NCBI GenBank assembly: GCA_016124585.1
Contig: WGNL01000007.1
Location: 186,001 to 250,000 of the forward strand
Direction of reading: 5' to 3'
Length of the DNA: 64,000 nucleotides
Source: Bacteroidota bacterium
GTDB taxonomy: Bacteria > Bacteroidota > Bacteroidia > Chitinophagales > Saprospiraceae
The notes under the pieces are model-generated. The model was not told the DNA's origin and ran no database searches. It saw only the letters and a program-made list of their open reading frames with translations. Each line of letters begins with the position of its first letter. Within the stretch, counting starts at the first letter, position 1. A program made the translations under genes and the position numbers. This document shows positions 1 to 64,000 of the stretch, piece by piece.

Positions 1-333
1 GCTGCCGAGACCCGTTCACTCAAAGTGCGTGCTTCCGTGGTGGATTCTGACCCAGCGCTATTGCCGGGCACTTTTGCCAAGGTACTGCTCAATACCAGTG
101 GCACTGGCGAGACTTTGATAGCACCCACCCAAGCCATCATTCCGCAAGCCAGGGGGAAAAAAGTCGTTGTTTTCAGAGGAGGTAAACCGGAATTCCAGGA
201 CGTGGAGACCGGTATTCGTGATGAAGATTTTGTACAGGTTTTGAATGGGCTTTCCTTGGGAGACACCGTAGTTACTACGGGATTGTTGGCCATACGGCCT
301 GGTAGTAAATTGGTGTTGAAAAAAGTAGAATAG
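1..333 (+). CDS. RND/HlyD-type efflux periplasmic adaptor, C-terminal part
   Basis: The gene is cut by the window edge; the frame is open from base 1 to the TAG at 331-333, giving about 110 residues. The visible part is the last beta-barrel and membrane-proximal region of a periplasmic adaptor (membrane fusion protein) of a tripartite RND efflux system. It has the usual pattern of a barrel strand followed by 'APTQAI', a short variable hairpin (ARGKKVVVFRGGKP), then 'VETGIRDEDFVQVLNGLSLGDTVVTTGLLAIRPGSKL'-like features, here broken into pieces: VETGI, the GLSLGDTVV turn, and a final RPGSKL strand. The adaptor would link an inner membrane pump to a TolC-like channel. No pump gene follows downstream; the partner genes would have to lie upstream of the window. 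A terminator-like hairpin follows immediately. Family assignment is from residues seen; the substrate is unknown. Confidence 0.8.
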   Translation, partial: AAETRSLKVRASVVDSDPALLPGTFAKVLLNTSGTGETLIAPTQAIIPQARGKKVVVFRGGKPEFQDVETGIRDEDFVQVLNGLSLGDTVVTTGLLAIRPGSKLVLKKVE

Positions 334-355
334 ACGTCACGGCAATTTTGAGAAT

Positions 356-397
356 AAAAAACCCGGCTCAAAATAAGTCGGGTCAAATGGGTTTTTT
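356..397. terminator. Terminator-like hairpin after the efflux adaptor gene
   Basis: Six A plus CCC (356-364) pair with GGG plus six T (389-397) around a 24-nt interior that can itself pair through CCCG/CGGG. The hairpin begins about 22 nt after the adaptor stop codon. The A/T ends make it symmetrical, so it could end transcripts arriving from either side. Confidence 0.6.
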
Positions 398-575
398 AAG
401 GTTATGTGTAATTGGTACTTTAGGGAGAATATGTGTTTCACAGTGAACAACGAGAGGTTAAGAGAATTATGGGGTAAATAAGCTGTGTTTGTTTAATTAC
501 TTTTTGTAGATTATTTTATTTTTTAATTACTTTCTATTCCAAAGATGCAGTTATTGCCTCACCAATAAAATAGCC

Positions 576-608
576 ATTGTACGAAACGCTGTTTTGATTG
601 TACGAAAG
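576..608 (-). promoter_or_regulatory. Candidate LytTR-type twin direct repeat, site A
   Basis: The word attgtacgaaa occurs at 576-586 and again at 597-607, exactly 21 bp apart, i.e. two helical turns. LytTR DNA-binding domains typically recognise paired direct repeats with about this phasing. A closely similar pair (site B, 5794-5826) lies on the other side of the peroxidase locus; over 33 aligned columns 23 bases agree. Both read in the same direction. The rest of the 334-638 gap holds only the terminator-like hairpin and AT-rich DNA with no convincing ORF. Assignment to the regulator at 5920-6681 is inference. Confidence 0.45.
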
Positions 609-638
609 TGGGTTTTGAGTAAACAAAGGATGAAACAA

Positions 639-3600
639 TCAGGAAAGTGGAAGCGTAATCTCTACCCTTGTACCTGATGGATTTTGTTGGCGGTCAAGCA
701 AATCACTTATTTTTACTTCGTAATTTCCAGGTTTTTTTGCCCGAATAATAGCTAGGCGTTCATTTACAATTTGAAGGCCCCTTGATTGGTGGTCACGCCC
801 TTGTTGAGCATTTAATTCTGACGACTTTTTCCTTCCTACACCATTGTCCTCCACAACGCATTTAAGAATGCCATTTTCAATTAAAAAAGCAATGTTAATA
901 TGCCCACCTTCTTTTTTGTGAAATAACCCATGTTTTATGGCATTTTCAATAAAAGGCTGTAACAGCATACTTGGGATTTGCATACTGTAAGTGTCCACTT
1001 CCTGCCCCACGGTAATATTGAATGTGAAAGGTTTGCTGAATCTGTTTGATTCAATTTTCATGTACAACTCTAACAGTTCTATTTCCCGCTCCAATGAAAT
1101 ATTTCCCGCTCTGCTGTTTTCAAGTATAACCCTCATCAGCCTTGCAAATTGATTGACATATTCCATTGCGCCCCGTAAATCTTGTCGAGCAATAAACACA
1201 TTGACTGTTTGTAGGCTATTAAAAACAAAATGAGGATTCATCTGGGAGCGAAGTGCAGCCATTTTATTTTCAGCGACACGAGTGTTGAGTTCTGCTTTTT
1301 CTCGGATTTGAGAAATTCTAAAACGGACGATAAATGCGGTGATCAAGGCAATGGCTAGTATCAATAAGGTAAAGAACCACCATGTTTTGTACCATGGCGG
1401 GGAAATCGAAAATCGGAGAGCTAGATAGGGCTCACTCCATACTCCATCACTGTTTGCTGCTTGCAGCCAGAACTGATAATTGCCTGGTTGTACGTTCAGG
1501 TACCGAACATTAGCCTTTTCACCTTTTGCAATTAAGACAGTATCGCTGTCCATGCCTTTTAGAAAATACTTGAGCTGATTATTGCTGGGGTCACTATATT
1601 CCATTGCTGCAAACTCAAAGTATATGGTATTCTGATTGTATTTGAGTTTGAAATTTTTTATTTCAGTAATATTTGTAGCGCCAGTTTGCTCATCCTTCAA
1701 ACCTTTTAGCACTTCATTGTTTATTTTTATTTCCGTTACTCTAATTAACGGTTTGTTTTTTAATGTGTCAATTCTGCTAGGAGGAATAATGGTGAAGCCA
1801 TTGGAACCGCCAAACCATAATTCCCCATTTTGTCGCTTTGAGGCAGCCAATAGCTGAAATTCATTTGATTGGGTACCATCTGCCAAGCTAAATTGTCTAA
1901 ATTGTCCAGTTTTAGTTTGAAATTGGGTTATGCCTTTTGGTGTGCTCAACCATAGATTCCCCTCTTCATCGGCTTGCATTGCATGAATGTTTTTGTCAAG
2001 CAATCCGTCTTTTTCTAAAAATATGGTCTCCACTTTAAGACTATCAAGATTTATCTTTATTAAACCAGCAAGTGATGCAGCCCAAAGCGTTTTCCCATTC
2101 CTGTCTTCATAGAATCCTGTAATTAGGGCATTGGTCGGTAGTGATTTAATAAGATTAAGGCTGTCATGTGTTAAGGTAAATACATCAATTGCTTTTTCGT
2201 CACGGTCGCAATATATCCTCCCATCATTATCTTCATAAATATATCCATAAGGGATTTTCCTTGAGTTGGCTTCATGTAATGTAGGGATGCCATTGTCATT
2301 TTTTAAAATAAAAATACCCCTGTCATATGTTGATGCTAAGATGGTTTTGGTGTTTTTTGTTTGACATAAAGCAATGATGAATAAATTTGGGTTATTTGGA
2401 GATCTTGCTAGGTGAAATCCTCTTTTTTCATTCAAGTTCATATATGCCAACCCTTTCGTAGTTCCTACCCAAATTCTTCGATTTTCGTCTTGCAAAAGGC
2501 TAGTTACCCAATTGCTAGGCAACGAATTGGATTTCATCGGATTGCTCTTAAATTGTTCGATGCTTTTGCCATTGCCATTAAGTAAGAAAAGTCCAATTGA
2601 ATTGGAGCCATGCCATAAATTGCCATCAGTGTCCCAAATACTAGCCCAGTAAGCATAAGAAGTATTGCCACTTGAATCAGGATTCTTGGGGACTGAATTG
2701 AATTTCGTTTTATTGATATTTGCGTAAATCAGCCCACTTCCCATAAAAGAAACCCAGAGATTTTCGTCATGGTCCAAATAAATATTGAAAACATCTTCTG
2801 TAGAAATATTTTCCCCATTCACCATCTTTATATCGTAGTGAATAAATTTATTCTGGCTTTTGTTATAAATGAAAAGCCCTTTTCGCTTAGACCATACAAC
2901 CAAAAATTGAGAACCCAATTGTTCAATAAAACAATTACCAATACCCAACCCATCTATCACCTGCCAATCCCCGCTTTTCGGATTCCATTTTACCAATCCT
3001 TTTTCGGTACCCAACCAGCACGTTGAGTCATTTTCTATAGCAATATCCTCAATTAGTATTGGCGTTTCTTTGCCGTTGTTTTTGAACCAATCCTTTTGAC
3101 CAATATAATTGCCATGGTTTATTAGAGCATATGAAAAGTCTGTATCTTCAATTTTTCCAATTCTGTATATGGCATCTACACTGCCATCACTTATAACTTT
3201 GACTTGATATTGATATTGGTCGGCGTTCATTATGAAAGCATAGTCGTCTGGTTGGTAGATATTCATGCGATAAATAGCTGAATCTGCGGTCAACCATAAA
3301 AAACTATCTTTTTCAAGGAAAAAGACCCGATAGCCAGTTTCAATCAACAAACTGTCCTTATTCTTAATTTGAAAATGCTGAAAATCATCCGTTTTCCTTC
3401 TGTAACAATGTACAGCTTCGCTGGTGGCAAACCATAAATTTCTATCACTATCCTCAAAAAAATTGCTTTGAATGTTCTCGCCTTTGAACAGTGTGGTAGA
3501 ATCAGCAGGATCAGATCTGTAATTTTTGATTCTAGTACCGTCGAATCGGTTTATTCCAGCTGTTGAACTTATCCAAACAAAGCCTTCTGAGTCATGGTAA

Positions 3601-3731
3601 ACTTGATAATTAAAACTGGGTGTATAATTCGGGAGGTTAGTTGGGGACTGAAACCATAGCATACTTCTAGTTTGGGCAAACAGGAACGCCGAAACAAGCA
3701 GCATAAAAATTGTAAAAATTATCTTCCACAC
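639..3731 (-). CDS. Two-component propeller sensor histidine kinase (LytS type)
   Basis: This 1030-residue protein has an N-terminal signal peptide (hydrophobic, ending near FAQT), about 700 residues of two-component-regulator propeller repeats (recurring 'G.LW.GT/SP.G...' blades such as CWLGTEKGL, IWVGTTKGL, LWLSTPKGI), and a Y_Y_Y-type Ig-like domain around 690-770 (YFLKGMDSD, NYQFWLQAANSDGVWS). A transmembrane helix follows (WWFFTLLILAIALITAFIV), then a cytoplasmic HisKA_5/HATPase module with NPHFVFNSL (phospho-acceptor His near residue 831), N-box QPFIENAIKHG and G-box VEDNGVGR. It would sense something outside the cytoplasmic membrane and phosphorylate a LytTR regulator. The only complete regulator nearby, at 5920-6681, is co-oriented and separated by the peroxidase and a small gene, so the four genes plausibly form one transcription unit. 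The ligand is not predictable. Confidence 0.9.
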   Translation of the reverse strand: MWKIIFTIFMLLVSAFLFAQTRSMLWFQSPTNLPNYTPSFNYQVYHDSEGFVWISSTAGINRFDGTRIKNYRSDPADSTTLFKGENIQSNFFEDSDRNLWFATSEAVHCYRRKTDDFQHFQIKNKDSLLIETGYRVFFLEKDSFLWLTADSAIYRMNIYQPDDYAFIMNADQYQYQVKVISDGSVDAIYRIGKIEDTDFSYALINHGNYIGQKDWFKNNGKETPILIEDIAIENDSTCWLGTEKGLVKWNPKSGDWQVIDGLGIGNCFIEQLGSQFLVVWSKRKGLFIYNKSQNKFIHYDIKMVNGENISTEDVFNIYLDHDENLWVSFMGSGLIYANINKTKFNSVPKNPDSSGNTSYAYWASIWDTDGNLWHGSNSIGLFLLNGNGKSIEQFKSNPMKSNSLPSNWVTSLLQDENRRIWVGTTKGLAYMNLNEKRGFHLARSPNNPNLFIIALCQTKNTKTILASTYDRGIFILKNDNGIPTLHEANSRKIPYGYIYEDNDGRIYCDRDEKAIDVFTLTHDSLNLIKSLPTNALITGFYEDRNGKTLWAASLAGLIKINLDSLKVETIFLEKDGLLDKNIHAMQADEEGNLWLSTPKGITQFQTKTGQFRQFSLADGTQSNEFQLLAASKRQNGELWFGGSNGFTIIPPSRIDTLKNKPLIRVTEIKINNEVLKGLKDEQTGATNITEIKNFKLKYNQNTIYFEFAAMEYSDPSNNQLKYFLKGMDSDTVLIAKGEKANVRYLNVQPGNYQFWLQAANSDGVWSEPYLALRFSISPPWYKTWWFFTLLILAIALITAFIVRFRISQIREKAELNTRVAENKMAALRSQMNPHFVFNSLQTVNVFIARQDLRGAMEYVNQFARLMRVILENSRAGNISLEREIELLELYMKIESNRFSKPFTFNITVGQEVDTYSMQIPSMLLQPFIENAIKHGLFHKKEGGHINIAFLIENGILKCVVEDNGVGRKKSSELNAQQGRDHQSRGLQIVNERLAIIRAKKPGNYEVKISDLLDRQQNPSGTRVEITLPLS

Positions 3732-3782
3732 ATTATTTGGTTTTTAAGAGGTGTTTTGCTGGGTTTATGATGTAAGTTAATC

Positions 3783-5348
3783 CTAGTTTTTAGGATATGC
3801 TGTGGCAATAATAGCATCAATTTTCTTATCTATTGCTTCATCGGCCAACCTAATTACGCCCATTTTTACACCACCTTCTGCGGTGAATAAATTTGTCGGC
3901 AATCCATTTCCACTTTTTATATTCAGCTTTAAGGGAGGAAAATGATTGTCAATATTGTTCAAAAATGACCTCGATGGAGCGAAAAGGTATAATCCACCTT
4001 TATAAGTAACCAAAGAGTCTATTTCGCTTTCTGGGGCTTTCTTACCTGTAACTATGTCTTTTTCAATGAATTGAGTTCTTTCTAAATTCCAATTCCCATG
4101 CATCCAGTTTTTTACGATGTATTCGAATTGCTCCTCCAAGCTATTTTGAAAAGACATGAATAATGTACCCACTCTTTTGTTTTTGTCTGCAACTGCTTCT
4201 TGACGCATCTCGTCAAATGAATTGGCTCCATCGACATATAGCACCCCTCTTCTGGCGATTTTTCTTTTGTTATAATCTGTGCTGATGCGCCTAGGATTAA
4301 CTTTTCTTATATGTGCTGTAAATGGGCATCTTTTACCTTCGTCATCAGTTTTTAGTTCATCTCCATCTCGCTTGAGTGCAGTATAGTCAAAATTGTTTTC
4401 AAAATTTAATATGCCTGAATCTTTATCATTTGAGTGGTGCAAGGTTAAGGGTTTGCCGTTGGTGAAGCGGCCCATAATAGAGGCTTTTGCTGTTTCGGCG
4501 TTTCCATATTCCTTGGTTCGCTTTTCAACTAATTTGTCAAAAGCGTCTTTGTTTTGTTCTAATTTTAATACTGCCAAATAGCTGCCAAAACTTACCCTTA
4601 CTTTTGAATTTTGTCCTGAACTTGTGTCATTTTCAAACACACTTCCCCCTGGGTCCTCTGTTAATAATAAATTTAATTGATCAATATCTTGGCTTTTTAA
4701 GATCGTATTACTTTCTATGCTGTGAATGCTTGGGAAAAACCGAGGTTGGCTTATTCCATCCACAAAACCAAACCATTCTCTTGATGTTTTTTTGTCATTA
4801 TCAAACATAATAAAGCCACGTTGCAATTCTACATTGGCTGTCTCATCAGCTTCAAATAAATTGATAAGTTCATTAGTCTTCTTTTCCAGATGACTCTTGA
4901 TATCTGAGGCTACTAAGACCATTGCATGTATATCTTTGGCATTTTTAAAAACATTGTCAGAGTTTTTTTGCTCGAAACCCTTAATGGTGTCTTCATCAAT
5001 GCCTCTAAAAAATGATGATGATGTTTTTGGGGCTAGGTAGTTTAATTTAAGAAAATTATATCCTGCCCCTGATAGGTAAAAGCTATAAATCGTTTTTGAT
5101 TTGCCAAGATGTTTATTATGGAATTGCTCATAAGCAGAAGTAATATTTGAAGCAAATATTTTAATGATGTACCTAGCTTTTGATATATCATTAAATGTCA
5201 GAAACAAGTGGCTGGCATATTTTTTCTTGTGGTGGGCCAATATGTTTGCTTGGAGGTCATTCAATAAAAGCTTGAATTTAGGGTCATTATAATTTATTGG
5301 TAAAGAAGCCAATAATTCTTCAGCGAAGGGAGATGAATATTTTGCCAT
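3783..5348 (-). CDS. DyP-type (dye-decolorizing) haem peroxidase
   Basis: The protein has 521 residues from the ATG at 5348. It shows the DyP hallmarks: the GxxDG loop with catalytic Asp (GFVDGISQPRF, Asp about 197), a proximal haem-ligand His in CPFTAHIRKVNPRR (about 346), the distal Arg region IARRGVLY (about 367), MGRFTNGKPL, and the C-terminal GTLFMSFQNSLEEQFE strand. These enzymes use peroxide to oxidise bulky substrates. No Sec or Tat signal is visible, so a cytoplasmic location is likely. An upstream in-frame ATG at 5414 would add 22 residues, but it sits inside a perfect hairpin (5386-5417), so the ATG at 5348, preceded by an A-rich leader, is preferred. At over 500 residues it is long for DyPs and resembles the larger classes. 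It lies between a small orphan gene and the kinase. The substrate is unknown. Confidence 0.88.
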   Translation of the reverse strand: MAKYSSPFAEELLASLPINYNDPKFKLLLNDLQANILAHHKKKYASHLFLTFNDISKARYIIKIFASNITSAYEQFHNKHLGKSKTIYSFYLSGAGYNFLKLNYLAPKTSSSFFRGIDEDTIKGFEQKNSDNVFKNAKDIHAMVLVASDIKSHLEKKTNELINLFEADETANVELQRGFIMFDNDKKTSREWFGFVDGISQPRFFPSIHSIESNTILKSQDIDQLNLLLTEDPGGSVFENDTSSGQNSKVRVSFGSYLAVLKLEQNKDAFDKLVEKRTKEYGNAETAKASIMGRFTNGKPLTLHHSNDKDSGILNFENNFDYTALKRDGDELKTDDEGKRCPFTAHIRKVNPRRISTDYNKRKIARRGVLYVDGANSFDEMRQEAVADKNKRVGTLFMSFQNSLEEQFEYIVKNWMHGNWNLERTQFIEKDIVTGKKAPESEIDSLVTYKGGLYLFAPSRSFLNNIDNHFPPLKLNIKSGNGLPTNLFTAEGGVKMGVIRLADEAIDKKIDAIIATAYPKN

Positions 5349-5385
5349 TTTTATTTTTTTTAAATTACTGATTTGGTTTAAATTA

Positions 5386-5417
5386 GATTTGGCTACTTGA
5401 CTCCAAGTAGCCAAATC
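5386..5417 (-). terminator. Perfect 14-bp hairpin between the small gene and the DyP gene
   Basis: gatttggctacttg (5386-5399) and caagtagccaaatc (5404-5417) pair perfectly around a 4-nt loop. The hairpin starts about 15 nt after the stop of the 87-residue gene on the minus strand and ends 37 nt before the chosen DyP start. No long U-tract follows, so it may be a leaky terminator, attenuator or processing/stability stem that sets different levels for the two proteins rather than a full stop. Confidence 0.7.
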
Positions 5418-5431
5418 ATCAATAATATTGA

Positions 5432-5695
5432 CTATACTTCTACCAATGGGGCATTGTATGGAGGGCAGGGTAATGCTACATATTGAAGCATATTTGCTTG
5501 GGTAATAGATGCCCCTTCGCCAAAGCCACCCCAGATAGTCATTGCCTTCCCATCAAACGTGCAATTTATCTGCATTGTGAAATTATAGCCAGGTTGTCTA
5601 GAAACCAATGCTAAATCTTGCCAAAGCGGTGTAGCTCCTGGCAATCCAGAACCAGAATTAAAATCTGAAATGTTGTCTTTATTAGTGTATGCCAT
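5432..5695 (-). CDS. Orphan 87-residue protein preceding the DyP gene
   Basis: I do not recognise this protein. It begins MAYTNKDNISDF, is rich in Gly, Pro and Ala, and has two cysteines (INCTFDGK and ALPCPPYN) and two tryptophans (TPLWQDLA and TIWGGFGEG). There is no signal peptide or membrane segment. It is the first gene after the LytTR-like site B and a 223-bp gap, and is separated from the DyP gene by a strong hairpin. That arrangement, a small gene followed by a hairpin and an oxidative enzyme, suggests the small protein is made in excess over the peroxidase and could be its substrate, cargo partner or regulator. This is inference only. Start and stop are clear and the context supports a real gene. 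Confidence 0.7.
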   Translation of the reverse strand: MAYTNKDNISDFNSGSGLPGATPLWQDLALVSRQPGYNFTMQINCTFDGKAMTIWGGFGEGASITQANMLQYVALPCPPYNAPLVEV

Positions 5696-5793
5696 AGTAT
5701 TTAAGATTTTAGGTGAAAATTACTTTTTTAGTGCCCCAATGGTACTTCAGTTTGTCGTTTTAAACAAGTCCCAATAAACAAAGCGCTATTATC

Positions 5794-5826
5794 ACTTCAC
5801 GAAACTGGCTTTTCATTGAACGAAGG
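5794..5826 (-). promoter_or_regulatory. Candidate LytTR-type twin direct repeat, site B
   Basis: Half-sites acttcacgaaa (5794) and attgaacgaag (5815) are 21 bp apart and align with site A at 576-608 (23 of 33 columns identical, including both ACGAA cores and the TTTT between them). The site lies about 100-130 bp upstream of the 87-residue gene on the minus strand, where an activator would bind. The word ccaataaa occurs just leftward of both sites (562-569 and 5771-5778). Confidence 0.5.
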
Positions 5827-5919
5827 AGGTTCAGTCAATTTTTTTCTATCGGGTTTTAATTTATTTAAGCCTCTTCAAATGGTATTGCGTAAACACATGG
5901 ACAAATGAAATTTTGGCAG

Positions 5920-6681
5920 TTACAGACAGTTGAGCCGTTCTAAAAGTTCCTCCTTTTTGTTGTTTGAAATATCGACCCTGCTACCGTCTTTCATGCGTAC
6001 AAACCCGCCATCATTCCGTATATATTCCGTTACAAAATGCAGATTGATTATGTCAGACCGATGAACCCGCATAAAGTGGTAATCTTCCAAGCTTTCTTCA
6101 TAATGCCCAATATTCTTACAAATGAACAGTGGTGCACGGTCTTGGACAAAAAATTCACAATATTGACCATTTGCTTTTATTCTGACAACCTCTGACATTT
6201 CCAAATAGATCAAGCCATCTGAAGTCGGTAATGCGATTTTGTGCTCTTGATTGGATTTTAAGTTTTTTGACTGGTTGAGGAGGCCTGTTAGCACCCTCAA
6301 CTGTTCCAATGTGCGTTTATCTTTTAGCTTTTGTGCAGCTTTTGCCAATGCCACTTCCAATTCGGAAGGGCTGACTGGCTTCAGGATAAAATCAAGGGCA
6401 CTTAGTTTGATAGCCTTTAAGGCGTATTGGTTGTGGGCAGTCACAAATATCACTTCAAAGTCGATAGCGGGTAGGCGGCGGACCAACTCCAAGCCTGTCA
6501 GGCCTGGCATTTCAATATCCAATAACAGCACATCTGGCTTTTGCTTTAAAATCGCTGCCATACCTTCGAAAGGGTCGGTGAAACTACCAACTACGGTTAC
6601 GGCAGGGCAATACATATTTATCAAATTAGAGATAAACTCAAGGTTGCTTGGCTCATCATCTATCAACATAGCTCGCATCAT
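5920..6681 (-). CDS. LytTR-family response regulator
   Basis: This 253-residue protein has a receiver domain followed by a C-terminal LytTR DNA-binding domain. The receiver has the acidic pair LIDDE, the phospho-acceptor Asp in LLLDIEMPGLTG (about residue 56), the conserved Thr in VIFVTAHNQYALKAI and the Lys in FILKPV. The LytTR part shows EVVRIKANGQYCEF, the HRSDIINL segment (MRVHRSDIINLHFV) and a final DGSRVDISNNKKEELLE strand. It heads a co-oriented run with the orphan gene, DyP and the propeller kinase at 639-3731, its probable partner. The start could equally be the second Met or the MLIDDE Met. Divergent recJ begins 162 bp away. Confidence 0.92.
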   Translation of the reverse strand: MMRAMLIDDEPSNLEFISNLINMYCPAVTVVGSFTDPFEGMAAILKQKPDVLLLDIEMPGLTGLELVRRLPAIDFEVIFVTAHNQYALKAIKLSALDFILKPVSPSELEVALAKAAQKLKDKRTLEQLRVLTGLLNQSKNLKSNQEHKIALPTSDGLIYLEMSEVVRIKANGQYCEFFVQDRAPLFICKNIGHYEESLEDYHFMRVHRSDIINLHFVTEYIRNDGGFVRMKDGSRVDISNNKKEELLERLNCL

Positions 6682-6843
6682 AGGGTCTAATTTACACAGT
6701 GTTATAGCAAAGAAAAGGAATACAGTTTAAACTAATTTGGAAATTCTTGTACTGATTTGTTTTTCATAGTTTTTTTTCAAAAAATACCTTGTTGTCGCTA
6801 CAAAACATATCTTCGTGGTGCAAACTTCCAAACAATCGCCCCT

Positions 6844-8538
6844 ATGAGAAAATGTTGGACGCTACAACCAGCTGACGATAACATCGTCAAGAATCTCCAA
6901 CAAGTTTTGAAAATTAAGCCTGTCTTTTGCCGTCTGCTGGCGCAACGTGGCATTCGTACCTTTGATGAAGCAAAGACATTTTTTCGACCTGAATGGACGC
7001 ACTTGCATGACCCATTTTTAATGAAAGGAATGGATGAAGCTGTAATGCGATTGCAATATGCATTGGACAACAACGAAAAAATCCTTCTTTATGGCGACTA
7101 TGACGTGGATGGCACTACCTCTGTGGCTCTCATGCACCAATTTTTGAATGGTCACCATGCATACCTTAACTACTATATTCCCAATCGATACAAGGAAGGT
7201 TATGGCGTTAGCATGGCAGGAATTGACCACGCCATTGTCAATGGCATCAAACTTATCATTGCCATGGACTGCGGGGTGAATGCACGGGAACAGGTGGCCA
7301 AGGCCAAGTCTCACGGCATTGATTTCATTATTTGTGATCATCATCTCCCAGACGGCCCGCTACCTCAAGCTGTTGCTGTGCTTGACCCCATGCGGGCAGA
7401 TTGCCTGTACCCCTTCAAGGGGCTAAGTGGTTGTGGAGTCGCTTTCAAGCTGGCACAGGCTTTTTTGCAAAAAAACAAGCTGCCCGATTCCGAATTGGAG
7501 CCTTTACTTGACCTATTGGTGCTCAGCATCGCCGCTGACATTGTGCCCATGGTCGGTGAAAACCGGGTACTTGCTTATTTTGGACTCCAATACCTGAACC
7601 GCAGTAGTCGACCTGGCCTGACTGCACTTTTGGAATTAAGCGGCAGGCAACGGCCCCTCTCCATAAGTGACTTGGTGTTTGGGCTCGCCCCTCTCATCAA
7701 TGCCGCAGGCCGCCTTGCCGATGCTGACCAAGCTGTTAAATTGTTGCTGTCAGCTGATAAAACGGAAGCTGCTGACAACGCTCAAGTACTCTTGCATCGT
7801 AACCAGTTGAGGAAGGAACATGATCAGCAGATTCAAGCAGAGGCTATCCGGCTTTTCGAAGCAACGCCGAAAATGGACGAACGCCGTAGTATCGTGCTTT
7901 TTCAACCAGATTGGCACAAGGGAGTCATTGGCATAGCTGCTGCCCGCATGGTGGAGCGTTTCCACCGCCCCACAATCCTGCTCACCGAGTCGAATGGCCA
8001 GGCTGTAGGTTCTGCTCGTACTGTGTCGGGTTTCAATATTTACCAAGCCATTAAAACTTGCGAGGATTTACTCACAAATTTTGGTGGACACGACCATGCT
8101 GCCGGGTTGACCTTACCGCTGGAAGCCGTGCCTTCTTTCCAAATGCGCTTCGAGGAGGCGGTACGTCTGAGCGTCACGCAGGAGCAAAAGGTGCCGGAAA
8201 TCGAGGTGGCTGCTGTGCTGGATTTCAAGGAAATAACCCCACAGTTTTGGCGGATTTTGAAGCAGTTTGCCCCCTATGGCCCAGGCAACCACAGTCCGGT
8301 TTTTGTTTCAAAAAACGTCCGGGACACTGGCTATTCCAAATTGCTGAAAGGAAGCCATATTCGACTCTCCCTTCGACAAGAGGCAGCGCCAACTATCACG
8401 GGCATGGCCTTTGGCATGGGCGAGCATTTTGCTAGGATTTCATCCAAAAAAACCTTTCATGTAGCCTATAAAATCGAAGAGGAACAATGGCAAGGCAAGT
8501 CCTACTTGCGTTTAATGGTGAAGGATTTCTGGTATTGA
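6844..8538 (+). CDS. recJ: Single-stranded-DNA-specific 5'-3' exonuclease RecJ
   Basis: RecJ degrades single-stranded DNA 5' to 3' in recombination and mismatch or base excision repair. The 564-residue protein has the DHH phosphoesterase core: LLYGDYDVDGTTS (about 80-92), AMDCGVN, the diagnostic ICDHHLPDG near residue 165, LSIAADIVPMVGENR, and the DHHA1 part with WHKGVIGIAAARMVERF and NFGGHDHAAGLTL, then the OB-type end FAPYGPGNHSPVF. An in-frame ATG at 6757 would add an unlikely hydrophobic tail; the ATG at 6844 begins MRKCWTLQP and gives the normal family length. It stands alone on the plus strand, divergent from the LytTR regulator. Confidence 0.96.
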   Translation: MRKCWTLQPADDNIVKNLQQVLKIKPVFCRLLAQRGIRTFDEAKTFFRPEWTHLHDPFLMKGMDEAVMRLQYALDNNEKILLYGDYDVDGTTSVALMHQFLNGHHAYLNYYIPNRYKEGYGVSMAGIDHAIVNGIKLIIAMDCGVNAREQVAKAKSHGIDFIICDHHLPDGPLPQAVAVLDPMRADCLYPFKGLSGCGVAFKLAQAFLQKNKLPDSELEPLLDLLVLSIAADIVPMVGENRVLAYFGLQYLNRSSRPGLTALLELSGRQRPLSISDLVFGLAPLINAAGRLADADQAVKLLLSADKTEAADNAQVLLHRNQLRKEHDQQIQAEAIRLFEATPKMDERRSIVLFQPDWHKGVIGIAAARMVERFHRPTILLTESNGQAVGSARTVSGFNIYQAIKTCEDLLTNFGGHDHAAGLTLPLEAVPSFQMRFEEAVRLSVTQEQKVPEIEVAAVLDFKEITPQFWRILKQFAPYGPGNHSPVFVSKNVRDTGYSKLLKGSHIRLSLRQEAAPTITGMAFGMGEHFARISSKKTFHVAYKIEEEQWQGKSYLRLMVKDFWY

Positions 8539-8586
8539 AAAATTGAGATACGCCTAAAATATTTACTATTCTTTTAAAGTATTGCA

Positions 8587-8615
8587 TTGCCATTTAGGAA
8601 CTTTCCCTAACTTTC
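8587..8615 (+). promoter_or_regulatory. Candidate Bacteroidota promoter for the giant surface protein
   Basis: TTG at 8587-8589 and TAACTTTC at 8608-8615 match the -33 TTG and -7 TAnnTTTG pattern of Bacteroidota housekeeping promoters, with 18 nt between and one mismatch in the -7 box. It lies about 45 nt before the ATG at 8662. Confidence 0.4.
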
Positions 8616-8661
8616 GCACGACATTTTTCACCTAAACCACCACGAACAAAATCCAAAACGA

Positions 8662-11600
8662 ATGAGACGCTCCATTGAGGGAAACTTCAGACTGTTGGCC
8701 ACAGCCCTATTCCTGCTTATTGGCCATAGATTTTTTGCACAAAATATTACTTACCAAAGCCCTGCTGAATTCTTTTCCTGCGATCAGGCCAATTTCGATT
8801 TTACGGTACAAAATACCACTGGTGCTACCTTGACAGGGGTGAGCGTAACCATCGATTTTACGACTACACTTGGCACCCCATGTGGCATCGAATATGTGGC
8901 CGGCTCCGTGACGGGTGGGCTTGTAGAGGGAAATATAAACAACCTATCAGCTCCACAATTCCAGTTGCAGAATTTGGCACCAGGTGCTTCGCAAAGCTTT
9001 ACACTGACAGCCACTGCCAATTGCCAAACGGCCGCCTGTATTGACAATGCAGAAGTGTTTGTAAACAATATCACCCTCAATTGGAATGGTGGCAGCACAA
9101 GCCTAACCACGAATCCTTATGTCATAGACCGGGCGTTGCTTATTATAACTAATGTGTCAAACACTGTTATGTCGGGTACCCGAGGTGATATTTTGCATCG
9201 CAAAATAACCATTAGGAACACGAGGCCAGCCGCCTTGTCTAATTTCACTTTTAAAGACGTATATCAATCAGGGGCTGATATCACATCAGTACAGGGGACG
9301 CCGCAACCAACTGGATCCGGTATTTTTGAGCTGCTTTTGGATGCTTCAGATTTTTCTGCTGTTGGCGACGGCGACGGGTTGTTCGAGTTCAATGAGACTA
9401 TCGTCATTGTTGAGGATATTGAAATAACTACCTGTGGGGTGGATGAGCATTCTTCCGTTTCAAACATCACAGTGGCATGGGGCTGTGGCGGTGAGGACTG
9501 CCAGCAGGAATCGGTGAATTCGGTGGTGACTTTTTTGCCTTACACTAAAGTTCCACAATTGGCTTGGGAACCAATAATAACAGTACCTGAGTGTTTTTGT
9601 GGCCCAAATGCCCATCCTCAGGGCATGAAAGTAACGAATGTTGGACAAGGGAAGGCCTTGGATATCCGCTTAAACATATTTCCCACAATGACATATATGA
9701 ATGGTTTTGCGGACACAAGTTCAATTCATGTTGACAGTATGAACACCGCTATTGATTTTGTAAAATTGCCATTTTCAGCTATCAATTTCAACCCTCCTTG
9801 TACTGGTCCTTCTGGATTGGTTGAAAGTTTCAGTGTCATCATTAACAGTTTAAGTCCAGGGGCTTCAGTAATAGTCAAATGGGATAACTATTATTGCCAA
9901 ACTGGTTGTGTGCAACCCAATACGGGTTGGGAATACACATATAGTTTTTACAAGGAATGCCCACCTAATATTTTCATCCAGAATTCATTGCCAATTCCCG
10001 TTGGAAAATACGGCATATCGATGGAGTCCTCAGCCAACATAAACGGGGGGCCGTTATCTGATGATGGACTGCACACGGTTTTTTATACCGTTTCATATGA
10101 TAGTCTCAATATACTTGATGATGAACTGACGATACAAATCGAATTGCCTTGCGGTTTCGAATGGGTGCCAACCAATGAACTGGAGTTGAACGGCCAGGCA
10201 CCGCTCAGCATTGACGTACAATCCATCGGTACAAATACCGAGGTGACGGCGGTGTACCAATTACCGCTTACAGTAGATACCGGGGCACTTCAATTTGACG
10301 TTTTTTTTGATTGTGATTTGCTTTGCATAACGCCTGTTTGCGACATTGTTTTGAATAGCAGCTGTGAACTGTTGCCTTGTCCGCCCCCACCAACTTGTCC
10401 GTATGGTGGGTCGATTAAAGCGACGATCAACAAATGCAGTGCTTACCCCTTGGATTGCAATATTCAAACTTGCACAGGGTTTGGTAGCATTTTGGATTGC
10501 GAAAACACGGAAACAATCTACAATGAGCCGCCGGGTTATCTTCGATATGATTTTAGTGCGCTTCGGAAAAATTATGGCCTTCCAGACAATGACAATGACC
10601 GCATCGCAGATTCCCAAACCGGATTGCCTGACATGAACCTCGTGGAAAGGCAGCGATTTATTGCCGGAGACACTGTTCAAACCATTATCAAAGGGATGGT
10701 CGTGATTGACAAACCGGGCGCAACGCTTCCATTTGGCCTATTGGAAATGGATTTCTTTGGAGGTGTAAGGATGCTCATGCATAATATTGACTCGCTCTTC
10801 AACACAAGCCATTTTACGCCTGCGGGTACTTCACTTCGCATTTATGACAAAAGCACTTCAACCTGGTATGATTGTCCAAATCCTGCTTATACAACTGAAG
10901 GGCGTTTGAAGTTTATCTATGACTTGCACAGCGTTGCGAACAGCTGCCTTCCAGCAGGGTTTGCCTTTGACCAAGGTGATTCAATAATTTTTGTCGGCAA
11001 CTACCGTATTGGTTATAATATCATTTTCGAAAATGACAATGACCCATTGTTGGGCAACTTTTTTGCTTTTCCCTCGGTAGTGCTTTTCGACGCTGATACC
11101 ATGAACTATGAACCCATCAACTGTAATTGCCATGGGGAAGAATTGCTGCTCTCCGCCTATGAGTTCACCATCACGCCGGGCACATTTGGCATGCCACCTT
11201 GTAGCCCATCCACTTTCAACACAGCTAGTTTAGTCAGGCTTCAGTTGCAGGAAGGCAATTTTTTCCCCTACGAACACCGTAATATTTTGGTCGTTGAAGA
11301 CCTGCATATTGAGCTGCCTCCCAGCGTCCAAATCTGTTCAACCCGCATGATCAACTTGCGACTGCAAGGTGGTGCGCAGTTGTTTTCCCAAGAATTGTTT
11401 CCGCCAACACTTGTCAACGGCCAGTATTTCCATGATTTGCTGCCCTATCAAACGCCTTCGCTTGACGAAGGCTTTTCGGCTACGTTTCAGTATATTTTCA
11501 AATCAGATTGTACCAACCAATTCGCCTTGCCAATGCTGCATGGCACCACCGTTAATTTTGCGCCTGGTCTGCCAGAGCCAGTGGACCCTTTGGATGTTAC

Positions 11601-14600
11601 CATTCAAACAAATTCACTGCGGCCACTTATTGCCAATCTTGCCATTACAGCGCCGTTGTTCGATTTGACCAGTTTCAGCAATCAACTGTTGTTCGATTTT
11701 AAACTCAAAAACACGCCAACCGTGGTGGGCAACCTATCAAGTGGGCCGGCCCTTAATGCTTGGATGTATGTCAGTTCCCAAACTGGGCTCGTCACAAATT
11801 TCCAACTGATAGACCAAACCACAGGCCAGCCCGTGCCTGTGGTCAACGGCATTTGGCAGTTAGGGGATTTAGCGGAAAACGTGGCTGGTTTTCCATACCG
11901 ACTGTTGGGAACCAATAATTCCTGCGCGCATGAAAACCTTCAAATCCATTTTGGCTGGAATTGCAACCCCTACCAAAATGTAGTTCAGACACCATGTTAT
12001 GAGCAGGTTCAGCCGATTTCCATCGAATCGCCGCCAGGGGAAATTGACATGATCGTGCAAAGCCCGACAGGTTGCACCCAGCTTTGCGACACCATTCCCT
12101 ACCATGAAATCGAAGTGTTCAATGCCCAACTTGGCAGCGTGTACGATCTACGGGTGAAGGCCCTCATGCCTCCCGGCATGAATGTACTGACAGGTTCTTG
12201 CGAAGTGGAATACCCCACGGGCAGTGGCATTTTCTATCCTATCGGCGATCCAACCTTGCTGGGGTCCAGTGTAGTGGAGTGGAACTTGTCAATGCTTTTC
12301 GACAGCATTACCGCTGGGTTGCCGGGTGTTAGTGAAGCACCTTTCAATTCCCTCACGCTTCGGTTTTTAGGTGAAACAACTTGCGACTTTGTCGCTGATG
12401 CCTACCTGTTGTTCATTGCGGCAGCAGAGCAAAATTGCGGAACGCCGACCAACACCATTGCCAAGCCCGGCGACCCGCTCTGCATTGATGGGGTAAGCGG
12501 GCCATTTACTATGAACATCAACGTGAACAGCAACCCGGGTTTCGGTTGCAATGATGACGTGGGCTTTGAGGTGACACTCTTGGCATCAGACACGTTGCCG
12601 CCAGGCACCTGCCTCATCATGACCCTGCCTACGGGCATCACTTACCAGCTCAATTCCTGCACAAGTAGCTGTGCCGCTGGTCTCAATTGCACCCCGACCA
12701 TTGACGGAAGCTTGGTTACTTGGCAGTTGCCAGCCGGCGTTTTGCCTACGCAATTGCTTTGTCTCAATTTCAACACGCAAGGCTGGGCTGGGCTGGGTTG
12801 CGAAAACGGCGTGGTGCTGTTTCGGACGGCAGCGCAAACACAAGCCCTCTGCGCCCTCACGGGTGATTCTTGCAGCACGAAGGTCAGCACAGGATCGCTC
12901 ATCCTTCCTTTCGATGTGATGCGGCCAGAATACAACCTGCAAAATTTCACCATAACTGCTGCTGCATCTGGAAGTAACGATGTGGTGGACTTCTCGGTGG
13001 AAGTGACCAACAACGGCGCTGACAACCTGCCACCGCTCGACATCGAATTCTACCTTGACACCGATGGCAATGGCACTGGTGACCAACTCATTCACACGGA
13101 GACTTATTCCAGCATGATTTCAGCTGGGCAAACCGTGACCGTAACGGGTAGTTTTGTTTTGCCTTCGGCAACAAACCTCTGCGGCCTGCTTGCGCTAATT
13201 GACCCTAGCCAACAATGCGCCTGTGCGGGTGATCAAGTGCTTGTTTCCACCCCCATCGAGTACCAAACAGGTTTGGCATGGACGGTCTGTTCAGGTGCTG
13301 ACCAATTGATTGGTGTGCCTGCCATGCCTGGGTTCAATTACCAGTGGACACCAGACGATTGCCTTGGCGATGCCCAATTGTCGCTGACCAATTTCAATTG
13401 TCAGAACAATGGCATCAATCCGGTCGAGTACGAATTCACCTTGGCCGAGGGCAATGGTTTTTGTGAAATACAAAACCTGATGAGTGTGACGGTGCAACCC
13501 ATACCCGGTATTGCCTATGCCGACTCACCCATTTGCGAAGGCGAGAGCGCCAACCTCGCCGCAACGGATGGCTTGAGCTTTATTTGGCAAGGCCTTGGCA
13601 TCGCACAGCCCAACCAACAAATCATTACAGTGACGCCAATGACCACCAGCATGTACTCAGTAACAGTAACGGATGCCTTCGGCTGCTCAGGCACCGATCA
13701 GGCTACGGTGGTGGTAGCCCCACTGCCTGTGGTGGATGCGGGCCCCGACAAGAGCTTTTGTCCGGGGCAATTGGCACAGCTCAATGCCAATTTTGACCCT
13801 GATTTCGATTACCTGTGGTCGCCACAGTCGATAGGAGGGCAGCCTGCGCTCAACAATCCAACCATCAACAACCCGGTCGTTTTGACCACTCAAACTACCA
13901 CGTTTTCGCTCATGGTTTTGGATGAAAACGGCTGCTCCGCAATGGATGATGTGACGGTAAGTTTTGCCGATTCTCTGCTGCTAACCATGCCGCAGGACGT
14001 CACTATTTGCCTCGGTAACAGCACAACGCTGACGGCCACGACGAACGTGCCAGCCACCTTCACCTGGTCGCCGGACGGCAACTGCGTGAACCCACCAATT
14101 TGCTCCAACCTGCTCGTTTCACCGAGCACTACCACCACCTACACCGCCAATGCCGTCACGCCCGATGGTTGTCCCGCTACGGGAGCCGTCACAGTCACGG
14201 TTGTGACAGACCAAGTTGTGGAGAATGGCCCCCCTGTTGAAATTTGTGAAGGTGAAACTGCGATGATTTTTGGCCAAGTTGTAAGTCAGCCAGGTATCTA
14301 CTGCGACACATTTTCAATGGCGGGAGGCTGTGACAGCCTGTACTGCGTGGAGTTACTCGTGAAACCAGAAATTGACACGTCCTTTTTTGCAGATACGATT
14401 TGTGCTGGCGCAAATGTGGTATTTGAAGGAGAGACTTACGATGAAACCGGACGTTACTGCACCACCTACCAAGCTCCGAATGGCTGCGATAGCACACTTT
14501 GCCTCCAACTGACGGTACTCGATTCGATTCTGCTAGTTTTTGAGCTACCGGATACCGTAGCGCAAGGCGACACGCTACTACTGAGCATTCCTGCTGGCAA

Positions 14601-15051
14601 TTACACTTTGATTCAATGGTTTGCCAACGATTCCTTGCTAGCGGACTGCACAAACAGTTTGGACTGTGAGGTCATCGTCCAAACAGACATTACTTATAGT
14701 GTGCTAGTTAACGATACGATGGGCTGTACAGGTTTTGCTTCGCAACTGGTCATCGTCATTCCAAACTGTGACCTTGAAACGGTCGAGATACCCAACGTCT
14801 TTTCGCCGAACGGCGACAATACCAACGACTCCTTCAATATCGTTAGCCTTGGCTCAGAAGTCATCCTGAACATGCGGGTCTGGAACCGCTGGGGCGAGAA
14901 AGTCTTCGATGGTGCAGGCCCGTGGAACGGCAAGCAAAACGGCAAGGATGCCCCCAGTGACGTGTACATTTATCTGATAAAAATCGGCTGCGCCGTGCCC
15001 GTGGAGGACATGGAGAAGGTGCTGAAGGGGGATGTGACGCTGGTGCGGTAG
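8662..15051 (+). CDS. Giant T9SS-exported surface protein, type B (gliding-associated) sorting domain
   Basis: The protein has 2129 residues, with a signal peptide (LLATALFLLIGHRFFAQ) followed by a long series of beta-sandwich, DUF11/adhesin-like domains rich in Thr, Asn and Cys. Near the C-terminus there are PKD/Ig-like units: FNYQWTPDD, SFIWQGLG, DYLWSP and TFTWSPDG, each preceded by an 'ICEGES', 'FCPGQ' or 'ICLGNS' motif. It ends in a type B C-terminal sorting domain, recognisable by IPNVFSPNGDNTNDSF, MRVWNRWGEKVFDG, WNGKQNGKDAPSDVYIYLI. Type IX secretion should export it and leave it on or beyond the cell surface, as with SprB-like adhesins. A Cys-rich repeated style (many spaced Cys pairs) suggests disulfide-stabilised domains. 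No enzymatic signature is seen. The neighbouring genes give no functional hint. Confidence 0.85.
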   Translation: MRRSIEGNFRLLATALFLLIGHRFFAQNITYQSPAEFFSCDQANFDFTVQNTTGATLTGVSVTIDFTTTLGTPCGIEYVAGSVTGGLVEGNINNLSAPQFQLQNLAPGASQSFTLTATANCQTAACIDNAEVFVNNITLNWNGGSTSLTTNPYVIDRALLIITNVSNTVMSGTRGDILHRKITIRNTRPAALSNFTFKDVYQSGADITSVQGTPQPTGSGIFELLLDASDFSAVGDGDGLFEFNETIVIVEDIEITTCGVDEHSSVSNITVAWGCGGEDCQQESVNSVVTFLPYTKVPQLAWEPIITVPECFCGPNAHPQGMKVTNVGQGKALDIRLNIFPTMTYMNGFADTSSIHVDSMNTAIDFVKLPFSAINFNPPCTGPSGLVESFSVIINSLSPGASVIVKWDNYYCQTGCVQPNTGWEYTYSFYKECPPNIFIQNSLPIPVGKYGISMESSANINGGPLSDDGLHTVFYTVSYDSLNILDDELTIQIELPCGFEWVPTNELELNGQAPLSIDVQSIGTNTEVTAVYQLPLTVDTGALQFDVFFDCDLLCITPVCDIVLNSSCELLPCPPPPTCPYGGSIKATINKCSAYPLDCNIQTCTGFGSILDCENTETIYNEPPGYLRYDFSALRKNYGLPDNDNDRIADSQTGLPDMNLVERQRFIAGDTVQTIIKGMVVIDKPGATLPFGLLEMDFFGGVRMLMHNIDSLFNTSHFTPAGTSLRIYDKSTSTWYDCPNPAYTTEGRLKFIYDLHSVANSCLPAGFAFDQGDSIIFVGNYRIGYNIIFENDNDPLLGNFFAFPSVVLFDADTMNYEPINCNCHGEELLLSAYEFTITPGTFGMPPCSPSTFNTASLVRLQLQEGNFFPYEHRNILVVEDLHIELPPSVQICSTRMINLRLQGGAQLFSQELFPPTLVNGQYFHDLLPYQTPSLDEGFSATFQYIFKSDCTNQFALPMLHGTTVNFAPGLPEPVDPLDVTIQTNSLRPLIANLAITAPLFDLTSFSNQLLFDFKLKNTPTVVGNLSSGPALNAWMYVSSQTGLVTNFQLIDQTTGQPVPVVNGIWQLGDLAENVAGFPYRLLGTNNSCAHENLQIHFGWNCNPYQNVVQTPCYEQVQPISIESPPGEIDMIVQSPTGCTQLCDTIPYHEIEVFNAQLGSVYDLRVKALMPPGMNVLTGSCEVEYPTGSGIFYPIGDPTLLGSSVVEWNLSMLFDSITAGLPGVSEAPFNSLTLRFLGETTCDFVADAYLLFIAAAEQNCGTPTNTIAKPGDPLCIDGVSGPFTMNINVNSNPGFGCNDDVGFEVTLLASDTLPPGTCLIMTLPTGITYQLNSCTSSCAAGLNCTPTIDGSLVTWQLPAGVLPTQLLCLNFNTQGWAGLGCENGVVLFRTAAQTQALCALTGDSCSTKVSTGSLILPFDVMRPEYNLQNFTITAAASGSNDVVDFSVEVTNNGADNLPPLDIEFYLDTDGNGTGDQLIHTETYSSMISAGQTVTVTGSFVLPSATNLCGLLALIDPSQQCACAGDQVLVSTPIEYQTGLAWTVCSGADQLIGVPAMPGFNYQWTPDDCLGDAQLSLTNFNCQNNGINPVEYEFTLAEGNGFCEIQNLMSVTVQPIPGIAYADSPICEGESANLAATDGLSFIWQGLGIAQPNQQIITVTPMTTSMYSVTVTDAFGCSGTDQATVVVAPLPVVDAGPDKSFCPGQLAQLNANFDPDFDYLWSPQSIGGQPALNNPTINNPVVLTTQTTTFSLMVLDENGCSAMDDVTVSFADSLLLTMPQDVTICLGNSTTLTATTNVPATFTWSPDGNCVNPPICSNLLVSPSTTTTYTANAVTPDGCPATGAVTVTVVTDQVVENGPPVEICEGETAMIFGQVVSQPGIYCDTFSMAGGCDSLYCVELLVKPEIDTSFFADTICAGANVVFEGETYDETGRYCTTYQAPNGCDSTLCLQLTVLDSILLVFELPDTVAQGDTLLLSIPAGNYTLIQWFANDSLLADCTNSLDCEVIVQTDITYSVLVNDTMGCTGFASQLVIVIPNCDLETVEIPNVFSPNGDNTNDSFNIVSLGSEVILNMRVWNRWGEKVFDGAGPWNGKQNGKDAPSDVYIYLIKIGCAVPVEDMEKVLKGDVTLVR

Positions 15052-15054
15052 GTT

Positions 15055-15175
15055 GGTGAAGGGTAAACTGTGAATGTACGGGAGGGGAGCACCCAAAGTG
15101 AATATATGCTGCTTTTGGTGAATAGTACTTGTGTGTTGTTTTTACTTTTGCCCCATCCACAGTTCACCATTCACC
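15055..15175. repeat. Inverted repeat with heptamer units between surface protein and oxidoreductase genes
   Basis: ggtgaagggtaaactgtg (15055-15072) and cacagttcaccattcacc (15158-15175) are inverted copies, 16 of 18 pairing, about 85 nt apart. The right arm is built of 7-nt units (ttcacca, ttcacca, ttcattt). A TACTTTTG box (15143-15150) like a Bacteroidota -7 element lies between the arms, with no well-spaced -33 partner. Confidence 0.5.
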
Positions 15176-15189
15176 ATTCATTTACCACT

Positions 15190-18100
15190 GTGCAAGAAAA
15201 ACTCCGCCAACTACAACAGACCCTCGATGGCGAGCTTCATTTCGACGCCTTGCTGCGCACCTTGTACGCCACTGACGCCTCCGTTTACAAGGAACTACCG
15301 CTGGCCGTCGCCTACCCCCGTACCGTGGAGGATGTGAAAAAGCTCATCCACTTTGCCACCAAAAACAAGACCAGCCTCATTCCCCGCACGGCGGGCACCT
15401 CGCTCGGCGGACAGTGCGTCGGCACGGGCATCGTGGTGGATGTGTCGAAACATTGGAACCGAATCCTAGAAATCAATGTGGAAGAACGCTGGGTGCGGGT
15501 GCAGCCGGGCGTCATTCGAGACGAGTTGAATATTTTCCTCGCAAAATACGGTCTGTTCTTCGGCCCCGTAACGGCTACGGCCAGCCGGGCGATGATTGGT
15601 GGCATGGTTGGCAACAATTCTTGTGGCGCAACTAGCATCGTGCATGGCACGACTCGAGACCATGTTTTGGAAATTGAGGCCATCCTCAGCGATGGGTCGG
15701 AGGTGGTTTTTCAGCAAATTAGTGAAGCAGCGTTTTTTGAAAAAGCGAACTTGTCGATGCAAAAAAGCCCGATTCGGGAACTCCAAGACGGCGTTTCGGA
15801 ACAGGTCGGCAGCGGCGAGGAACTCCCAGACGGCGAGTCGGAGCTCCAAGACGGTGGCCAACTGCAGATGGGCGGCGGCGAGAAGCTGGTAGGCAGCCGC
15901 CAAGAGCTGTCAGGCGGCGCCAAGGAGCTCCCTGACGCCGTCCAAATGCTCGAAAGCAAAATCTACCGACAGCTTTACGAAGTATTGCAAAATCCTGATA
16001 ATCAGGCAGATATCCGCCGAGAATACCCAAAAGCCAGTATCCACCGCCGCAATACAGGTTACGCAGTTGACGTGCTGCTCGACCATAAACCCTTCAACTC
16101 CAATGGTCCCGATTTCAATCTCTGCAAGCTGCTGACGGGCAGTGAAGGCACGCTGGCTTTCACCAAAACGGTGAAACTGAACGTCGTGCCGCTTCCACCG
16201 CCCGTGCCCGCCGTGCTTTGTGCCCATTTTGCTTCGCTAAATGAATGCATGGAGGCTACGGTACTGGCTATGAGCCACCGCCCAGACCAGTGCGAGTTGG
16301 TGGATAAAATCACCCTGGACTGCACGAAAGACAATATCGAACAGGCAAAAAACCGCTTCTTTGTGCAGGGCGACCCGGCGGCAGTACTGATGGTGGAGTT
16401 CAGAAGAGAAAACATCGAAGATGCCACTTTTGCTGCCAAGCACCTCATCGAGGCATTCCAGATGGCGGGCATGGGCTATGCCTTCCCCATCGTGACGGGC
16501 AAGCAGACCAACCAGGTTTGGGCGCTCCGCAATGCGGGCCTCGGCGTCATGTCCAATATCCCCGGCGATGCCAAGCCGTATTCCTTCGTTGAAGATACTG
16601 CTGTGGCACTTGAAGACCTGCCCGCTTACATCCGTGACTTTGATGCACTGATGCATGGTTTTGGTCAAAACGCCGTCTATTACGCCCACGCTGGAGCAGG
16701 CGAACTACACGTTAAACCTACCTTAAACCTCAAGGATGCTGACGATGTACGGGATTTTCGTGCAATAGCAGAGGCTTCCGCCAAATTAGTGAAACGCTAC
16801 AGCGGCAGTCTCAGCGGGGAGCATGGCGACGGGCGTGTGCGGGCGGAGTTCATCTCTATGATGCTCGGCGAGGCGAATTACGAACTTTTGCGCAGCATCA
16901 AAAAAACATGGGATCCGCACGGCATCTTCAATCCTGGCAAAATCACCGATGCCCCGCCGATGGACGAGTCCCTGCGTTACGAAGTCGGCGCAAAACCACC
17001 GGAAGCCGATACCATCATGGACTTCAGCGATGCTGGCGGCTTCTTGCACATGGCCGAGAAATGCAACGGTTCTGGCGATTGCCGCCGCCTCGATTTTGCT
17101 GGCGGCACGATGTGCCCCAGCTATCGGGCGACTCGGGAAGAGAAAGACACGACGAGGGCACGGGCGAATGTGCTGCGGGAGTTTTTGAGCAGCACGGACG
17201 GCCCGTCCATGCTTCGAGGTGGGGTGGAGGGCACGGACTGGCAGTCCGTGTTACGGGTGCTCGACCTCTGCCTCTCCTGCAAGGGCTGCACCTCCGAATG
17301 CCCAAGCAATGTGGACATGACAACCATGAAATCTGAGTTCATGCACCGCTATTACCAGCAGCATGGTGTGCCTTTCCGGGCAAAGTTCTTCGGGCATATC
17401 GGCCGGATGAATGCGGTATTGTCAAAGGCACCCAGCTTGGCGAATTTTTTCATCAAAAACCGGGTGACTGGCAGCTTGGCAAAGCGCATTGTGGGTGTTG
17501 CTCCCCAACGAAGTTTGCCGCCGTTGGCGAAGGTTACGCTTCGCAATTGGTACAACCGCAACCGCCAATCGCTGACCCCAAATAGAGTAGTGAAGGGCAA
17601 GGTGTTTTTCTTTTGTGACGAGTTCACGGATTTTTACGATGCGGAAATCGGCATCAAGGCGCTGAAACTGCTCGCCCGCCTTGGTTACGAAGTGGAAATG
17701 CCAATTCATCCGCAGAGCGGGCGGGCGCAGTTGTCCAAAGGATTGCTTCCAGAAGCCCAATCGCTGGCAAAAGAGAACTTCCGCATTTTTTCGAAACTGA
17801 TAAACGAGGAAATACCGCTGGTCGGCATCGAGCCATCGGCCATCCTCAGCTTCCGGGATGAGTATCCCCGACTGGTGGACAAGCTGCACGTCCCCAAAGC
17901 CAAGGAATTGGGTAAAAACGCCCTGCTGATTGATGAGTTTTTGGGCCGTGAAATACAGGCCGGGCGCATCACCGCCGACCAGTTTATCCAAGAAAAAAAG
18001 AAAGTGCTGCTTCACGGCCATTGCCACCAAAAAGCGCTCAGCAGCGTGGACTATTCTGCTTGGGTCTGCGGCCTTCCAGCCAATTACGAGGTGGAGGTCA

Positions 18101-18369
18101 TCCCGTCTGGCTGCTGTGGTATGGCAGGGTCGTTTGGTTATGAAGCCGAACATTACGAAGTGAGCATGAAGGTGGGGGAATTGGTTCTTTTTCCTGCCAT
18201 TCGTAACACGGACGGCCCGTCCGTGACACAGCAGGATGGCGGAAGCACGGACGACCCGTCCGTGTTACTGGCAGCACCGGGCACGAGTTGCAGACACCAG
18301 ATTTTGGATGGCACGGGACGAAAGGCTTTGCATCCGGTGGAGGTGTTGTTTGGGGCTTTGGTAAACTAA
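15190..18369 (+). CDS. FAD-linked oxidoreductase with Fe-S and CCG domains (D-lactate/glycolate dehydrogenase-like)
   Basis: The gene gives 1059 residues from GTG at 15190. The first part is a PCMH-type FAD domain (VAYPRTVEDV, IPRTAGTSLGGQC, GGMVGNNSCG, LLTGSEGTLAF), followed by an FAD-oxidase C-terminal domain with YYAHAGAGELHVKP and SGEHGDGRVR. Two 4Fe-4S segments follow (CNGSGDC...MCPSY near 624 and CLSCKGCTSECP near 696). The end carries CCG/heterodisulfide-reductase-like motifs (HGHCHQKAL near 943, SGCCGMAGSFG near 974). It should oxidise a 2-hydroxy acid and pass electrons through Fe-S centres to the membrane chain. An upstream ATG at 15070 would add 40 unlike residues across an inverted repeat, so GTG is preferred. 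Three in-frame repeat insertions, at about residues 197-252, 668-688 and 1006-1026, lengthen it beyond the family norm. Confidence 0.88.
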   Translation: MQEKLRQLQQTLDGELHFDALLRTLYATDASVYKELPLAVAYPRTVEDVKKLIHFATKNKTSLIPRTAGTSLGGQCVGTGIVVDVSKHWNRILEINVEERWVRVQPGVIRDELNIFLAKYGLFFGPVTATASRAMIGGMVGNNSCGATSIVHGTTRDHVLEIEAILSDGSEVVFQQISEAAFFEKANLSMQKSPIRELQDGVSEQVGSGEELPDGESELQDGGQLQMGGGEKLVGSRQELSGGAKELPDAVQMLESKIYRQLYEVLQNPDNQADIRREYPKASIHRRNTGYAVDVLLDHKPFNSNGPDFNLCKLLTGSEGTLAFTKTVKLNVVPLPPPVPAVLCAHFASLNECMEATVLAMSHRPDQCELVDKITLDCTKDNIEQAKNRFFVQGDPAAVLMVEFRRENIEDATFAAKHLIEAFQMAGMGYAFPIVTGKQTNQVWALRNAGLGVMSNIPGDAKPYSFVEDTAVALEDLPAYIRDFDALMHGFGQNAVYYAHAGAGELHVKPTLNLKDADDVRDFRAIAEASAKLVKRYSGSLSGEHGDGRVRAEFISMMLGEANYELLRSIKKTWDPHGIFNPGKITDAPPMDESLRYEVGAKPPEADTIMDFSDAGGFLHMAEKCNGSGDCRRLDFAGGTMCPSYRATREEKDTTRARANVLREFLSSTDGPSMLRGGVEGTDWQSVLRVLDLCLSCKGCTSECPSNVDMTTMKSEFMHRYYQQHGVPFRAKFFGHIGRMNAVLSKAPSLANFFIKNRVTGSLAKRIVGVAPQRSLPPLAKVTLRNWYNRNRQSLTPNRVVKGKVFFFCDEFTDFYDAEIGIKALKLLARLGYEVEMPIHPQSGRAQLSKGLLPEAQSLAKENFRIFSKLINEEIPLVGIEPSAILSFRDEYPRLVDKLHVPKAKELGKNALLIDEFLGREIQAGRITADQFIQEKKKVLLHGHCHQKALSSVDYSAWVCGLPANYEVEVIPSGCCGMAGSFGYEAEHYEVSMKVGELVLFPAIRNTDGPSVTQQDGGSTDDPSVLLAAPGTSCRHQILDGTGRKALHPVEVLFGALVN
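15778..15945 (+). repeat. Eight tandem 21-bp repeats inside the oxidoreductase gene
   Basis: Units start at 15778, 15799, 15820, 15841, 15862, 15883, 15904 and 15925, exactly 21 bp apart and in frame. They encode degenerate heptapeptides: ELQDGVS, EQVGSGE, ELPDGES, ELQDGGQ, LQMGGGE, KLVGSRQ, ELSGGAK, ELPDAVQ. The DNA consensus begins GARCTCC and continues AGACGGCG. The block sits in a loop of the FAD domain between the ILSDGSEV strand and the ESKIYRQLYEV helix and looks like an expansion that the fold tolerates. Confidence 0.88.
17193..17254. repeat. 62-bp two-palindrome module in coding sequence, copy 1
   Basis: Two hairpins, cacggacggcccgtccatg (17193-17211) and cacggactggcagtccgtg (17232-17250), are separated by exactly 20 nt and followed by ttac. 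The module is in frame in the oxidoreductase gene just before the CLSCKGC cluster and encodes TDGPS, a spacer, then TDWQSVL. The same architecture recurs at 18207-18268. Confidence 0.85.
18207..18268. repeat. 62-bp two-palindrome module in coding sequence, copy 2
   Basis: cacggacggcccgtccgtg (18207-18225) and cacggacgacccgtccgtg (18246-18264) are separated by 20 nt and followed by ttac, exactly as in copy 1 (17193-17254). It encodes TDGPS, a spacer, then TDDPSVL, inserted shortly before the family's conserved AAPGTSCRHQI end. The spacer sequences of the two copies differ although the palindromes and spacing agree. Confidence 0.85.
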
Positions 18370-18380
18370 ATCCAAATTTT

Positions 18381-18716
18381 ATGCAAATGAAATGGCGAAT
18401 TGAATCACTAGTTCAATTAATAGATGGATTAAATCGTGCGCCATCAATGTATTGTAACGGAAAGTCTTTTCAGCACATATGCTCCTTTTTGAGTGGCTTC
18501 AGTGCTGCTCAATTCTTCTTAAAGTCTGAACAAGATGTGTTTGGTTGGGATTTTCAAAACTGGCTTTATAAAAAACTGAATCAGACTTTTGACAATATGC
18601 ATTGGTCTGGCCATATCTATTTCCTAGCTAATCAAAATGAAGATGAAGCTAGGCGCATTTTATTCGAACTCTTAATAGAATATGTAGCAGAACTTGAAAA
18701 TGGTCAAAAGATTTGA
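18381..18716 (+). CDS. Hypothetical 111-residue protein
   Basis: I do not recognise this protein. The ATG at 18381 (MQMKWRIESLVQLIDGL) starts 12 nt after the oxidoreductase stop; an earlier in-frame Met would overlap that gene. It is a soluble, mostly helical sequence rich in aromatic residues (FGWDFQNWLYKKL, MHWSGHIYFLANQ), with no signal peptide or membrane segment. The DNA is clearly more AT-rich than the oxidoreductase and mnmD on either side. In size and style it resembles small immunity-type or other orphan proteins, but no family could be named. Confidence 0.65.
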   Translation: MQMKWRIESLVQLIDGLNRAPSMYCNGKSFQHICSFLSGFSAAQFFLKSEQDVFGWDFQNWLYKKLNQTFDNMHWSGHIYFLANQNEDEARRILFELLIEYVAELENGQKI

Positions 18717-18729
18717 AGGATAACCACTT

Positions 18730-19422
18730 GTGCTGAAAATCATCCAAACTACCGACGGCTCGCACTCACTCTACTCTGAGGAGTACGGCAGCAGCTACCA
18801 CTCCAAGCACGGGGCGATGCAGGAGTCGCTGCATGTGTTCATTGAGCATGGGCTTCGGTACAAGTCTGCTTCCCTTCGGGAAATCAGTATCCTGGAAATG
18901 GGCTTTGGTACGGGGCTGAACGTTTGGCTGGCGTTGCTGGAAGCAGAGAGGTTGGGCTTGGAAATTAACTACACGACCATCGAGGCGCACCCGTTACCGT
19001 TGGATGTTGTTTTGAAACTGAACTACCCCGACCAGCTTCCCTCTCCGAACGGCAAAGCTTTTTTCGAACAAATCCACACAGCACTTTGGGGCGAATGGGT
19101 AGCGATTACACCCCATTTGAATTTGCAAAAAAAAGAAGGCAACGTGGAGGAACTGGACTTGCCTTCTGACTTCGATTTGATTTTCTACGATGCTTTTGGC
19201 CCAGAAACCCAGCCCGCACTTTGGGAAGCGACCATGATGCAACGCATGTTGGAAGCACTGAAGCCGGGCGGCTCATTGGTGACGTTTTGCGCCAAAGGAA
19301 CTTTCAAAAGAGCCTTGAAATCGGTTGGATTTGTGGTGGAAACTTTGCCTGGGCCACCCGGTAAAAGGGAAATGACAAGGGCAACAAAACCCACTGATTT
19401 TTTGATACTACCGAATCAATAA
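18730..19422 (+). CDS. mnmD: tRNA mnm5s2U34 methyltransferase, MnmD type
   Basis: This is a 230-residue SAM-dependent methyltransferase of the MnmC N-terminal (DUF752) family, in the stand-alone MnmD form, acting in the last step of wobble-uridine modification in some tRNAs. Seen features: the N-terminal DGSHSLYSEEYGSSYHSKHGA motif region (split: DGSHSLYSEEYG and YHSKHGA), the SAM-binding ILEMGFGTGLNVWLAL loop, YTTIEAHPL, and FDLIFYDAFGPETQPALW followed by GGSLVTFCAKGTFKRAL and the end GPPGKREMTRA. No FAD-dependent MnmC2 half is fused. The annotated start is GTG at 18730, 13 nt after the preceding stop. A strong hairpin follows the stop. Confidence 0.88.
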   Translation: MLKIIQTTDGSHSLYSEEYGSSYHSKHGAMQESLHVFIEHGLRYKSASLREISILEMGFGTGLNVWLALLEAERLGLEINYTTIEAHPLPLDVVLKLNYPDQLPSPNGKAFFEQIHTALWGEWVAITPHLNLQKKEGNVEELDLPSDFDLIFYDAFGPETQPALWEATMMQRMLEALKPGGSLVTFCAKGTFKRALKSVGFVVETLPGPPGKREMTRATKPTDFLILPNQ

Positions 19423-19424
19423 TG

Positions 19425-19463
19425 ACGAGGAAGGCCATCCAAATACTGGATGGCCTTCCTCGT
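19425..19463. terminator. Perfect 16-bp hairpin between convergent genes
   Basis: acgaggaaggccatcc (19425-19440) pairs fully with ggatggccttcctcgt (19448-19463) around a 7-nt loop. It lies between the 3' end of mnmD and the 3' end of the minus-strand dehydrogenase, so it probably ends both transcripts. It has no clear U-tract on either side. Confidence 0.7.
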
Positions 19464-19485
19464 AAATTGTCCAGCAAAACTACCC

Positions 19486-21558
19486 TTACAATTTCACCAC
19501 TCTTTCCACCCACTCGCCTTTACCATTTTTCAGTACCAGCAAGTAAGTGCCACTGGGTATCTGTCCCAGTTCGAAGTCACGACTAGCGGTGGTGGTAATC
19601 GCCATTCGGTCGGTCAGCAGTGTTTTCCCTTGTAAATCGGAAAGGGAGACAAAGAGCAAAAGCGGCTCGGACACTGTCACTTTAAGATGCAGGTTTTGTT
19701 GGAAGGGATTGGGGGTAACGGTGACGGCGGAAATTTCGGAGATGTTGCTGGCTGACAGCCATTCAATATGGATTTCGTTGGAAATGCCGGAACACCCGAA
19801 CTCATCTTCCACCAGCACGCTGTAAGTCGCATCCGAATGATTTGGGTCAGTAAACGGGGTGAAAATGCTGTCCGTTGCATTGGGGATTATTTCTCCGTTC
19901 AGTAGCCATTGGTAGCTGTCGTAGGATGCATCGATAGTCAGCAAGGTGTCGCCCACAAGGCTGATGGTCGGCGTCGGAGACTGGAGCAGCGTAACCACGT
20001 TGAAATCTTCGTTGAAAATGCACCCTTCGGAGGTGGTTACGGTGACGGAGTAAGGCCCAGCAGTGAGGCCAATTCGCTCCAACCCTGTGCCGCCATCTGA
20101 CCAAACGGCAGTAGCAGGGCCAGAAGAACCCTGCACGACGATGCCAATAGCGCCATCGTCGCCCCCTGGACAAACCACGTCACTAACAAGCGTGGAAATA
20201 GAAACAGCCGCGCCGATGGTCACCTGCTCTTTGGCGATGCTACCATTTACGCCCACAATCGTGGCAGTATAAGTTCCGGCGGTGAGGTTTGTGCGGCTCG
20301 GACCAGTTGGGCCATCGGCCCAAGTTACCGTGGGAGTTGGCGTATTGGCAGTGAATTGTATTTGGATAGCCCCGGTTGCATCGCCTGGACAGGTGGGTGC
20401 CTGAGAATTGAGGGTATATCCCCAAACTTCGGTGCTTTCGGTCAGCCGGTAAACAATGCCATTCCCGTTCCCCAGCAAGAACAATTCGCCATTTTTGTTT
20501 TCCCCAAAAGAAACTAGCTGGTTGTTGATGAAGTCAGCGATTTGGGTCTTCGTCCAGCCGCCATTGCCATCCGGCTCAAGTGACCAGAGCAAGCCGCTGC
20601 AATAATCCGTGTAGAGGTAACGGCCATAAAGTTCGGGGTAGCTGAATCCCCGATAAACAAAGCCGCCAGTCATGGAGCAGCCCGTTGCACCAGCGTTGGC
20701 ATACTCTGCCACTGGCAGCGTTAGGCCAGTCATGTCACAGTTGGATGTAGAGGGCGGATAGCAATGCGTACCTTCCATGATTTTCCAACCATAGTTTTCA
20801 CCACCTGTACTGTTGGCAGGTTGGAAATCTACTTCTTCCCAATCGTCTTGCCCGACGTCGCCAATCCAGAGGTCGCCAGTTAAGCGATCAAAACTGAATC
20901 GCCAAGGGTTGCGCATGCCAAGTGCCCAAATTTCGTCGAGGGTATTTGGGTCTGAAACAAAAGGATTGGTCGGTGGGATACTGTATGGGGTGCCATTGTC
21001 CACGTCAATCCGGTGCATTTTGCCTAAAAAAGTAGTAAGCTTTTGTCCGTTCCCTTGGGGATCGCCACCAGAGCCACCATCTCCAAGACCGATATACAGG
21101 TAGCCATCGGGGCCAAATTTGACACAGCCGCCATTGTGGTTGGAATAAGGTTGGTCAACGGTGAACAGGTTGAGTTCACTGTTTGGGTCGGCAATATTAG
21201 GATCTGTATCAGAGACAGAAAAACGGCTTATATGTGTATCGCCGCTGTTGTCGGTGTAATTGACGTAGAAATATGGAGTGTTTGGGTAATCGGGATGGAA
21301 AGCCAATCCCAATAGCCCCTGCTCATTCCCTGAAGAGCCAACGATTGGGTCGATGTTGAGGAATGGGGTAGGGAGCTTGAAACCCGTTTTGTCTAAAATC
21401 CAGATGTAGCCCCGCTGCTCCACGATGAAAAGACGGTCATCACCACAGTTGGCGATGTCGCATGGCCGTGTAAAGCCAGTGGCAAACTGCTGTAGTGCTT
21501 GTGCATTCAGGTTTTTGAACAGGAGGCAAAAGAAAGCTAAAAGTAGAAGGTTCTTCAT
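19486..21558 (-). CDS. Secreted PQQ-dependent sugar dehydrogenase-like protein with SprB repeats and T9SS tail
   Basis: Starting at the ATG at 21558 (MKNLLLLAFFCLLF...LNAQ signal peptide) the protein has 690 residues. Residues about 20-380 form the six-bladed glucose/sorbosone dehydrogenase (GSDH) propeller: DRLFIVEQRG, GLLGLAFHPDYP, VKFGPDGYLYIGLGDGGSGGDPQ, WALGMRNPWRFSFD, DVGQDDWEEV, GFVYRGFSYPEL. Two SprB-type repeats follow (CPGDATGAIQIQF and CPGGDDGAIGIVV, each with a WADG/WSDG and AGTYTATI/AGPYSVTV pattern). It ends with a type A T9SS sorting domain (VTPNPFQQNL, GTYLLVLKNGKG, RVVKL). It is expected at the surface or outside, oxidising aldoses or related sugars. An earlier Met at 21606 precedes the signal peptide and is not used here. 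Confidence 0.87.
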   Translation of the reverse strand: MKNLLLLAFFCLLFKNLNAQALQQFATGFTRPCDIANCGDDRLFIVEQRGYIWILDKTGFKLPTPFLNIDPIVGSSGNEQGLLGLAFHPDYPNTPYFYVNYTDNSGDTHISRFSVSDTDPNIADPNSELNLFTVDQPYSNHNGGCVKFGPDGYLYIGLGDGGSGGDPQGNGQKLTTFLGKMHRIDVDNGTPYSIPPTNPFVSDPNTLDEIWALGMRNPWRFSFDRLTGDLWIGDVGQDDWEEVDFQPANSTGGENYGWKIMEGTHCYPPSTSNCDMTGLTLPVAEYANAGATGCSMTGGFVYRGFSYPELYGRYLYTDYCSGLLWSLEPDGNGGWTKTQIADFINNQLVSFGENKNGELFLLGNGNGIVYRLTESTEVWGYTLNSQAPTCPGDATGAIQIQFTANTPTPTVTWADGPTGPSRTNLTAGTYTATIVGVNGSIAKEQVTIGAAVSISTLVSDVVCPGGDDGAIGIVVQGSSGPATAVWSDGGTGLERIGLTAGPYSVTVTTSEGCIFNEDFNVVTLLQSPTPTISLVGDTLLTIDASYDSYQWLLNGEIIPNATDSIFTPFTDPNHSDATYSVLVEDEFGCSGISNEIHIEWLSASNISEISAVTVTPNPFQQNLHLKVTVSEPLLLFVSLSDLQGKTLLTDRMAITTTASRDFELGQIPSGTYLLVLKNGKGEWVERVVKL

Positions 21559-21723
21559 AATTAAATAGTTAAGTGAGTGTTGATTTTGGGCATTGGGAGC
21601 CGGCACCTAACTTATTCGACTCCCACGACCAGCGAGCGCCAATTTGCATCATTCAGACCGTTTCGTTTAGCTTTTTAGTGAAATTACACTTACTTTGTAA
21701 TGCTTTTTACAAAACAAACGAAC

Positions 21724-22614
21724 ATGATGAAAATTACGACCTCATTTGCTGCCCTTCTCCTAGCCTTGAGCGCTTTCAGCCAAGATTTACCAAACTGCAA
21801 TATTTTCCTATTCGATACTTCCATGCGGGACTCTTTGCTTACGCTCAGTAACCCGCAAATGCTTACTGCATTCAACAAAGATGGATACAACAATCAACCT
21901 TGTTTCATCAACAATACCGATATCTTGCTGGCTTCGGCTTCGCCAAATGACAAGCAGACTGATATTTACCTGCTCGACCTTGCAGCGAAAACGAAGCTCC
22001 GAATGACCCAAACCGCTGAGTCGGAGTTTTCCCCAAAGCCTACACCTGATGACTTGTTTTTCAGCGTGGTTAGAGTGGAAACGGATGCAGACCGCTCCCA
22101 GCGTCTGTGGCAATACCCTTTGGATAGGAAAGACCAAGGTAAGTCTGTGTTCAAATACCTGCGTGGGGTGGGCTATTACCATTGGCTCGACCGTTTCAAG
22201 GTGGCACTTTTCAATATTACCTCTGGAGACCTTAACTACCTCTCAATGGCCGATACCCGTGATGCTGCTATTCAAAACCTGTCACCATCAGTTGGGCGTT
22301 GTTTCCAGACTTCCCCAAACGGAAGGCTCGTCTATGTCCACAAAATAACATCTGGAAATTGGGTCATAAAAGCGCTGGACAAAAACACTTTGGAAGTTTC
22401 CGAGATTACAAAGACCATCAGTGGGGCTGAGGATTTTGTCATCATGAAAGACGGTGCCATTTTGATGGGGAAGGGAAGTCGCCTCTATCGCTACCACCCG
22501 TTGAAAAGTCAAAACTGGCAAGAAGTCGCCGAATTAAAGCGCCTCGGCATCAATAATATCACTCGAATGGCCGTGAGCGGTGATGGCAAACTGGCCATCG
22601 TTAATGGCGGGTAA
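21724..22614 (+). CDS. Periplasmic TolB/PD40-like beta-propeller protein
   Basis: The protein has about 296 residues, starting MMKITTSFAALLLALSAFSQ, a clear signal peptide. The mature part carries PD40/TolB-like propeller features: PCFINNTDILLASASPNDKQTDIYLLDL, ESEFSPKPTPDDLFFSVVRVE and CFQTSPNGRLVYVHKI (quoted here as separate short motifs). Such repeats are non-enzymatic scaffolds or accessory parts of larger proteins. An ATG at 21700 precedes the signal peptide and is rejected. It is transcribed divergently from the sugar dehydrogenase and ends 45 nt before the convergent trehalase. Its role is unknown. Confidence 0.75.
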   Translation: MMKITTSFAALLLALSAFSQDLPNCNIFLFDTSMRDSLLTLSNPQMLTAFNKDGYNNQPCFINNTDILLASASPNDKQTDIYLLDLAAKTKLRMTQTAESEFSPKPTPDDLFFSVVRVETDADRSQRLWQYPLDRKDQGKSVFKYLRGVGYYHWLDRFKVALFNITSGDLNYLSMADTRDAAIQNLSPSVGRCFQTSPNGRLVYVHKITSGNWVIKALDKNTLEVSEITKTISGAEDFVIMKDGAILMGKGSRLYRYHPLKSQNWQEVAELKRLGINNITRMAVSGDGKLAIVNGG

Positions 22615-22630
22615 AAAGGTACAAAGGAGG

Positions 22631-22680
22631 AGGAATTAGGGATGAATTTCCATGCGCATTATTCCTCATCTCTCATTCCT
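22631..22680. repeat. Heptamer-built inverted repeat at a convergent gene junction
   Basis: aggaattagggatga (22631-22645) and tcatctctcattcct (22666-22680) are inverted copies, 13 of 15 pairing. Read on the minus strand, the right arm runs in 7-nt units (ggaatga, gagatga, ggaataa) and supplies the last codons and stop of the trehalase gene. It lies between the convergent propeller and trehalase genes. Confidence 0.5.
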
Positions 22681-24152
22681 AAATAGACTCCGTTTGTCCA
22701 ACCAAATCCATCTTGGTTCGGGTACTCGCCGCCTCCAGCATTGGTTTTCTCTTCGCAAACATTGTATTTCTCAGTCATTTTCCCAGTTTTTTCATAAACG
22801 GCTTTGTTGGCATTGAGCCACCGCATTTTGACCTCGTTAGCAAGGCGTTCATGGCCATAGTTTTTGAGACCTTGGTATGAAATCCATTGTAGTGGTGCCC
22901 AACCATTGGGGGCATCCCACTGCTGGCCAGTTTCCCGTAAAGAGGTCGCCAGTCCGCCGGATTTTAGAAAATCCTGTTCGATAATATCTGCGACCTGGTT
23001 GGCCTGCTGCTGGCTACAGATTTTAAAAAACAATGGAAACATGGCGGCAAGCGTTCGCTGGTTCGTGATGCGCCCAATCTTGAAATTGTAATCGAAAAAA
23101 AAGCCGTCCGTGTCATCCCAGCAATGGCGGAGCATTGCACGCTTGCGGTCTTCTGCGTCATCCAATATCTTTTGTTGAAGGTCGTTTTGACCAATGATTC
23201 CACAAGTTTCGGCTAGGGTTTGCTCCAGGTTCCATAACAGGCAATTGAGGTCAACTGGAACAATGTCCGTGGTGCAAATGCTTGCGAAGCCACCATTGTC
23301 GGCGAACCATCGGCTACTGAAATCCCACCCAGATTCTGCGGCTGCCCGCAGGTTCCGGTAAATTTGGGCATTAGGCTGCATGGATGTCATTGCCAATTCA
23401 ACATCCTCCCGGTAGGATTCGGGGCGTGGTGTATCAAATTCGTCCCAATATCGGCTTAGGTAATCTGCCCCGCCCAATTCTACCACCCTTTGGGAATCCC
23501 GTTTGCCTTGGCCGAGGTCTTGGAGCCCATCCTGCCAGAATTTGTACTCCCTGGTGAGTAGTGGAAAATATTTCACCAACGCATCTTGTCCAGCATGTTC
23601 TGCATAGAGTTTAACCATCAGAGCAGCGAAAGGGGGCTGTGAGCGGCCAAGGTAGTAGCTTCGGTTGCCATTTGGGATGATACCGTAGTTTTCGGCGAGG
23701 TAGGCGAAATTGTCGAGCATGCCCTCTATCAAATCCCACCGGCCGTTTACTTTTAACCCAAGCATCGTAAAATAGCTGTCCCAATAGTAAACTTCACGAA
23801 ATCTGCCCCCTGGTACAACATACGGGTTTGGTAGCGGTAGCAACGAATTTTGAATTGGCGGCTTGGCATCTGGCTGTCGGGTGAGCACATCCCACAGTGC
23901 TTCAATATGTTGTGCTGCGCTGCGATTGGGGTCGCTTACAAAATCACTTCCGACTACGGGTGGAATGTCAAAATGGGCATTCACAAATGCGGCAAGTTCA
24001 AAATCTGGAAGTTTTTTGCTATTTTCATATTGCTCCGCAATTATCGCCAACGGTCTTTTGGGCAAACAATCCGGGAAGGTTTTTCCATCGGGAAAGATGC
24101 CAGACATCTGGACATCATGGAAAAGTGGGCCAAGTTCGTGGATATATTTCAT
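22659..24152 (-). CDS. Cytoplasmic-type trehalase (GH37)
   Basis: Trehalase hydrolyses alpha,alpha-trehalose to two glucoses. The 497-residue protein carries both family signatures: PGGRFREVYYWDSYF (about 112-126) and QWDAPNGWAPLQW (about 407-419), plus ESGWDFSSRW, and the C-terminal EKYNV...GGGEYPNQDGFGWTNGV region, which is typical of GH37. The catalytic Asp is expected in the ESGWDFSSRW segment and the catalytic Glu in the EKYNV region. No signal peptide is seen, so it resembles TreF rather than periplasmic TreA. The MFS transporter gene lies 73 bp upstream in the same direction, suggesting an uptake-plus-hydrolysis unit for a glucoside sugar. Confidence 0.93.
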   Translation of the reverse strand: MKYIHELGPLFHDVQMSGIFPDGKTFPDCLPKRPLAIIAEQYENSKKLPDFELAAFVNAHFDIPPVVGSDFVSDPNRSAAQHIEALWDVLTRQPDAKPPIQNSLLPLPNPYVVPGGRFREVYYWDSYFTMLGLKVNGRWDLIEGMLDNFAYLAENYGIIPNGNRSYYLGRSQPPFAALMVKLYAEHAGQDALVKYFPLLTREYKFWQDGLQDLGQGKRDSQRVVELGGADYLSRYWDEFDTPRPESYREDVELAMTSMQPNAQIYRNLRAAAESGWDFSSRWFADNGGFASICTTDIVPVDLNCLLWNLEQTLAETCGIIGQNDLQQKILDDAEDRKRAMLRHCWDDTDGFFFDYNFKIGRITNQRTLAAMFPLFFKICSQQQANQVADIIEQDFLKSGGLATSLRETGQQWDAPNGWAPLQWISYQGLKNYGHERLANEVKMRWLNANKAVYEKTGKMTEKYNVCEEKTNAGGGEYPNQDGFGWTNGVYLGMRDEE

Positions 24153-24225
24153 GTGTGGTTTGAGGATTTGAAAGTTTGAGTATTAGTGCCATTTCACATG
24201 TGCGGGGTGCTATTTCATGGCTGGG

Positions 24226-25473
24226 TCAGCTGTTTTTTGCCAATTCTTGTTTTTGAAGTTTATTGAAGAAGAAGAGGCTAATCATCAGAAGCGATATTGG
24301 TATTAGTGAAAAATAGAAGGCTACTTGTCCGCCGTACGCTTCAAAAAGATGGCCTGTGATGAGTGAACCAAAGGTGCCACCCAGTGCAGAAAAAACAATA
24401 ATCAGACCGCTCATCGGTGCATGAAGCCTTACGGGCAAGGCACTCAATACTGCGCTGTTAATGGCTGGATAAATGGGGGCGAGTAATAAGCCAATCAATG
24501 GAAAAATGAATGCTGCTAAAGGGGCACTTCCCCAACCAGTTGCACTGCTTCCATCCACTCCTTTTGCTAGTGGCAAGGCCAACAGCACAAGCGCTACCGC
24601 CAATAGCAGACAACCCATCAGCACTTTGTACCAATCTATCTTGCGGAGCAAAAGCCCTGACAAAAGCCTGCCGATAGCAGTGGCGGCAGGCATGATGCTC
24701 GCCATTTGAATAGCTAGCCTGGGCGGTAGTTGCAACACTTTGTTGTTGAAAGTCGGCAGCCAACTCATGATGCTTTGCTCAATTAGCACATAAAGAAATG
24801 CACTGGCTACAAAAACGATTACTAAAACCTGTGCCATGAGTCGGATCATGGCCATGAAGTCTTCATTGAGGGATCTGGGGGCCTCCTGGTGCACAGCCGA
24901 CTCATCAAGCGGGGAACTCAGCAACAATAAAAATGCTACGGCAGTGATTCCAGCAAGCAAGTAATACACATTTAACCAACTGGTGTCTTTTGGGTCTGCG
25001 TCATTTACATAGGCCGCAAATATGAAGTTGCCAGTGAGGACTCCTACCATGAACATGCCCTCTACAAAACTCATTAAACTGGCATGTTCCTTTTTTTCTG
25101 GTGCAACGATGCCGATAGTGGCAAAAACACCGATTTTGATGAGTGCAAACGAGGCACCCACTGCAATAAACAGCATTTTGGTCATAAAAAAGCCACCAAT
25201 TGTGGGCATGAGCAGGCAGGTGCCTGTAACCACTGCCAAGGCTAGCAGCATGGAGCGTTTGTAGCCAAACCGAACGATGAATGAAGCTACCAAAAAGGAT
25301 ACGATGGCGATGCTGAGGTCTTTGCAGGGTTCAAGGATGCTGGCGCCAGATTTGGAGACATCGTAGTTGTTTTGTACTTGCAAAATCACAGTGCCAACGC
25401 TGTTGAGCAATATTGCAAAAACAAAGTAGTTGAGAAAAAGGGAAAGTTTGATGCGCCAGTTTTCTGCATTCAT
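24226..25473 (-). CDS. MFS sugar-type transporter
   Basis: This 415-residue polytopic membrane protein has about 12 hydrophobic helices. The MFS motif A-like loop between helices 2 and 3 reads VRFGYKRSM, and it has a central hydrophilic loop (SPLDESAVHQEAPRSLNED) and a second-half repeat LSGLLLRKIDWYKVL. The layout resembles the FucP/sugar:proton branch. It is directly upstream of, and co-oriented with, trehalase, so trehalose or a related sugar is the likely cargo by context. The substrate cannot be read from sequence alone. Confidence 0.82.
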   Translation of the reverse strand: MNAENWRIKLSLFLNYFVFAILLNSVGTVILQVQNNYDVSKSGASILEPCKDLSIAIVSFLVASFIVRFGYKRSMLLALAVVTGTCLLMPTIGGFFMTKMLFIAVGASFALIKIGVFATIGIVAPEKKEHASLMSFVEGMFMVGVLTGNFIFAAYVNDADPKDTSWLNVYYLLAGITAVAFLLLLSSPLDESAVHQEAPRSLNEDFMAMIRLMAQVLVIVFVASAFLYVLIEQSIMSWLPTFNNKVLQLPPRLAIQMASIMPAATAIGRLLSGLLLRKIDWYKVLMGCLLLAVALVLLALPLAKGVDGSSATGWGSAPLAAFIFPLIGLLLAPIYPAINSAVLSALPVRLHAPMSGLIIVFSALGGTFGSLITGHLFEAYGGQVAFYFSLIPISLLMISLFFFNKLQKQELAKNS

Positions 25474-25508
25474 GTTGTTTCGTTTTGTTTTGAAAGCAAA
25501 TATAATTT

Positions 25509-27026
25509 TTAATGCTTCTTTTTGGCTTCAATGGCTTTCAAATAGGGGATTTTCTTGAGTCGGCTTTCTGCCCAACAAATGATTTCCTCTAAGCCAGAGA
25601 CGTTGTTGATACCTAATTTTTCCCCAAGTGAATTCAATTTTCCATACAATTCTTCAAACAATAATTTTTTTGCTTTTTCATTAACAGCCTGTTCCAATAA
25701 TCGGATATGATCAAGGATAATGCGTTCAAATTCATGGAGTTGTGCTTGCTTTTTGAGTTTTCTGTAAACAGAAGTACGTAGGTTTTCTAGGATTCGGTTA
25801 TGGCCAAGTTCATAGTGTACAATAACTCTCATAATCCTAGCAAAAGAGCGATTGTCTGCCTTTGCTTCAATTTTATTATCCAATTTTAAAGTTGCAAGCC
25901 AATCAAGCGCTTCGGAAAACTTTTCACACAAAAAGAAAAGGATGAATACATTGTAACGCAAGGTCATTTCTCTTGATTTGTTAACCTTCGCACGGTATAT
26001 TTCAAGCCCAGCTTCAATTTTCGGCACCAACTCAAGTGCTCTTTCAAATTGGTGGGTATTAAGCAAATAGAGCAAGGTGATATGATAAAAATCTTTGAAA
26101 GACCCAGCTTCTTCGTCAAAATTGGTGTCAGGTATGTTTTCAAATTTTTCTAGCCATTCATCAAAAACTGAATACTTTTCAAGTAAGTGACAACTGTTTA
26201 GATAAGTGGTGACATAACTTTTGTAGATCCTTGCATTGATGTTTCGAATATGAGGATGCCTATCCCATAATTCTAAAATCTTTTCGAAATATTTGTTTGA
26301 GGCAGCCAATTCTCCCCTAATCCGGGTTAGCGTTCCATAGGTGAAAAAGTAAAAATGTTTTGAAAAAAAGGTGTCGTCATTTTCAATTTGGAAAAACTTT
26401 ATTTGTGATTCAATGCCTGCTATTTCAGCTTTAAATGTTGGGTCTTTAGATGACTTTGAAAAGGATATTAGCATTGTTCTGTATGTAATTGCCTGTAGCC
26501 TTGCTTGTTTTTCTGTCTTAATCTGTAATTCTTCAATTTCATTAAATAATTCTTCCAAACGGGTTTTAACAACATTCCCATATAAGTCAATATGAATAAA
26601 AACCAATCGATTCAAGATTTCAAAAATATGAAAATGCATTTCATAGAAAACAGCATGAGCCTTAGCCTTTTCAAGAAGTTTGATAGCTAGTTTGTATAGT
26701 CCTTTTTTTCGGACAATCTCTGCTTCTAAAAGCATGGAAAGTATTTTGTGCTCAGGGGAGTTGCTTTCATAAAACAATCTTAGGGATCGAAGTATTGCTT
26801 TTGTTAAATTGACCTTTGTTACAGCTAAGTTTTCAACATTAAAGTCGAGTTTTTCCAAGGAATTTTTCAATGCATTTTCATCGTAGACTTCCATTTTATC
26901 TATCTCCTGAAAGAGCGTCATGTAAGACTTTGTACCTTCTTGTGATTGGTAGGTAATCGTGAAATATCTCTTTTCAGCTTTTTTTAGTCTTTTAATTAAG
27001 TCAAAAAGATCGGTTTTTGCTGTCAT
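25509..27026 (-). CDS. Hypothetical all-helical repeat protein, 505 residues
   Basis: I do not recognise a named family. The protein is predicted nearly all helical, Lys/Glu/Leu rich, without signal peptide or membrane segment; it begins MTAKTDLFDLIKRLKKAEKRYF. Helix pairs in the middle (HFYFFTYGTLTRIRGELAASNKYFEKILELW split as short motifs; FERALELVPKIEAGLEIYRAKV) have TPR-like spacing, suggesting a scaffolding or protein-binding solenoid. It ends 35 bp before the MFS gene start, so could be co-transcribed with the transporter and trehalase, and is divergent from the caspase-like gene. Local DNA is AT-rich compared with the sugar genes. Confidence 0.7.
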   Translation of the reverse strand: MTAKTDLFDLIKRLKKAEKRYFTITYQSQEGTKSYMTLFQEIDKMEVYDENALKNSLEKLDFNVENLAVTKVNLTKAILRSLRLFYESNSPEHKILSMLLEAEIVRKKGLYKLAIKLLEKAKAHAVFYEMHFHIFEILNRLVFIHIDLYGNVVKTRLEELFNEIEELQIKTEKQARLQAITYRTMLISFSKSSKDPTFKAEIAGIESQIKFFQIENDDTFFSKHFYFFTYGTLTRIRGELAASNKYFEKILELWDRHPHIRNINARIYKSYVTTYLNSCHLLEKYSVFDEWLEKFENIPDTNFDEEAGSFKDFYHITLLYLLNTHQFERALELVPKIEAGLEIYRAKVNKSREMTLRYNVFILFFLCEKFSEALDWLATLKLDNKIEAKADNRSFARIMRVIVHYELGHNRILENLRTSVYRKLKKQAQLHEFERIILDHIRLLEQAVNEKAKKLLFEELYGKLNSLGEKLGINNVSGLEEIICWAESRLKKIPYLKAIEAKKKH

Positions 27027-27230
27027 AGAAAATTAATAATGATGGGTCGATTTATGACTGGTGTTTTGTGGAAAAATTGATACAAGTTAAATTTTTTTCA
27101 GTAAAATCTGTATTTTAAGTGTATCCTGTTAAGTGTTGATAACATTTTTACCGATAATTTTGACAAAAATTGATTTTTAGGAATTTAATAATGGAGTAAA
27201 AATTGTTTTTTATCGTGAAAGCCCTCTCCC

Positions 27231-27238
27231 TATCTTTG
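27231..27238 (+). promoter_or_regulatory. Candidate -7 promoter box upstream of the caspase-like gene
   Basis: TATCTTTG is an exact match to TAnnTTTG. A TTG at 27204-27206 is 24 nt upstream, longer than the usual -33 spacing. It would leave a leader of about 220 nt before the ATG at 27466. The remainder of the 438-bp gap (27027-27465) is AT-rich with no ORF I would support and contains the hairpin at 27420-27437. Confidence 0.35.
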
Positions 27239-27419
27239 AATTACCAAGAACAACACTGATTATTATCACCAGCTTTTTTAGCCTTGAAACCATGCTCTTC
27301 TATTCATATCCGAACCAAATGTAGCAATCATTTAACCTGGATGTATTCAAAACCAAACCTCAAGCACCATCCTTAGAAGCCAAGAAAGGTAAACGCAAGT
27401 TTATCCAAAATATCGGATA

Positions 27420-27437
27420 CCTGACTCTTGAGTCAGG
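27420..27437 (+). promoter_or_regulatory. Perfect short hairpin in the caspase-like gene leader
   Basis: cctgactc (27420-27427) and gagtcagg (27430-27437) pair perfectly around a TT spacer, 28 nt before the ATG. It could be a leader hairpin or a palindromic protein-binding site; the T-rich sequence beyond it is broken by GC bases, so a terminator is less likely. Confidence 0.45.
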
Positions 27438-27465
27438 TTCCGCTATTTTATTATTTTTCGAAACA

Positions 27466-28284
27466 ATGAAAAAGGCCATAAGACCAAATGTTGGACACGC
27501 AATTCTGTTTGGTGTAAATAAACTTGATAACGATCACTACAGTACATCTAGTCCGAAATCATATAGTGCAGAACTTGACGTTGCTGATTATGCACTTATT
27601 TCAAAATTGAGTGGCTTAAATGTAACGACCTTCTTTGGAGCAAGTGGAACTCGCATCAATTTTTTGAACACACTAAAAAAAACATCGAAATCCCTGAAAG
27701 CAGGTGATTTTCTTCTTTTGACATTTTCAGGTTTTGGTGGAGTGATTACAAATTTTGGAAACCCTGATAGTGAACCTCTTAGTCCAACTTGGTGCTTTTA
27801 CAACGCCCAAGTGTTAATATCGGAAGTCCATCAAGTTCTTTCAGAATTTGAAGCCGGGGTCAATATTTTTGTAATTGCAGATGCATCCAGCACAATGACT
27901 GGCTTGCGATTCCAGTCCTTTCAGGAAATACAGTTCAATGATAATCAAAGGTCTTTGCAAGTCGGATTAGCAGAAACTGTGTACCTTCAAAACAAGGATT
28001 TTTACGATGGGATCTATTTGGGCTCAAAACAAAACCCTCCTATTAAAGCCAATGTACTTTGGATTTCCGCTTGCCAAATAAACCAGGTAGCTTTTGAGAC
28101 GATATACAATGGTTACTTGACTGCATCCATAAAGCATGTTTGGAACGGTGCGGCATTTAAAGGGGATTACAAAAAATTTTTCCAGGAGATAATTCTTTCA
28201 ATGCCTGCATATCAAAGCCCAGCCATAATTGAAATTGGAAACGCTAATTATAATTTCTCTTCTAAGAGACCATTCATCGTGTAG
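27466..28284 (+). CDS. Caspase-fold (peptidase C14-like) protein lacking both catalytic residues
   Basis: The 272-residue protein follows the p20 fold of caspase/metacaspase proteins. Strand 1 is HAILFGVNKL, then LDVADYALISKLSG, the GASGTRINFLNTL helix, AGDFLLLTFSGFGG in place of the usual GD.l.f.fSGHG, and NIFVIADASSTMTG in place of ...vilDsCHSG. The catalytic His is therefore Phe (about residue 90) and the catalytic Cys position is Ser (about 141). It should be proteolytically dead or use another chemistry. No signal peptide or added domain is visible. A 77-bp gap separates it from a small gene with the same orientation. Recognition of the fold is by motif order; the pseudo-enzyme reading follows from the substitutions. 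Confidence 0.72.
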   Translation: MKKAIRPNVGHAILFGVNKLDNDHYSTSSPKSYSAELDVADYALISKLSGLNVTTFFGASGTRINFLNTLKKTSKSLKAGDFLLLTFSGFGGVITNFGNPDSEPLSPTWCFYNAQVLISEVHQVLSEFEAGVNIFVIADASSTMTGLRFQSFQEIQFNDNQRSLQVGLAETVYLQNKDFYDGIYLGSKQNPPIKANVLWISACQINQVAFETIYNGYLTASIKHVWNGAAFKGDYKKFFQEIILSMPAYQSPAIIEIGNANYNFSSKRPFIV

Positions 28285-28360
28285 CCCAAAAAATTAATAA
28301 AAACCCCCGAAGTCAAGTACCTTTATTATTAAGGTGCAACATCTAAAACAGTCTTACCCT

Positions 28361-28744
28361 ATGACAAATTGTAAAAAAAATGCTGCCATCACTTTGCTCG
28401 GCGCTGGTAGTTTACTCGAAAAAAACATTCGCTTTTCTACTGACTTTAAAGAGGTTGAACTTTATGAAATTGTAGGTGGTGCCATTCAGTGTATCAATGA
28501 TATTAACTCAAATGATTTTCTCGGGATTAATATCGTGAACAATGAACTGTTTTTCACAGCCTCTATCTCAGGTTTAAATACGAACATTTCATTTGAACTG
28601 AGCAATAATCCATTAATAAAGATTAAGGATGTTAGTGGTGCATTAGAAATCATTGGAATAGATGACATTAATACTGGTTTTGCTGTCCAGCAAGTTAATG
28701 TAAGGTTTGACGGAACAGCCAGTACTATTGAATTTCAGATATAG
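28361..28744 (+). CDS. Hypothetical 127-residue beta-rich protein after the caspase-like gene
   Basis: I do not recognise this protein. The ATG at 28361 (MTNCKKNAAITLLGAGSLL) is preferred over an earlier in-frame TTG-type start. The sequence is Asn/Ile rich with alternating beta-type patterns (ELFFTASISGLNTNISFEL, then VRFDGTASTIEFQI), without a convincing signal peptide or membrane segment. Both it and the caspase-like gene are plus-strand, 77 bp apart, and could be functionally paired. Confidence 0.6.
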   Translation: MTNCKKNAAITLLGAGSLLEKNIRFSTDFKEVELYEIVGGAIQCINDINSNDFLGINIVNNELFFTASISGLNTNISFELSNNPLIKIKDVSGALEIIGIDDINTGFAVQQVNVRFDGTASTIEFQI

Positions 28745-28802
28745 CGAATATTTTAGTACCCTTGAGTGACTCGTTAACCAAATGAAAGGGGATGCTCATA
28801 AT

Positions 28803-29459
28803 TTAGGTTGTGGGCATCCCATTATTGAGTTCCAGTTGGGTGAAATACATGACGAGGAGCATTTCCCTAGCTACTTCCCGGCATCGCTCTTCGTAAGTTT
28901 TCATTTCATAGACAGTGCCATCCGAAACTTTTGGGTCAGAATATGGTAAGTGAAAACGAGCCTCAGCGCCAATTACAACAGGGCAACCTTTATCAGCTTC
29001 TGAACAGACCGTTATTACTGCAAAATTGCTGCTAGGGTTAACCTCGTGGTCATATTTTTTTGAAAAAATTTGATGGGCTTTTACTCCGGGGCCAATCCTC
29101 ATTTCATAGACAGGGTTGCTGCCTTCGCTCACCTTAATTAAGTCCAACCCTGAACTTCTCAGTACAGCTATAATATTTGGGTGGACAGCGGTTGCTTCCG
29201 TTCCACCTGAAAACGTTGCCGCCTCTAACCCATAATATGTAGCGGCTACCTCCAACCATATTTGCCCAAAATGGCTTCTTCGGGAATTATGGGTGCAAAT
29301 AACAGTGAGCTTGGCCGATTTACCCTCTTTGGCCTTATTCGCAATGTAAATTACCATGCTTTTGAGCGTTTTTAGTCTTTCCTTTGGAATCAGTTCAAAT
29401 TCTTGTTCCAAGCCGCTACAGTAATCTTCGAGGTTTTTAAAAAGCACATTACTTTTCAT
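28803..29459 (-). CDS. Low-molecular-weight protein-tyrosine-phosphatase / arsenate-reductase-fold protein
   Basis: This 218-residue protein has the P-loop CTHNSRRSH, matching the C-x5-R-S active site of the low-molecular-weight phosphatase/ArsC fold. It is followed by QIWLEVAATYYG, TFSGGTEATAVHPN and VITVCSEADKGCP; the last places extra cysteines near the C-terminal half as in thioredoxin-coupled ArsC. An N-terminal extension of about 50 residues precedes the fold. No arsenic genes (arsB, arsR, acr3) are nearby, so a phosphatase role is as likely as arsenate reduction. It is divergent from queG. Confidence 0.8.
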   Translation of the reverse strand: MKSNVLFKNLEDYCSGLEQEFELIPKERLKTLKSMVIYIANKAKEGKSAKLTVICTHNSRRSHFGQIWLEVAATYYGLEAATFSGGTEATAVHPNIIAVLRSSGLDLIKVSEGSNPVYEMRIGPGVKAHQIFSKKYDHEVNPSSNFAVITVCSEADKGCPVVIGAEARFHLPYSDPKVSDGTVYEMKTYEERCREVAREMLLVMYFTQLELNNGMPTT

Positions 29460-29598
29460 AGTTTAGGTTTAAATTTTCTCGCAAAAATATCCAGTACGCC
29501 AATGGGATTAATTCTGCAAAAAAGATTTGCTTGAAAAATTCCCACCTTTGCTTTGAACAGTATTTCTGTTTTTACTTGCCACAAAACTCTTCAATTCT

Positions 29599-30537
29599 TT
29601 GACAATAAAAAATCTGCATAAAAATTCAGAACTCATTCGCACGGAGGCAAAAAGGCTTGGTTTTGATTTTGTCGGTTTTGCAAAGGCAGCCCCATTGGAT
29701 GAGGAGGCCCGCAGGTTGGAGGCGTGGCTGAACTTAGGCTACCAAGGTAAGATGAGTTACATGGCGAATCATTTCGATTTACGTACAGACCCCACCAAGC
29801 TCGTTCCAGGCGCAAAGTCGGTAGTTATGTTGATGCACAATTATTTTCCAAAAGAAAAGCAGCTAGACCCTGATGCTCCAAAATTTGCCAAATATGCTTT
29901 CGGCGATGATTATCACCATGTTTTGAAAGGGAAAATGAAGGAGTTGCTAAGTTTTATCCGAGAAAATATTGGCGAAGTGGACGGAAGGTGTTTCGTAGAT
30001 TCTGCGCCCGTCATGGAACGGGAGTGGGCCAAACTTGCTGGATTAGGCTGGACTGGTAAAAACACCCTGTTGATTCGCCCCGGAGCAGGTTCTTATTTTT
30101 TTTTAGCAACCATGATTTTGGATATGCCGCTGGCCACAGCTGACCCAATTCTTGATCACTGTGGCACTTGTCGGCGATGTATTGAGGCTTGTCCGACCGA
30201 TGCAATTTCTACGAATGGCTATTTATTGGATGCTTCCAAATGCATAAGTTATTTGACGATTGAGCTGCGTGAAGAAATTCCAAAATCATTTGAAGGAAAA
30301 ATGGCAGGCTGGGCTTTTGGTTGCGATATTTGTCAGGAAGTTTGTCCTTGGAACCGGTTTTCGAAGCCCAACAACGAACCTGCCTTTGAGCCGCACCCAG
30401 ATTTGCTAACCATGAAAACCAGTGAATGGCAAGAAATCACTGAGGAAGTTTTTCAAAAACTATTTAAAAAGTCGGCAGTAAAAAGGACAAAATATGAAGG
30501 GCTGCGGAGAAATTTAAAATTCCTCAAAACTGAATAG
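29599..30537 (+). CDS. queG: Epoxyqueuosine reductase QueG
   Basis: QueG carries out the last step of queuosine synthesis, reducing epoxyqueuosine in tRNA with a cobalamin and Fe-S clusters. The 312-residue protein shows AKRLGFDFVGFAKA, the YGRDYH-equivalent FGDDYHHVLKGKM, RCFVDSAPVMEREWAKLAGLGWTGKNT in order (given as DSAPVMEREWA and GLGWTGKNT), and two 4Fe-4S motifs CGTCRRCIEACPT and CDICQEVCPWN. Length and motif order match the family. The start is TTG at 29599, with no in-frame ATG between the upstream stop and the conserved N-terminus. Confidence 0.94.
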   Translation: MTIKNLHKNSELIRTEAKRLGFDFVGFAKAAPLDEEARRLEAWLNLGYQGKMSYMANHFDLRTDPTKLVPGAKSVVMLMHNYFPKEKQLDPDAPKFAKYAFGDDYHHVLKGKMKELLSFIRENIGEVDGRCFVDSAPVMEREWAKLAGLGWTGKNTLLIRPGAGSYFFLATMILDMPLATADPILDHCGTCRRCIEACPTDAISTNGYLLDASKCISYLTIELREEIPKSFEGKMAGWAFGCDICQEVCPWNRFSKPNNEPAFEPHPDLLTMKTSEWQEITEEVFQKLFKKSAVKRTKYEGLRRNLKFLKTE

Positions 30538-30545
30538 CGATTTTC

Positions 30546-30995
30546 TTAATTTACGCAGGGCCTTATATTAGTATTACCCCAAAAATGATGGATGGAGAGA
30601 ATCGTTCTATCAAGTTCCATCAGGTCAAATGGTTTAGCAACATAAGCTTTTGCTCCCAATTCATAACATTTAGCTATGTCTTTTTCATTGATGGAGGAGG
30701 AGAATATAATGACTACTAAGTTTTTCCATTTTTCTTCTCTTGCAAGGGCAGACAATACCTCATAACCACTGACCCTTGGCATGTTTAGGTCCAACAATAC
30801 ATAGCAAATTTCTTTTTCATTGATTTCATTCAGCAATGAAAGGAATTCTTCGCCATTTTGGCAATGGACTATTTCAATAGGCAATGACTGTTCACGGTAA
30901 ACGATGCGAGTCAGATCAGCTTCTGCCTTACTGTCTTCCACAAGGATGACTTTATTACAAGAAGTTTTTTCAACTTGGATAGAATTACAAGCCAT
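30546..30995 (-). CDS. Single-domain response regulator (CheY/Rcp1-like)
   Basis: A lone receiver domain of 149 residues with no output domain. It has VILVEDSKAEADLT (acidic pair), phospho-acceptor Asp in YVLLDLNMPRVSGYEVL, Ser in VIIFSSSINEKDI and Lys in AYVAKPFDLMEL. The sequence resembles phytochrome-associated Rcp1-type regulators. No kinase gene is adjacent, so its phosphate donor must lie elsewhere. It is convergent with queG, 9 bp apart. Confidence 0.9.
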   Translation of the reverse strand: MACNSIQVEKTSCNKVILVEDSKAEADLTRIVYREQSLPIEIVHCQNGEEFLSLLNEINEKEICYVLLDLNMPRVSGYEVLSALAREEKWKNLVVIIFSSSINEKDIAKCYELGAKAYVAKPFDLMELDRTILSIHHFWGNTNIRPCVN

Positions 30996-31193
30996 TTTTT
31001 TCAGTGATGTTTAGAAAACACAAAGAAACATTGAAATCTTTGCATTTCATTATTAATGGAGCTGTGTTTAGACCTCCATTTCTAATTATTGTCACGACCT
31101 CACAAAACAATTACCCTCTTCAATTCATTTACTCCATTGTTTCTATTTTGTATAAATATCGTTGAAGCCAATTTTCAAACCATCGTTTAAAAT

Positions 31194-31880
31194 ATGATTT
31201 TACGAACAGCCTTTTTTCTTGCATTTAGTTTGATAGTTTTTTCTTGCAGCCAGCCAGAAAATAAATCAGCTGCCTCGGAAACCCCTGAACAAACAAATGC
31301 AGCTAATCCAACTGAAAAAAACTCAACAAAAAAGACGATTGTTTTTTTTGGGAATAGCCTAACTGCAGGCTATGGACTTACCAATGTCAAAGATGGCTAC
31401 GTTTCCCTTCTTCAGCAACGTATGGATTCTTTGGGTTTGCCTTACCATGCTGTGAATGCAGGCCTGAGTGGTGAAACCTCAGCTGGCGGAAATGAACGAG
31501 TGGATTGGGTCATCAAGCAACCAGTAGACATTTTCGTGTTGGAACTGGGCGGCAACGATGCCCTTCGTGGTATTCAACCAGAGGAAACAGTAAAAAACCT
31601 TGGTTCGATACTCGATAAAGTGAAGGCAAAATACCCGCAAGCCAAACTCGTTTTGGCAGGAATGCAAGCTCCGCCGAACCTGGGTAAAATGTACGCCGAC
31701 AAGTTCAAGGCCATGTACCCTGAGCTTGCCCGAGAGCATGGTGCCGAACTTATTCCTTTTTTATTGGAAGGTGTTGGTGGAATACCCGAACTTAACCAAG
31801 GCGACCGCATTCACCCCAATGAAAAAGGTCAGTTCATTTTGCGGGAAAACGTCTGGAAAATACTTGAGCCAATTCTGTGA
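31194..31880 (+). CDS. SGNH-family arylesterase lipoprotein (TesA-like)
   Basis: This 228-residue protein starts with a lipoprotein signal (FSLIVFSCSQPE, Cys about residue 18). The SGNH hydrolase blocks are VFFGNSLTAGYGL (block I, with GNS for GDS), AGLSGETSAGG (block II), ELGGNDALRGI (block III) and DRIHPNEKGQF (block V, Asp-x-x-His). TesA-type enzymes hydrolyse aryl or thio esters. It should be lipid-anchored in the envelope. The stop is 3 bp from the convergent ppk1 stop. Confidence 0.88.
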   Translation: MILRTAFFLAFSLIVFSCSQPENKSAASETPEQTNAANPTEKNSTKKTIVFFGNSLTAGYGLTNVKDGYVSLLQQRMDSLGLPYHAVNAGLSGETSAGGNERVDWVIKQPVDIFVLELGGNDALRGIQPEETVKNLGSILDKVKAKYPQAKLVLAGMQAPPNLGKMYADKFKAMYPELAREHGAELIPFLLEGVGGIPELNQGDRIHPNEKGQFILRENVWKILEPIL

Positions 31881-31883
31881 TTT

Positions 31884-33983
31884 TCAGGTCTTTTTGGCAG
31901 ACTTAAGCTCCTCCTTAAAGTAGCGGTAAGTTTCCACTTGTGATTGCACAGGCTTGCCCTCTGTTGGCCTATAAGAATTTAAGTTGTCTTGGTCTATGAT
32001 TCTAGCCTTTGTGTTGTCGCTCCATTGCAGTGAAATCACATGCCTAATTTGCTTTTTGATGGCATCGTCGTAAACAGGGAAAACTGCCTCAACACGCCAA
32101 CTTAGGTTACGGGTCATCAAATCGGCACTTGCCAAATAAATCTCCTCTTGGCCGCAATTGTGGAACATGAGTACCCGTGCATGTTCAAGGTATCTATCTA
32201 CAATGCTAATGATTTGAATATTGTCACTGACACCTGGAATCCCAGGTACGACTGAGCATATACCCCTGATTATCAATCGGATAGGTACGCCTGCTTGACT
32301 AGCTTGGTAGAGTTTCACAATCATCCGCTCATCCTGAATTCCGTTGAGTTTAAGCGCAATCCCGGACGCCTTGCCTGCCCTAGCGTTTTCAATTTCCCGG
32401 TCTATCAACTGTTCAATTTTTTCCCGCATTTTAAATTGTCCTACCAATAAGTGCTCGAATTTTTGTGCAGGAGGTATCCCGGTTTCCAGAAAATGAAAAA
32501 GCCTGGATACTTCTTCGGATAAACGCTTATCCGTTGTGAAAATGCTGAAGTCGCAGTAAATCTTGGCTGTTTCTTCATGGAAATTCCCTGTACTCAAGTA
32601 AGTGTAAGTTTGGGCTCCACCTTCTTCTTGCCGTACCACTTGGGCCATTTTGGAGTGGACTTTTACCCCAGGCAAACTCCACGCAACTTTTACACCCGCA
32701 GCACTCAAGCGCTCGCCCCAGTTCAGGTTGGCCTCTTCATCGAACCTAGCTTTTGCTTCAATGAAGACAAAGACTTTTTTACCCTGCTCCACAGCTTCCA
32801 TCAGGGCGTTCATGATTCGGCTTTGCTTCGCAACTCTGTACTGCGTAATTTTTATCGTAGTCACAAGTGGATCTTGCGCTGCTTTTTCGAAAAAATCAAT
32901 GACGGATTGGTAGGAGTGGTATGGGAAAGCCAAAAAGTGGTCTTTGCTTCGCAATGCTGCGAAAAAATCGGTCGTTGCCTGAAGTGGTTTAAAACTCAAT
33001 GGAGGGAGCGGCTTATTTTTTAACTGGGTCAGGCCAAAATCTGGAAATTTGAAAAAGTCAAAATTGTTGTGGTAACGGCCTTCCACCAGCAAGTCCGTTT
33101 TCTTGAGTTGAAAAGATTCCACCAAGAAATCAAGCAGCTCTAAAGGCATTTCACGGTCGTAAACGAATCGACTGGGTGGGCCTACGTGGCGTTTGGTCAG
33201 GCTGTCCCGGATTTTGGTGAGCAGGTCACCAGAATATTCGTCATCAATGTACAATTCGGCGTCCCTTGTCAACTTAATAGAGTAGGTATCCTGAATGTCA
33301 TAGCCAGGAAACATGTCACTGACACTATGACGAACAATGTCGTCGAGCATGATGATTTCTCGGCGCCCATTCAAGGAGGGGAGTTGAATGAAACGAGGCA
33401 AATGATCGCTCGGCACTTTCACGATGGCGTATTGAGTGCCATGGTCTTCCTTGTCTTCCATGTGTACCATCAGGTAGAGGGAAGCGTTGTTGAGAAATGG
33501 ACGAATTTTGCCCTTCAACAACAAAACCGGCTGAACAAATGGCAACATGTATTCATCGAAATACTGTTCCACGAATTTGCGCTGCTTCTCTCCCAACTGT
33601 AGCCTGCGCTTCAAGAAAATACGGTGTTTCCCCAGCTCCGGCACGATTTGCTTTTCAAAAATCTCACTGAATTCCTGCTGCTGTTCATTGACAATGCTCA
33701 GGATTTGCTTCAGGATAGCTTTAGGATTGTAGGCAAAAACTTCCCGTGTTTTTTTGCTCACCCGCATCAAGTTGCGGTGGTTGGCTACCCGCACCCTAAA
33801 AAATTCATCAAGGTTAGAGGAATAAATGGCGAGGAATTTCAGCCTTTCCAACAGTGGCACGGTTGGGTCTTTAGCCTCTTGAAGTACGCGGTAGTTGAAC
33901 GAAAGCCAACTAATGTCACGGTGCAATAATGGGTAGTTTTCGTCTCCCTCAGATGGTATGTCTCTGTCTTCTGCAGTTAGCAT
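31884..33983 (-). CDS. ppk1: Polyphosphate kinase 1
   Basis: PPK1 reversibly polymerises the terminal phosphate of ATP into polyphosphate. The 699-residue protein begins with the N-domain HRDISWLSFNYRVLQEA, followed by LKFLAIYSSNLDEFFRVRV, KITQYRVAKQSRIMNALMEA, FVFIEAKARFDEEANLNW, and the autophosphorylated-His region GVKVHSKMAQVVR. The second catalytic His is in VLMFHNCGQEEIYLASADLMTRN (shown here as VLMFHNCG and ASADLMTRN). It is full length with no fused exopolyphosphatase gene nearby. Confidence 0.95.
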   Translation of the reverse strand: MLTAEDRDIPSEGDENYPLLHRDISWLSFNYRVLQEAKDPTVPLLERLKFLAIYSSNLDEFFRVRVANHRNLMRVSKKTREVFAYNPKAILKQILSIVNEQQQEFSEIFEKQIVPELGKHRIFLKRRLQLGEKQRKFVEQYFDEYMLPFVQPVLLLKGKIRPFLNNASLYLMVHMEDKEDHGTQYAIVKVPSDHLPRFIQLPSLNGRREIIMLDDIVRHSVSDMFPGYDIQDTYSIKLTRDAELYIDDEYSGDLLTKIRDSLTKRHVGPPSRFVYDREMPLELLDFLVESFQLKKTDLLVEGRYHNNFDFFKFPDFGLTQLKNKPLPPLSFKPLQATTDFFAALRSKDHFLAFPYHSYQSVIDFFEKAAQDPLVTTIKITQYRVAKQSRIMNALMEAVEQGKKVFVFIEAKARFDEEANLNWGERLSAAGVKVAWSLPGVKVHSKMAQVVRQEEGGAQTYTYLSTGNFHEETAKIYCDFSIFTTDKRLSEEVSRLFHFLETGIPPAQKFEHLLVGQFKMREKIEQLIDREIENARAGKASGIALKLNGIQDERMIVKLYQASQAGVPIRLIIRGICSVVPGIPGVSDNIQIISIVDRYLEHARVLMFHNCGQEEIYLASADLMTRNLSWRVEAVFPVYDDAIKKQIRHVISLQWSDNTKARIIDQDNLNSYRPTEGKPVQSQVETYRYFKEELKSAKKT

Positions 33984-34077
33984 GTGCTTGTGAAATCGAA
34001 ATGTTTGGCGGCGAATTTAACAAGTTTTATCGCTGCCTATATTTATGACAATGATTGAACCGAAAATTAACACCAGT

Positions 34078-34992
34078 TTAAAATAAAGACATTTGTTGGC
34101 CTTCATTTTCATTTCCAATGAATTTTGGTCCACGGCTGGCGACTCCCACCATGCTCTTTGTTTTTTCAAATAATGCTGTTGCCAAATCAGGCGCAAGCAG
34201 GTTGTCCGGCTCATGGGTGAAAAAATAACACTCCTCCAAGCCTTTTAAAAACCAAATTTTCAGGCGTTCCACCCAGTCGTCCAATCGGGTGAAATCAGTG
34301 GGGTGCAGGTTGTTTCCCACAAATCGGACAAGCACTTTTGGCGTTGTGAGACGCATGTGTGCTACATCCCGCCGACCAGCCACATCCGTGATAACGGTAC
34401 TAACATCATACTTTTCCAACAACTCGAAAAGCCGCTCCATGTTCATCTCATTCTGAAACCAACTGCCATGCCTAACTTCCACTGCCAGCGGCAAGGTGAA
34501 TTGTTTCAAAAATTCTTCTAACACTGCCAGTCGTTCCACCCCAAAATAGGGTGGTAACTGAATGAAACAGGGGCCTAATTTGCTACCAAGTCCACTCATA
34601 GCTTCACAAAAGCGTTGAATCAATTCGCCGTTCGTGCCGAGGTCAGCCGCATGGCTGATACTTTGCAAAACCTTTGGACAAAACCTAAAATCTGCTGCTG
34701 CTTCGTCGTGCCAATGCTGCACTGTGAAAATGTCTGGGATGCGGTAGTGCGTCGTGTTCAATTCGATGGTGTTGAATTGCTGTGAATAGTGCCTTAGGAA
34801 GTCAGGAGCTTTGGTACCTTTCGGGTATATTTTCCCTACCCATTCTTTCACGGACCACCCAGTAGCTCCAATGAACAGAGATGGACGATTTAAACTGGAA
34901 TGTCCATTTGCAAGTACCGAAGCATTGGCAGTGGGGTCTGGTGGCAGGCGGAAATTGACTTGGCTGATGTCTGGCAGTTTGCCGAATTCCAT
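34078..34992 (-). CDS. DUF72 family protein (YecE-like)
   Basis: The 304-residue protein shows the DUF72 TIM-barrel pattern: IGATGWSVKEWVGKIYPKGT, LRHYSQQFNTIELNTTHYRIP, FRFCPKVLQSISH, GPCFIQLPPYFG, LAVEVRHGSWF, and the end CYFFTHEPDNLLAPDLA. Its function is unknown; a nuclease-like or DNA-associated role has been suggested for some members, but nothing here tests that. It is transcribed in the same direction as ppk1, 94 bp upstream of it. Confidence 0.9.
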   Translation of the reverse strand: MEFGKLPDISQVNFRLPPDPTANASVLANGHSSLNRPSLFIGATGWSVKEWVGKIYPKGTKAPDFLRHYSQQFNTIELNTTHYRIPDIFTVQHWHDEAAADFRFCPKVLQSISHAADLGTNGELIQRFCEAMSGLGSKLGPCFIQLPPYFGVERLAVLEEFLKQFTLPLAVEVRHGSWFQNEMNMERLFELLEKYDVSTVITDVAGRRDVAHMRLTTPKVLVRFVGNNLHPTDFTRLDDWVERLKIWFLKGLEECYFFTHEPDNLLAPDLATALFEKTKSMVGVASRGPKFIGNENEGQQMSLF

Positions 34993-35112
34993 TAACTATT
35001 CTTTTTTTCACAAATAACCTAAAACTGTGGACTATTTCAAAACGGGCAAAAATTCCGATAAATTTGCCAATGTTCACGTTTCACAGTAGTTTTTTTACTC
35101 AAAACAAGAATC

Positions 35113-35478
35113 ATGAAAGTATTTGCAGCCCTGATTTTCATCCTTTTTTCAGCAAGTTTTTCTTTTGCTCAGCAGAACAAATGGATGAAAGATGAGCAAA
35201 ATATATTGACCGTCACCATTGATGAGAATGCTACAAAAAAGGAATTACTCGACTTGAAGGAAAAACTTTGGTCTGGGTACCAAATCAAATTTGATTGCCC
35301 AAGAATGGATATAAGCAAACGCACTAAAAAACTTAAATATCTCAGCCTCCGTGTAGAAATGCCTACTGGCGAGGTGGGTACAGTTGGCACTTCTTTCGCC
35401 GCTCCAGGTCAGGTGATTGGTTTCCATTTTGACCGAAACCCTGAGACTTACGACGAGTTTGGTGTTTGGTCTAAATGA
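35113..35478 (+). CDS. Secreted hypothetical protein, 121 residues
   Basis: It begins MKVFAALIFILFSASFSFAQQ, a signal peptide. The rest is a small alpha/beta domain (NILTVTIDENATKKELLDL, LKYLSLRVEMPTGE, VIGFHFDRNPETYDEFG). I recognise no family by name. It stands alone on the plus strand between the DUF72 gene and convergent rsgA, and is probably periplasmic. Confidence 0.75.
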   Translation: MKVFAALIFILFSASFSFAQQNKWMKDEQNILTVTIDENATKKELLDLKEKLWSGYQIKFDCPRMDISKRTKKLKYLSLRVEMPTGEVGTVGTSFAAPGQVIGFHFDRNPETYDEFGVWSK

Positions 35479-35641
35479 TTAGGTGAGGAGTTGAAGGTGC
35501 CAGAATTTGAGCAGCCTACCTTTTTTTGCTCTGAAACCTCGACTCTTAAATCTTCTGCCTCGCCGATGTTTACAGCACATACGAAGACTTTTTTGATTGT
35601 TTACTTATCTTAACCAGTATTATTACGACGGCAAATGGCAA

Positions 35642-36586
35642 TCACATTTCATGTATCTCCCAAGCATTCTGGTTTTCCACGTCGTCCAAAATGGCGAGGT
35701 AATTCATGTAGCGCAGGGGACTTATCTCACCAGATTCGACCGCAATTTTCACAGCGCATTTTGGTTCGTTTTTGTGCAGGCATTGACCGCCGAATTTGCA
35801 TTCCGCTGATTTTTCAAAAAGCTCCCGAAAATTGTGGGCTACATCCAGGGGTGTTAGGTTATTGAATGCCAACATCTTAATGCCAGGGGTGTCAATGATG
35901 CTCCCTCCAAAACTGAGGGGAAACATCTCGGCGAAGGTAGTCGTGTGCTGGCCTTTGCCAGTGTAGTCAGAGATGTCGCCAGTGCGTAAGTCAAGGTTGG
36001 GCTCTACGGCATTGACCAGCGTTGACTTTCCGACGCCCGACTGTCCACTTACGAGGGTTGTTTTACCTTTTAAATAATCATGCAAGGCATCGATGCCACC
36101 ACCTGTTTCCGCTGAAACAAGCAGTACTTCATAGTCAATGCCTTCGTACAGTTCTTTTAAGATTTGGAAAGTTTCCAGAGCATAATCATCGTAGAGGTCG
36201 GCTTTGTTGAAAACGATGCAGGTGGGAATATTGTAAGGCTCGGTCATCAGCAAGAAGCGGTCGATGAAGCCTTGTTTTAGATTAGGCTCCACGATGGTGG
36301 TGATGAGCATGGCCTGATCCACATTGGCTGCGATGAGGTGCATGTCCCGCTTACGCCTCGGTGACTGGCGGATAACAGCATTGCTACGGGGCATCACTTC
36401 CTTGATGACGCCCCTTCCTTCCTCATCGGGGCCTACTTTTACTTCATCACCAACTGCCAAGGGGTTGGTGGTTTTCAAATCTTCGAGACGCAGCTTGCCA
36501 ATGATTCGGCATTCTTGTATTTCGCCTGATTCCATTAGCACTTGGTACCAACTACCAGTGGATTTTATAACGGTTCCTTTCTTCAA
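35642..36586 (-). CDS. rsgA: Ribosome small subunit-dependent GTPase A
   Basis: RsgA helps late maturation of the 30S subunit. The 314-residue protein has an N-terminal OB fold (VIKSTGSWYQVL), a circularly permuted GTPase with G4 FNKADLYDD first, then SAETGGG, G1 LVSGQSGVGKSTLVN, G2/G3 region TTTFAEMFP and DTPGIKML. The C-terminal zinc site is CKFGGQCLHKNEPKCAV (Cys, Cys, His, Cys). It is divergent from the superoxide dismutase gene across 245 bp. Confidence 0.96.
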   Translation of the reverse strand: MKKGTVIKSTGSWYQVLMESGEIQECRIIGKLRLEDLKTTNPLAVGDEVKVGPDEEGRGVIKEVMPRSNAVIRQSPRRKRDMHLIAANVDQAMLITTIVEPNLKQGFIDRFLLMTEPYNIPTCIVFNKADLYDDYALETFQILKELYEGIDYEVLLVSAETGGGIDALHDYLKGKTTLVSGQSGVGKSTLVNAVEPNLDLRTGDISDYTGKGQHTTTFAEMFPLSFGGSIIDTPGIKMLAFNNLTPLDVAHNFRELFEKSAECKFGGQCLHKNEPKCAVKIAVESGEISPLRYMNYLAILDDVENQNAWEIHEM

Positions 36587-36831
36587 ATGAAAATTGATTT
36601 TAAAAGCGGTATTTTGGAATAGGCAAAGGTAACTGTCTTTTGGGCTTGTAAGTTCCGAGCGGATTTATTTTGAGGCACAAAGATTTGATACGCCAGACTT
36701 AAACAAAAAAATACCTACCGCGTTATTTCAGAGACATCCAGCCTGCCTATCTTGGCGGCATATTTGCCAGCCAGTGAGCCATTTTCAAGAAACGAATCAC
36801 CGACTGGTTTCACATAAAAACATAACAAATC

Positions 36832-37464
36832 ATGGCATTTCAACTTCCAGACCTCCCCTACGCTTTTGACGCATTAGAGCCTTATGTAGATGCGCGCACC
36901 ATGGAAATCCATCATGACAAGCATCATGCGGCTTATACCAATAATCTTAACGCAGCCATTGCAGGTACGGCACTCGAAAGCCAGTCCATTGAGCAGATAT
37001 TAGCGAATGTCAGCCAGCACTCAGCAGCCATTCGCAACAATGGTGGCGGCTATTACAATCACAATCTTTTTTGGGAGGTGATGTCGCCTAATGGTGGTGG
37101 TGAGCCTTCTTCGCAAATGAATATCTCTAAGGCAATTGACCGTGACTTTGGCTCTTTCGATGAGTTCAAAAAGCAGTTTTCAGCAGCCGCAGCTACTCGC
37201 TTTGGTTCAGGCTGGGCTTGGCTTTGCACGGATGGCGACGACAAACTGTTCATTACATCCACGCCTAACCAAGATAACCCACTGATGGACATTGCCGACA
37301 AGAAAGGTACACCTGTACTTGGTCTTGATGTTTGGGAGCATGCATACTACCTTAACTATCAGAACCGTCGTCCAGACTATGTTTCAGCATTTTTCAATGT
37401 CATCAACTGGCAAGAGGTGACTCGCAGATACAATGAGGCCAACGTAGGTGCTATGAAAGTGTAA
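36832..37464 (+). CDS. sodA: Superoxide dismutase, Fe/Mn family (Mn-type signatures)
   Basis: A 210-residue cytoplasmic enzyme converting superoxide to oxygen and peroxide. Metal ligands are His in MEIHHDKHH, His in [11 protein letters not shown], and Asp and His in [20 protein letters not shown]. Residues NQDNPLM (Gln near the metal) and [11 protein letters not shown] favour the Mn-type over the Fe-type, though cambialistic use cannot be excluded. No export signal is seen. A good terminator follows. The gene symbol reflects the Mn-type residues. Confidence 0.93.
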
Positions 37465-37493
37465 TATCGATTTGGATTTTCTAGCCAAAAGAT

Positions 37494-37532
37494 AAGCCCG
37501 GCAGGATGTACTCCTACCGGGCTTTATTTTTT
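37494..37532 (+). terminator. Intrinsic terminator after the superoxide dismutase gene
   Basis: aagcccggcagga and tcctaccgggctt form a 13-bp stem with one mismatch around a 5-nt loop (37494-37524), followed by a T-rich run to 37532. It lies 30 nt after the stop codon and is the clearest classical terminator in the window. Confidence 0.85.
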
Positions 37533-37617
37533 AATTTATAAAGAAAGGTAAGCGAATTAAATCGCCTACCTCTTCAACTTACTTATGAAATTAATACAAG
37601 TTACCACCTAAAACTTC

Positions 37618-38688
37618 TTACATTCCACTGTCGAAAATTACCGTACCATCAGCGGCAAAAAGGATTACCACATGGTTCGACAGCCTGACAATATAATTGC
37701 CATTGTTCTTCAAACAGCCACGCTCTAAAATAGCATCTGCATAATTCGTTGAGATATAATCTTGAGCAGCTTGTGGGAGGTCAGTCAGTGATATGGGGGT
37801 ATTGCAATGATTTTGGTGCGGGCCATCGGCAGGCTGCCCATCGCATTCTTTAATGAAGGTGCCATCAGCAGTGAAAAGTAATACAGTGCTGCTCGAAAGC
37901 TCTACGCCAAATTTCCCACTTGGTTTAACCACAACAACTGTAATTGTTTCACCTGCATAATTGCTGGAAATATAGTCAGCAATCACCTGTGGTAAATCTG
38001 CAGTGGCAATGGTGTCACCCGCTGCGCAACCGCCATCGGTGCCGTGCGGGCCATCGCCATTACCATGAGGTCCATCGCCGTGTGGGTCATGATGACCAGG
38101 TCCGCCACCGTTACCAGGTCCATCACCGTGACCGTCACCGTCGCCATCAAAATCACCGCAAAGCGAAAAGAAGTCGCCAGTACCGTTGAAAAGCAGGATA
38201 TTGCCATCTGAAAGTTCAACGGCATAGCCTGCTCTGTCGCCATGCTGCTTGTAAACCACCGTTACGATGTCTGTACCAGCGTAATTGGCAGCAATGTAGT
38301 CGACCGCTGCTTGAGGCAGCTCGCTAACGTCAACCGTGTCACCGTGCATGCACCTGAACACACCGCCGCCGCCGCCAAGACCTGTACCCATGCAGCCGCC
38401 GTTTTCACGGAAGTAGAGGTTTTGGCCATCCTCCAATTCCACCTCGTACCCCATACTTGTGACGTGCCAAGCAGCATCGATTTCGATTGGTGTAAACGAA
38501 AGTGCCACATATTCCCGTACGCTCGTGGGTAGTTGAGCCACTGTCACCGCTTGTTTGTTGCTGGAATTCGCAATACTCGTCATGAGTTGTGTGGAATCAG
38601 TGATGCTGCTAGTTGTAGCGTCTTTTTTGCAAGCAAAAGCTAGCGCAATGATGCTCATTGTGAGCACCCCGTAAATAAGATTTTTCAT
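37618..38688 (-). CDS. Lipoprotein with four PepSY-like repeats and an Asp/Gly/His-rich linker
   Basis: This 356-residue protein has a lipoprotein signal (SIIALAFACKKD). Four repeats of the PepSY-like (DUF2874) type follow, each with 'LP...DYI..NYA' then a 'G Y.VEL..G..L.F...G.F' hairpin: VAQLPTSVREYV, VSELPQAAVDYIAANYAG, TADLPQVIADYISSNYAG and LTDLPQAAQDYISTNYAD. Between repeats 2 and 3 is a linker of about 45 residues almost wholly Gly, Asp, His, Pro and Asn (DGDGDGHGDG, DGPHGNGDGPHG), which suggests metal binding. The gene is preceded by the same promoter-like motif as the ECF sigma gene (38831-38861), marking it as a probable target of that sigma factor. Confidence 0.82.
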   Translation of the reverse strand: MKNLIYGVLTMSIIALAFACKKDATTSSITDSTQLMTSIANSSNKQAVTVAQLPTSVREYVALSFTPIEIDAAWHVTSMGYEVELEDGQNLYFRENGGCMGTGLGGGGGVFRCMHGDTVDVSELPQAAVDYIAANYAGTDIVTVVYKQHGDRAGYAVELSDGNILLFNGTGDFFSLCGDFDGDGDGHGDGPGNGGGPGHHDPHGDGPHGNGDGPHGTDGGCAAGDTIATADLPQVIADYISSNYAGETITVVVVKPSGKFGVELSSSTVLLFTADGTFIKECDGQPADGPHQNHCNTPISLTDLPQAAQDYISTNYADAILERGCLKNNGNYIVRLSNHVVILFAADGTVIFDSGM

Positions 38689-38830
38689 GTTAGAAAAATA
38701 ATTTTTGGTTAGAAAATCAGAAGTGAAAATGCAGGCTGGAAATCATTTGTCACCAACCTTTTCGAGTTAAATTCTATTCAATAATGAGTGCTTTAAATGG
38801 AGACTACAAGTGTGCAGTTTTTATATTTAT

Positions 38831-38861
38831 GTAGGTTGAAATTTAATTCAATTGGTTGCAC
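38831..38861 (-). promoter_or_regulatory. Candidate ECF sigma promoter of the PepSY-like lipoprotein gene
   Basis: Read on the minus strand: GTGCAACCAATT (38850-38861), 14 nt, then CCTAC (38831-38835). The identical -35 word, spacing and -10 word occur upstream of the ECF sigma gene at 41106-41136. The -10 word is about 140 nt upstream of the ATG at 38688. The leader between holds no ORF. Confidence 0.65.
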
Positions 38862-38876
38862 CGATTTTTGTTTTTT

Positions 38877-40442
38877 TCAAAAATTATACATCACACCTGC
38901 ATTGATGCCAGCCGAAAATTCGGAAGACTGAATATTCGGGTTGTTATGGCGGCTTGTAACAGAACCAATAACCGTGGGTTCCAACCGAAGACTCAGCGCT
39001 TTTGTAAGGCTATACTCCAAGCCAACCCCCACCAAATAGTCTAACGTGATTGTTTGGAGGTTGGTAGGCGAACCGGATTGTTCATCCCGTCTTGAAAAAT
39101 CGAATTTATCGTTGAGGGAACGGATAGGCCCCACACTGAAATCATTTTCTTTCAAAAAATTGAACAATACTCCGCCTTTCACTAATGCCTTCAGCCTAGC
39201 ATTTCCAAGGCTGTAGCTCGCATAGATTGGGGTACTGATGTATGTAAAATGTTGTTTGATAGAGATTTCACCATCTATTTTTTCATTGTCGGGTATATCC
39301 ATCGCCGACAATGTTGATTCAGCCCTTACATCCATTTCAACCGTACCGGCAGCCGTGTTCAAGTTGTATTGAAACTCATGTTCGTGGTCGTGGTGCGGGC
39401 CGCCATTGGGCCGTCTATCCTTGAAATCAAATTCAAATTTGTGAGAGGTCTGGTAGTCCACACTACGGTAGTTCACCCCTGAACCAATGCTCAATCGAGG
39501 TGTCAATTTTGTTTCAATAGCAAGGCCAGCCATCCAAGCTTTGTCAGATTTTTCTTCTTTTAACTCAAATGATTTTTGTTCCTCCATTTGCCCGGGCATC
39601 TGTTTTGGTTCCCGTACAGTGTCAACTTTGCTGGTGGTGGCCAAAGGCATTACACTAAGTCCAATTGAAAAACGGGATGTACTTAATTTTTTTGTAGGGA
39701 TGATAGGGCCCACCAAGGTGGGCAGGTTCGCTTTGGGTTGTTCAAGCGGGCTGAGGTTTCTTAGCCAAACCCGTTGTAAATCAGCATTCTCAAAAGATAT
39801 TTTATCCACAGATTCAGGTGCCAGTTTGGTGGAGTTTTCCAAATTGAGAGTACTATTTTTATCATCATTCACCAGATCGGAGGTGTTGGACTTTTTTCCC
39901 GTTTGCTCAGGTTGAGATTTTTTTTGTGAGTCATTTCTCAGTGCATTGTTGGGATTGTTGCCATCCATTGATGCTTTTTCAGAATTTGCGACTGGTATAT
40001 TTTTAAGTGTAGAATTAGGTGAATTATTAATTGACTTATCAGTTTTTTTATCAAAAACATTTACGGGATCATTAGTTGGGGCAGGATTGGCAACACCCAA
40101 ATCCGCAGTTCCATTCGTTGGTTCGGTACTTTGTCTGTCAGTATATTTACCTTCCTCCAATTCCTTGAGGCCTTCCACACTTTGCTCCAGTTTTTTACTC
40201 AACTGGTTGATTTTATTCGAAAAATACAAGTGCTGACCAACCAGTAGGCCAATCACTACGGCCGCAGCAGCAGCTACAGCCCACCAACCCATGATAGGGG
40301 TGAGTTTGGGTGGTATGGCAACAGGTGGTTCAAGGCTCCCCGCAATTTTTGACCACATATCGCCCGGTGGCGCTTCGCTGTGGTCTTGGAGACTTTTCCG
40401 CAGAAACTCTTCCAAGCGGTCGTTAGGTAATTTATCTTCCAT
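38877..40442 (-). CDS. Anti-sigma-like membrane protein with C-terminal beta-barrel-like domain
   Basis: 521 residues. Residues 1-47 form a cytoplasmic acidic helical segment (LEEFLRKSLQDHSEAPPGDMWSKI) typical of Bacteroidota anti-sigma proteins, followed by one transmembrane helix (GWWAVAAAAAVVIGLLVG). A coiled-coil stretch (INQLSKKLEQSVEGLKEL) and an Asn/Ser/Thr-rich linker of about 150 residues come next. The last 230 residues look like an outer membrane beta-barrel: LSIGSGVNYRSVDY, STPIYASYSLG, DYLVGVGLEYSL, LSLRLEPTVIGSV, with a terminal aromatic in GVMYNF. The gene follows the ECF sigma gene by 86 bp and probably holds that sigma factor. One polypeptide would then span inner membrane, periplasm and outer membrane. 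The barrel reading is by pattern and is less certain than the anti-sigma part. Confidence 0.75.
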   Translation of the reverse strand: MEDKLPNDRLEEFLRKSLQDHSEAPPGDMWSKIAGSLEPPVAIPPKLTPIMGWWAVAAAAAVVIGLLVGQHLYFSNKINQLSKKLEQSVEGLKELEEGKYTDRQSTEPTNGTADLGVANPAPTNDPVNVFDKKTDKSINNSPNSTLKNIPVANSEKASMDGNNPNNALRNDSQKKSQPEQTGKKSNTSDLVNDDKNSTLNLENSTKLAPESVDKISFENADLQRVWLRNLSPLEQPKANLPTLVGPIIPTKKLSTSRFSIGLSVMPLATTSKVDTVREPKQMPGQMEEQKSFELKEEKSDKAWMAGLAIETKLTPRLSIGSGVNYRSVDYQTSHKFEFDFKDRRPNGGPHHDHEHEFQYNLNTAAGTVEMDVRAESTLSAMDIPDNEKIDGEISIKQHFTYISTPIYASYSLGNARLKALVKGGVLFNFLKENDFSVGPIRSLNDKFDFSRRDEQSGSPTNLQTITLDYLVGVGLEYSLTKALSLRLEPTVIGSVTSRHNNPNIQSSEFSAGINAGVMYNF

Positions 40443-40453
40443 TTTATTCTTCG

Positions 40454-40520
40454 TTGGTCAATTGGCCATTGGTTACTAACTATTGGGCAGTTCCCCAATG
40501 TCAAACAACTAATGGCCAAT
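40454..40520. repeat. 7-nt-phase degenerate repeat forming an inverted repeat between sigma and anti-sigma genes
   Basis: Successive 7-nt units run TTGGTCA (40454), ATTGGCC (40461), ATTGGTT (40468), ACTAACT (40475), ATTGGGC (40482). The arms attggccattggtt (40461-40474) plus attggg (40482-40487), and ccccaat (40493-40499) plus aactaatggccaat (40507-40520), pair across a 5-nt loop. It occupies nearly all of the 86-bp gap between the sigma stop (40529) and anti-sigma start (40442). Confidence 0.65.
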
Positions 40521-40528
40521 AACTTTTA

Positions 40529-41071
40529 TCAAGCCAGATTTTTTTCCAAAAGGTTTTTCAAAAATGCTTTTGCCCGGTTGAGTTGCGATTTGGAAGTGCC
40601 CACCGAAATGCCCAGTTCGTCGGCAATCTGTTGATGGGAGTATTCTTCCAAAACGTAGAGGTTGAGCACGGTGCGAAAGCCAGTCGGCATTTTCTGCATC
40701 AATTTGATGAGTGCAGCTCCTTTTTCGTTTTCTTCGAAAACCGAATCGTCTGCATCGCTGATTTTATAGGCTACATTTTCCAGTTCTGAAAACTGTAGGC
40801 CACCTTTCTGTTTCCGCAAGTTTTGGAGCGCCACGTTCACAATGACCCGCCGCATCCAACCTTCGAAACTTCCTTCTCCCCTAAACTGGTGAAGGTCACG
40901 AAACACTTTCACGAAACCTTCTTGCAAGGAATCCTCTGCATCGGTACGGCTGTTCGCATACCGCAAGCAAACGGCAAACATCTTGCCCTTGAAGTGTTCG
41001 TACAGTTGTTGCTGCGCAATACGCTCCCCGTTTTTACAACGTTCCAGTATATTTTGCTGAAGGTCAGTCAT
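40529..41071 (-). CDS. ECF-family RNA polymerase sigma factor
   Basis: The 180-residue protein has sigma region 2 (CLRYANSRTDAEDSLQEGFVKVFRDL, visible as RTDAEDSLQEGFVKVF; GEGSFEGWMRRVIVN) and region 4 with the HTH YSHQQIADELGISVGTSKSQLNRAKAFL, shown here as SHQQIADELGISVGT and SQLNRAKAFL. It belongs to the Bacteroidota ECF group found beside anti-sigma genes. The shared motif at 41106-41136, 35 nt upstream of its start, suggests it drives its own transcription and that of the PepSY-like lipoprotein. The anti-sigma gene follows in the same direction. Confidence 0.93.
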   Translation of the reverse strand: MTDLQQNILERCKNGERIAQQQLYEHFKGKMFAVCLRYANSRTDAEDSLQEGFVKVFRDLHQFRGEGSFEGWMRRVIVNVALQNLRKQKGGLQFSELENVAYKISDADDSVFEENEKGAALIKLMQKMPTGFRTVLNLYVLEEYSHQQIADELGISVGTSKSQLNRAKAFLKNLLEKNLA

Positions 41072-41105
41072 CCAGAGTTTTTCCCCTTGTTAATTCTAAT
41101 ACATC

Positions 41106-41136
41106 GTAGGTGGTTTCCACAAAAAATTGGTTGCAC
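41106..41136 (-). promoter_or_regulatory. Candidate autoregulated ECF promoter of the sigma gene
   Basis: On the minus strand: GTGCAACCAATT (41125-41136), 14 nt, then CCTAC (41106-41110), 35 nt upstream of the sigma ATG. The AAC core of the -35 element is typical of ECF promoters. The same two words with the same spacing lie at 38831-38861. Beyond it, 41137-41318 holds AT-rich DNA with no gene I can support. Confidence 0.7.
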
Positions 41137-41318
41137 GAATGGGCGTCAAATTTATTTTTAAAAATTCCAAATTGATCAAACCAGAGTACAAATCATGCCT
41201 ATTGGGCAACCCCGCCTTCCCGTTCGTCGAATTTCAAATTACACCTAATGCCTCATTCCAGCTGATTTTAATTGATTCGCAACCATTCAATTTTATTAAA
41301 TCACTCATTAAACTGCAA

Positions 41319-42065
41319 ATGAACGTCCTGATTATTGATGAAGACAGCAATGCCGCCGAAAGGCTTACCGTACTTTTGAAAGAAATCGACAAAAAAATCG
41401 AGGTCATAGGCCAATTGGAGAGCGTGGGGTCTTCGCTCCGTTGGCTGAACGAGTTTCCGATGCCCGATCTGATTTTCATGGGTATTCAGTTGAGCGATGG
41501 TTCTGGGTTTGAAATTTTTGAGCAAATAGATGTTCAAACTCCAGTTGTTTTTATGGCTGCAACCAGTGAGTTTGCACTTCAGGCTATCAAAGTTAATGCG
41601 CTTGACTACCTGCTGAAACCTTTGAAAAAGGCAGAAGTGGAGGTGGCAGTTGATAAATTCCATAACTTGAAACCCTCAGTTGGAAGCACTTCAACTTATA
41701 AGCAAGTCGAGCGCCCAAATCCTCGTTTCCTCATTCGTTTTGGCCAAAACTTTCGGCTTGTCGAGCTTCGAGTTGCAGCATTTATTTACACCGAGGATAA
41801 AATGACTTTCATCGTAACCAAGGAAGGACGTCGTTATCCAGTACAATATTCTCTCGAAAAACTGGAAGAAATGGCGGACTCTAACACTTTTTTCCGCATC
41901 AATCGTCAGTTCATCGTCAATATTGAGAGCATCCGGGAAATGTACGCACATACCAAATCAAGGGTGAAGCTGGTGTTGGAACCATCCCCGTCAAAAGAGA
42001 CTGTCGTCAGCTCAGTGCGTTCCCCACAGTTCAAGCGATGGCTGCTAGGTGCGGAGGCAGTTTGA
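41319..42065 (+). CDS. LytTR response regulator with a degenerate receiver (phospho-acceptor Asp replaced by Gly)
   Basis: 248 residues from the ATG at 41319 (MNVLIIDEDSNAAERL). An upstream ATG at 41127 would add 64 residues of unlike sequence and is rejected. The receiver keeps the acidic pair (IIDED), the Ala-Thr region VVFMAATSEFALQAI and the Lys in DYLLKPL. At the phospho-acceptor site it reads LIFMGIQLSDGSGF, with Gly (residue 55) where LIFLDIQ would place Asp. The LytTR domain is intact (VELRVAAFIYTEDKMTFIV, FFRINRQFIVNIESI). It is therefore probably phosphorylation-independent, or controlled by dimerisation or ligand. No kinase lies beside it; it is divergent from the ECF sigma gene. 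Confidence 0.88.
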   Translation: MNVLIIDEDSNAAERLTVLLKEIDKKIEVIGQLESVGSSLRWLNEFPMPDLIFMGIQLSDGSGFEIFEQIDVQTPVVFMAATSEFALQAIKVNALDYLLKPLKKAEVEVAVDKFHNLKPSVGSTSTYKQVERPNPRFLIRFGQNFRLVELRVAAFIYTEDKMTFIVTKEGRRYPVQYSLEKLEEMADSNTFFRINRQFIVNIESIREMYAHTKSRVKLVLEPSPSKETVVSSVRSPQFKRWLLGAEAV

Positions 42066-42137
42066 TATTGAATTATGTGCATTTTAGGGAAATGGGATAC
42101 ATTCGCAAATTCCTTTTGGTAGGAAAAAGCGTTCTAG

Positions 42138-44021
42138 ATGGCATTAAAAAATTCCAATTTCTCCATTTTCATTTTTCGAATTTGTGCTGCAATACTGCTC
42201 GTGGTCACGATGGCCTTTCCTCGCTACACCCGACCTGGCACTGAGGCCACCTTGGCTTGGGATGTGAGCGGATACTATCTTTATTTGCCTGCTACTTTTA
42301 TTTACCATGACTTGAAGCAGGTCAAATTCTTGCCAACAATCATAGGAAAATACCAGCCAAGCTTTACCCCAGACCAAGTAATTCCTGCTGAAAACGGTAA
42401 CCAAGTGATGAAATATTCATCAGGGATGGCCGTGCTTTACCTGCCATTTTTTGCTATTGGCCATGGCCTAGCAAAGCTGACCAATTACCCTGCTGATGGC
42501 TTCAGTTTACCTTACCAAGCAGCCGTCCACCTCGGCGGCGTATTCATGGCCATTTTGGGGCTTTGGTTCCTTCGGAAAACACTACTACACTACTTTCCCG
42601 ACCGCATTGTAGGCTGGGTGCTCTTACTGATTTCGCTGGGCACCAATTTTTTCAACTACGCTACTTTCGACGCCGCCAACGCACACGGCTGGCTCTTCAT
42701 GCTGCTGGCATTGCTGACATACCTAACTATCCGATGGTACGAAAGGCCAAAATTGCGGATTACCATCGGTATTGGTGCATGTATTGGACTGGCTGCCCTA
42801 GTTCGGCCGACCGAGATTTTGTTCGCAATTGTTCCATTGCTTTGGGGCATCGGAAGTCTTTCCGAATTTCAACAGCGGCTCAATTTTTTCAAAAAAAACT
42901 ACCTGCAACTTTTCGTTGCGGCTTCTGTGACTGCGGCCATTGGCTTCATTCAGCTAGCTTATTGGAAATATGTGAGTGGCCATTGGTTCGTGTACAGCTA
43001 CGGTGAACAGGGATTTAGCTTTTTGGAGCCTAATTTTTCAAATGTTTTTTTCAGCTATAAAAAAGGTTGGCTAGTTTACACCCCCTTGATGCTGTTTGCG
43101 CTTTTGGGATTCTTACCATTAAATCTCAAGAGGGAAAGCAATTATGAAACTTCAGAATCAGGACTTTCCACCGAAATTAAGGGCAAGAGGTTATCTACTT
43201 CAACTTCCAATATTAAATTTTCAATCCTGTTGTTTTTCCTGCTGAACACATGGGTCGTTTGTGCATGGGACATCTGGTGGTATGGCGGTGCTTTCGGCCA
43301 ACGTGCGATGATTCAATCCTATCCGTTACTGGCATTTCCACTAGCGGCATTTTTGGTTTTCGTCGGAAAAAAAACATGGCGGCAATGGATGTTTGGGCCG
43401 TTGCTGGCTGGTTGTGTTGTATTGAATCTTTTTCAAACTTACCAAGCACACTGGGGGCCTTGGGATCCGGAGGCAATGAACAGGGCGTTTTATTGGCGCA
43501 TTTTTGCGAAGACTAAAAACGACCCCTATGACCGACTGCTTTTAGATACTAAAGATGGTTTTTGGGGTAAAAAACAAAATGTACAGCGCTTATTTTTCAC
43601 CGATTTTGAAGCAGCAACTGATTCCGTTGGATTGAGCAGGCAGCATGTTCGAAGTGGAAATTGGGCCGCAGCAGCAAGTCCCACGGTAGAATACTCTCAT
43701 ACGCTCGTCGTGCCTCGTCCAGCAGACATGAAGCCTGGAGGCTGGCTGCATATCGGGGGGTGGTTTTTTGGAGAGGCCGTTGACGATGAGACCTGGTCAA
43801 TGCCACAACTCGTAGTGCGTTTTGAACTCGCTGGACAACCTGTGAGGGAGCGGGCATTACGACCATTTCGGGTATTGCAGCCAAACCATTGGACGGAGTT
43901 GAGCATGGATATCCGAGCGCCTCACAAGGATTTTGACAGCATCAAAATCTTCGTTTGGAATGCAGGTAGCAAGGCAGGAATGTGGTTGGATGATTTGAGG
44001 GTGGAAACATTTGAGGATTAA
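42138..44021 (+). CDS. Polytopic membrane protein with C-terminal soluble domain (glycosyltransferase-like)
   Basis: This 627-residue protein has about ten hydrophobic segments, resembling in layout the GT-C type membrane glycosyltransferases. The early loop WDVSGYYLYLPA has an acidic residue (WD) at the place where GT-C enzymes carry their catalytic Asp; LVRPTEILFAIVPLLW is another recurring segment. After the membrane region a soluble C-terminal part of about 130 residues is probably beta-rich (YSHTLVVPRPADMKPG, WFFGEAVDDETWSMPQLVVRF, MWLDDLRVE), like a carbohydrate-binding or lid domain. No exact family is named. It follows the degenerate LytTR gene by 72 bp. Confidence 0.68.
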   Translation: MALKNSNFSIFIFRICAAILLVVTMAFPRYTRPGTEATLAWDVSGYYLYLPATFIYHDLKQVKFLPTIIGKYQPSFTPDQVIPAENGNQVMKYSSGMAVLYLPFFAIGHGLAKLTNYPADGFSLPYQAAVHLGGVFMAILGLWFLRKTLLHYFPDRIVGWVLLLISLGTNFFNYATFDAANAHGWLFMLLALLTYLTIRWYERPKLRITIGIGACIGLAALVRPTEILFAIVPLLWGIGSLSEFQQRLNFFKKNYLQLFVAASVTAAIGFIQLAYWKYVSGHWFVYSYGEQGFSFLEPNFSNVFFSYKKGWLVYTPLMLFALLGFLPLNLKRESNYETSESGLSTEIKGKRLSTSTSNIKFSILLFFLLNTWVVCAWDIWWYGGAFGQRAMIQSYPLLAFPLAAFLVFVGKKTWRQWMFGPLLAGCVVLNLFQTYQAHWGPWDPEAMNRAFYWRIFAKTKNDPYDRLLLDTKDGFWGKKQNVQRLFFTDFEAATDSVGLSRQHVRSGNWAAAASPTVEYSHTLVVPRPADMKPGGWLHIGGWFFGEAVDDETWSMPQLVVRFELAGQPVRERALRPFRVLQPNHWTELSMDIRAPHKDFDSIKIFVWNAGSKAGMWLDDLRVETFED

Positions 44022-44031
44022 AATCAACGAA

Positions 44032-44799
44032 ATGAAGATAAATTTTGAATATAATGGCTTGGGCTATTCTGCTAGTCTCAATCATCCCCTCGATATCTCC
44101 ACTCCGCTGCGTGCTGGCCTCGAAAACCCCAATGCCTACTGGGCGCCGCCTGTCGAATTCATCCCGGATGTGATTGGAGATTTTGTTTGTTCAACGGCGG
44201 CTGGAAGCCCCGTCAATTCCATGAACCTCCGCATCAACCCACACGGCAACGGAACGCATACGGAGTGCGTTGGGCATATTTCACAGGAAAAATTCACCAT
44301 CAACAACTGCCTGCAGCGCTTTCATTTTTTGGCAAAACTGGCGACCGTTTACCCCACCAAAATGCCCGACGGCGACCGGGTGGTGCTTCGCCATCAGTTG
44401 AAGGAACTGCTGCTGCCGGGGGAAGCGGAAGCATTTATCCTACGAACTTTGCCCAACGATGACAGCAAATTAACTCGAACCTACTCCGGCAGCAATCCAC
44501 CCTACCTCCACCATGAAGCCGTGGAATGGCTGGTGGAATGTGGCGTCCAGCATCTGCTACTCGACCTGCCCAGCGTGGACCGGGAAGAGGATGGCGGCAA
44601 ACTGCTTGCTCACCGGGCATTTTGGCAGTATGGCCATTTAGCCGACCAAATCCGGAACAATTGCACCATCACTGAGTTGATCTATGTGGAAAATGAAATC
44701 CAAGACGGCGTATATTTGTTGAACCTGCAAATCGCTAGTTTGGAATCGGACGCCAGCCCTTCGAAACCGGTGATTTATGCTTTAAACATTGGACATTAG
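44032..44799 (+). CDS. Cyclase-family metal-dependent hydrolase (kynurenine formamidase-like)
   Basis: 255 residues from the ATG at 44032, 10 nt after the previous stop. The metal-binding motif HGNGTHTECVGH corresponds to the cyclase/formamidase HxGTHxDxxxH pattern with Glu for Asp. Other family features are SMNLRINPHGNG before it, and a late LLLDLPSVDREEDGG, LAHRAFW segment (Asp and His). Members hydrolyse cyclic or formamide substrates with zinc or manganese. No tryptophan-degradation gene is nearby, so the substrate is unknown. The 3' end overlaps an inverted repeat that supplies its last codons. Confidence 0.85.
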   Translation: MKINFEYNGLGYSASLNHPLDISTPLRAGLENPNAYWAPPVEFIPDVIGDFVCSTAAGSPVNSMNLRINPHGNGTHTECVGHISQEKFTINNCLQRFHFLAKLATVYPTKMPDGDRVVLRHQLKELLLPGEAEAFILRTLPNDDSKLTRTYSGSNPPYLHHEAVEWLVECGVQHLLLDLPSVDREEDGGKLLAHRAFWQYGHLADQIRNNCTITELIYVENEIQDGVYLLNLQIASLESDASPSKPVIYALNIGH

Positions 44800-44850
44800 T
44801 CATTTGTCATTCGATTTAAGGCAAAAACTGAATGACAAATGTCTAATGAC
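44792..44850. repeat. Heptamer-built inverted repeat at the cyclase/orphan junction
   Basis: The left arm gacattagtcatttgtcat-tc (44792-44812) and right arm ga-atgacaaatgtctaatgac (44830-44850) are inverted copies, 19 of 21 pairing, with a 17-nt loop. Both arms are runs of 7-nt units (gacatta, gtcattt, gtcattc; aatgaca, aatgtct, aatgaca, aatgtca). The left arm contains the stop codon of the cyclase gene. Confidence 0.65.
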
Positions 44851-44869
44851 AAATGTCAAGCAATTAAAA

Positions 44870-45538
44870 ATGCTGCCGCAATCAACATATCATTCCAAGG
44901 AGTATCGGGACTTTCGGGCCATCGAACCGGGAGATTGGCGGGGCGTTATCCGTTTTTATGAAAAAAATGAGACGGCCATCCGGGGACTAGATTTTGAGGA
45001 ATATTTTGAGTTGTTGTTGGCTTACACGGATGCGCTTTTTGAAATCGGCGCTTGGCAAAAACACCTTTTGATGGCCGATGTGGTGGTGGAGACCAGCGTG
45101 ATGGAAAACCTGCCGGAATTCAATGGTAGGGAGGTTTTTCGGCATACGCTTTTCCGCAAGGCTGCTTCCCATTTCAACCTATTGGAGCTTAATCAAACCG
45201 AGCATGTATTGCGGGAGTTGCTGCGAATTGCCCCACAAGATTCCGATAGCGCCGCCTTCCTCCAAAAATGCCTTCGCACGATGCGACCTTGGCTAGTTCG
45301 CCAGACCAGGGCAATGGCGATTGTGCTGTTTTTCGTGGCGGCTTTTGGCGTATTGTTGGAAATCTTGGTCATCCGTAATTTCTATGAGTCATGGACGATG
45401 ACCGTGCGGGCGGCGTGGTGGGGTGTGCTGGGCGTTGGTTTGGTAGTTTTGGTTTCTGGGGAAGTTTTCCATAGGTGGCGTTGCCAGCGGGAGGTGGAGC
45501 AGTTTGTAAACAAGATTAAGGAGCGACGAAAGAGTTAA
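44870..45538 (+). CDS. Hypothetical protein with two membrane helices
   Basis: 222 residues from the ATG at 44870 (MLPQSTYHSKEYRDF); earlier in-frame Met codons lie inside the inverted repeat and are rejected. The first 140 residues are helical with TPR-like helix pairs (YFELLLAYTDALFEIGAW, FRHTLFRKAASHFNLLEL). Two transmembrane helices follow (AMAIVLFFVAAFGVLLEILV and AAWWGVLGVGLVVLVSG) and a short basic tail. I do not know its function. It could sit on the cytoplasmic face of the membrane. Confidence 0.68.
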   Translation: MLPQSTYHSKEYRDFRAIEPGDWRGVIRFYEKNETAIRGLDFEEYFELLLAYTDALFEIGAWQKHLLMADVVVETSVMENLPEFNGREVFRHTLFRKAASHFNLLELNQTEHVLRELLRIAPQDSDSAAFLQKCLRTMRPWLVRQTRAMAIVLFFVAAFGVLLEILVIRNFYESWTMTVRAAWWGVLGVGLVVLVSGEVFHRWRCQREVEQFVNKIKERRKS

Positions 45539-45625
45539 TTTTTTGGATACTTGGGATATCATGATTTCTTATTATAAGAAATCATTCATTAAAATTTGGC
45601 ATTTTAATTCGCACGTAATCATATC

Positions 45626-46303
45626 ATGAATGAAAAACAAGAACTTGCTCAAGGGTTTCTAATTTCAATCTTGGATTATTTGAAAAAGGAAGGTAAAACA
45701 GAAGGCTTTGCCTATGTGTGGTTGGAGGAAATAATTGAAATTGCTTTCCTTAATGACTTTAAAGATATAATGGAACAAGCATTAAGCATTAGAAACACAA
45801 AAACTAGATTGGATAATCGTTTGTCAGGTGCCATTACGAATATTAAACCAACATCAATACCTATAATTTTTGATTTGCCGAACGATAAGATTGAATTAGA
45901 AAAAAAGTATTCCTACGAAAATGTTGTTAACTTTTTGAAAGTTTGTAAGCTATCAGAAGATTCCGCACTATATGTTACGTCTCCAAAAGAAGTTAAATCA
46001 GCTTTGGAAATAGCAAAAGATGATTTTGAATTAGAAGCAATTGCATGTTCTCTATGTGTTAATGGACACTTTAGCGCTGCTCAAAGTATCATTGAAAACG
46101 AACTTTCAACGTTTGAATACAGAATTGAAACCGTGAAAATGGTGATGTGCATTGAATTATTTAGAAAATCTGACATTGACCATGCTAAAGTCTTGCTAAA
46201 CAGTATTCATTCTAGCAAAGATAGTATCTGGAGCAAATTACAATTTGCTCGTGGAATATTGGGTTATCAACCTTGGGGAGGTTACCCATTTTCTGACTAT
46301 TAA
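45626..46303 (+). CDS. Hypothetical AT-rich 225-residue protein
   Basis: Not recognised. It begins MNEKQELAQGFLISILDYLKK and is helical, with pairs of helices that could be repeat units (IIEIAFLNDFKDIMEQAL, EIAKDDFELEAIACSLCVNG, AAQSIIENELSTFEYRIETV). It has no signal peptide or membrane segment. The gene is visibly more AT-rich than the cyclase and haem-protein genes around it, suggesting recent acquisition. A strong bidirectional hairpin follows. Confidence 0.65.
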   Translation: MNEKQELAQGFLISILDYLKKEGKTEGFAYVWLEEIIEIAFLNDFKDIMEQALSIRNTKTRLDNRLSGAITNIKPTSIPIIFDLPNDKIELEKKYSYENVVNFLKVCKLSEDSALYVTSPKEVKSALEIAKDDFELEAIACSLCVNGHFSAAQSIIENELSTFEYRIETVKMVMCIELFRKSDIDHAKVLLNSIHSSKDSIWSKLQFARGILGYQPWGGYPFSDY

Positions 46304-46324
46304 TATTTTATTTTGCAAATCATT

Positions 46325-46365
46325 ACACAAGAGCTATAGTGTTTAAAGAACTATAGCTCTTGTGT
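46325..46365. terminator. Perfect 16-bp hairpin between convergent genes
   Basis: acacaagagctatagt (46325-46340) pairs completely with actatagctcttgtgt (46350-46365) around a 9-nt loop. It lies between the orphan gene (stop 46303) and the stop of the haem protein (46373), so probably ends both. Confidence 0.75.
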
Positions 46366-46372
46366 ATGCTTT

Positions 46373-49300
46373 TCACTTCTTCAACGTACTCAAGAACTCC
46401 ACCAAATCCCTTAACTCCCTTTTCTTCAACGCCTCGCCCATCGGTGGCATCCCCGAAGGCAGGTTTTCCCGCTTTTCAATCCTCGAAACGGGGACTTTCA
46501 GAGGCTCTGCATTATTGGTTTTCAGCACCAATTCCTCCGCATTTTCGGCGGTCAGCATCCCAAAAACTTCGGTACCATCCTTGAGATTCAGCACGACATT
46601 ACCATAGCCGGGCGAGATCCGAGCGCTGGGGTCCACCATCGCTTCGAGTATTTGCTCCCGAGTAAGGGTGTTCCCAATATTGGCGAGGTCGGGGCCAACC
46701 GTGCTTCCATTCCCATCAATAGCGTGGCAGCGGACGCATTGTGCCGTGGAATTCCAGTAAAATATGCCACGACCATAGTCTTTGTTGCCGCCGTACAAGG
46801 CCGTTTCATAATCACCTAGTTTAGAACTTTCCGCCTTCAAAGCCGCCATCTGCGCCATCAACTCCTGGGAGCCAGAGGAATCAATTGCTTCTCCCAATTC
46901 CAGGCTCAGGCTCGGCGGCAGTTTTTTATCTTTAAATTGGGCAAATAAATCGGTGAGCACAGGCTGGATTTTATCGTCAGCCAATTTGCCCATCGTCACC
47001 AATAACTGCTGCTGTTCCTTGATGCTTCCTTTGGTGAAAATGATTTGAACCAGTTCCGGTAGCCGGTCTTTCGACACCGTTTCATCGCTCAAGAGGCCAA
47101 TAGCCTTTGTGCGTACATTTTCATCGGCATCGGACATGCCGTCTTTAATCAAGGCTTCTATTTTACTATACTTTAAATCCTTTAATGCTGGCAATATGGC
47201 CATTTTAACATCACTGTTTTTTGTGGTAGAATATATGATGGCCAATTTGTCGTTTGCATCCGTGATATTTAAATTGACCAACATATCCGCTACCGCAATC
47301 AATGTGGCAGGGTTTCTTTCGGTTAAATAATTGGCAATATAGGATTTAACCTTGTTCTGAACTTTAGAAGGGTCACGTTCCACCTTGCCACGGTAGCGGC
47401 CATCCACCCGGTCGGTTTCTGAGGGGTTGGCCCAAGTGCCTAGTGCCGCCAATGCCTCCGTTTTGATGGCATCAGTGAGGTCGGTTCTTTTTGAAAACTC
47501 AAATAACAAGTCCAATTCCTTGTCGCCGCCAAGCCGCTGAGCAGCTCCAATGGCACGGCGCAAAAGTGGTTCACTGGTGAATCGTTTCTCCGCCAAACAG
47601 CCCGCCAATGCTGGCATTGCAGCCTGAATAGACAGGTCATCATTGATGGCACGGGCAGCTTCTGTGGCGATGTATTCGTCTTTGTCCTGTAGGAAAAGCT
47701 GCACGTTAGGATTTTGCAATCTTCGCAAAATGACTACCGCTGCCGTGCGCAACGCCTTGCTTGGGTCATTGCTGAGGGCGATGATGAGTTCGGCATTTCC
47801 AATTCTTGTCAACGCCAAAATAGCTGCATGGCGTAGGTACAAATCAGCGTCATTATTTTCTCTTAATAAATCAAGCAATGGCTGAACCGCTGCCAAATGT
47901 TTAATTTGACCCAATACTTCTGCCGTATAAAATTTAAGCCGTGGATTATTGGATTTAAGCATGGGCATAATTTCATTGCCAATACTATTTATTTCTGCAT
48001 CGCCCAGCATTTTCAAGGCTTGCACGATGATTTCCTCATCTTTATCTTTTAATAATGGAATTAATTCAGTGGAGAAATTTTTATCCGCCCTCGTTAATTG
48101 CCCCATGCCCCATATAGCATGGATACGCTCCATTTGATTATCAGTTTGGGCAATAGCATCCTTCAGTGCATCCACACCTGCTTTGCCCCGCTTTGCCAAT
48201 TCAAATTGTGCCTTGAGACGTATACGCTGGTCGGAATATCCCATCAATTCCGCCAATTTTTCAGGCATGGCGGCGGTATAATCCAATTGCATGAGCCGTT
48301 GTGTTTCCTTGCGTTCGGCTTCCAAATCGTTTTTATCACTCGTCACATCCAGCTTCCAGACACGGCCTTCCTCCTTGGGGTCCCAGCCATTTATCCAATC
48401 GGCCACATATAGCGCACCATCTGGGCCGAATTGAATACCAGTGGGCAATATGCCGCTCAATACATCTTTTTCCCCATCCAATTCAAATGAAGCGCCTTTT
48501 GGTTTTAAGCCAAATGACCAGATATGCGAACCAGTGGTCGTTCCCACAAATTCTACGAGGAAAAACTTCTTCACCCAATCCTTACCCAGCGCTGTGCCGG
48601 GATTATATACCATGCCAGTCGGGCCATTATGGTAATTCATAATCGGGGGGATAATATATGCCGCCTGCCCTTCCCAATGAGGCACAAATAGCTTTTCGTC
48701 CATCCATACATTATATCCATTGTTTTTAGGGTCGGTATATTTACCATATTGCCAATTGGAGCGCCAACCTGCGTCGGAGCCTTCCACAATATGCACAAGG
48801 CGCTCGCTTTCGCCTTCGTGGTCACCATCATTATCAGAGGTGATGATATTTCCATAATCGTCAAAAACGAATTCATAGGTATTGCGGACTCCCGTTGCGA
48901 AGATTTCAAAATCGCTGCCATCGGGATTGGAGCGGCAGATGATACCTGAGTTGGGGTTTTCGATTTTCTGGCCATTTACCGTGGTGATGCTGGCGCCAAT
49001 ATCGCCAATCCCCCAGTAAATACGGCCATCCGGGCCTTCCCGTACCCCCGACATACCGTGCCCACCAAAGCCGATATGCACCTGAAATCCGGTGGCGATG
49101 GACGTTTTTTTATCCCACATCCCATCGCCATTGATATCCTCAAATCGCCAGAGGTCGGGCGCAATGGCCACGAAGGCATCGTGGTCACGCACCAAAAGCC
49201 CCTCTGCCACATCGGTCACTTCCGTATTGAAATCGTGGACTACCCGTGTGGAGACATCAGCCAAACCATCGCCATCGGTATCCTCCAAGCGCCAGATGTC

Positions 49301-49780
49301 GTCTTTTTCCACGGTCAAATCACGCCAGTCGTGGCTGTCATCGTTGTTCAAGTCCTTGAGGTATTCGTTTTGCTTGCTTTTTTCTGGGGCAAATTCAGTG
49401 TGGAGGAAGTTCTTCCTGTCCTTCACCGTTTGGAAGGAAATGGACTGCGTCATCCAGTCCCGGTGCCCCCGGATGTCAAACTCGGAATTCAACTGACGGT
49501 TGGAGTTGGTCAGATAGACCCTACCATGGTTGTCAATGGCCATGCAGGTGGGGTCGTTGGCCAAGGAGTCGGATGCCCAGAGGCTGATTTGCAGGCCATC
49601 CGCCAGTTTGGCGGTCACTTGCCCCTCGATTTCCTTGGCTTTTTTCGCAGCGGTGGCTGCATCCAAACGGACAGAAATTGGGGTGTCTTCTTGTTTGGGT
49701 TCGGACTTGCAGGAAGCGAAGAAAAGCAGTCCGACTACTGCCCAAATCGTTGTTTTTCTCAAAGTTGTGATGAGTGCCAT
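46373..49780 (-). CDS. PVC-type haem-binding c-type protein with beta-propeller and HEAT repeats (lipoprotein)
   Basis: 1135 residues. An N-terminal lipoprotein signal (VVGLLFFASCKSEP) is followed by a sugar-dehydrogenase-like propeller of the membrane-bound dehydrogenase type (SLANDPTCMAIDNHGRVYL region; HIGFGGHGMSGVREGPDGR; RNTYEFVFDDYGNI; TGIQFGPDGALYVADWINGW, each seen as a short motif). Residues about 520-960 are HEAT-type helical repeats. The C-terminus carries a single c-type haem site, AQCVRCHAIDGNGSTVGPDL, with the PVC-type arrangement LTREQILEAMVDPSARISPGY and a later Met-containing end (SGMPPMGEAL). It should act in the envelope as an oxidoreductase with its own electron outlet. 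The substrate is unknown; sugars or polyols are plausible from the propeller type. Confidence 0.88.
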   Translation of the reverse strand: MALITTLRKTTIWAVVGLLFFASCKSEPKQEDTPISVRLDAATAAKKAKEIEGQVTAKLADGLQISLWASDSLANDPTCMAIDNHGRVYLTNSNRQLNSEFDIRGHRDWMTQSISFQTVKDRKNFLHTEFAPEKSKQNEYLKDLNNDDSHDWRDLTVEKDDIWRLEDTDGDGLADVSTRVVHDFNTEVTDVAEGLLVRDHDAFVAIAPDLWRFEDINGDGMWDKKTSIATGFQVHIGFGGHGMSGVREGPDGRIYWGIGDIGASITTVNGQKIENPNSGIICRSNPDGSDFEIFATGVRNTYEFVFDDYGNIITSDNDGDHEGESERLVHIVEGSDAGWRSNWQYGKYTDPKNNGYNVWMDEKLFVPHWEGQAAYIIPPIMNYHNGPTGMVYNPGTALGKDWVKKFFLVEFVGTTTGSHIWSFGLKPKGASFELDGEKDVLSGILPTGIQFGPDGALYVADWINGWDPKEEGRVWKLDVTSDKNDLEAERKETQRLMQLDYTAAMPEKLAELMGYSDQRIRLKAQFELAKRGKAGVDALKDAIAQTDNQMERIHAIWGMGQLTRADKNFSTELIPLLKDKDEEIIVQALKMLGDAEINSIGNEIMPMLKSNNPRLKFYTAEVLGQIKHLAAVQPLLDLLRENNDADLYLRHAAILALTRIGNAELIIALSNDPSKALRTAAVVILRRLQNPNVQLFLQDKDEYIATEAARAINDDLSIQAAMPALAGCLAEKRFTSEPLLRRAIGAAQRLGGDKELDLLFEFSKRTDLTDAIKTEALAALGTWANPSETDRVDGRYRGKVERDPSKVQNKVKSYIANYLTERNPATLIAVADMLVNLNITDANDKLAIIYSTTKNSDVKMAILPALKDLKYSKIEALIKDGMSDADENVRTKAIGLLSDETVSKDRLPELVQIIFTKGSIKEQQQLLVTMGKLADDKIQPVLTDLFAQFKDKKLPPSLSLELGEAIDSSGSQELMAQMAALKAESSKLGDYETALYGGNKDYGRGIFYWNSTAQCVRCHAIDGNGSTVGPDLANIGNTLTREQILEAMVDPSARISPGYGNVVLNLKDGTEVFGMLTAENAEELVLKTNNAEPLKVPVSRIEKRENLPSGMPPMGEALKKRELRDLVEFLSTLKK

Positions 49781-49892
49781 GTATTGCTCAAGTTGGTGAA
49801 TGAATTTTGGGTAAATGTAGTGGAAACTGGGAAGTTTGCAAGGATTGATGGAGAGCTTGGGTTATTCCATAGTATAGAAGTATTTTTATGGC

Positions 49893-50240
49893 ATGAAAAG
49901 CAAACTAAAAAAATACGAAAAGTTATTGCTTGAACTGCTCAATGAGCATAAAACCGGATACCAAGAATATGTCTGGGGAAACTTGGAAGATATCCTGCTC
50001 GTGGACAAAGAACACGGCCATTTCCAACTACTCACCCAAGGCTGGCAGAAAGGCCGCCACATCAACGACATACTCATGCACTTCCATCTAAAACCCGATG
50101 GGAAAATCTGGGTGGAAACCAATAACACAGAAGTGCAAGTGGCCAAGGAACTGGAGAAGAAAGGAGTGCCTAAAACGGATATTGTATTAGGTTTTCATCC
50201 TGAATCGGTACGGCACTTGACGGATTATGCGGTGGGGTGA
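49893..50240 (+). CDS. xisI: XisI-family protein, without XisH
   Basis: The 115-residue protein matches the XisI family, named for fdxN element excision controlling factor in heterocyst-forming cyanobacteria: DILLVDKEHGHFQLLTQGW, HINDILMHFHLKPDGKIWVETNNTE (seen as ILMHFHLKPDGKIWVE), VAKELEKKGVPKTDIVLGF and the end RHLTDYAVG. In cyanobacteria xisI normally follows xisH; no XisH-like gene is present here. XisI is found widely outside excision elements, so the name does not prove a DNA-excision role. It is divergent from the haem protein gene by 112 bp. Confidence 0.82.
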   Translation: MKSKLKKYEKLLLELLNEHKTGYQEYVWGNLEDILLVDKEHGHFQLLTQGWQKGRHINDILMHFHLKPDGKIWVETNNTEVQVAKELEKKGVPKTDIVLGFHPESVRHLTDYAVG

Positions 50241-50379
50241 AGCGTCAATGCTGAAGAGGCTAAGCTTTTAACGGCTTTGTTGGAGAGGATGGGGGTGAGG
50301 TTTGCAGGTGGGGTAATTGATTGCACTTTCGTCATATTATTTAGGCAAGAGTTGAAAAAACAATTGAACTTTAAAAATA

Positions 50380-50943
50380 ATGGGGACATTTCATAAAGCA
50401 TTTGTGTCAGGAGAAAATATAGAGACCGTTAAATTGACTATCGGCAAATACTATAATATTATTAATGAAGAAATTGATGATTCAGAACAAGAATGGAGGT
50501 TTGGGGATAGAGGGAGCGACACTATAGTTCTGTCATCTGAATTCAACTATAATTGGGTTGCCATAACCTTTTACACAAGCACTTTTTATTTTCATGATGA
50601 GTTATTGAGGCGTATATCTAGAGATTTAGAAACTGAAATATTGTTAGGCTTTTACCAGTCTACATCTGGAGAAGGTAGGTTAGCAAGATTTGTTAATGGG
50701 AGTTTGGAGCTATCTATAAATCAAAGTTATGTCAAACTTAGAGATGAAGAAATGCACATATTAATGCATAATTGGGGAGTAACTGCTGAATTAAAAACTG
50801 AGTTTTCAATACCTGAATTTAAAGAGAGATTTGTTGAAATTGATAGGGATACAATTTACAAATTTTACAAAAAATTTGGATTGGAATGGGATGGATTAAA
50901 CAGAGATGTGGAAGAATACCATCATTTAGAGATAAAATATTGA
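50380..50943 (+). CDS. Hypothetical AT-rich 187-residue protein
   Basis: Not recognised. It starts MGTFHKAFVSGENIETVKL and is a soluble alpha/beta protein rich in aromatic and acidic residues (YNWVAITFYTSTFYFHDELL, FYKKFGLEWDGLNRDVEEYHH). There is no signal peptide or membrane segment. The DNA is much more AT-rich than the two haem-protein genes near it. The size and composition recall immunity-type or barrier-related orphan genes, but nothing specific can be claimed. The 139-bp gap before it holds no confident gene. Confidence 0.62.
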   Translation: MGTFHKAFVSGENIETVKLTIGKYYNIINEEIDDSEQEWRFGDRGSDTIVLSSEFNYNWVAITFYTSTFYFHDELLRRISRDLETEILLGFYQSTSGEGRLARFVNGSLELSINQSYVKLRDEEMHILMHNWGVTAELKTEFSIPEFKERFVEIDRDTIYKFYKKFGLEWDGLNRDVEEYHHLEIKY

Positions 50944-50955
50944 AGTCAAGTTTCT

Positions 50956-52881
50956 TCACAACCGCCCCAACCCCTCCCTAGCCCCCACACTCCCCGGATT
51001 CACCACCAGCGCATGTTCCAATAGGCGCTTCGCTTCCTTCTTTTCCCCTTGCAAAATCAATAAGGCCGCCTTGTTCACCAGTGCCTGCTCATAATCAGGG
51101 TCAAGGGCGAGGGCTTGGTCGTACAGCTTTTCGGCTTCGGGTAGATTGCCAGTCAGTACGTTGGCATAGCCGAGGTTTAGCAAGGCGATGGGTCGTTCGG
51201 GGTTCAGTTTGAGTATATTTTCGAATATCTTTTTGGCTTCCCCAATGCGCTTCATGGCTAGGAGTGCCACGCCTTTTTTCTCCAAAAAATCCAAGTGTAG
51301 CGGGTAGGCTTGCAATGCGGCTTCATAATAGGAAAGCGCTTTTTCGGGGTCGCCGGTTTTAAGATAGGCTTCGCCGATGCGGTAGTTCAACCAGCCGTTT
51401 GTTTGGTCATTAGTCATTGGCTTGGCGTCATTGGTCATTGATTTGGTGGCGGCAATGATACCTTGCCAATCTTCTTTTAGGAACAGCAAATGAATTTTGA
51501 CGGGGAGCAGTTTAGATGTTGCTGCCTGTGATTTTGAAAGGTAATATGCTGCGCTGTCCAGCATGACGGGCGACTGGATGTATTTGTCGTGGGTGGCGAG
51601 GTAGCCCCTTGCCATGTCGAGCGGTGAGGGGTTCTGTGTGGTCATGTTCTGGATGCCGAGGAACGCCTTTTTTTGCGAAGCAGCCACTTCTGATTTTGCC
51701 GAAGGAAGACCAATGCGATGGTCGGTGATGCGCACGTGTGGGATGTCTTTGCTGCCGGATTTGGGCATGTGGCATTTGGCGCAATTGTCTGAATTTGAGG
51801 CTCTTATCGCAGGAGATTCCGTGCAGGCGGTGGAAGCGTGGCATTTCAGACAAGCGTTGTTATACTGGCTGGCTGGGGTGACTTCCACACTGCGATGGGG
51901 CTGGTGACAGGTGATACAACTGAGGTCTTTGGAGTTTTTGAAGCACTCGCTCAAGCGCAGCCGATCGGCCTGTGAAGCCATGATAAAATGCTCGTCGGAG
52001 TCGGTGAAGCGGGGCAGATAGACGTTCAGCACCTCGCTCAGTTTCATGCCCGGCTTGAAATCGAAGAAGGATTTGCCCTCGTTCAGCACGGCGACGCCTT
52101 GCAGGTGGCAGCGTTGGCAGAGGTCCATCTGAAGGTCACGGGGCAGGCGGCGGGGGTTCACGATGGAGTAGTCAGCCTGCTGGGAGGTATCCACTTTGAT
52201 GCCCCTGACCTTTTCCTCCACGTGCAGTTTGCCGGGGCCGTGGCAGCGCTCACATTCGATGCCAGAAGGCATTTTCGAGAAGCGGTTCATGGAGCCGGGC
52301 ACCTGTTCGGGGTAGTTGTTGTGGCAGGTGATGCACTCCTCGGTGAGCCAGCGCCCGAAGCGGCTGTTGTTTTCCTTGAAACCGGGGGCCAAGTCCCAGC
52401 GGCCCTCTTGTGAATACCAAGTGACGGGGGCCTGATAGGCATAGCCATTGATGTCGAGGATATGCGAGTTGGTATGCTGCCCGCTGCCGACGATATAGCT
52501 GATTTTTTCGAGGCGGTGATGGATGGTATCGCCCTTGGCATCGAGGCGGTATTCGAGGACGTACATGCTGGAGTCCTTGAAAAAGGGGTGGTAGTAAAAA
52601 TTGCGGAGCGAATCAAAAACCACCGCATGTGGCCCATATTTGGCGGCGGTTTTTTGTAGTGTCGCATGGTCAAATGAGCGGCCCATTCCCGTGTGGATGA
52701 AGGTATCGTGGACGTTTTTATGGCAGGAAGCGCAGGTGGCCATGCCCACGTAGGCGACGCTGTCCCGAACGTTTCGGAAGGGAGAATCGGCAGTAGTAGT
52801 CCACGTTTTTTTACAAAAAGAAAAGAGCCAAGTAATCAGCAAGGCGAAGAAAAGAAGGGGTATTTTTTTTGTGGATAGCAT
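50956..52881 (-). CDS. Seven-haem c-type cytochrome with C-terminal TPR domain (lipoprotein)
   Basis: 641 residues. A lipoprotein-type signal ends in LFSFCKKTW. Seven CxxCH haem sites are visible: CASCHKN, CITCHNN, CERCHGP, CQRCHLQ, CITCHQP, CLKCHAS and CAKCHMP. Extra His near several (GSGQHTNSHILDINGY, FIHTGMGRSF) fits bis-His coordination of multihaem cytochrome c (cytochrome c554/NrfA-like fold in general). The last 200 residues are TPR repeats (NYRIGEAYLKTGDPEKALSYYEAAL, PIALLNLGYANVLTGNLPEAEKLYDQAL, VNKAALLILQGEKKEAKRLLE, quoted as short units). It should be a periplasmic-face electron carrier or reductase; no partner reductase is nearby. A 7-nt-phase repeat lies inside the coding sequence at 51402-51450. 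Confidence 0.87.
   Translation of the reverse strand: MLSTKKIPLLFFALLITWLFSFCKKTWTTTADSPFRNVRDSVAYVGMATCASCHKNVHDTFIHTGMGRSFDHATLQKTAAKYGPHAVVFDSLRNFYYHPFFKDSSMYVLEYRLDAKGDTIHHRLEKISYIVGSGQHTNSHILDINGYAYQAPVTWYSQEGRWDLAPGFKENNSRFGRWLTEECITCHNNYPEQVPGSMNRFSKMPSGIECERCHGPGKLHVEEKVRGIKVDTSQQADYSIVNPRRLPRDLQMDLCQRCHLQGVAVLNEGKSFFDFKPGMKLSEVLNVYLPRFTDSDEHFIMASQADRLRLSECFKNSKDLSCITCHQPHRSVEVTPASQYNNACLKCHASTACTESPAIRASNSDNCAKCHMPKSGSKDIPHVRITDHRIGLPSAKSEVAASQKKAFLGIQNMTTQNPSPLDMARGYLATHDKYIQSPVMLDSAAYYLSKSQAATSKLLPVKIHLLFLKEDWQGIIAATKSMTNDAKPMTNDQTNGWLNYRIGEAYLKTGDPEKALSYYEAALQAYPLHLDFLEKKGVALLAMKRIGEAKKIFENILKLNPERPIALLNLGYANVLTGNLPEAEKLYDQALALDPDYEQALVNKAALLILQGEKKEAKRLLEHALVVNPGSVGAREGLGRL
51402..51450 (-). 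repeat. 7-nt-phase repeat inside the cytochrome gene
   Basis: Units TTTGGTC, ATTAGTC, ATTGGCT, TGGCGTC, ATTGGTC, ATTGATT, TGGTGGC run in 7-nt steps (51402-51450). Since three units are 21 nt, the peptide on the minus strand repeats every 7 residues (MTNDAKP, MTNDQTN). The block lies in the linker between the haem domain and the TPR domain. Confidence 0.75.
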
Positions 52882-53062
52882 CGTGCAAAAATAATTGTTT
52901 ATTGTTCAAGGATATAGACATAATGGGCTTTATAAACTTTCAGAAACAAAGCTCGAAATCTGATTTTTTGAAAGGAGATCTAGCAACATGTTATTAGTGA
53001 GCTGCAACTGACAATTAAATCTTAGGTTTGCTTTCGCAATGTGCGGAACGAAAAAATAATTC

Positions 53063-53524
53063 ATGAAAATTAGCAAAATTGGATGCTTAATGCTGCTTGC
53101 CTTCATACAAACAGCTTGTCAACATGACTCATCGCCCAAAAACACAACTGTGGCAGCGCCCACTTCCGCTGCCGACAACACTAGCCCTGACGAGCATGGA
53201 TGTAGTCGCAAAGATGGTTTTCAATGGTCGGTTATCAGGAATGAGTGTATCTCAACTTTTGAAGTTGGTATCCACCTGCAACCTGTAGATTCGTTCATGG
53301 AAAAGCATTTGTTTGCTTTTGTGGTTTTCACATCTGAGGAAGATGATTCACAAGCGGAGTTGTTTATTCCAAAGCAAGAGAAATCCATTGTTCTGACAAA
53401 AATAGGGGAGGACAAGGGAAGCACATGGAAGCAGGACAATATGACACTGAAACTGTCGGATGGTAAATATAGCTTGATAGATGGGGAAACAGTGCTTTAT
53501 GCAGGTGAGGCTGCTAGCCATTGA
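53063..53524 (+). CDS. Hypothetical lipoprotein, 153 residues
   Basis: Begins MKISKIGCLMLLAFIQTACQHDSS, a lipoprotein signal with the acylated Cys near residue 19. The mature protein has a Ser/Ala/Thr-rich linker, then a small beta domain with ELFIPKQEKSIVLTKI, TWKQDNMTLKLSDGKYSLIDG. No family name is known to me. It lies between the cytochrome gene and the AraC regulator and shares no operon with either. Confidence 0.75.
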   Translation: MKISKIGCLMLLAFIQTACQHDSSPKNTTVAAPTSAADNTSPDEHGCSRKDGFQWSVIRNECISTFEVGIHLQPVDSFMEKHLFAFVVFTSEEDDSQAELFIPKQEKSIVLTKIGEDKGSTWKQDNMTLKLSDGKYSLIDGETVLYAGEAASH

Positions 53525-53555
53525 TAAGTAAAGCTAGCACTTGCAAGATTAACTA

Positions 53556-54482
53556 TCAGGCAACTCCCATCATTTTTTTCTTGTAGCTGCTTGGTGTCAC
53601 CCCTTCCACTTTCTTAAACACTTTTGTGAAATAGTTTAGGTTGTTGAAGCCTGCGCTAAATGAAGCGTCCGTTACGCTCTTGAATGGTTGGGCCAGCACC
53701 TGTTTTGCACGTTGGATGCGCTCCCGATTGATAAAGTCAGTTGGCGTTATGCCAAAATGGATTTTAAATTGACGAAAGAAATTGGGCTTGCTCATGTTGG
53801 CCTTTCGGCAAAGCTGGTCCAACGAAATATCTTCGTGTAAATGCCCCCGAACATATGTTATTGCAGCTGTCAATCGATGGTCTAGGTTGGGGTTTTCGCA
53901 GCCAGAAAGCAGCATGTTCCGTGCCTCAGTTTGTAATACCCTTACAATCAATTCCTTTAATGCAAGGTTGGTCAGCACGTTGCGGGCACGGCTGCCATCC
54001 GTAAAAAGCGTGACCATGCGGTGAACCGAGTCGTTGATAGCCAAGTCGTGCAGCAGGTAAAAATTGTTGCCTGGCATTTTCCAATCCCCCGTTTCAGGCA
54101 GGCGAGCGTATTTCTCATTGAGCAAGTTCAGGGTTTCTTTTACTACATCAGGAGAGAAAGCAAGGGCAAGGCATCGGGTCGGGTTGTTCACAGTCGCCTC
54201 CGGGAAGTCGATTCGCATGGTTTCACCTGGTGGTAACAGTAGAGATTCATGTGGCACGAAGGGCATCGGTAGTTGTCCGTTGAAGTGCATTACTTTCTTG
54301 CCGGAAATCATGCTCACAAACACCGGGTAATCAAAAGTTAGGTCAACTCGCTCTGCAATTTCAAAGGTTTCGTAAATGTTCAGTTCTGCTTCGTCAGTGG
54401 TATAGGCGGTGCGATTTTCTACGAGCGTTTCCACTTTGTTGTATTGATGGAGACTTTGGATATGGGTATTCGTGCGCTGCAT
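53556..54482 (-). CDS. AraC-family transcriptional regulator of the aldehyde dehydrogenase module
   Basis: 308 residues. The N-terminal half is a sensor domain (FDYPVFVSMISGKKVMHFNG, SLLLPPGETMRIDFPEA). The C-terminus has the AraC twin HTH: DISLDQLCRKANMSKPNFFRQFK and IQRAKQVLAQPFKSVTDASFSAGFNNLNYFTKVFKKVEG (visible as SKPNFFRQFK and FSAGFNNLNYFTKVFKK). It is divergent from the aldehyde dehydrogenase gene across 113 bp. The AraC / aldehyde dehydrogenase / DUF779 triad is conserved in several bacteria, so it very likely activates those genes in response to an aldehyde or alcohol. Confidence 0.9.
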   Translation of the reverse strand: MQRTNTHIQSLHQYNKVETLVENRTAYTTDEAELNIYETFEIAERVDLTFDYPVFVSMISGKKVMHFNGQLPMPFVPHESLLLPPGETMRIDFPEATVNNPTRCLALAFSPDVVKETLNLLNEKYARLPETGDWKMPGNNFYLLHDLAINDSVHRMVTLFTDGSRARNVLTNLALKELIVRVLQTEARNMLLSGCENPNLDHRLTAAITYVRGHLHEDISLDQLCRKANMSKPNFFRQFKIHFGITPTDFINRERIQRAKQVLAQPFKSVTDASFSAGFNNLNYFTKVFKKVEGVTPSSYKKKMMGVA

Positions 54483-54595
54483 TTAGAAAATGATACTATC
54501 GTGCTATTGTATGATAATTTGGTTCAAGCGTCCTTCTAGGCAAATATAGTTCTTTGCACTATTCATTCAACCAATAATTACTAAATTCTAAAAAA

Positions 54596-56089
54596 ATGGT
54601 ATACACGAAACCGGAATTTAAATCACAGTACGAGAATTTCATAGGCGGCAAATGGGTGCCACCTGTAAAAGGACAATATTTTGAAAATCCATCCCCAGTG
54701 GATGGAAAAACTTTCACAATGGTGCCTCGCTCGACTAAAGAGGACATTGAGTTGGCCTTAGACGCAGCGCATGAGGCTGCCAAGACTTGGAACAAGGCTT
54801 CCGTAGCCACCCGCTCCAACATGCTGTTGAAAATTGCAGATATCATGGAGCAAAACCTTGAAAAGCTAGCCGTGGTAGAGACTTGGGAAAATGGCAAAGC
54901 CGTTCGGGAAACACTTGCTGCCGACCTGCCCTTGGCAATCGACCACTTCCGTTACTTTGCGGGGTGCATCCGTGCCGATGAAGGAACGATGTCTGAACTT
55001 GATTCGAATACCGTTTCCATGCAAGTGAAAGAACCACTTGGCGTTGTCGGACAAATCATCCCTTGGAACTTCCCTATTTTGATGGCTACTTGGAAACTTG
55101 CCCCTGCCCTTGCCGCTGGCAATTGCGTGGTGCTGAAGCCCGCCGAGCAAACGCCAACTTCCATCCTTGTGCTGATGGAATTGATTCAAGAGGTAGTGCC
55201 AGCCGGTGTATTGAACATCGTGAACGGATTTGGTATCGAAGCAGGAAAGCCGTTGGCCAGCAATCCAAGGATCGCCAAAATTGCCTTTACGGGCGAGACA
55301 ACCACTGGCCGCCTCATCATGCAGTATGCTTCCGAAAATATCATTCCCGTCACGTTGGAATTAGGTGGAAAATCCCCCAACATCTTCTTCGAAAGTGTGA
55401 TGGATGCCGACGACGAATTCCTTGACAAAGCGGTGGAAGGAGCGGTAATGTTTGCCCTCAACCAAGGAGAGGTTTGCACCTGCCCAAGTCGGATGCTGGT
55501 GCAGGAAAGCATTTATGATAAATTCATGGAAAAAGTAGTGCAGCGTGTGAAAGCCATAAAAATGGGTAATCCCTTAGACAGCAGCGTGATGATGGGTGCT
55601 CAGGCCAGCAACGACCAGTACGAGAAAATCCTCAGCTACCTTTCGTTGGGTAAGCAGGAAGGTGCTGAGGTTCTCGTTGGTGGTGATGCTTCCGACCTCA
55701 GTAAAGATGGTGGATATTATATCCAGCCCACTGTTTTCAAGGGACACAACAAAATGCGGATTTTCCAAGAGGAAATATTTGGCCCTGTGGTTGCTGTCAC
55801 CACTTTCAAGGACGAGGCGGAAGCACTTGAACTTGCCAATGATACACTGTATGGCCTCGGTTCTGGCGTTTGGACCCGGGATATGCACCAGGCTTTTCAA
55901 GTGTCCAGAGGAATTCAGGCAGGTAGGGTTTGGGTAAATTGCTACCATCTTTATCCTGCCCATGCATCCTTCGGAGGCTACAAAAAATCCGGCATCGGAC
56001 GGGAGACACACAAAATGATGCTGGATCATTATCAGCAGACTAAAAATATGCTGATATCGTATGACAAGAAGCCAATGGGTTTTTTCTAA
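54596..56089 (+). CDS. NAD(P)-dependent aldehyde dehydrogenase
   Basis: A 497-residue cytoplasmic aldehyde dehydrogenase of the Aldedh superfamily. Visible are the cofactor-binding [23 protein letters not shown] region (as [18 protein letters not shown]), [29 protein letters not shown], catalytic Glu in [13 protein letters not shown] and catalytic Cys in [13 protein letters not shown]. The 'GEVCTCPSR' form is typical of the acetaldehyde-type dehydrogenases found with DUF779 proteins. It oxidises aldehydes to acids with NAD(P). It is followed 106 bp later by the DUF779 gene across an inverted repeat. Confidence 0.94.
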
Positions 56090-56096
56090 TTACATG

Positions 56097-56183
56097 ATTG
56101 CTGTATTGTTTGATTGATGAATTGTTTTGGTGAACAATATATCGTTGATTAATAGCTATTCAGCAATTGAACAATACAGCAAT
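56097..56183. repeat. 8-nt-phase inverted repeat between aldehyde dehydrogenase and DUF779 genes
   Basis: Left arm attgctgtattgtttgattg-atg (56097-56119) and right arm cagcaattgaacaatacagc-aat (56161-56183) are inverted copies, 19 of 23 pairing. ATTG recurs at 56097, 56105, 56113 and 56121, an 8-nt phase, and CAAT recurs in the other arm. It occupies most of the intergenic gap and could form a stem in the mRNA. Confidence 0.55.
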
Positions 56184-56194
56184 AAAAAATAAAA

Positions 56195-56548
56195 ATGGAC
56201 AATAGTAAGGTCTTAGTCTCTGATGCAGCCGCACAAGTTATTCGGGATTTAAAAGCAGAACATGGTGATTTAATGTTTCACCAAAGCGGTGGATGTTGCG
56301 ATGGCTCTGCACCGATGTGCTTCACAAAAGGGGAGTTTCGATTAAGTGAAAACGACGTATACATGGGGGATATAGAAGGCTGCCCATTTTATATGTCAGC
56401 GTTCCAATATGAATATTGGCAACATACTCAGTTGATCATAGATGTGACAAAAGGACGTGGTGCCAGTTTCTCGTTGGAAATACCACTAGGCCTACGTTTC
56501 TTCACCCGTTCCCGTGTTTTTCAGGACAACAAATGGGTGGAAATATAA
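56195..56548 (+). CDS. DUF779 protein, partner of aldehyde dehydrogenase
   Basis: The 117-residue protein matches DUF779: VIRDLKAEHGDLMFHQSGGCC, SAPMCFTKGEF, DVYMGDIEGCPFYMS, EYWQHTQLIIDV, and PLGLRFFTRSRVF (each quoted short). Cys in SGGCCDGSAPMC and EGCPF are conserved and could bind metal. The protein is usually encoded beside aldehyde dehydrogenases; its role is not known. It appears to be in the same transcription unit as the dehydrogenase and is followed by a good terminator. Confidence 0.93.
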   Translation: MDNSKVLVSDAAAQVIRDLKAEHGDLMFHQSGGCCDGSAPMCFTKGEFRLSENDVYMGDIEGCPFYMSAFQYEYWQHTQLIIDVTKGRGASFSLEIPLGLRFFTRSRVFQDNKWVEI

Positions 56549-56572
56549 TTTGGTATAAGGCAGAAGTATTTT

Positions 56573-56610
56573 AAAGGCAGCTTGAAATCAAAATCAAGCT
56601 GCCTTTTTTA
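56573..56610. terminator. Intrinsic terminator between DUF779 and a convergent gene
   Basis: aaaggcagcttga (56573-56585) pairs perfectly with tcaagctgccttt (56594-56606) around an 8-nt loop, with T run on through 56609. It lies 25 nt after the DUF779 stop and abuts the stop of the minus-strand gene at 56608, so it can serve both. Confidence 0.85.
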
Positions 56611-56943
56611 TTTAAACGTCATTAATTCCTGTCTTAAGAACTGGGAAGCTTCATCGATTGGAAGCGGGCCTGTACCCACATTTATCTCCAATAAATCTGC
56701 CGAACCTGGGAAAATTGGCTTAAATAGTAGTTCTTTCTTCAAGGAATAAAAATGGGCATCCAACCATTCGTGTAATTCGTACAGGCGTCTGGCCCATTCC
56801 AATTCACCCCTATTTTCAACATTCAAGGGCAAGAGTACTAAGCTCAATCGTTGCTTGGCGGGTACCCTAGCGAGGTAAAACTGGTATGCATTTCCGGCGA
56901 GGTGGACAGTTGTCATGGCAACAAGTTTTGATTTCAAGAACAT
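56608..56943 (-). CDS. Hypothetical 111-residue protein
   Basis: Not recognised. It starts MFLKSKLVAMTTVHLAGNAYQ; a second Met at 56916 is also possible. It is a soluble alpha/beta protein (QRLSLVLLPLNVEN, ELEWARRLYELHEWLDAHF, PIDEASQFLRQEL). The gene stands alone on the minus strand, convergent with DUF779 and divergent from padR across 125 bp. Confidence 0.65.
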   Translation of the reverse strand: MFLKSKLVAMTTVHLAGNAYQFYLARVPAKQRLSLVLLPLNVENRGELEWARRLYELHEWLDAHFYSLKKELLFKPIFPGSADLLEINVGTGPLPIDEASQFLRQELMTFK

Positions 56944-57009
56944 GATTTTAAAGGAAAAAATCCCGCCAATCCTGAAAAACTGACCGAAAGCGCAAAACTT
57001 TCTTAAGTT

Positions 57010-57059
57010 ATGCCTAAAATTCTTAGGTAAATATTTTGATGCCTAAAATTCTTAGGTAA
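57010..57059 (+). promoter_or_regulatory. Twin PadR-type operators
   Basis: The 21-bp word atgcctaaaattcttagg-taa occurs identically at 57010-57030 and 57039-57059. Its core CCTAAaattCTTAGG is a near-palindrome of the size PadR dimers bind. The second copy ends 9 nt before the padR ATG, so bound repressor would cover the start region; the two copies are 29 bp apart. An imperfect TAnnTTTG-like box (tattttg) lies between the copies. Confidence 0.8.
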
Positions 57060-57068
57060 TTTTGCCAC

Positions 57069-57407
57069 ATGGCATCACCAGAACTTTTAAGAGGAACATT
57101 GGTCACGATTCTTCTCAACCTATTGGCGGAGAACGGTCGAATGTATGGCTACGAAATGGTCCAGTCCGTTCGGGAGCGCTCCAACGGAGCATTCGAGCTG
57201 ACGGAAGGGGCAATTTACCCAGCACTCCACAAGCTGGAAGCGGATGGGTTGGTACTTACTGAAAGAGTAGTGGTGGGTAAAAGGGAGCGTAAATATTACT
57301 CCCTAACGCCCAGCGGCTCCGAAGCTTCTGTAAACAAAGTGAGTGAATTCAAGGAATACGTGCAGGCGATGGCACTTTTGCTCAACCCAATAAACCTAGC
57401 GAAATGA
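57069..57407 (+). CDS. PadR-family transcriptional regulator
   Basis: 112 residues with the PadR winged helix: LLRGTLVTILLNLLAENGRMYGYEMVQSV, the recognition region LTEGAIYPALHKLEADGLV, then RKYYSLTPSG (quoted as short motifs). It is a single-domain repressor of the s2 type. Its stop overlaps the start of the M23 gene (ATGA), giving translational coupling. The duplicated operator just upstream indicates autoregulation and control of the M23 gene. Confidence 0.93.
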   Translation: MASPELLRGTLVTILLNLLAENGRMYGYEMVQSVRERSNGAFELTEGAIYPALHKLEADGLVLTERVVVGKRERKYYSLTPSGSEASVNKVSEFKEYVQAMALLLNPINLAK

Positions 57408-58171
57408 GGCAACTGAATGAACTGGAAATCGGTCAAATCGAGCAAACCCTGCGTAAAAATGGGGTAGGTGACCGCACTGTCCGGGCAGAGTTGCTCGACC
57501 ACGTTTGTTGTCAAGTAGAATCTAAATTAGCTGAAGGATTAAACTTCCAAGGAGCGCTGACTGCCAGTCTCCAAACTTTTCAAGTAGATGAAATGAAAGA
57601 AATCCAGGCAAGCAGCCTGGCAGTTTTTCACAAAAAATATTCTGTCATGAAGAAATTATCCTTCGCTGCATTGATTACCATGCTCCTTATTTGCTCTGCT
57701 TATTGGCTCAAGGACGAGAAGCCCGCTGCTAGTCAGCCAGTTTTAAAAGTACAAGATGCACTGGTTTCCCTGTTCGAGCCACCGTCACGTTCGCCCTTGG
57801 AAGGAGATGCTGAAATCACCAGTGGTTTTGGGATGCGGGTACATCCTATCCAAAAAATCAAGAAACAGCACAACGGCATCGATTTCAAGGCAGCAACTGG
57901 CACCCCTGTTTTGGCTACTTCAGCAGGCAAGGTGGTAAAAGCAGCCTTCGACAAGAACTATGGCAATTACGTTGTCATCAAACATGATGAACATTACCAG
58001 TCCTTGTATGCCCAGCTCAGCACAATGGTCGTAAAAGTGGGAGATTCTGTGGCAAAAGGGGAAAAAATTGGGGAGGTAGGTAGTTCTGGTTTATCCACAG
58101 CGCCACACCTGCATTACGAAGTGATAAAAGACGGGGAATACGAAAACCCTGCGACTTATCTGCATCCCTGA
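57404..58171 (+). CDS. Membrane-anchored M23 metallopeptidase coupled to padR
   Basis: 255 residues. The first 75 are a cytoplasmic helical segment (IGQIEQTLRKNGVGDRTVRAELLDHVCCQVESKL, shown as AELLDHVCCQVE) like the permease-prefix domain often paired with PadR regulators. One transmembrane helix follows (LSFAALITMLLICSAYWL), then a periplasmic M23/LytM domain with SGFGMRVHPI, HNGIDFKAATGTPV, GNYVVIKHDEHYQSLYAQL and APHLHYEVIKDG. Zinc ligands His, Asp and His are present (H in QHNGID, D, and H in HLHYE), so it is probably active on peptidoglycan peptides. The fusion of a PadR-associated segment to a cell-wall peptidase is unusual. Confidence 0.87.
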   Translation: MRQLNELEIGQIEQTLRKNGVGDRTVRAELLDHVCCQVESKLAEGLNFQGALTASLQTFQVDEMKEIQASSLAVFHKKYSVMKKLSFAALITMLLICSAYWLKDEKPAASQPVLKVQDALVSLFEPPSRSPLEGDAEITSGFGMRVHPIQKIKKQHNGIDFKAATGTPVLATSAGKVVKAAFDKNYGNYVVIKHDEHYQSLYAQLSTMVVKVGDSVAKGEKIGEVGSSGLSTAPHLHYEVIKDGEYENPATYLHP

Positions 58172-58243
58172 TTATTACATTTGTTAGAGGTTGTATTAAA
58201 CCTGGTAATGCGTGTTTTTCAAGAAATTATTTCATCTATTTGC

Positions 58244-58275
58244 AAGGGCGACTCGGGTTGGGTTGCCTTTTTTTT
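58244..58275 (+). terminator. Terminator after the M23 gene
   Basis: aagggcgac and gttgcctt form a stem with one bulged G, followed by eight T (58268-58275). It lies 73 nt past the M23 stop and ends beside the stop of the convergent MutS-like gene (58278). Confidence 0.65.
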
Positions 58276-58277
58276 AT

Positions 58278-60089
58278 TCACACCTCAATGCCCATCTGCC
58301 GCATCAGCAGGGTTGCATTGAAACTTTTGCTCACTCCTGGTTTAATAGAATAGTCAAAAAATAGCTTGCCATCCCGGATTTCCACTTCCATGCACAGGTT
58401 TTCCACCGAGCCATTTGACTCGGCTTCCATGCGGCCCAGTTCCAAATCATGTGTGGCAATGATGCCGCCGCCACGCAACCGGATTAGCTGCTGAATCAAT
58501 GCTGCTGAACCAGTATGCCTGTCCACGGAGTTAGTGCCTTTCAGTATCTCGTCAAGTAAAAAGAAGACGGGAAGCCCTTGCTCTTCTGCGTTTTTTACCG
58601 CTTCGATAATGACTTTCAAGCGTTTCAGTTCCGCATAAAACGAGGAGGTGCTTTCCGATAAATCATCCTGGGTACGCATACTGGTGTACACCTGCATCGG
58701 CGAGAGCGAAAAATTGCTTGCACAAACTGGAGCTCCTGCTTGCGCAAGCACTACGTTCAATCCTACAGTGCGTAGGAAGGTACTTTTTCCTGCCATATTT
58801 GAACCAGTCACTAGCTTGATGTGTCCCCGAACGGGCATTGAAAAATCGTTCGTGCGCCGTTTGGCAGGGTGAATAAGTGGATGCCCAAGTGCTGTTGAAG
58901 CTAGAGTGTTCTTTTCGTTGAAACTCGGCAGCACCCAATCAGGGTTGTTGTGCCAAACGGCGGCTAGGCTGCACAGGGCTTCCATTTCCCGAAGAGAATC
59001 GAACCAGCCCGCTAGTTTGGTACGGTTGGCAGCCCGCCATTTTTCGAGTTTTAAAACATAGCGCAAGTCCCAAAGCGAACCGATATTGAGGAAAATTGCG
59101 AAAAAATTAAAGCGCATATTCAGTTGCCGGATAATGTACGACAACCGTTCTACCTGTGAAGAGGCGGATTGTTTGTTTTCAAGCAGTTTGCTTCGCAACG
59201 AACTGGTCAGGCTTGCTTCAAAATCCTGATTTTCAACCTGTTCCATCAATTTTCCATAAGCCGCCAACGACGCCTCGGCATAAGCTGTCCTTAAGTGGAT
59301 GCGGCTCACTTGCTCAGTCGTTTTTTTCAAAATGATGAAAATTGGCGTGAGCAGCACCACGAAAATCGGCCAAGGAACGAGCGTTGCCCAGGCCACACAG
59401 CAAATCAAAAACCACCAAGCGCCCAGTTGGGTAGCCAGTGTCAGTCGGCGATTGCCAAGCACGAGGTCAGGATCATTGAGCCAAGTCCGTAGCAGGTCAA
59501 GGTGCTTAGGGTCATCAGCAGTTTCAAGGCCGTGGGCTTGGAAGTTTTGCCGCCAATCAAGCATGGGCCGTAACTCGGTGATGGCATTTTGTCGCTCCGC
59601 AACCTCAACTACGGCAGCGGGTTCCAGCAGGAATTGCGCCAGCCGCTCTTGGCCGATGGCCGTTGTTGCCCGGCAGGTGGCCTGAAACATGGAATGCGGG
59701 CCGAACAGGTCGAGGTCAAGTGCGTTCGGGTGGTCGGATTTGAGGAAACGGGCACCATTTGGAAATTTATCAAAACGATATTCGAGTGCTTCCAATTCTG
59801 TGGCATTGATGATTGCCAAACGCTCCGCATGCTCGGCTGCAATTTGAATACCCCGATGCCATTTCATCAGTCGGTAAAAACCGCCAAAAAAGGTAAGCAA
59901 GGCCAAAACACCTACCAACCAATGTTGCGTGAACAGCAGAGCGACGACTCCTGCCCCCACTAAAAATACGGCCAATCGCACCCAAGAGAAGCGGTCATAT
60001 TTGCTGCGCAATTCAGTGGCTTCAGCTTGAAATCGCATGCCCCTTTCAGCATATTCAGCCTTGGTTTTTTCGTAAATTGTCATTCTCAA
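58278..60089 (-). CDS. Membrane-anchored MutS-family ATPase
   Basis: 603 residues. The N-terminus has two transmembrane helices (LAVFLVGAGVVALLFTQHW and VLALLTFFGGFYRLM). A central MutS III-type lever/core region is helical (YRFDKFPNGARFLKSDHPNALDLDLFG onward). The ATPase has Walker A VTGSNMAGKSTFLRTVG (about 425-441), a MQVYTSMRTQDDL loop and Walker B FFLLDEILKGTN near 507, then SAALIQQLI and ATHDLELG. It lacks the mismatch-recognition domain I and the MutS2 Smr domain. Such short membrane MutS relatives are known in Bacteroidota with unknown function. The AhpD-like gene is 9 bp upstream in the same direction, so they are probably co-transcribed. Confidence 0.87.
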   Translation of the reverse strand: MRMTIYEKTKAEYAERGMRFQAEATELRSKYDRFSWVRLAVFLVGAGVVALLFTQHWLVGVLALLTFFGGFYRLMKWHRGIQIAAEHAERLAIINATELEALEYRFDKFPNGARFLKSDHPNALDLDLFGPHSMFQATCRATTAIGQERLAQFLLEPAAVVEVAERQNAITELRPMLDWRQNFQAHGLETADDPKHLDLLRTWLNDPDLVLGNRRLTLATQLGAWWFLICCVAWATLVPWPIFVVLLTPIFIILKKTTEQVSRIHLRTAYAEASLAAYGKLMEQVENQDFEASLTSSLRSKLLENKQSASSQVERLSYIIRQLNMRFNFFAIFLNIGSLWDLRYVLKLEKWRAANRTKLAGWFDSLREMEALCSLAAVWHNNPDWVLPSFNEKNTLASTALGHPLIHPAKRRTNDFSMPVRGHIKLVTGSNMAGKSTFLRTVGLNVVLAQAGAPVCASNFSLSPMQVYTSMRTQDDLSESTSSFYAELKRLKVIIEAVKNAEEQGLPVFFLLDEILKGTNSVDRHTGSAALIQQLIRLRGGGIIATHDLELGRMEAESNGSVENLCMEVEIRDGKLFFDYSIKPGVSKSFNATLLMRQMGIEV

Positions 60090-60098
60090 AATCGTCAG

Positions 60099-60443
60099 TT
60101 AAAGTCCGTTTTCCAATTCTTCCCAGTATTCCACTGCCCGTCGGGTATGCGGGATGCAGATGGATCCCCCCACTAAATTTGCGATGGAAAATACTTCGAA
60201 CACCTCATCACGGGTAATTCCTAGTTGGTGGCAAGTGCCAAGATGGTAGCGGATACAATCGTCGCAGCGCAGCACCATGGATGACACAAGGCCCAGTAGT
60301 TCCTTGGTTTTTACATCTAGCGCCCCTGCTTCATAAGTGGTTTTGTCGAGTGCAAAAAAGCGGTTTAGTGCCTTGTTGTTTTGGGCAAAAATCTTCTCGT
60401 TCATTTTGGCCCGGTAGTCGTTGAATTCTTTGACAAGTGACAT
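60099..60443 (-). CDS. Carboxymuconolactone decarboxylase / AhpD-like protein
   Basis: 114 residues from the ATG at 60443 (MSLVKEFNDYRAKMNE). It matches the AhpD-like/CMD fold: TKELLGLVSSMVLRCDDCIRYHLGTCHQLGIT, seen as MVLRCDDCIRYH (CxxC with nearby His) and GITRDEVFEVFSIANLVGG. The CxxC and His suggest thiol-disulfide or peroxidase-partner activity. A TTG at 60449 is a weaker start. It is 9 bp upstream of the MutS-like gene, in an operon with it. Confidence 0.9.
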   Translation of the reverse strand: MSLVKEFNDYRAKMNEKIFAQNNKALNRFFALDKTTYEAGALDVKTKELLGLVSSMVLRCDDCIRYHLGTCHQLGITRDEVFEVFSIANLVGGSICIPHTRRAVEYWEELENGL

Positions 60444-60501
60444 AATCAAGATTTTGTGTTATTGGCAAATTGGAAGGCGAAGTTATACAACAAGGAATGA
60501 A

Positions 60502-60534
60502 AAAGCCGCTTGGAAAATGAATCCAAGCGGCTTT
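60502..60534 (-). terminator. Perfect 13-bp hairpin upstream of the AhpD-like gene
   Basis: aaagccgcttgga (60502-60514) pairs fully with tccaagcggcttt (60522-60534) around a 7-nt loop. On the minus strand it follows the stop of the T9SS surface protein (60569) and precedes the AhpD-like start (60443), so it most likely terminates the former. Confidence 0.75.
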
Positions 60535-60568
60535 CAATTAGGTCAGATTATCAGTTAGAATCTTAATG

Positions 60569-63500
60569 TCAAATTTTTACCACCCTAATCGCCCTGCCAA
60601 TTTTGCCATCTACTTGCAATCGGAGGAAAAAGACGCCATTGCCGTTGATTTTCTCACCAATGGAAACCTTGCCTGAATTACCCGTTAGAGCAACTTCATC
60701 CAATTGCTCCCCGAGTACGTTGAAAATCAGCAAATTAGCGGCAGCTGCGTTGGCTGGCAGCTCGTAAGATACCATCAAATGCTGGCTGAATGGGTTTGGG
60801 GACGCAAGTAGGCTGTAACCAGTTCCATCTAAGAAAGTCGTACCCGAAACATCCACATTGACGGTTTGAGTGAAAACTGTGAAACCACATTCGTTGGTTG
60901 CTTCCAAGGTCACTTCGTAAGCTCCGTTGGCAGCGTAAGTATGGGTTGGGTTGGCGTCGGTGCTCGTTCCGCCATCACCAAATGTCCAAGAATAGCTCGC
61001 TGCACCCACAGAATTGTTGGTGAAAGTCGCATCAAATTCGTTTACTCCAAAACTGAATAGTGCTGTGGGTTCGGAGCCCACGGTAATGCCTTGGTTCAGC
61101 GTGGATGTGTTGCTTCCAGCTGCGTTGGCCACGGTCAATTGCACACTGTAAGTGCCCGCTGTGTTGTAAACAATCGTTGGATTTGGGTCAGTGGAACTGG
61201 CTGGTGTGCCGCCGGGGAAATTCCAATTGTAAGTATCCGGTGCGCCGACAGGGGAACTAGTGAAATTGACGGTGAATGGTGCGCAACCGTTGCTACCACT
61301 CTGAGTAAAAGTGGCAGTTGGAGGGATTACCAAGATGCTGACAGTGCCCGTGAAAACGTCTGTCCCACAGTTGTTCGTCACGGTTAAGGTGACAGGGAAG
61401 TCGCCAATTGACGAATAAATATGACTTGGGTTGGCGGCAGTGCTTGAGTTTCCATCACCAAAATCCCAAGTATAGGAAGTCGCACCGACAGAAGTGTTTG
61501 AAAAATCAACCACATTGGCAGTCGTAGCTTTTGTAAAACCAGCCGTTGGTGCTTGACCTACGGTGATCAGATTGGGTCTTTCGATGGTATAAACAGATGC
61601 AGTCTGTGTGGTTACCGTCAGAGTCACATTGAAAGTGCCAGGTGTGCTGTAGATAACAGTTGGGTTTTGCTCCGTGGAAGTGGAAGGTGTTCCGCCTTCA
61701 AAAGTCCAATTCCATAGAAATGTCGTATCGGAGGAATCCATGAATTGCACCGTGAGCGGCAGGCAGCCATTGGTAATATCCGCACTGAAAATCGGGTAAG
61801 GGGAAGTGTCTTCCACTTTGAACCCATCCACAGCAGCTTCCACGAGATGGCCTGGGTTGATGTCGCTGGCGACAAAACTAACCTGCATGTTATTGGTAAT
61901 GGGTATTAGGTCTAGCAAGTCGAACTCCGACTCAGGCCGCCACACACTGCCCGATTGGGTAATAGTTTCTAAGGTCACTACCTCGGTTCCATTACTGATG
62001 CTTATCACAAAATTGTCGTTCGGAGCGCCTGAACCACCTGAGTTGAAAAACCAAGTGCTGTATTTTAACACTGGTTTGTTGTATGTGGTAAGGTCCATGA
62101 CAGGTGAGGTCAGCGTGACAGACCCATTGTCGATGTCGAAATCACCTGCTCCGCCACCGCCATTACCGGTCACATAGCATTGGTCGCCAAAGTCATTGGG
62201 CAAGTCAAAGTCTGGGTTTGATTCATTGCCATTGTATTCGGTGCCTACAGGTTCACCCAATTCCCAAGCGCCAGTGGTAGCGGTTGCTGATGTTGTCCAG
62301 TTGAAATCCAGCGCAAAATCATCATAGTAGCCTTTCACCAGTTCTACAACTGGAGGGATGGTGCCTGAACCCACTGTCACGTCGATTTCTGAGGTAATAT
62401 AACCCCAAGCACCAGCGTACAATGAGTAGTCACCTCCAAACACTCCTGGGAAATTGAAATTGCCGCTAGCATCAGATACTGCGGTATATTGGGTTTGGTC
62501 ATTTTTCAAAACCACTTGTGTCCCACCAACTGGAGTTCCATCGCTCACTTTTACAGTTTGTCCTGAAAAAGTATAAGATGAAAGTGGCGTCAATTGCACA
62601 TTGAGGGTGGTCAAAACGCCATTTTCAAGTGTAGCATTCACGGTCTTTGATTGGTAACCATTGGCAGTGAAAGTTACATCGAAAACACCTGGAATTGCTT
62701 GCCCCGTTTTGTAAACGCCATCAATGCCGGAGGTAGCAGTGTTGGCTTGGGTACTAGCAATGTGGGCGTTGGCACCCTGTACCGGCAAGCCTGTGACGGC
62801 ATCCGTTACCTTGCCTTCCAGCCAGCAGGCACGGACATAGTTTGCTCCGCAAACAAAAAGGCCGTTGCCAATATCAGTCAAAAGCACGATGCCAGAAGGT
62901 AAGAACGGGTAAGCTCCCCAAGCGCCGCTGAAGCCACCATTGCCGCCGAGGAAGGAGTCCCAGTTGCCCACTTCGATCACGTTTTCAGGGCGTGAGGCGT
63001 CGGCAATGATGCCGCCATCGGTGTAGTAAGATATGATGAGCCAATCGTTCCAAACATGTACGTTGTGGGGAATGACATTGGCACCCAAAGTGGCAATTGG
63101 CCGGAATTGGTCAAGCTCTTGGATATTGCTAAGGTCTGAAATATCATAAACGGCGATAGGTGCGTTCGCTTTTTCATCCGTGGTGAAAACAACGTCTCCA
63201 GCATCGTTCAACCAAGCGTTGTGGGTGAAGTTGTAAGGCGTTTGCTGTTCTCCTAAAAGCGTGATGTTCATCTTATCAGACACATCGTAAATGGCCAACC
63301 TACCTGCGTAAATCTCGGAGGCATACATTTTATTGTCACGCACGTAAACGTCGTGCGCATAATTGGCAGGTCCTGCCGCAACGAAGATTGGTGTACCAGG
63401 TGTTGTGTGGACGTCCACTATCAACATGCCACCGCTGTTCACGTTGGCACCAGCGATGTAGGCATAACCAAATTCGTCAATGTAAATATTGTGGGCAGTA

Positions 63501-63892
63501 TTGTAAGTGCCAAGGCCTGGCAAGCTAGGTGTCCAGTTGGTAGCCGTGATATTGTTTGGGGCGTCAGTTAGGTCAATGACCATGAGGCCGTTGGCAGATT
63601 CATTGATGACGTAGGCATAATTTCCCCAAGTTTTGATGTCTCGCCAAGTAGAATTTGCGCCGGGCAAAAACTTAACCTCAACAGCATTGCTTGGGTCGGC
63701 AACACTCACTACCGAAACTCCTGTGACCGTACCAACAAGAGCATATTCGGTGCCATCATCTGGATCCACCCAACCCCAAACATCATTGAGGTCTTGGGTG
63801 TAATCAACTTGGTCAAGTAGGGTCATGTTCAGTTGGCAAAACACTTTGCCAAACGTGCCAATAAACAACAATGCGAGTAGGAGTTTTTTCAT
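60569..63892 (-). CDS. T9SS surface protein: LVIVD propeller, regulatory-like domain and four PKD domains
   Basis: 1107 residues with signal peptide (LLLALLFIGTFGKVFCQ). Residues about 20-350 form a choice-of-anchor-B/LVIVD beta-propeller (ALVGTVTGVSVVSV, YAYVINESANGLMVIDL, TAHNIYIDEFGYAYIAG, YAHDVYVRDNKMYASEI). A carboxypeptidase-regulatory-like domain follows (GKVTDAVTGLPVQGANAHI, GVYKTGQAIPGVFDVTF), then two jelly-roll-like blocks and four PKD domains (WNWTFEGGTPS, YTWDFGDGNSS, YNWNFPGGTPA, YSWTFGDGGTS). The C-terminal type A sorting domain has ASPNPFSQHLMV and GVFFLRLQVDGKIG. It is exported by type IX secretion and kept at or beyond the surface. The function of the propeller is unknown. 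Confidence 0.88.
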   Translation of the reverse strand: MKKLLLALLFIGTFGKVFCQLNMTLLDQVDYTQDLNDVWGWVDPDDGTEYALVGTVTGVSVVSVADPSNAVEVKFLPGANSTWRDIKTWGNYAYVINESANGLMVIDLTDAPNNITATNWTPSLPGLGTYNTAHNIYIDEFGYAYIAGANVNSGGMLIVDVHTTPGTPIFVAAGPANYAHDVYVRDNKMYASEIYAGRLAIYDVSDKMNITLLGEQQTPYNFTHNAWLNDAGDVVFTTDEKANAPIAVYDISDLSNIQELDQFRPIATLGANVIPHNVHVWNDWLIISYYTDGGIIADASRPENVIEVGNWDSFLGGNGGFSGAWGAYPFLPSGIVLLTDIGNGLFVCGANYVRACWLEGKVTDAVTGLPVQGANAHIASTQANTATSGIDGVYKTGQAIPGVFDVTFTANGYQSKTVNATLENGVLTTLNVQLTPLSSYTFSGQTVKVSDGTPVGGTQVVLKNDQTQYTAVSDASGNFNFPGVFGGDYSLYAGAWGYITSEIDVTVGSGTIPPVVELVKGYYDDFALDFNWTTSATATTGAWELGEPVGTEYNGNESNPDFDLPNDFGDQCYVTGNGGGGAGDFDIDNGSVTLTSPVMDLTTYNKPVLKYSTWFFNSGGSGAPNDNFVISISNGTEVVTLETITQSGSVWRPESEFDLLDLIPITNNMQVSFVASDINPGHLVEAAVDGFKVEDTSPYPIFSADITNGCLPLTVQFMDSSDTTFLWNWTFEGGTPSTSTEQNPTVIYSTPGTFNVTLTVTTQTASVYTIERPNLITVGQAPTAGFTKATTANVVDFSNTSVGATSYTWDFGDGNSSTAANPSHIYSSIGDFPVTLTVTNNCGTDVFTGTVSILVIPPTATFTQSGSNGCAPFTVNFTSSPVGAPDTYNWNFPGGTPASSTDPNPTIVYNTAGTYSVQLTVANAAGSNTSTLNQGITVGSEPTALFSFGVNEFDATFTNNSVGAASYSWTFGDGGTSTDANPTHTYAANGAYEVTLEATNECGFTVFTQTVNVDVSGTTFLDGTGYSLLASPNPFSQHLMVSYELPANAAAANLLIFNVLGEQLDEVALTGNSGKVSIGEKINGNGVFFLRLQVDGKIGRAIRVVKI

Positions 63893-63959
63893 AACAGGAT
63901 GCTTTGTTTTTACGTAAAATGAAGGATTGGAATAGAAAGCAGGTGATTTTAAAGGTGGG

Positions 63960-63967
63960 CAAAGTTA
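63960..63967 (-). promoter_or_regulatory. Candidate -7 box for the T9SS LVIVD/PKD protein gene
   Basis: On the minus strand the sequence is TAACTTTG, an exact TAnnTTTG match, 68 nt upstream of the ATG at 63892. No TTG lies at the expected -33 distance, so it is only a candidate. Confidence 0.35.
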
Positions 63968-64000
63968 ATTTTTTTCAACTGCCTACAGATTTATGAGCGC

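Follow-up and report, generated by a model that had tools for sequence, protein, structure and literature searches.

In-frame REPINs in two loops of a fused FAD-linked oxidase in a Saprospiraceae-like genome

What are the paired palindromes that recur, with the reading frame kept, at two places in the coding sequence of a single fused oxidoreductase, and how did they come to lie there? The window that raises this question is a 64,000-nucleotide stretch of contig C24 in the 6.63-Mb genome G000. The gene encodes an FAD-linked oxidase (Pfam FAD_binding_4 and FAD-oxidase_C) with a fused 4Fe-4S half, and its top NCBIfam match is D-2-hydroxyglutarate dehydrogenase YdiJ, at 591.6 bits, below the cut-off of 1350; translation may start downstream of position 15070, as the orthologues start near residue 40. 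Modules A and B each consist of two inverted 19-nt palindromes placed 39 nt from start to start (Table 1). The original prediction had described them as 62-nt modules of four agreeing palindromes, with 20-nt spacers and a trailing TTAC. On recheck the coordinates, spacers and trailing TTAC proved exact; the element itself is longer than 62 nt and elsewhere begins at a GTAAC tag, which module B has as in other copies and which is degenerate in module A. Two of the palindromes pair at 9 of 9 positions and two are imperfect, 17193–17211 (GTCCATG) and 18246–18264, each with 8 of 9 paired and one position unpaired.

Table 1. Positions in the window of the host gene and of the two modules within it
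Feature	Position	Strand	Details
Host gene of modules A and B	15070..18369	+	1099 aa; ORF call, Pfam and NCBIfam
Module A (site A), REPIN	17193..17254	+	left REP 17194–17210, right REP 17233–17249, GTTAC 17250–17254; left tag degenerate
Module B (site B), REPIN	18203..18268	+	GTAAC 18203–18207, left REP 18208–18224, right REP 18247–18263, GTTAC 18264–18268

The modules belong to a repeat family that extends across the genome, as the original prediction had supposed in looking for further two-palindrome copies. Genome-wide, exact matches to ACGGACNNNCNGTCCGT number 30 on the forward strand and 26 on the reverse, with none on either strand in the reversed control, and a tagged 24-mer, allowing up to 3 mismatches, gives 62 strand matches against 0 in its control; a looser 17-mer is less clean, with 48 sites against 14 in the reversed control. 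In 60 Markov-1 simulated 64-kb windows there was neither an ACGGAC-N5-GTCCGT match nor a two-hairpin module of the plan of A and B, and together with the reversed-pattern controls these simulations rule out a chance origin of the modules. From the 17-mer and 24-mer sites 23 family-like loci were retained, four looser and unlike matches being left out; with the window these make 29 clusters, or 28 after a weak match at L195:4285 was discarded as chance. Orientation of the individual palindromes was set by similarity, with GTAAC/GTTAC tags outside and GCTTT tails inside, and 21 of the 28 clusters, modules A and B among them, are then doublets of an inverted left REP and a right REP. The start-to-start spacing of the doublets ranges from 30 to 118 nt and is 58–66 nt in 14 of the 21. 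As single-stranded DNA, two dispersed copies fold far better than their shuffles (z −8.13 and −9.84), as does module B (z −6.53); the fold of module A is weak (z −1.80, with 10 of 200 shuffles equally good). The usual tag is GTAAC, with GTAGC in a few copies, and the family thus has neither the GTAG or GT[AG]G at the palindrome foot that marks the GTAG REP superfamily nor the CGTC tag at one end that marks the CGTC superfamily and the Rickettsia palindromic elements RPE-4 and RPE-6. What it does have is an inverted REP pair with a spacer, a hairpin as a single strand, dispersal in many copies and a RAYT transposase flanked by the same REPs. Modules A and B are REPINs, that is, paired inverted REP palindromes with GTAAC tags outermost and a variable spacer. 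The notion that such elements are specially suited to being translated was unsupported: 38 of the 126 frames of the 21 doublets are open, a mean of 1.81 per element against 1.54 in composition shuffles.

The transposase in question is an intact, 213-aa RAYT-like ORF at C35:60824–61462 of G000, directly between two REPINs, and a gene of the REP-associated type, for which the original prediction had proposed a search, is therefore present between two copies of the element. The protein matches NCBIfam REP_Tyr_transpos NF047646 with E 4.2e-17, although its 62.4 bits fall short of the 80 required, and its score of 21.7 bits for Pfam Y1_Tnp PF01797 is likewise under the threshold of 23. It contains NHVH and ESYDHLIRN, which we take to be the HUH and catalytic tyrosine motifs. 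RAYT homologues occur in 8 of the 14 genomes of the genus. At 2 of the 13 RAYT loci examined the gene is flanked by this REP: in G000, with five REPs in the stretch, and in G006, where the stretch has 14 REPs and the transposase (on G006 C1) is 77% identical to that of G000. Ten of the other 11 loci carry at least one different palindrome (stem of at least 9), which frequently recurs on the gene's flanks; L185 is the only locus without any. The loose pattern has 87, 43 and 52 sites in G001, G005 and G011, with 22, 11 and 21 in the reversed controls, and the search of G001, G005 (80% complete) and G011 (85% complete) revealed no RAYT with this REP on its flanks.

The REPIN family is dispersed in this Saprospiraceae-like genome and, taking the data together, has very probably been multiplied by the RAYT on C35, an HUH single-strand transposase. 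We infer both mobility and mechanism: the transposase would cut tagged hairpins from single-stranded DNA and join them elsewhere, and the text available from one study of TnpAREP describes cutting of tagged single-stranded REPs (PMC8266576). Counted against this reading are the GTAAC tag in place of the canonical GTAG, the scores of the RAYT under curated cut-offs, the small share of RAYT loci with this REP, the REP-rich genomes G001, G005 and G011 in which no REP-flanked RAYT was found, the element-free sites of G006, and the weak fold of module A.

The history of the two sites can be followed in relatives of the host gene, which has a match in 77 of 80 genomes, many of them distant. The six nearest named relatives (L086–L091), five Saprospiraceae MAGs and one record labeled Bacteroidetes bacterium, were matched by coordinates to G011, G005, G001, G006, G008 and G012, and the alignment comprised the 29 best loci, L041–L069. 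In all 24 loci of L046–L069 the loop at site A, from RARANxLR to LCLSCKGC, is 22–25 aa long, and the loop at site B, before GTSCRH, is 12 aa long in 21 of the 22 in which it was measured, with 17 aa in L065 (L050 and L068 were unmeasurable). The element is absent from all 24 and from site B of G012, which is of native length; orthologues outside a small clade thus have no modules, in agreement with the original prediction. The seven close genomes are 76–91% identical in pairwise comparisons outside the two sites, and within them the filling of the loops varies. Site A holds a REPIN in G000, G005 and G011 and heptamer-type repeats in G001, G006, G008 and G012, the arrays being exact, with at least three units, in G006 and G008 and similar by reading in G001 and G012. 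Site B holds a REPIN in G000 and G001 and a single REP in G005 and G011.

At site B of G006 and G008 the loop is filled by two further hairpins. That of G006 is a perfect 33-nt hairpin, the net gain of 11 codons being exactly its length. Its core occurs at 20 sites in G006, at one or two in seven other genomes of the genus and in none of the other 32 of the 40 genomes, with 0 in the controls, and this hairpin is a member of a second repeat family. In G008 the hairpin is 21 nt long and the net gain of 7 codons again equals its length. Its core has 14 sites in G014, including three pairs 40 nt apart, one site in G008, and single matches in G002, G011, G012 and G058 among the 40 genomes, with single matches in three genomes in the reversed controls; a repeat family of G008's own is unsupported, the core occurring once there.

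Comparison of lengths indicates that the REPINs did not simply add to the loops. Each module was predicted to add about 20 residues, and each does encode about that number; set against orthologues, however, site A is longer by 6–7 residues and site B by 14, because the modules take the place of part of the loop. At site B, subtracting the net gain from the codons of the element gives 22 − 14 in G000, 32 − 24 in G001 and 9 − 1 in G005 and G011, a deficit of 8 native codons in every case, and this constant deficit is what a single ancestral event would leave. The native deficit at site A is 15–16 codons (G000, G005), and the other two hairpins at site B, in G006 and G008, caused no codon loss. 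Judged from the alignments, the loss may stem from deletion of target DNA on REPIN insertion or from subsequent trimming of the flanking codons. No target-site duplication was seen by eye at sites A and B or at the GltD and mutase sites described below, where the edges are inexact and native codons are missing; because these codons are missing, the exact edges of the element cannot be set.

The copies in the window do not look like recent insertions, since close relatives have both sites, and an identical private core, in common with them. The exact core ACGGACGGNCCGTCCGT occurs six times in the 14 genomes of the genus (once each in G000 and G001, twice each in G005 and G011), and by coordinates all six occurrences of this exact pattern, which leaves imperfect variants uncovered, are inside the host oxidoreductase gene. 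This distribution makes the in-gene copies look like inherited elements and not new arrivals, and recent independent insertion of both window copies from the genome pool is disfavored, ACGGACGGNCCGTCCGT being found nowhere else in the 14 genomes. Since both sites share a variant found nowhere else, the sequences suggest copying or conversion between sites A and B.

These observations also bear on an alternative in which the in-gene palindromes are no longer mobile copies and their hairpins are kept by selection, for an mRNA or DNA hairpin or for a peptide role, or by mutual exchange. The private core differs by a compensatory T-A to G-C change, as this alternative would have it, and in four of six genome pairs the fourfold sites of the arms are less divergent than the gene background (1/10, 1/11, 0/7 and 0/12; P 0.025, 0.022, 0.019 and 0.048). 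However, no such reduction is seen in the remaining two pairs (1/5 each; P 0.49 and 0.48), all counts are low, and the pairs have part of their history in common; a fourfold pattern of this kind would also follow if insertion came after the species had split. In addition, G012 and the 24 loci L046–L069 manage without the element, and each window module has one imperfect arm. We consider maintenance by selection or exchange rather unlikely.

Under the RAYT/REPIN reading, a REPIN would have entered site B in the common ancestor of G000, G001, G005 and G011 with the loss of about 8 native codons; spacer lengths would later have changed, and one lineage may have collapsed to a single REP. The copy at site A may represent a second event or derive from site B. 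Selection would have left only frame-keeping copies in flexible loops, and the protein would therefore merely tolerate the modules. The gene tree clusters G006 with G005 and G011, yet neither of its sites has the element, which calls for loss or recombination as an added assumption. A broader proposal, which we put forward tentatively, is that a few protein loops in this genus are shared landing pads for unrelated palindromic families in succession, in which REPINs overwrite loop codons and then persist as a private, hairpin-keeping lineage that exchanges within the gene and not with the genome. If this is true, core enzymes would regularly acquire new loop sequence through REP transposition.

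The oxidoreductase is not the only gene that reads through the family. Frames with domain support run through five of the 28 clusters, spread over four genes, and two of these five are modules A and B; overlaps that fell at the end of a frame, or in a frame lacking Pfam support, were excluded from this count. GltD has one REPIN in frame; a polyketide synthase has another in its KS domain, flanked by DPIEIAGLTEA and IGSVKTNIGH; and in a fused isobutyryl-CoA mutase a single in-frame REP separates the MeaB domain from the mutase domain. The REP is read in two frames, as TDCQSV/TDWQSV and as TRTASPC. Alignment with the best solved homologues leaves gaps of 18 residues in the GltD and KS regions but no gap at the mutase site. 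Among six genomes with a close GltD orthologue, the loop is filled by a REPIN in two (G000, G011), by repeat-like sequence in two (G005, G006) and by another sequence in G012, and is short in G007; relative to G007 alone, approximately 32 nt (about 11 codons) are missing. At the mutase site 27 nt stand in place of 27 nt (9 codons), and G000 and G012 read TDWQSVLH. Six relatives have TDLKS followed by FH at a length equal to that of the REP-bearing form; five others keep this length with different residues, and G010 has 5 residues fewer. Part of the likeness at this site could be older, because G009 reads SEWNSNFH.

The mutase site touches on the view that the loops are merely hypervariable and the palindromes local products of quasi-palindrome correction or slippage, with no mobile element. 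Relatives already have a REP-like ACGGA-TTGAAGTCC of equal length at the position of the mutase REP, and both oxidoreductase loops differ in length and content among close genomes, as that view predicts. Nevertheless, a local origin is already hard to square with the genome-wide counts: the same 17-mer core, tags and tails recur in 28 clusters, both within unrelated genes and outside them, and the tagged pattern is without a match in its reversed control. We regard it as most improbable.

Several known systems resemble the one described here. REPINs with RAYT transposases, as presented in the consulted portion of Bertels and Rainey (2011, PMC3116915), consist of two inverted REPs and a spacer, can form a long hairpin, are extragenic and found in many doublets, and occur near a RAYT. 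Inverted pair and spacer, long hairpin, dispersal, doublets and a nearby RAYT are thus common to both; in contrast, the present elements lie partly in coding DNA, have a GTAAC tag and are of low copy number (28 clusters examined). GTAG and CGTC REP monomers and dimers in frame inside ORFs, encoding 20–30 aa and sometimes two per ORF, appear in the available text of PMC3733652, where tolerance of intragenic REPs in protein loops is already proposed. In-frame REPs and dimers, even two per gene, and loop tolerance are alike here, whereas the tag, the Saprospiraceae-like hosts, the turnover of unrelated hairpins in a loop and the missing native codons are not. From the excerpted text of PMC6006769, TnpAREP subclass 2.6 is mostly from Bacteroidetes and has atypical REPs without GT[AG]G, and subclass 2.4 has REPs in frame inside the transposase gene itself; atypical Bacteroidetes REPs and in-frame REPs are shared with our case, in which the inserts are in metabolic enzymes.

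Likeness to Rickettsia palindromic elements, which the original prediction had pointed out, holds for behavior. The elements, about 150 bp long, occur in frame in many unrelated genes according to the consulted part of a review (PMC10969869), which gives no RAYT link for them. An element of this kind or of the CGTC type, without a dedicated transposase, would account for in-frame presence in unrelated genes and for the peptides added, as reported in the accessible text of PMC10969869 and PMC3733652. Ours shares with these elements its palindromes and its in-frame presence in unrelated genes, but its end is GTAAC and not CGTC, its palindromes form a REP doublet, and a RAYT gene lies between two of its copies. 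Assignment to this group is very improbable, and REPIN/RAYT is the nearer family.

In-frame intragenic REPs are already published, and the oxidoreductase modules add one more case. A search of openly licensed papers found nothing closer than PMC3733652 and PMC6006769, and turnover of unrelated hairpins in the same loop together with a constant missing stretch was not met in that literature. With the present data, in-frame REP insertion is also on record for an uncultured Bacteroidota genus, in which a RAYT gene lies between members of the family concerned. The data also provide a comparative series of seven close genomes and two loops, one of which is, depending on the genome, empty or occupied by one of three different palindromes. 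This series makes testable both RAYT delivery of REPs into coding DNA and replacement of the target by insertion. It also advises caution, in that lineage-specific peptides in conserved enzymes, such as TDGPSV and TDWQSVL, can be repeat-derived and not functional motifs.

The predicted structure of the host protein is consistent with insertion into loops. In an AlphaFold2 model built from 20 sequences (mean pLDDT 74.6, pTM 0.67), residues 712–723 and 1052–1062 are coil with pLDDT below 50. The coil at site A is predicted between helices 695–707 and 724–734, and that at site B between helix 1040–1045 and strand 1065–1068. The surroundings of site A are poorly modeled, since the regions of approximately 666–694 and 733–746, which hold the Fe-S motifs, also fall below pLDDT 50. 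Among the best matches listed, no solved structure provides a template for sites A and B, these covering the FAD half only. Elsewhere in the protein, an insert of 21-nt repeats at residues 232–291 likewise has pLDDT below 50.

Besides the REPINs at sites A and B, the FAD-linked oxidase gene carries a third insert, of imperfect 21-nt repeats (lag-21 match, 0.50), which is missing from all 29 aligned orthologues and whose residues are predicted to be disordered. An intergenic stretch of period 21 on C35, the contig that bears a RAYT gene between two REPINs, resembles this insert, and a REPIN lies nearby (L035). Protein loops also hold repeats of a second kind, heptamer repeats, which occur within coding DNA: in this genome inside its polyketide synthase, and in two relatives at site A.

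Repeats and transposase-like matches (L, fetched loci; C, contigs of this genome, G000)
Feature	Location	Detail
Third insert, oxidoreductase gene	window 15763-15942	residues 232-291; imperfect 21-nt repeats
Heptamer repeats	L205:1637; L044:2786; L089:4915	units CCGCAAT, CCGCAGT, CCACAGT
33-nt perfect hairpins	L246, L243, L244 near 1501; L089:6010	around GGTGACTTSAAGTCACC
Y1_Tnp or RAYT-like match	C36:129912-130183	frame with stops
Y1_Tnp or RAYT-like match	C12:141423-142038	frame with stops

The 33-nt hairpins are a second palindromic family: in the copies read, the stems vary from copy to copy while pairing is kept, and the core occurs at 20 sites in G006, a relative in the same genus, versus 2 in this genome. 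At most RAYT loci of the genus (L175-L187), the gene is surrounded by its own, differing palindromes. At some of these loci (L179, L182, and L183) a palindrome falls within the RAYT stop-to-stop frame, where it may lie upstream of the true start. The C36 and C12 matches, whose frames contain stops, have apparently decayed. Within the window, GC skew is clearly positive at 50001-54000 (0.176 and 0.127 in 2-kb steps), with slightly negative values upstream.
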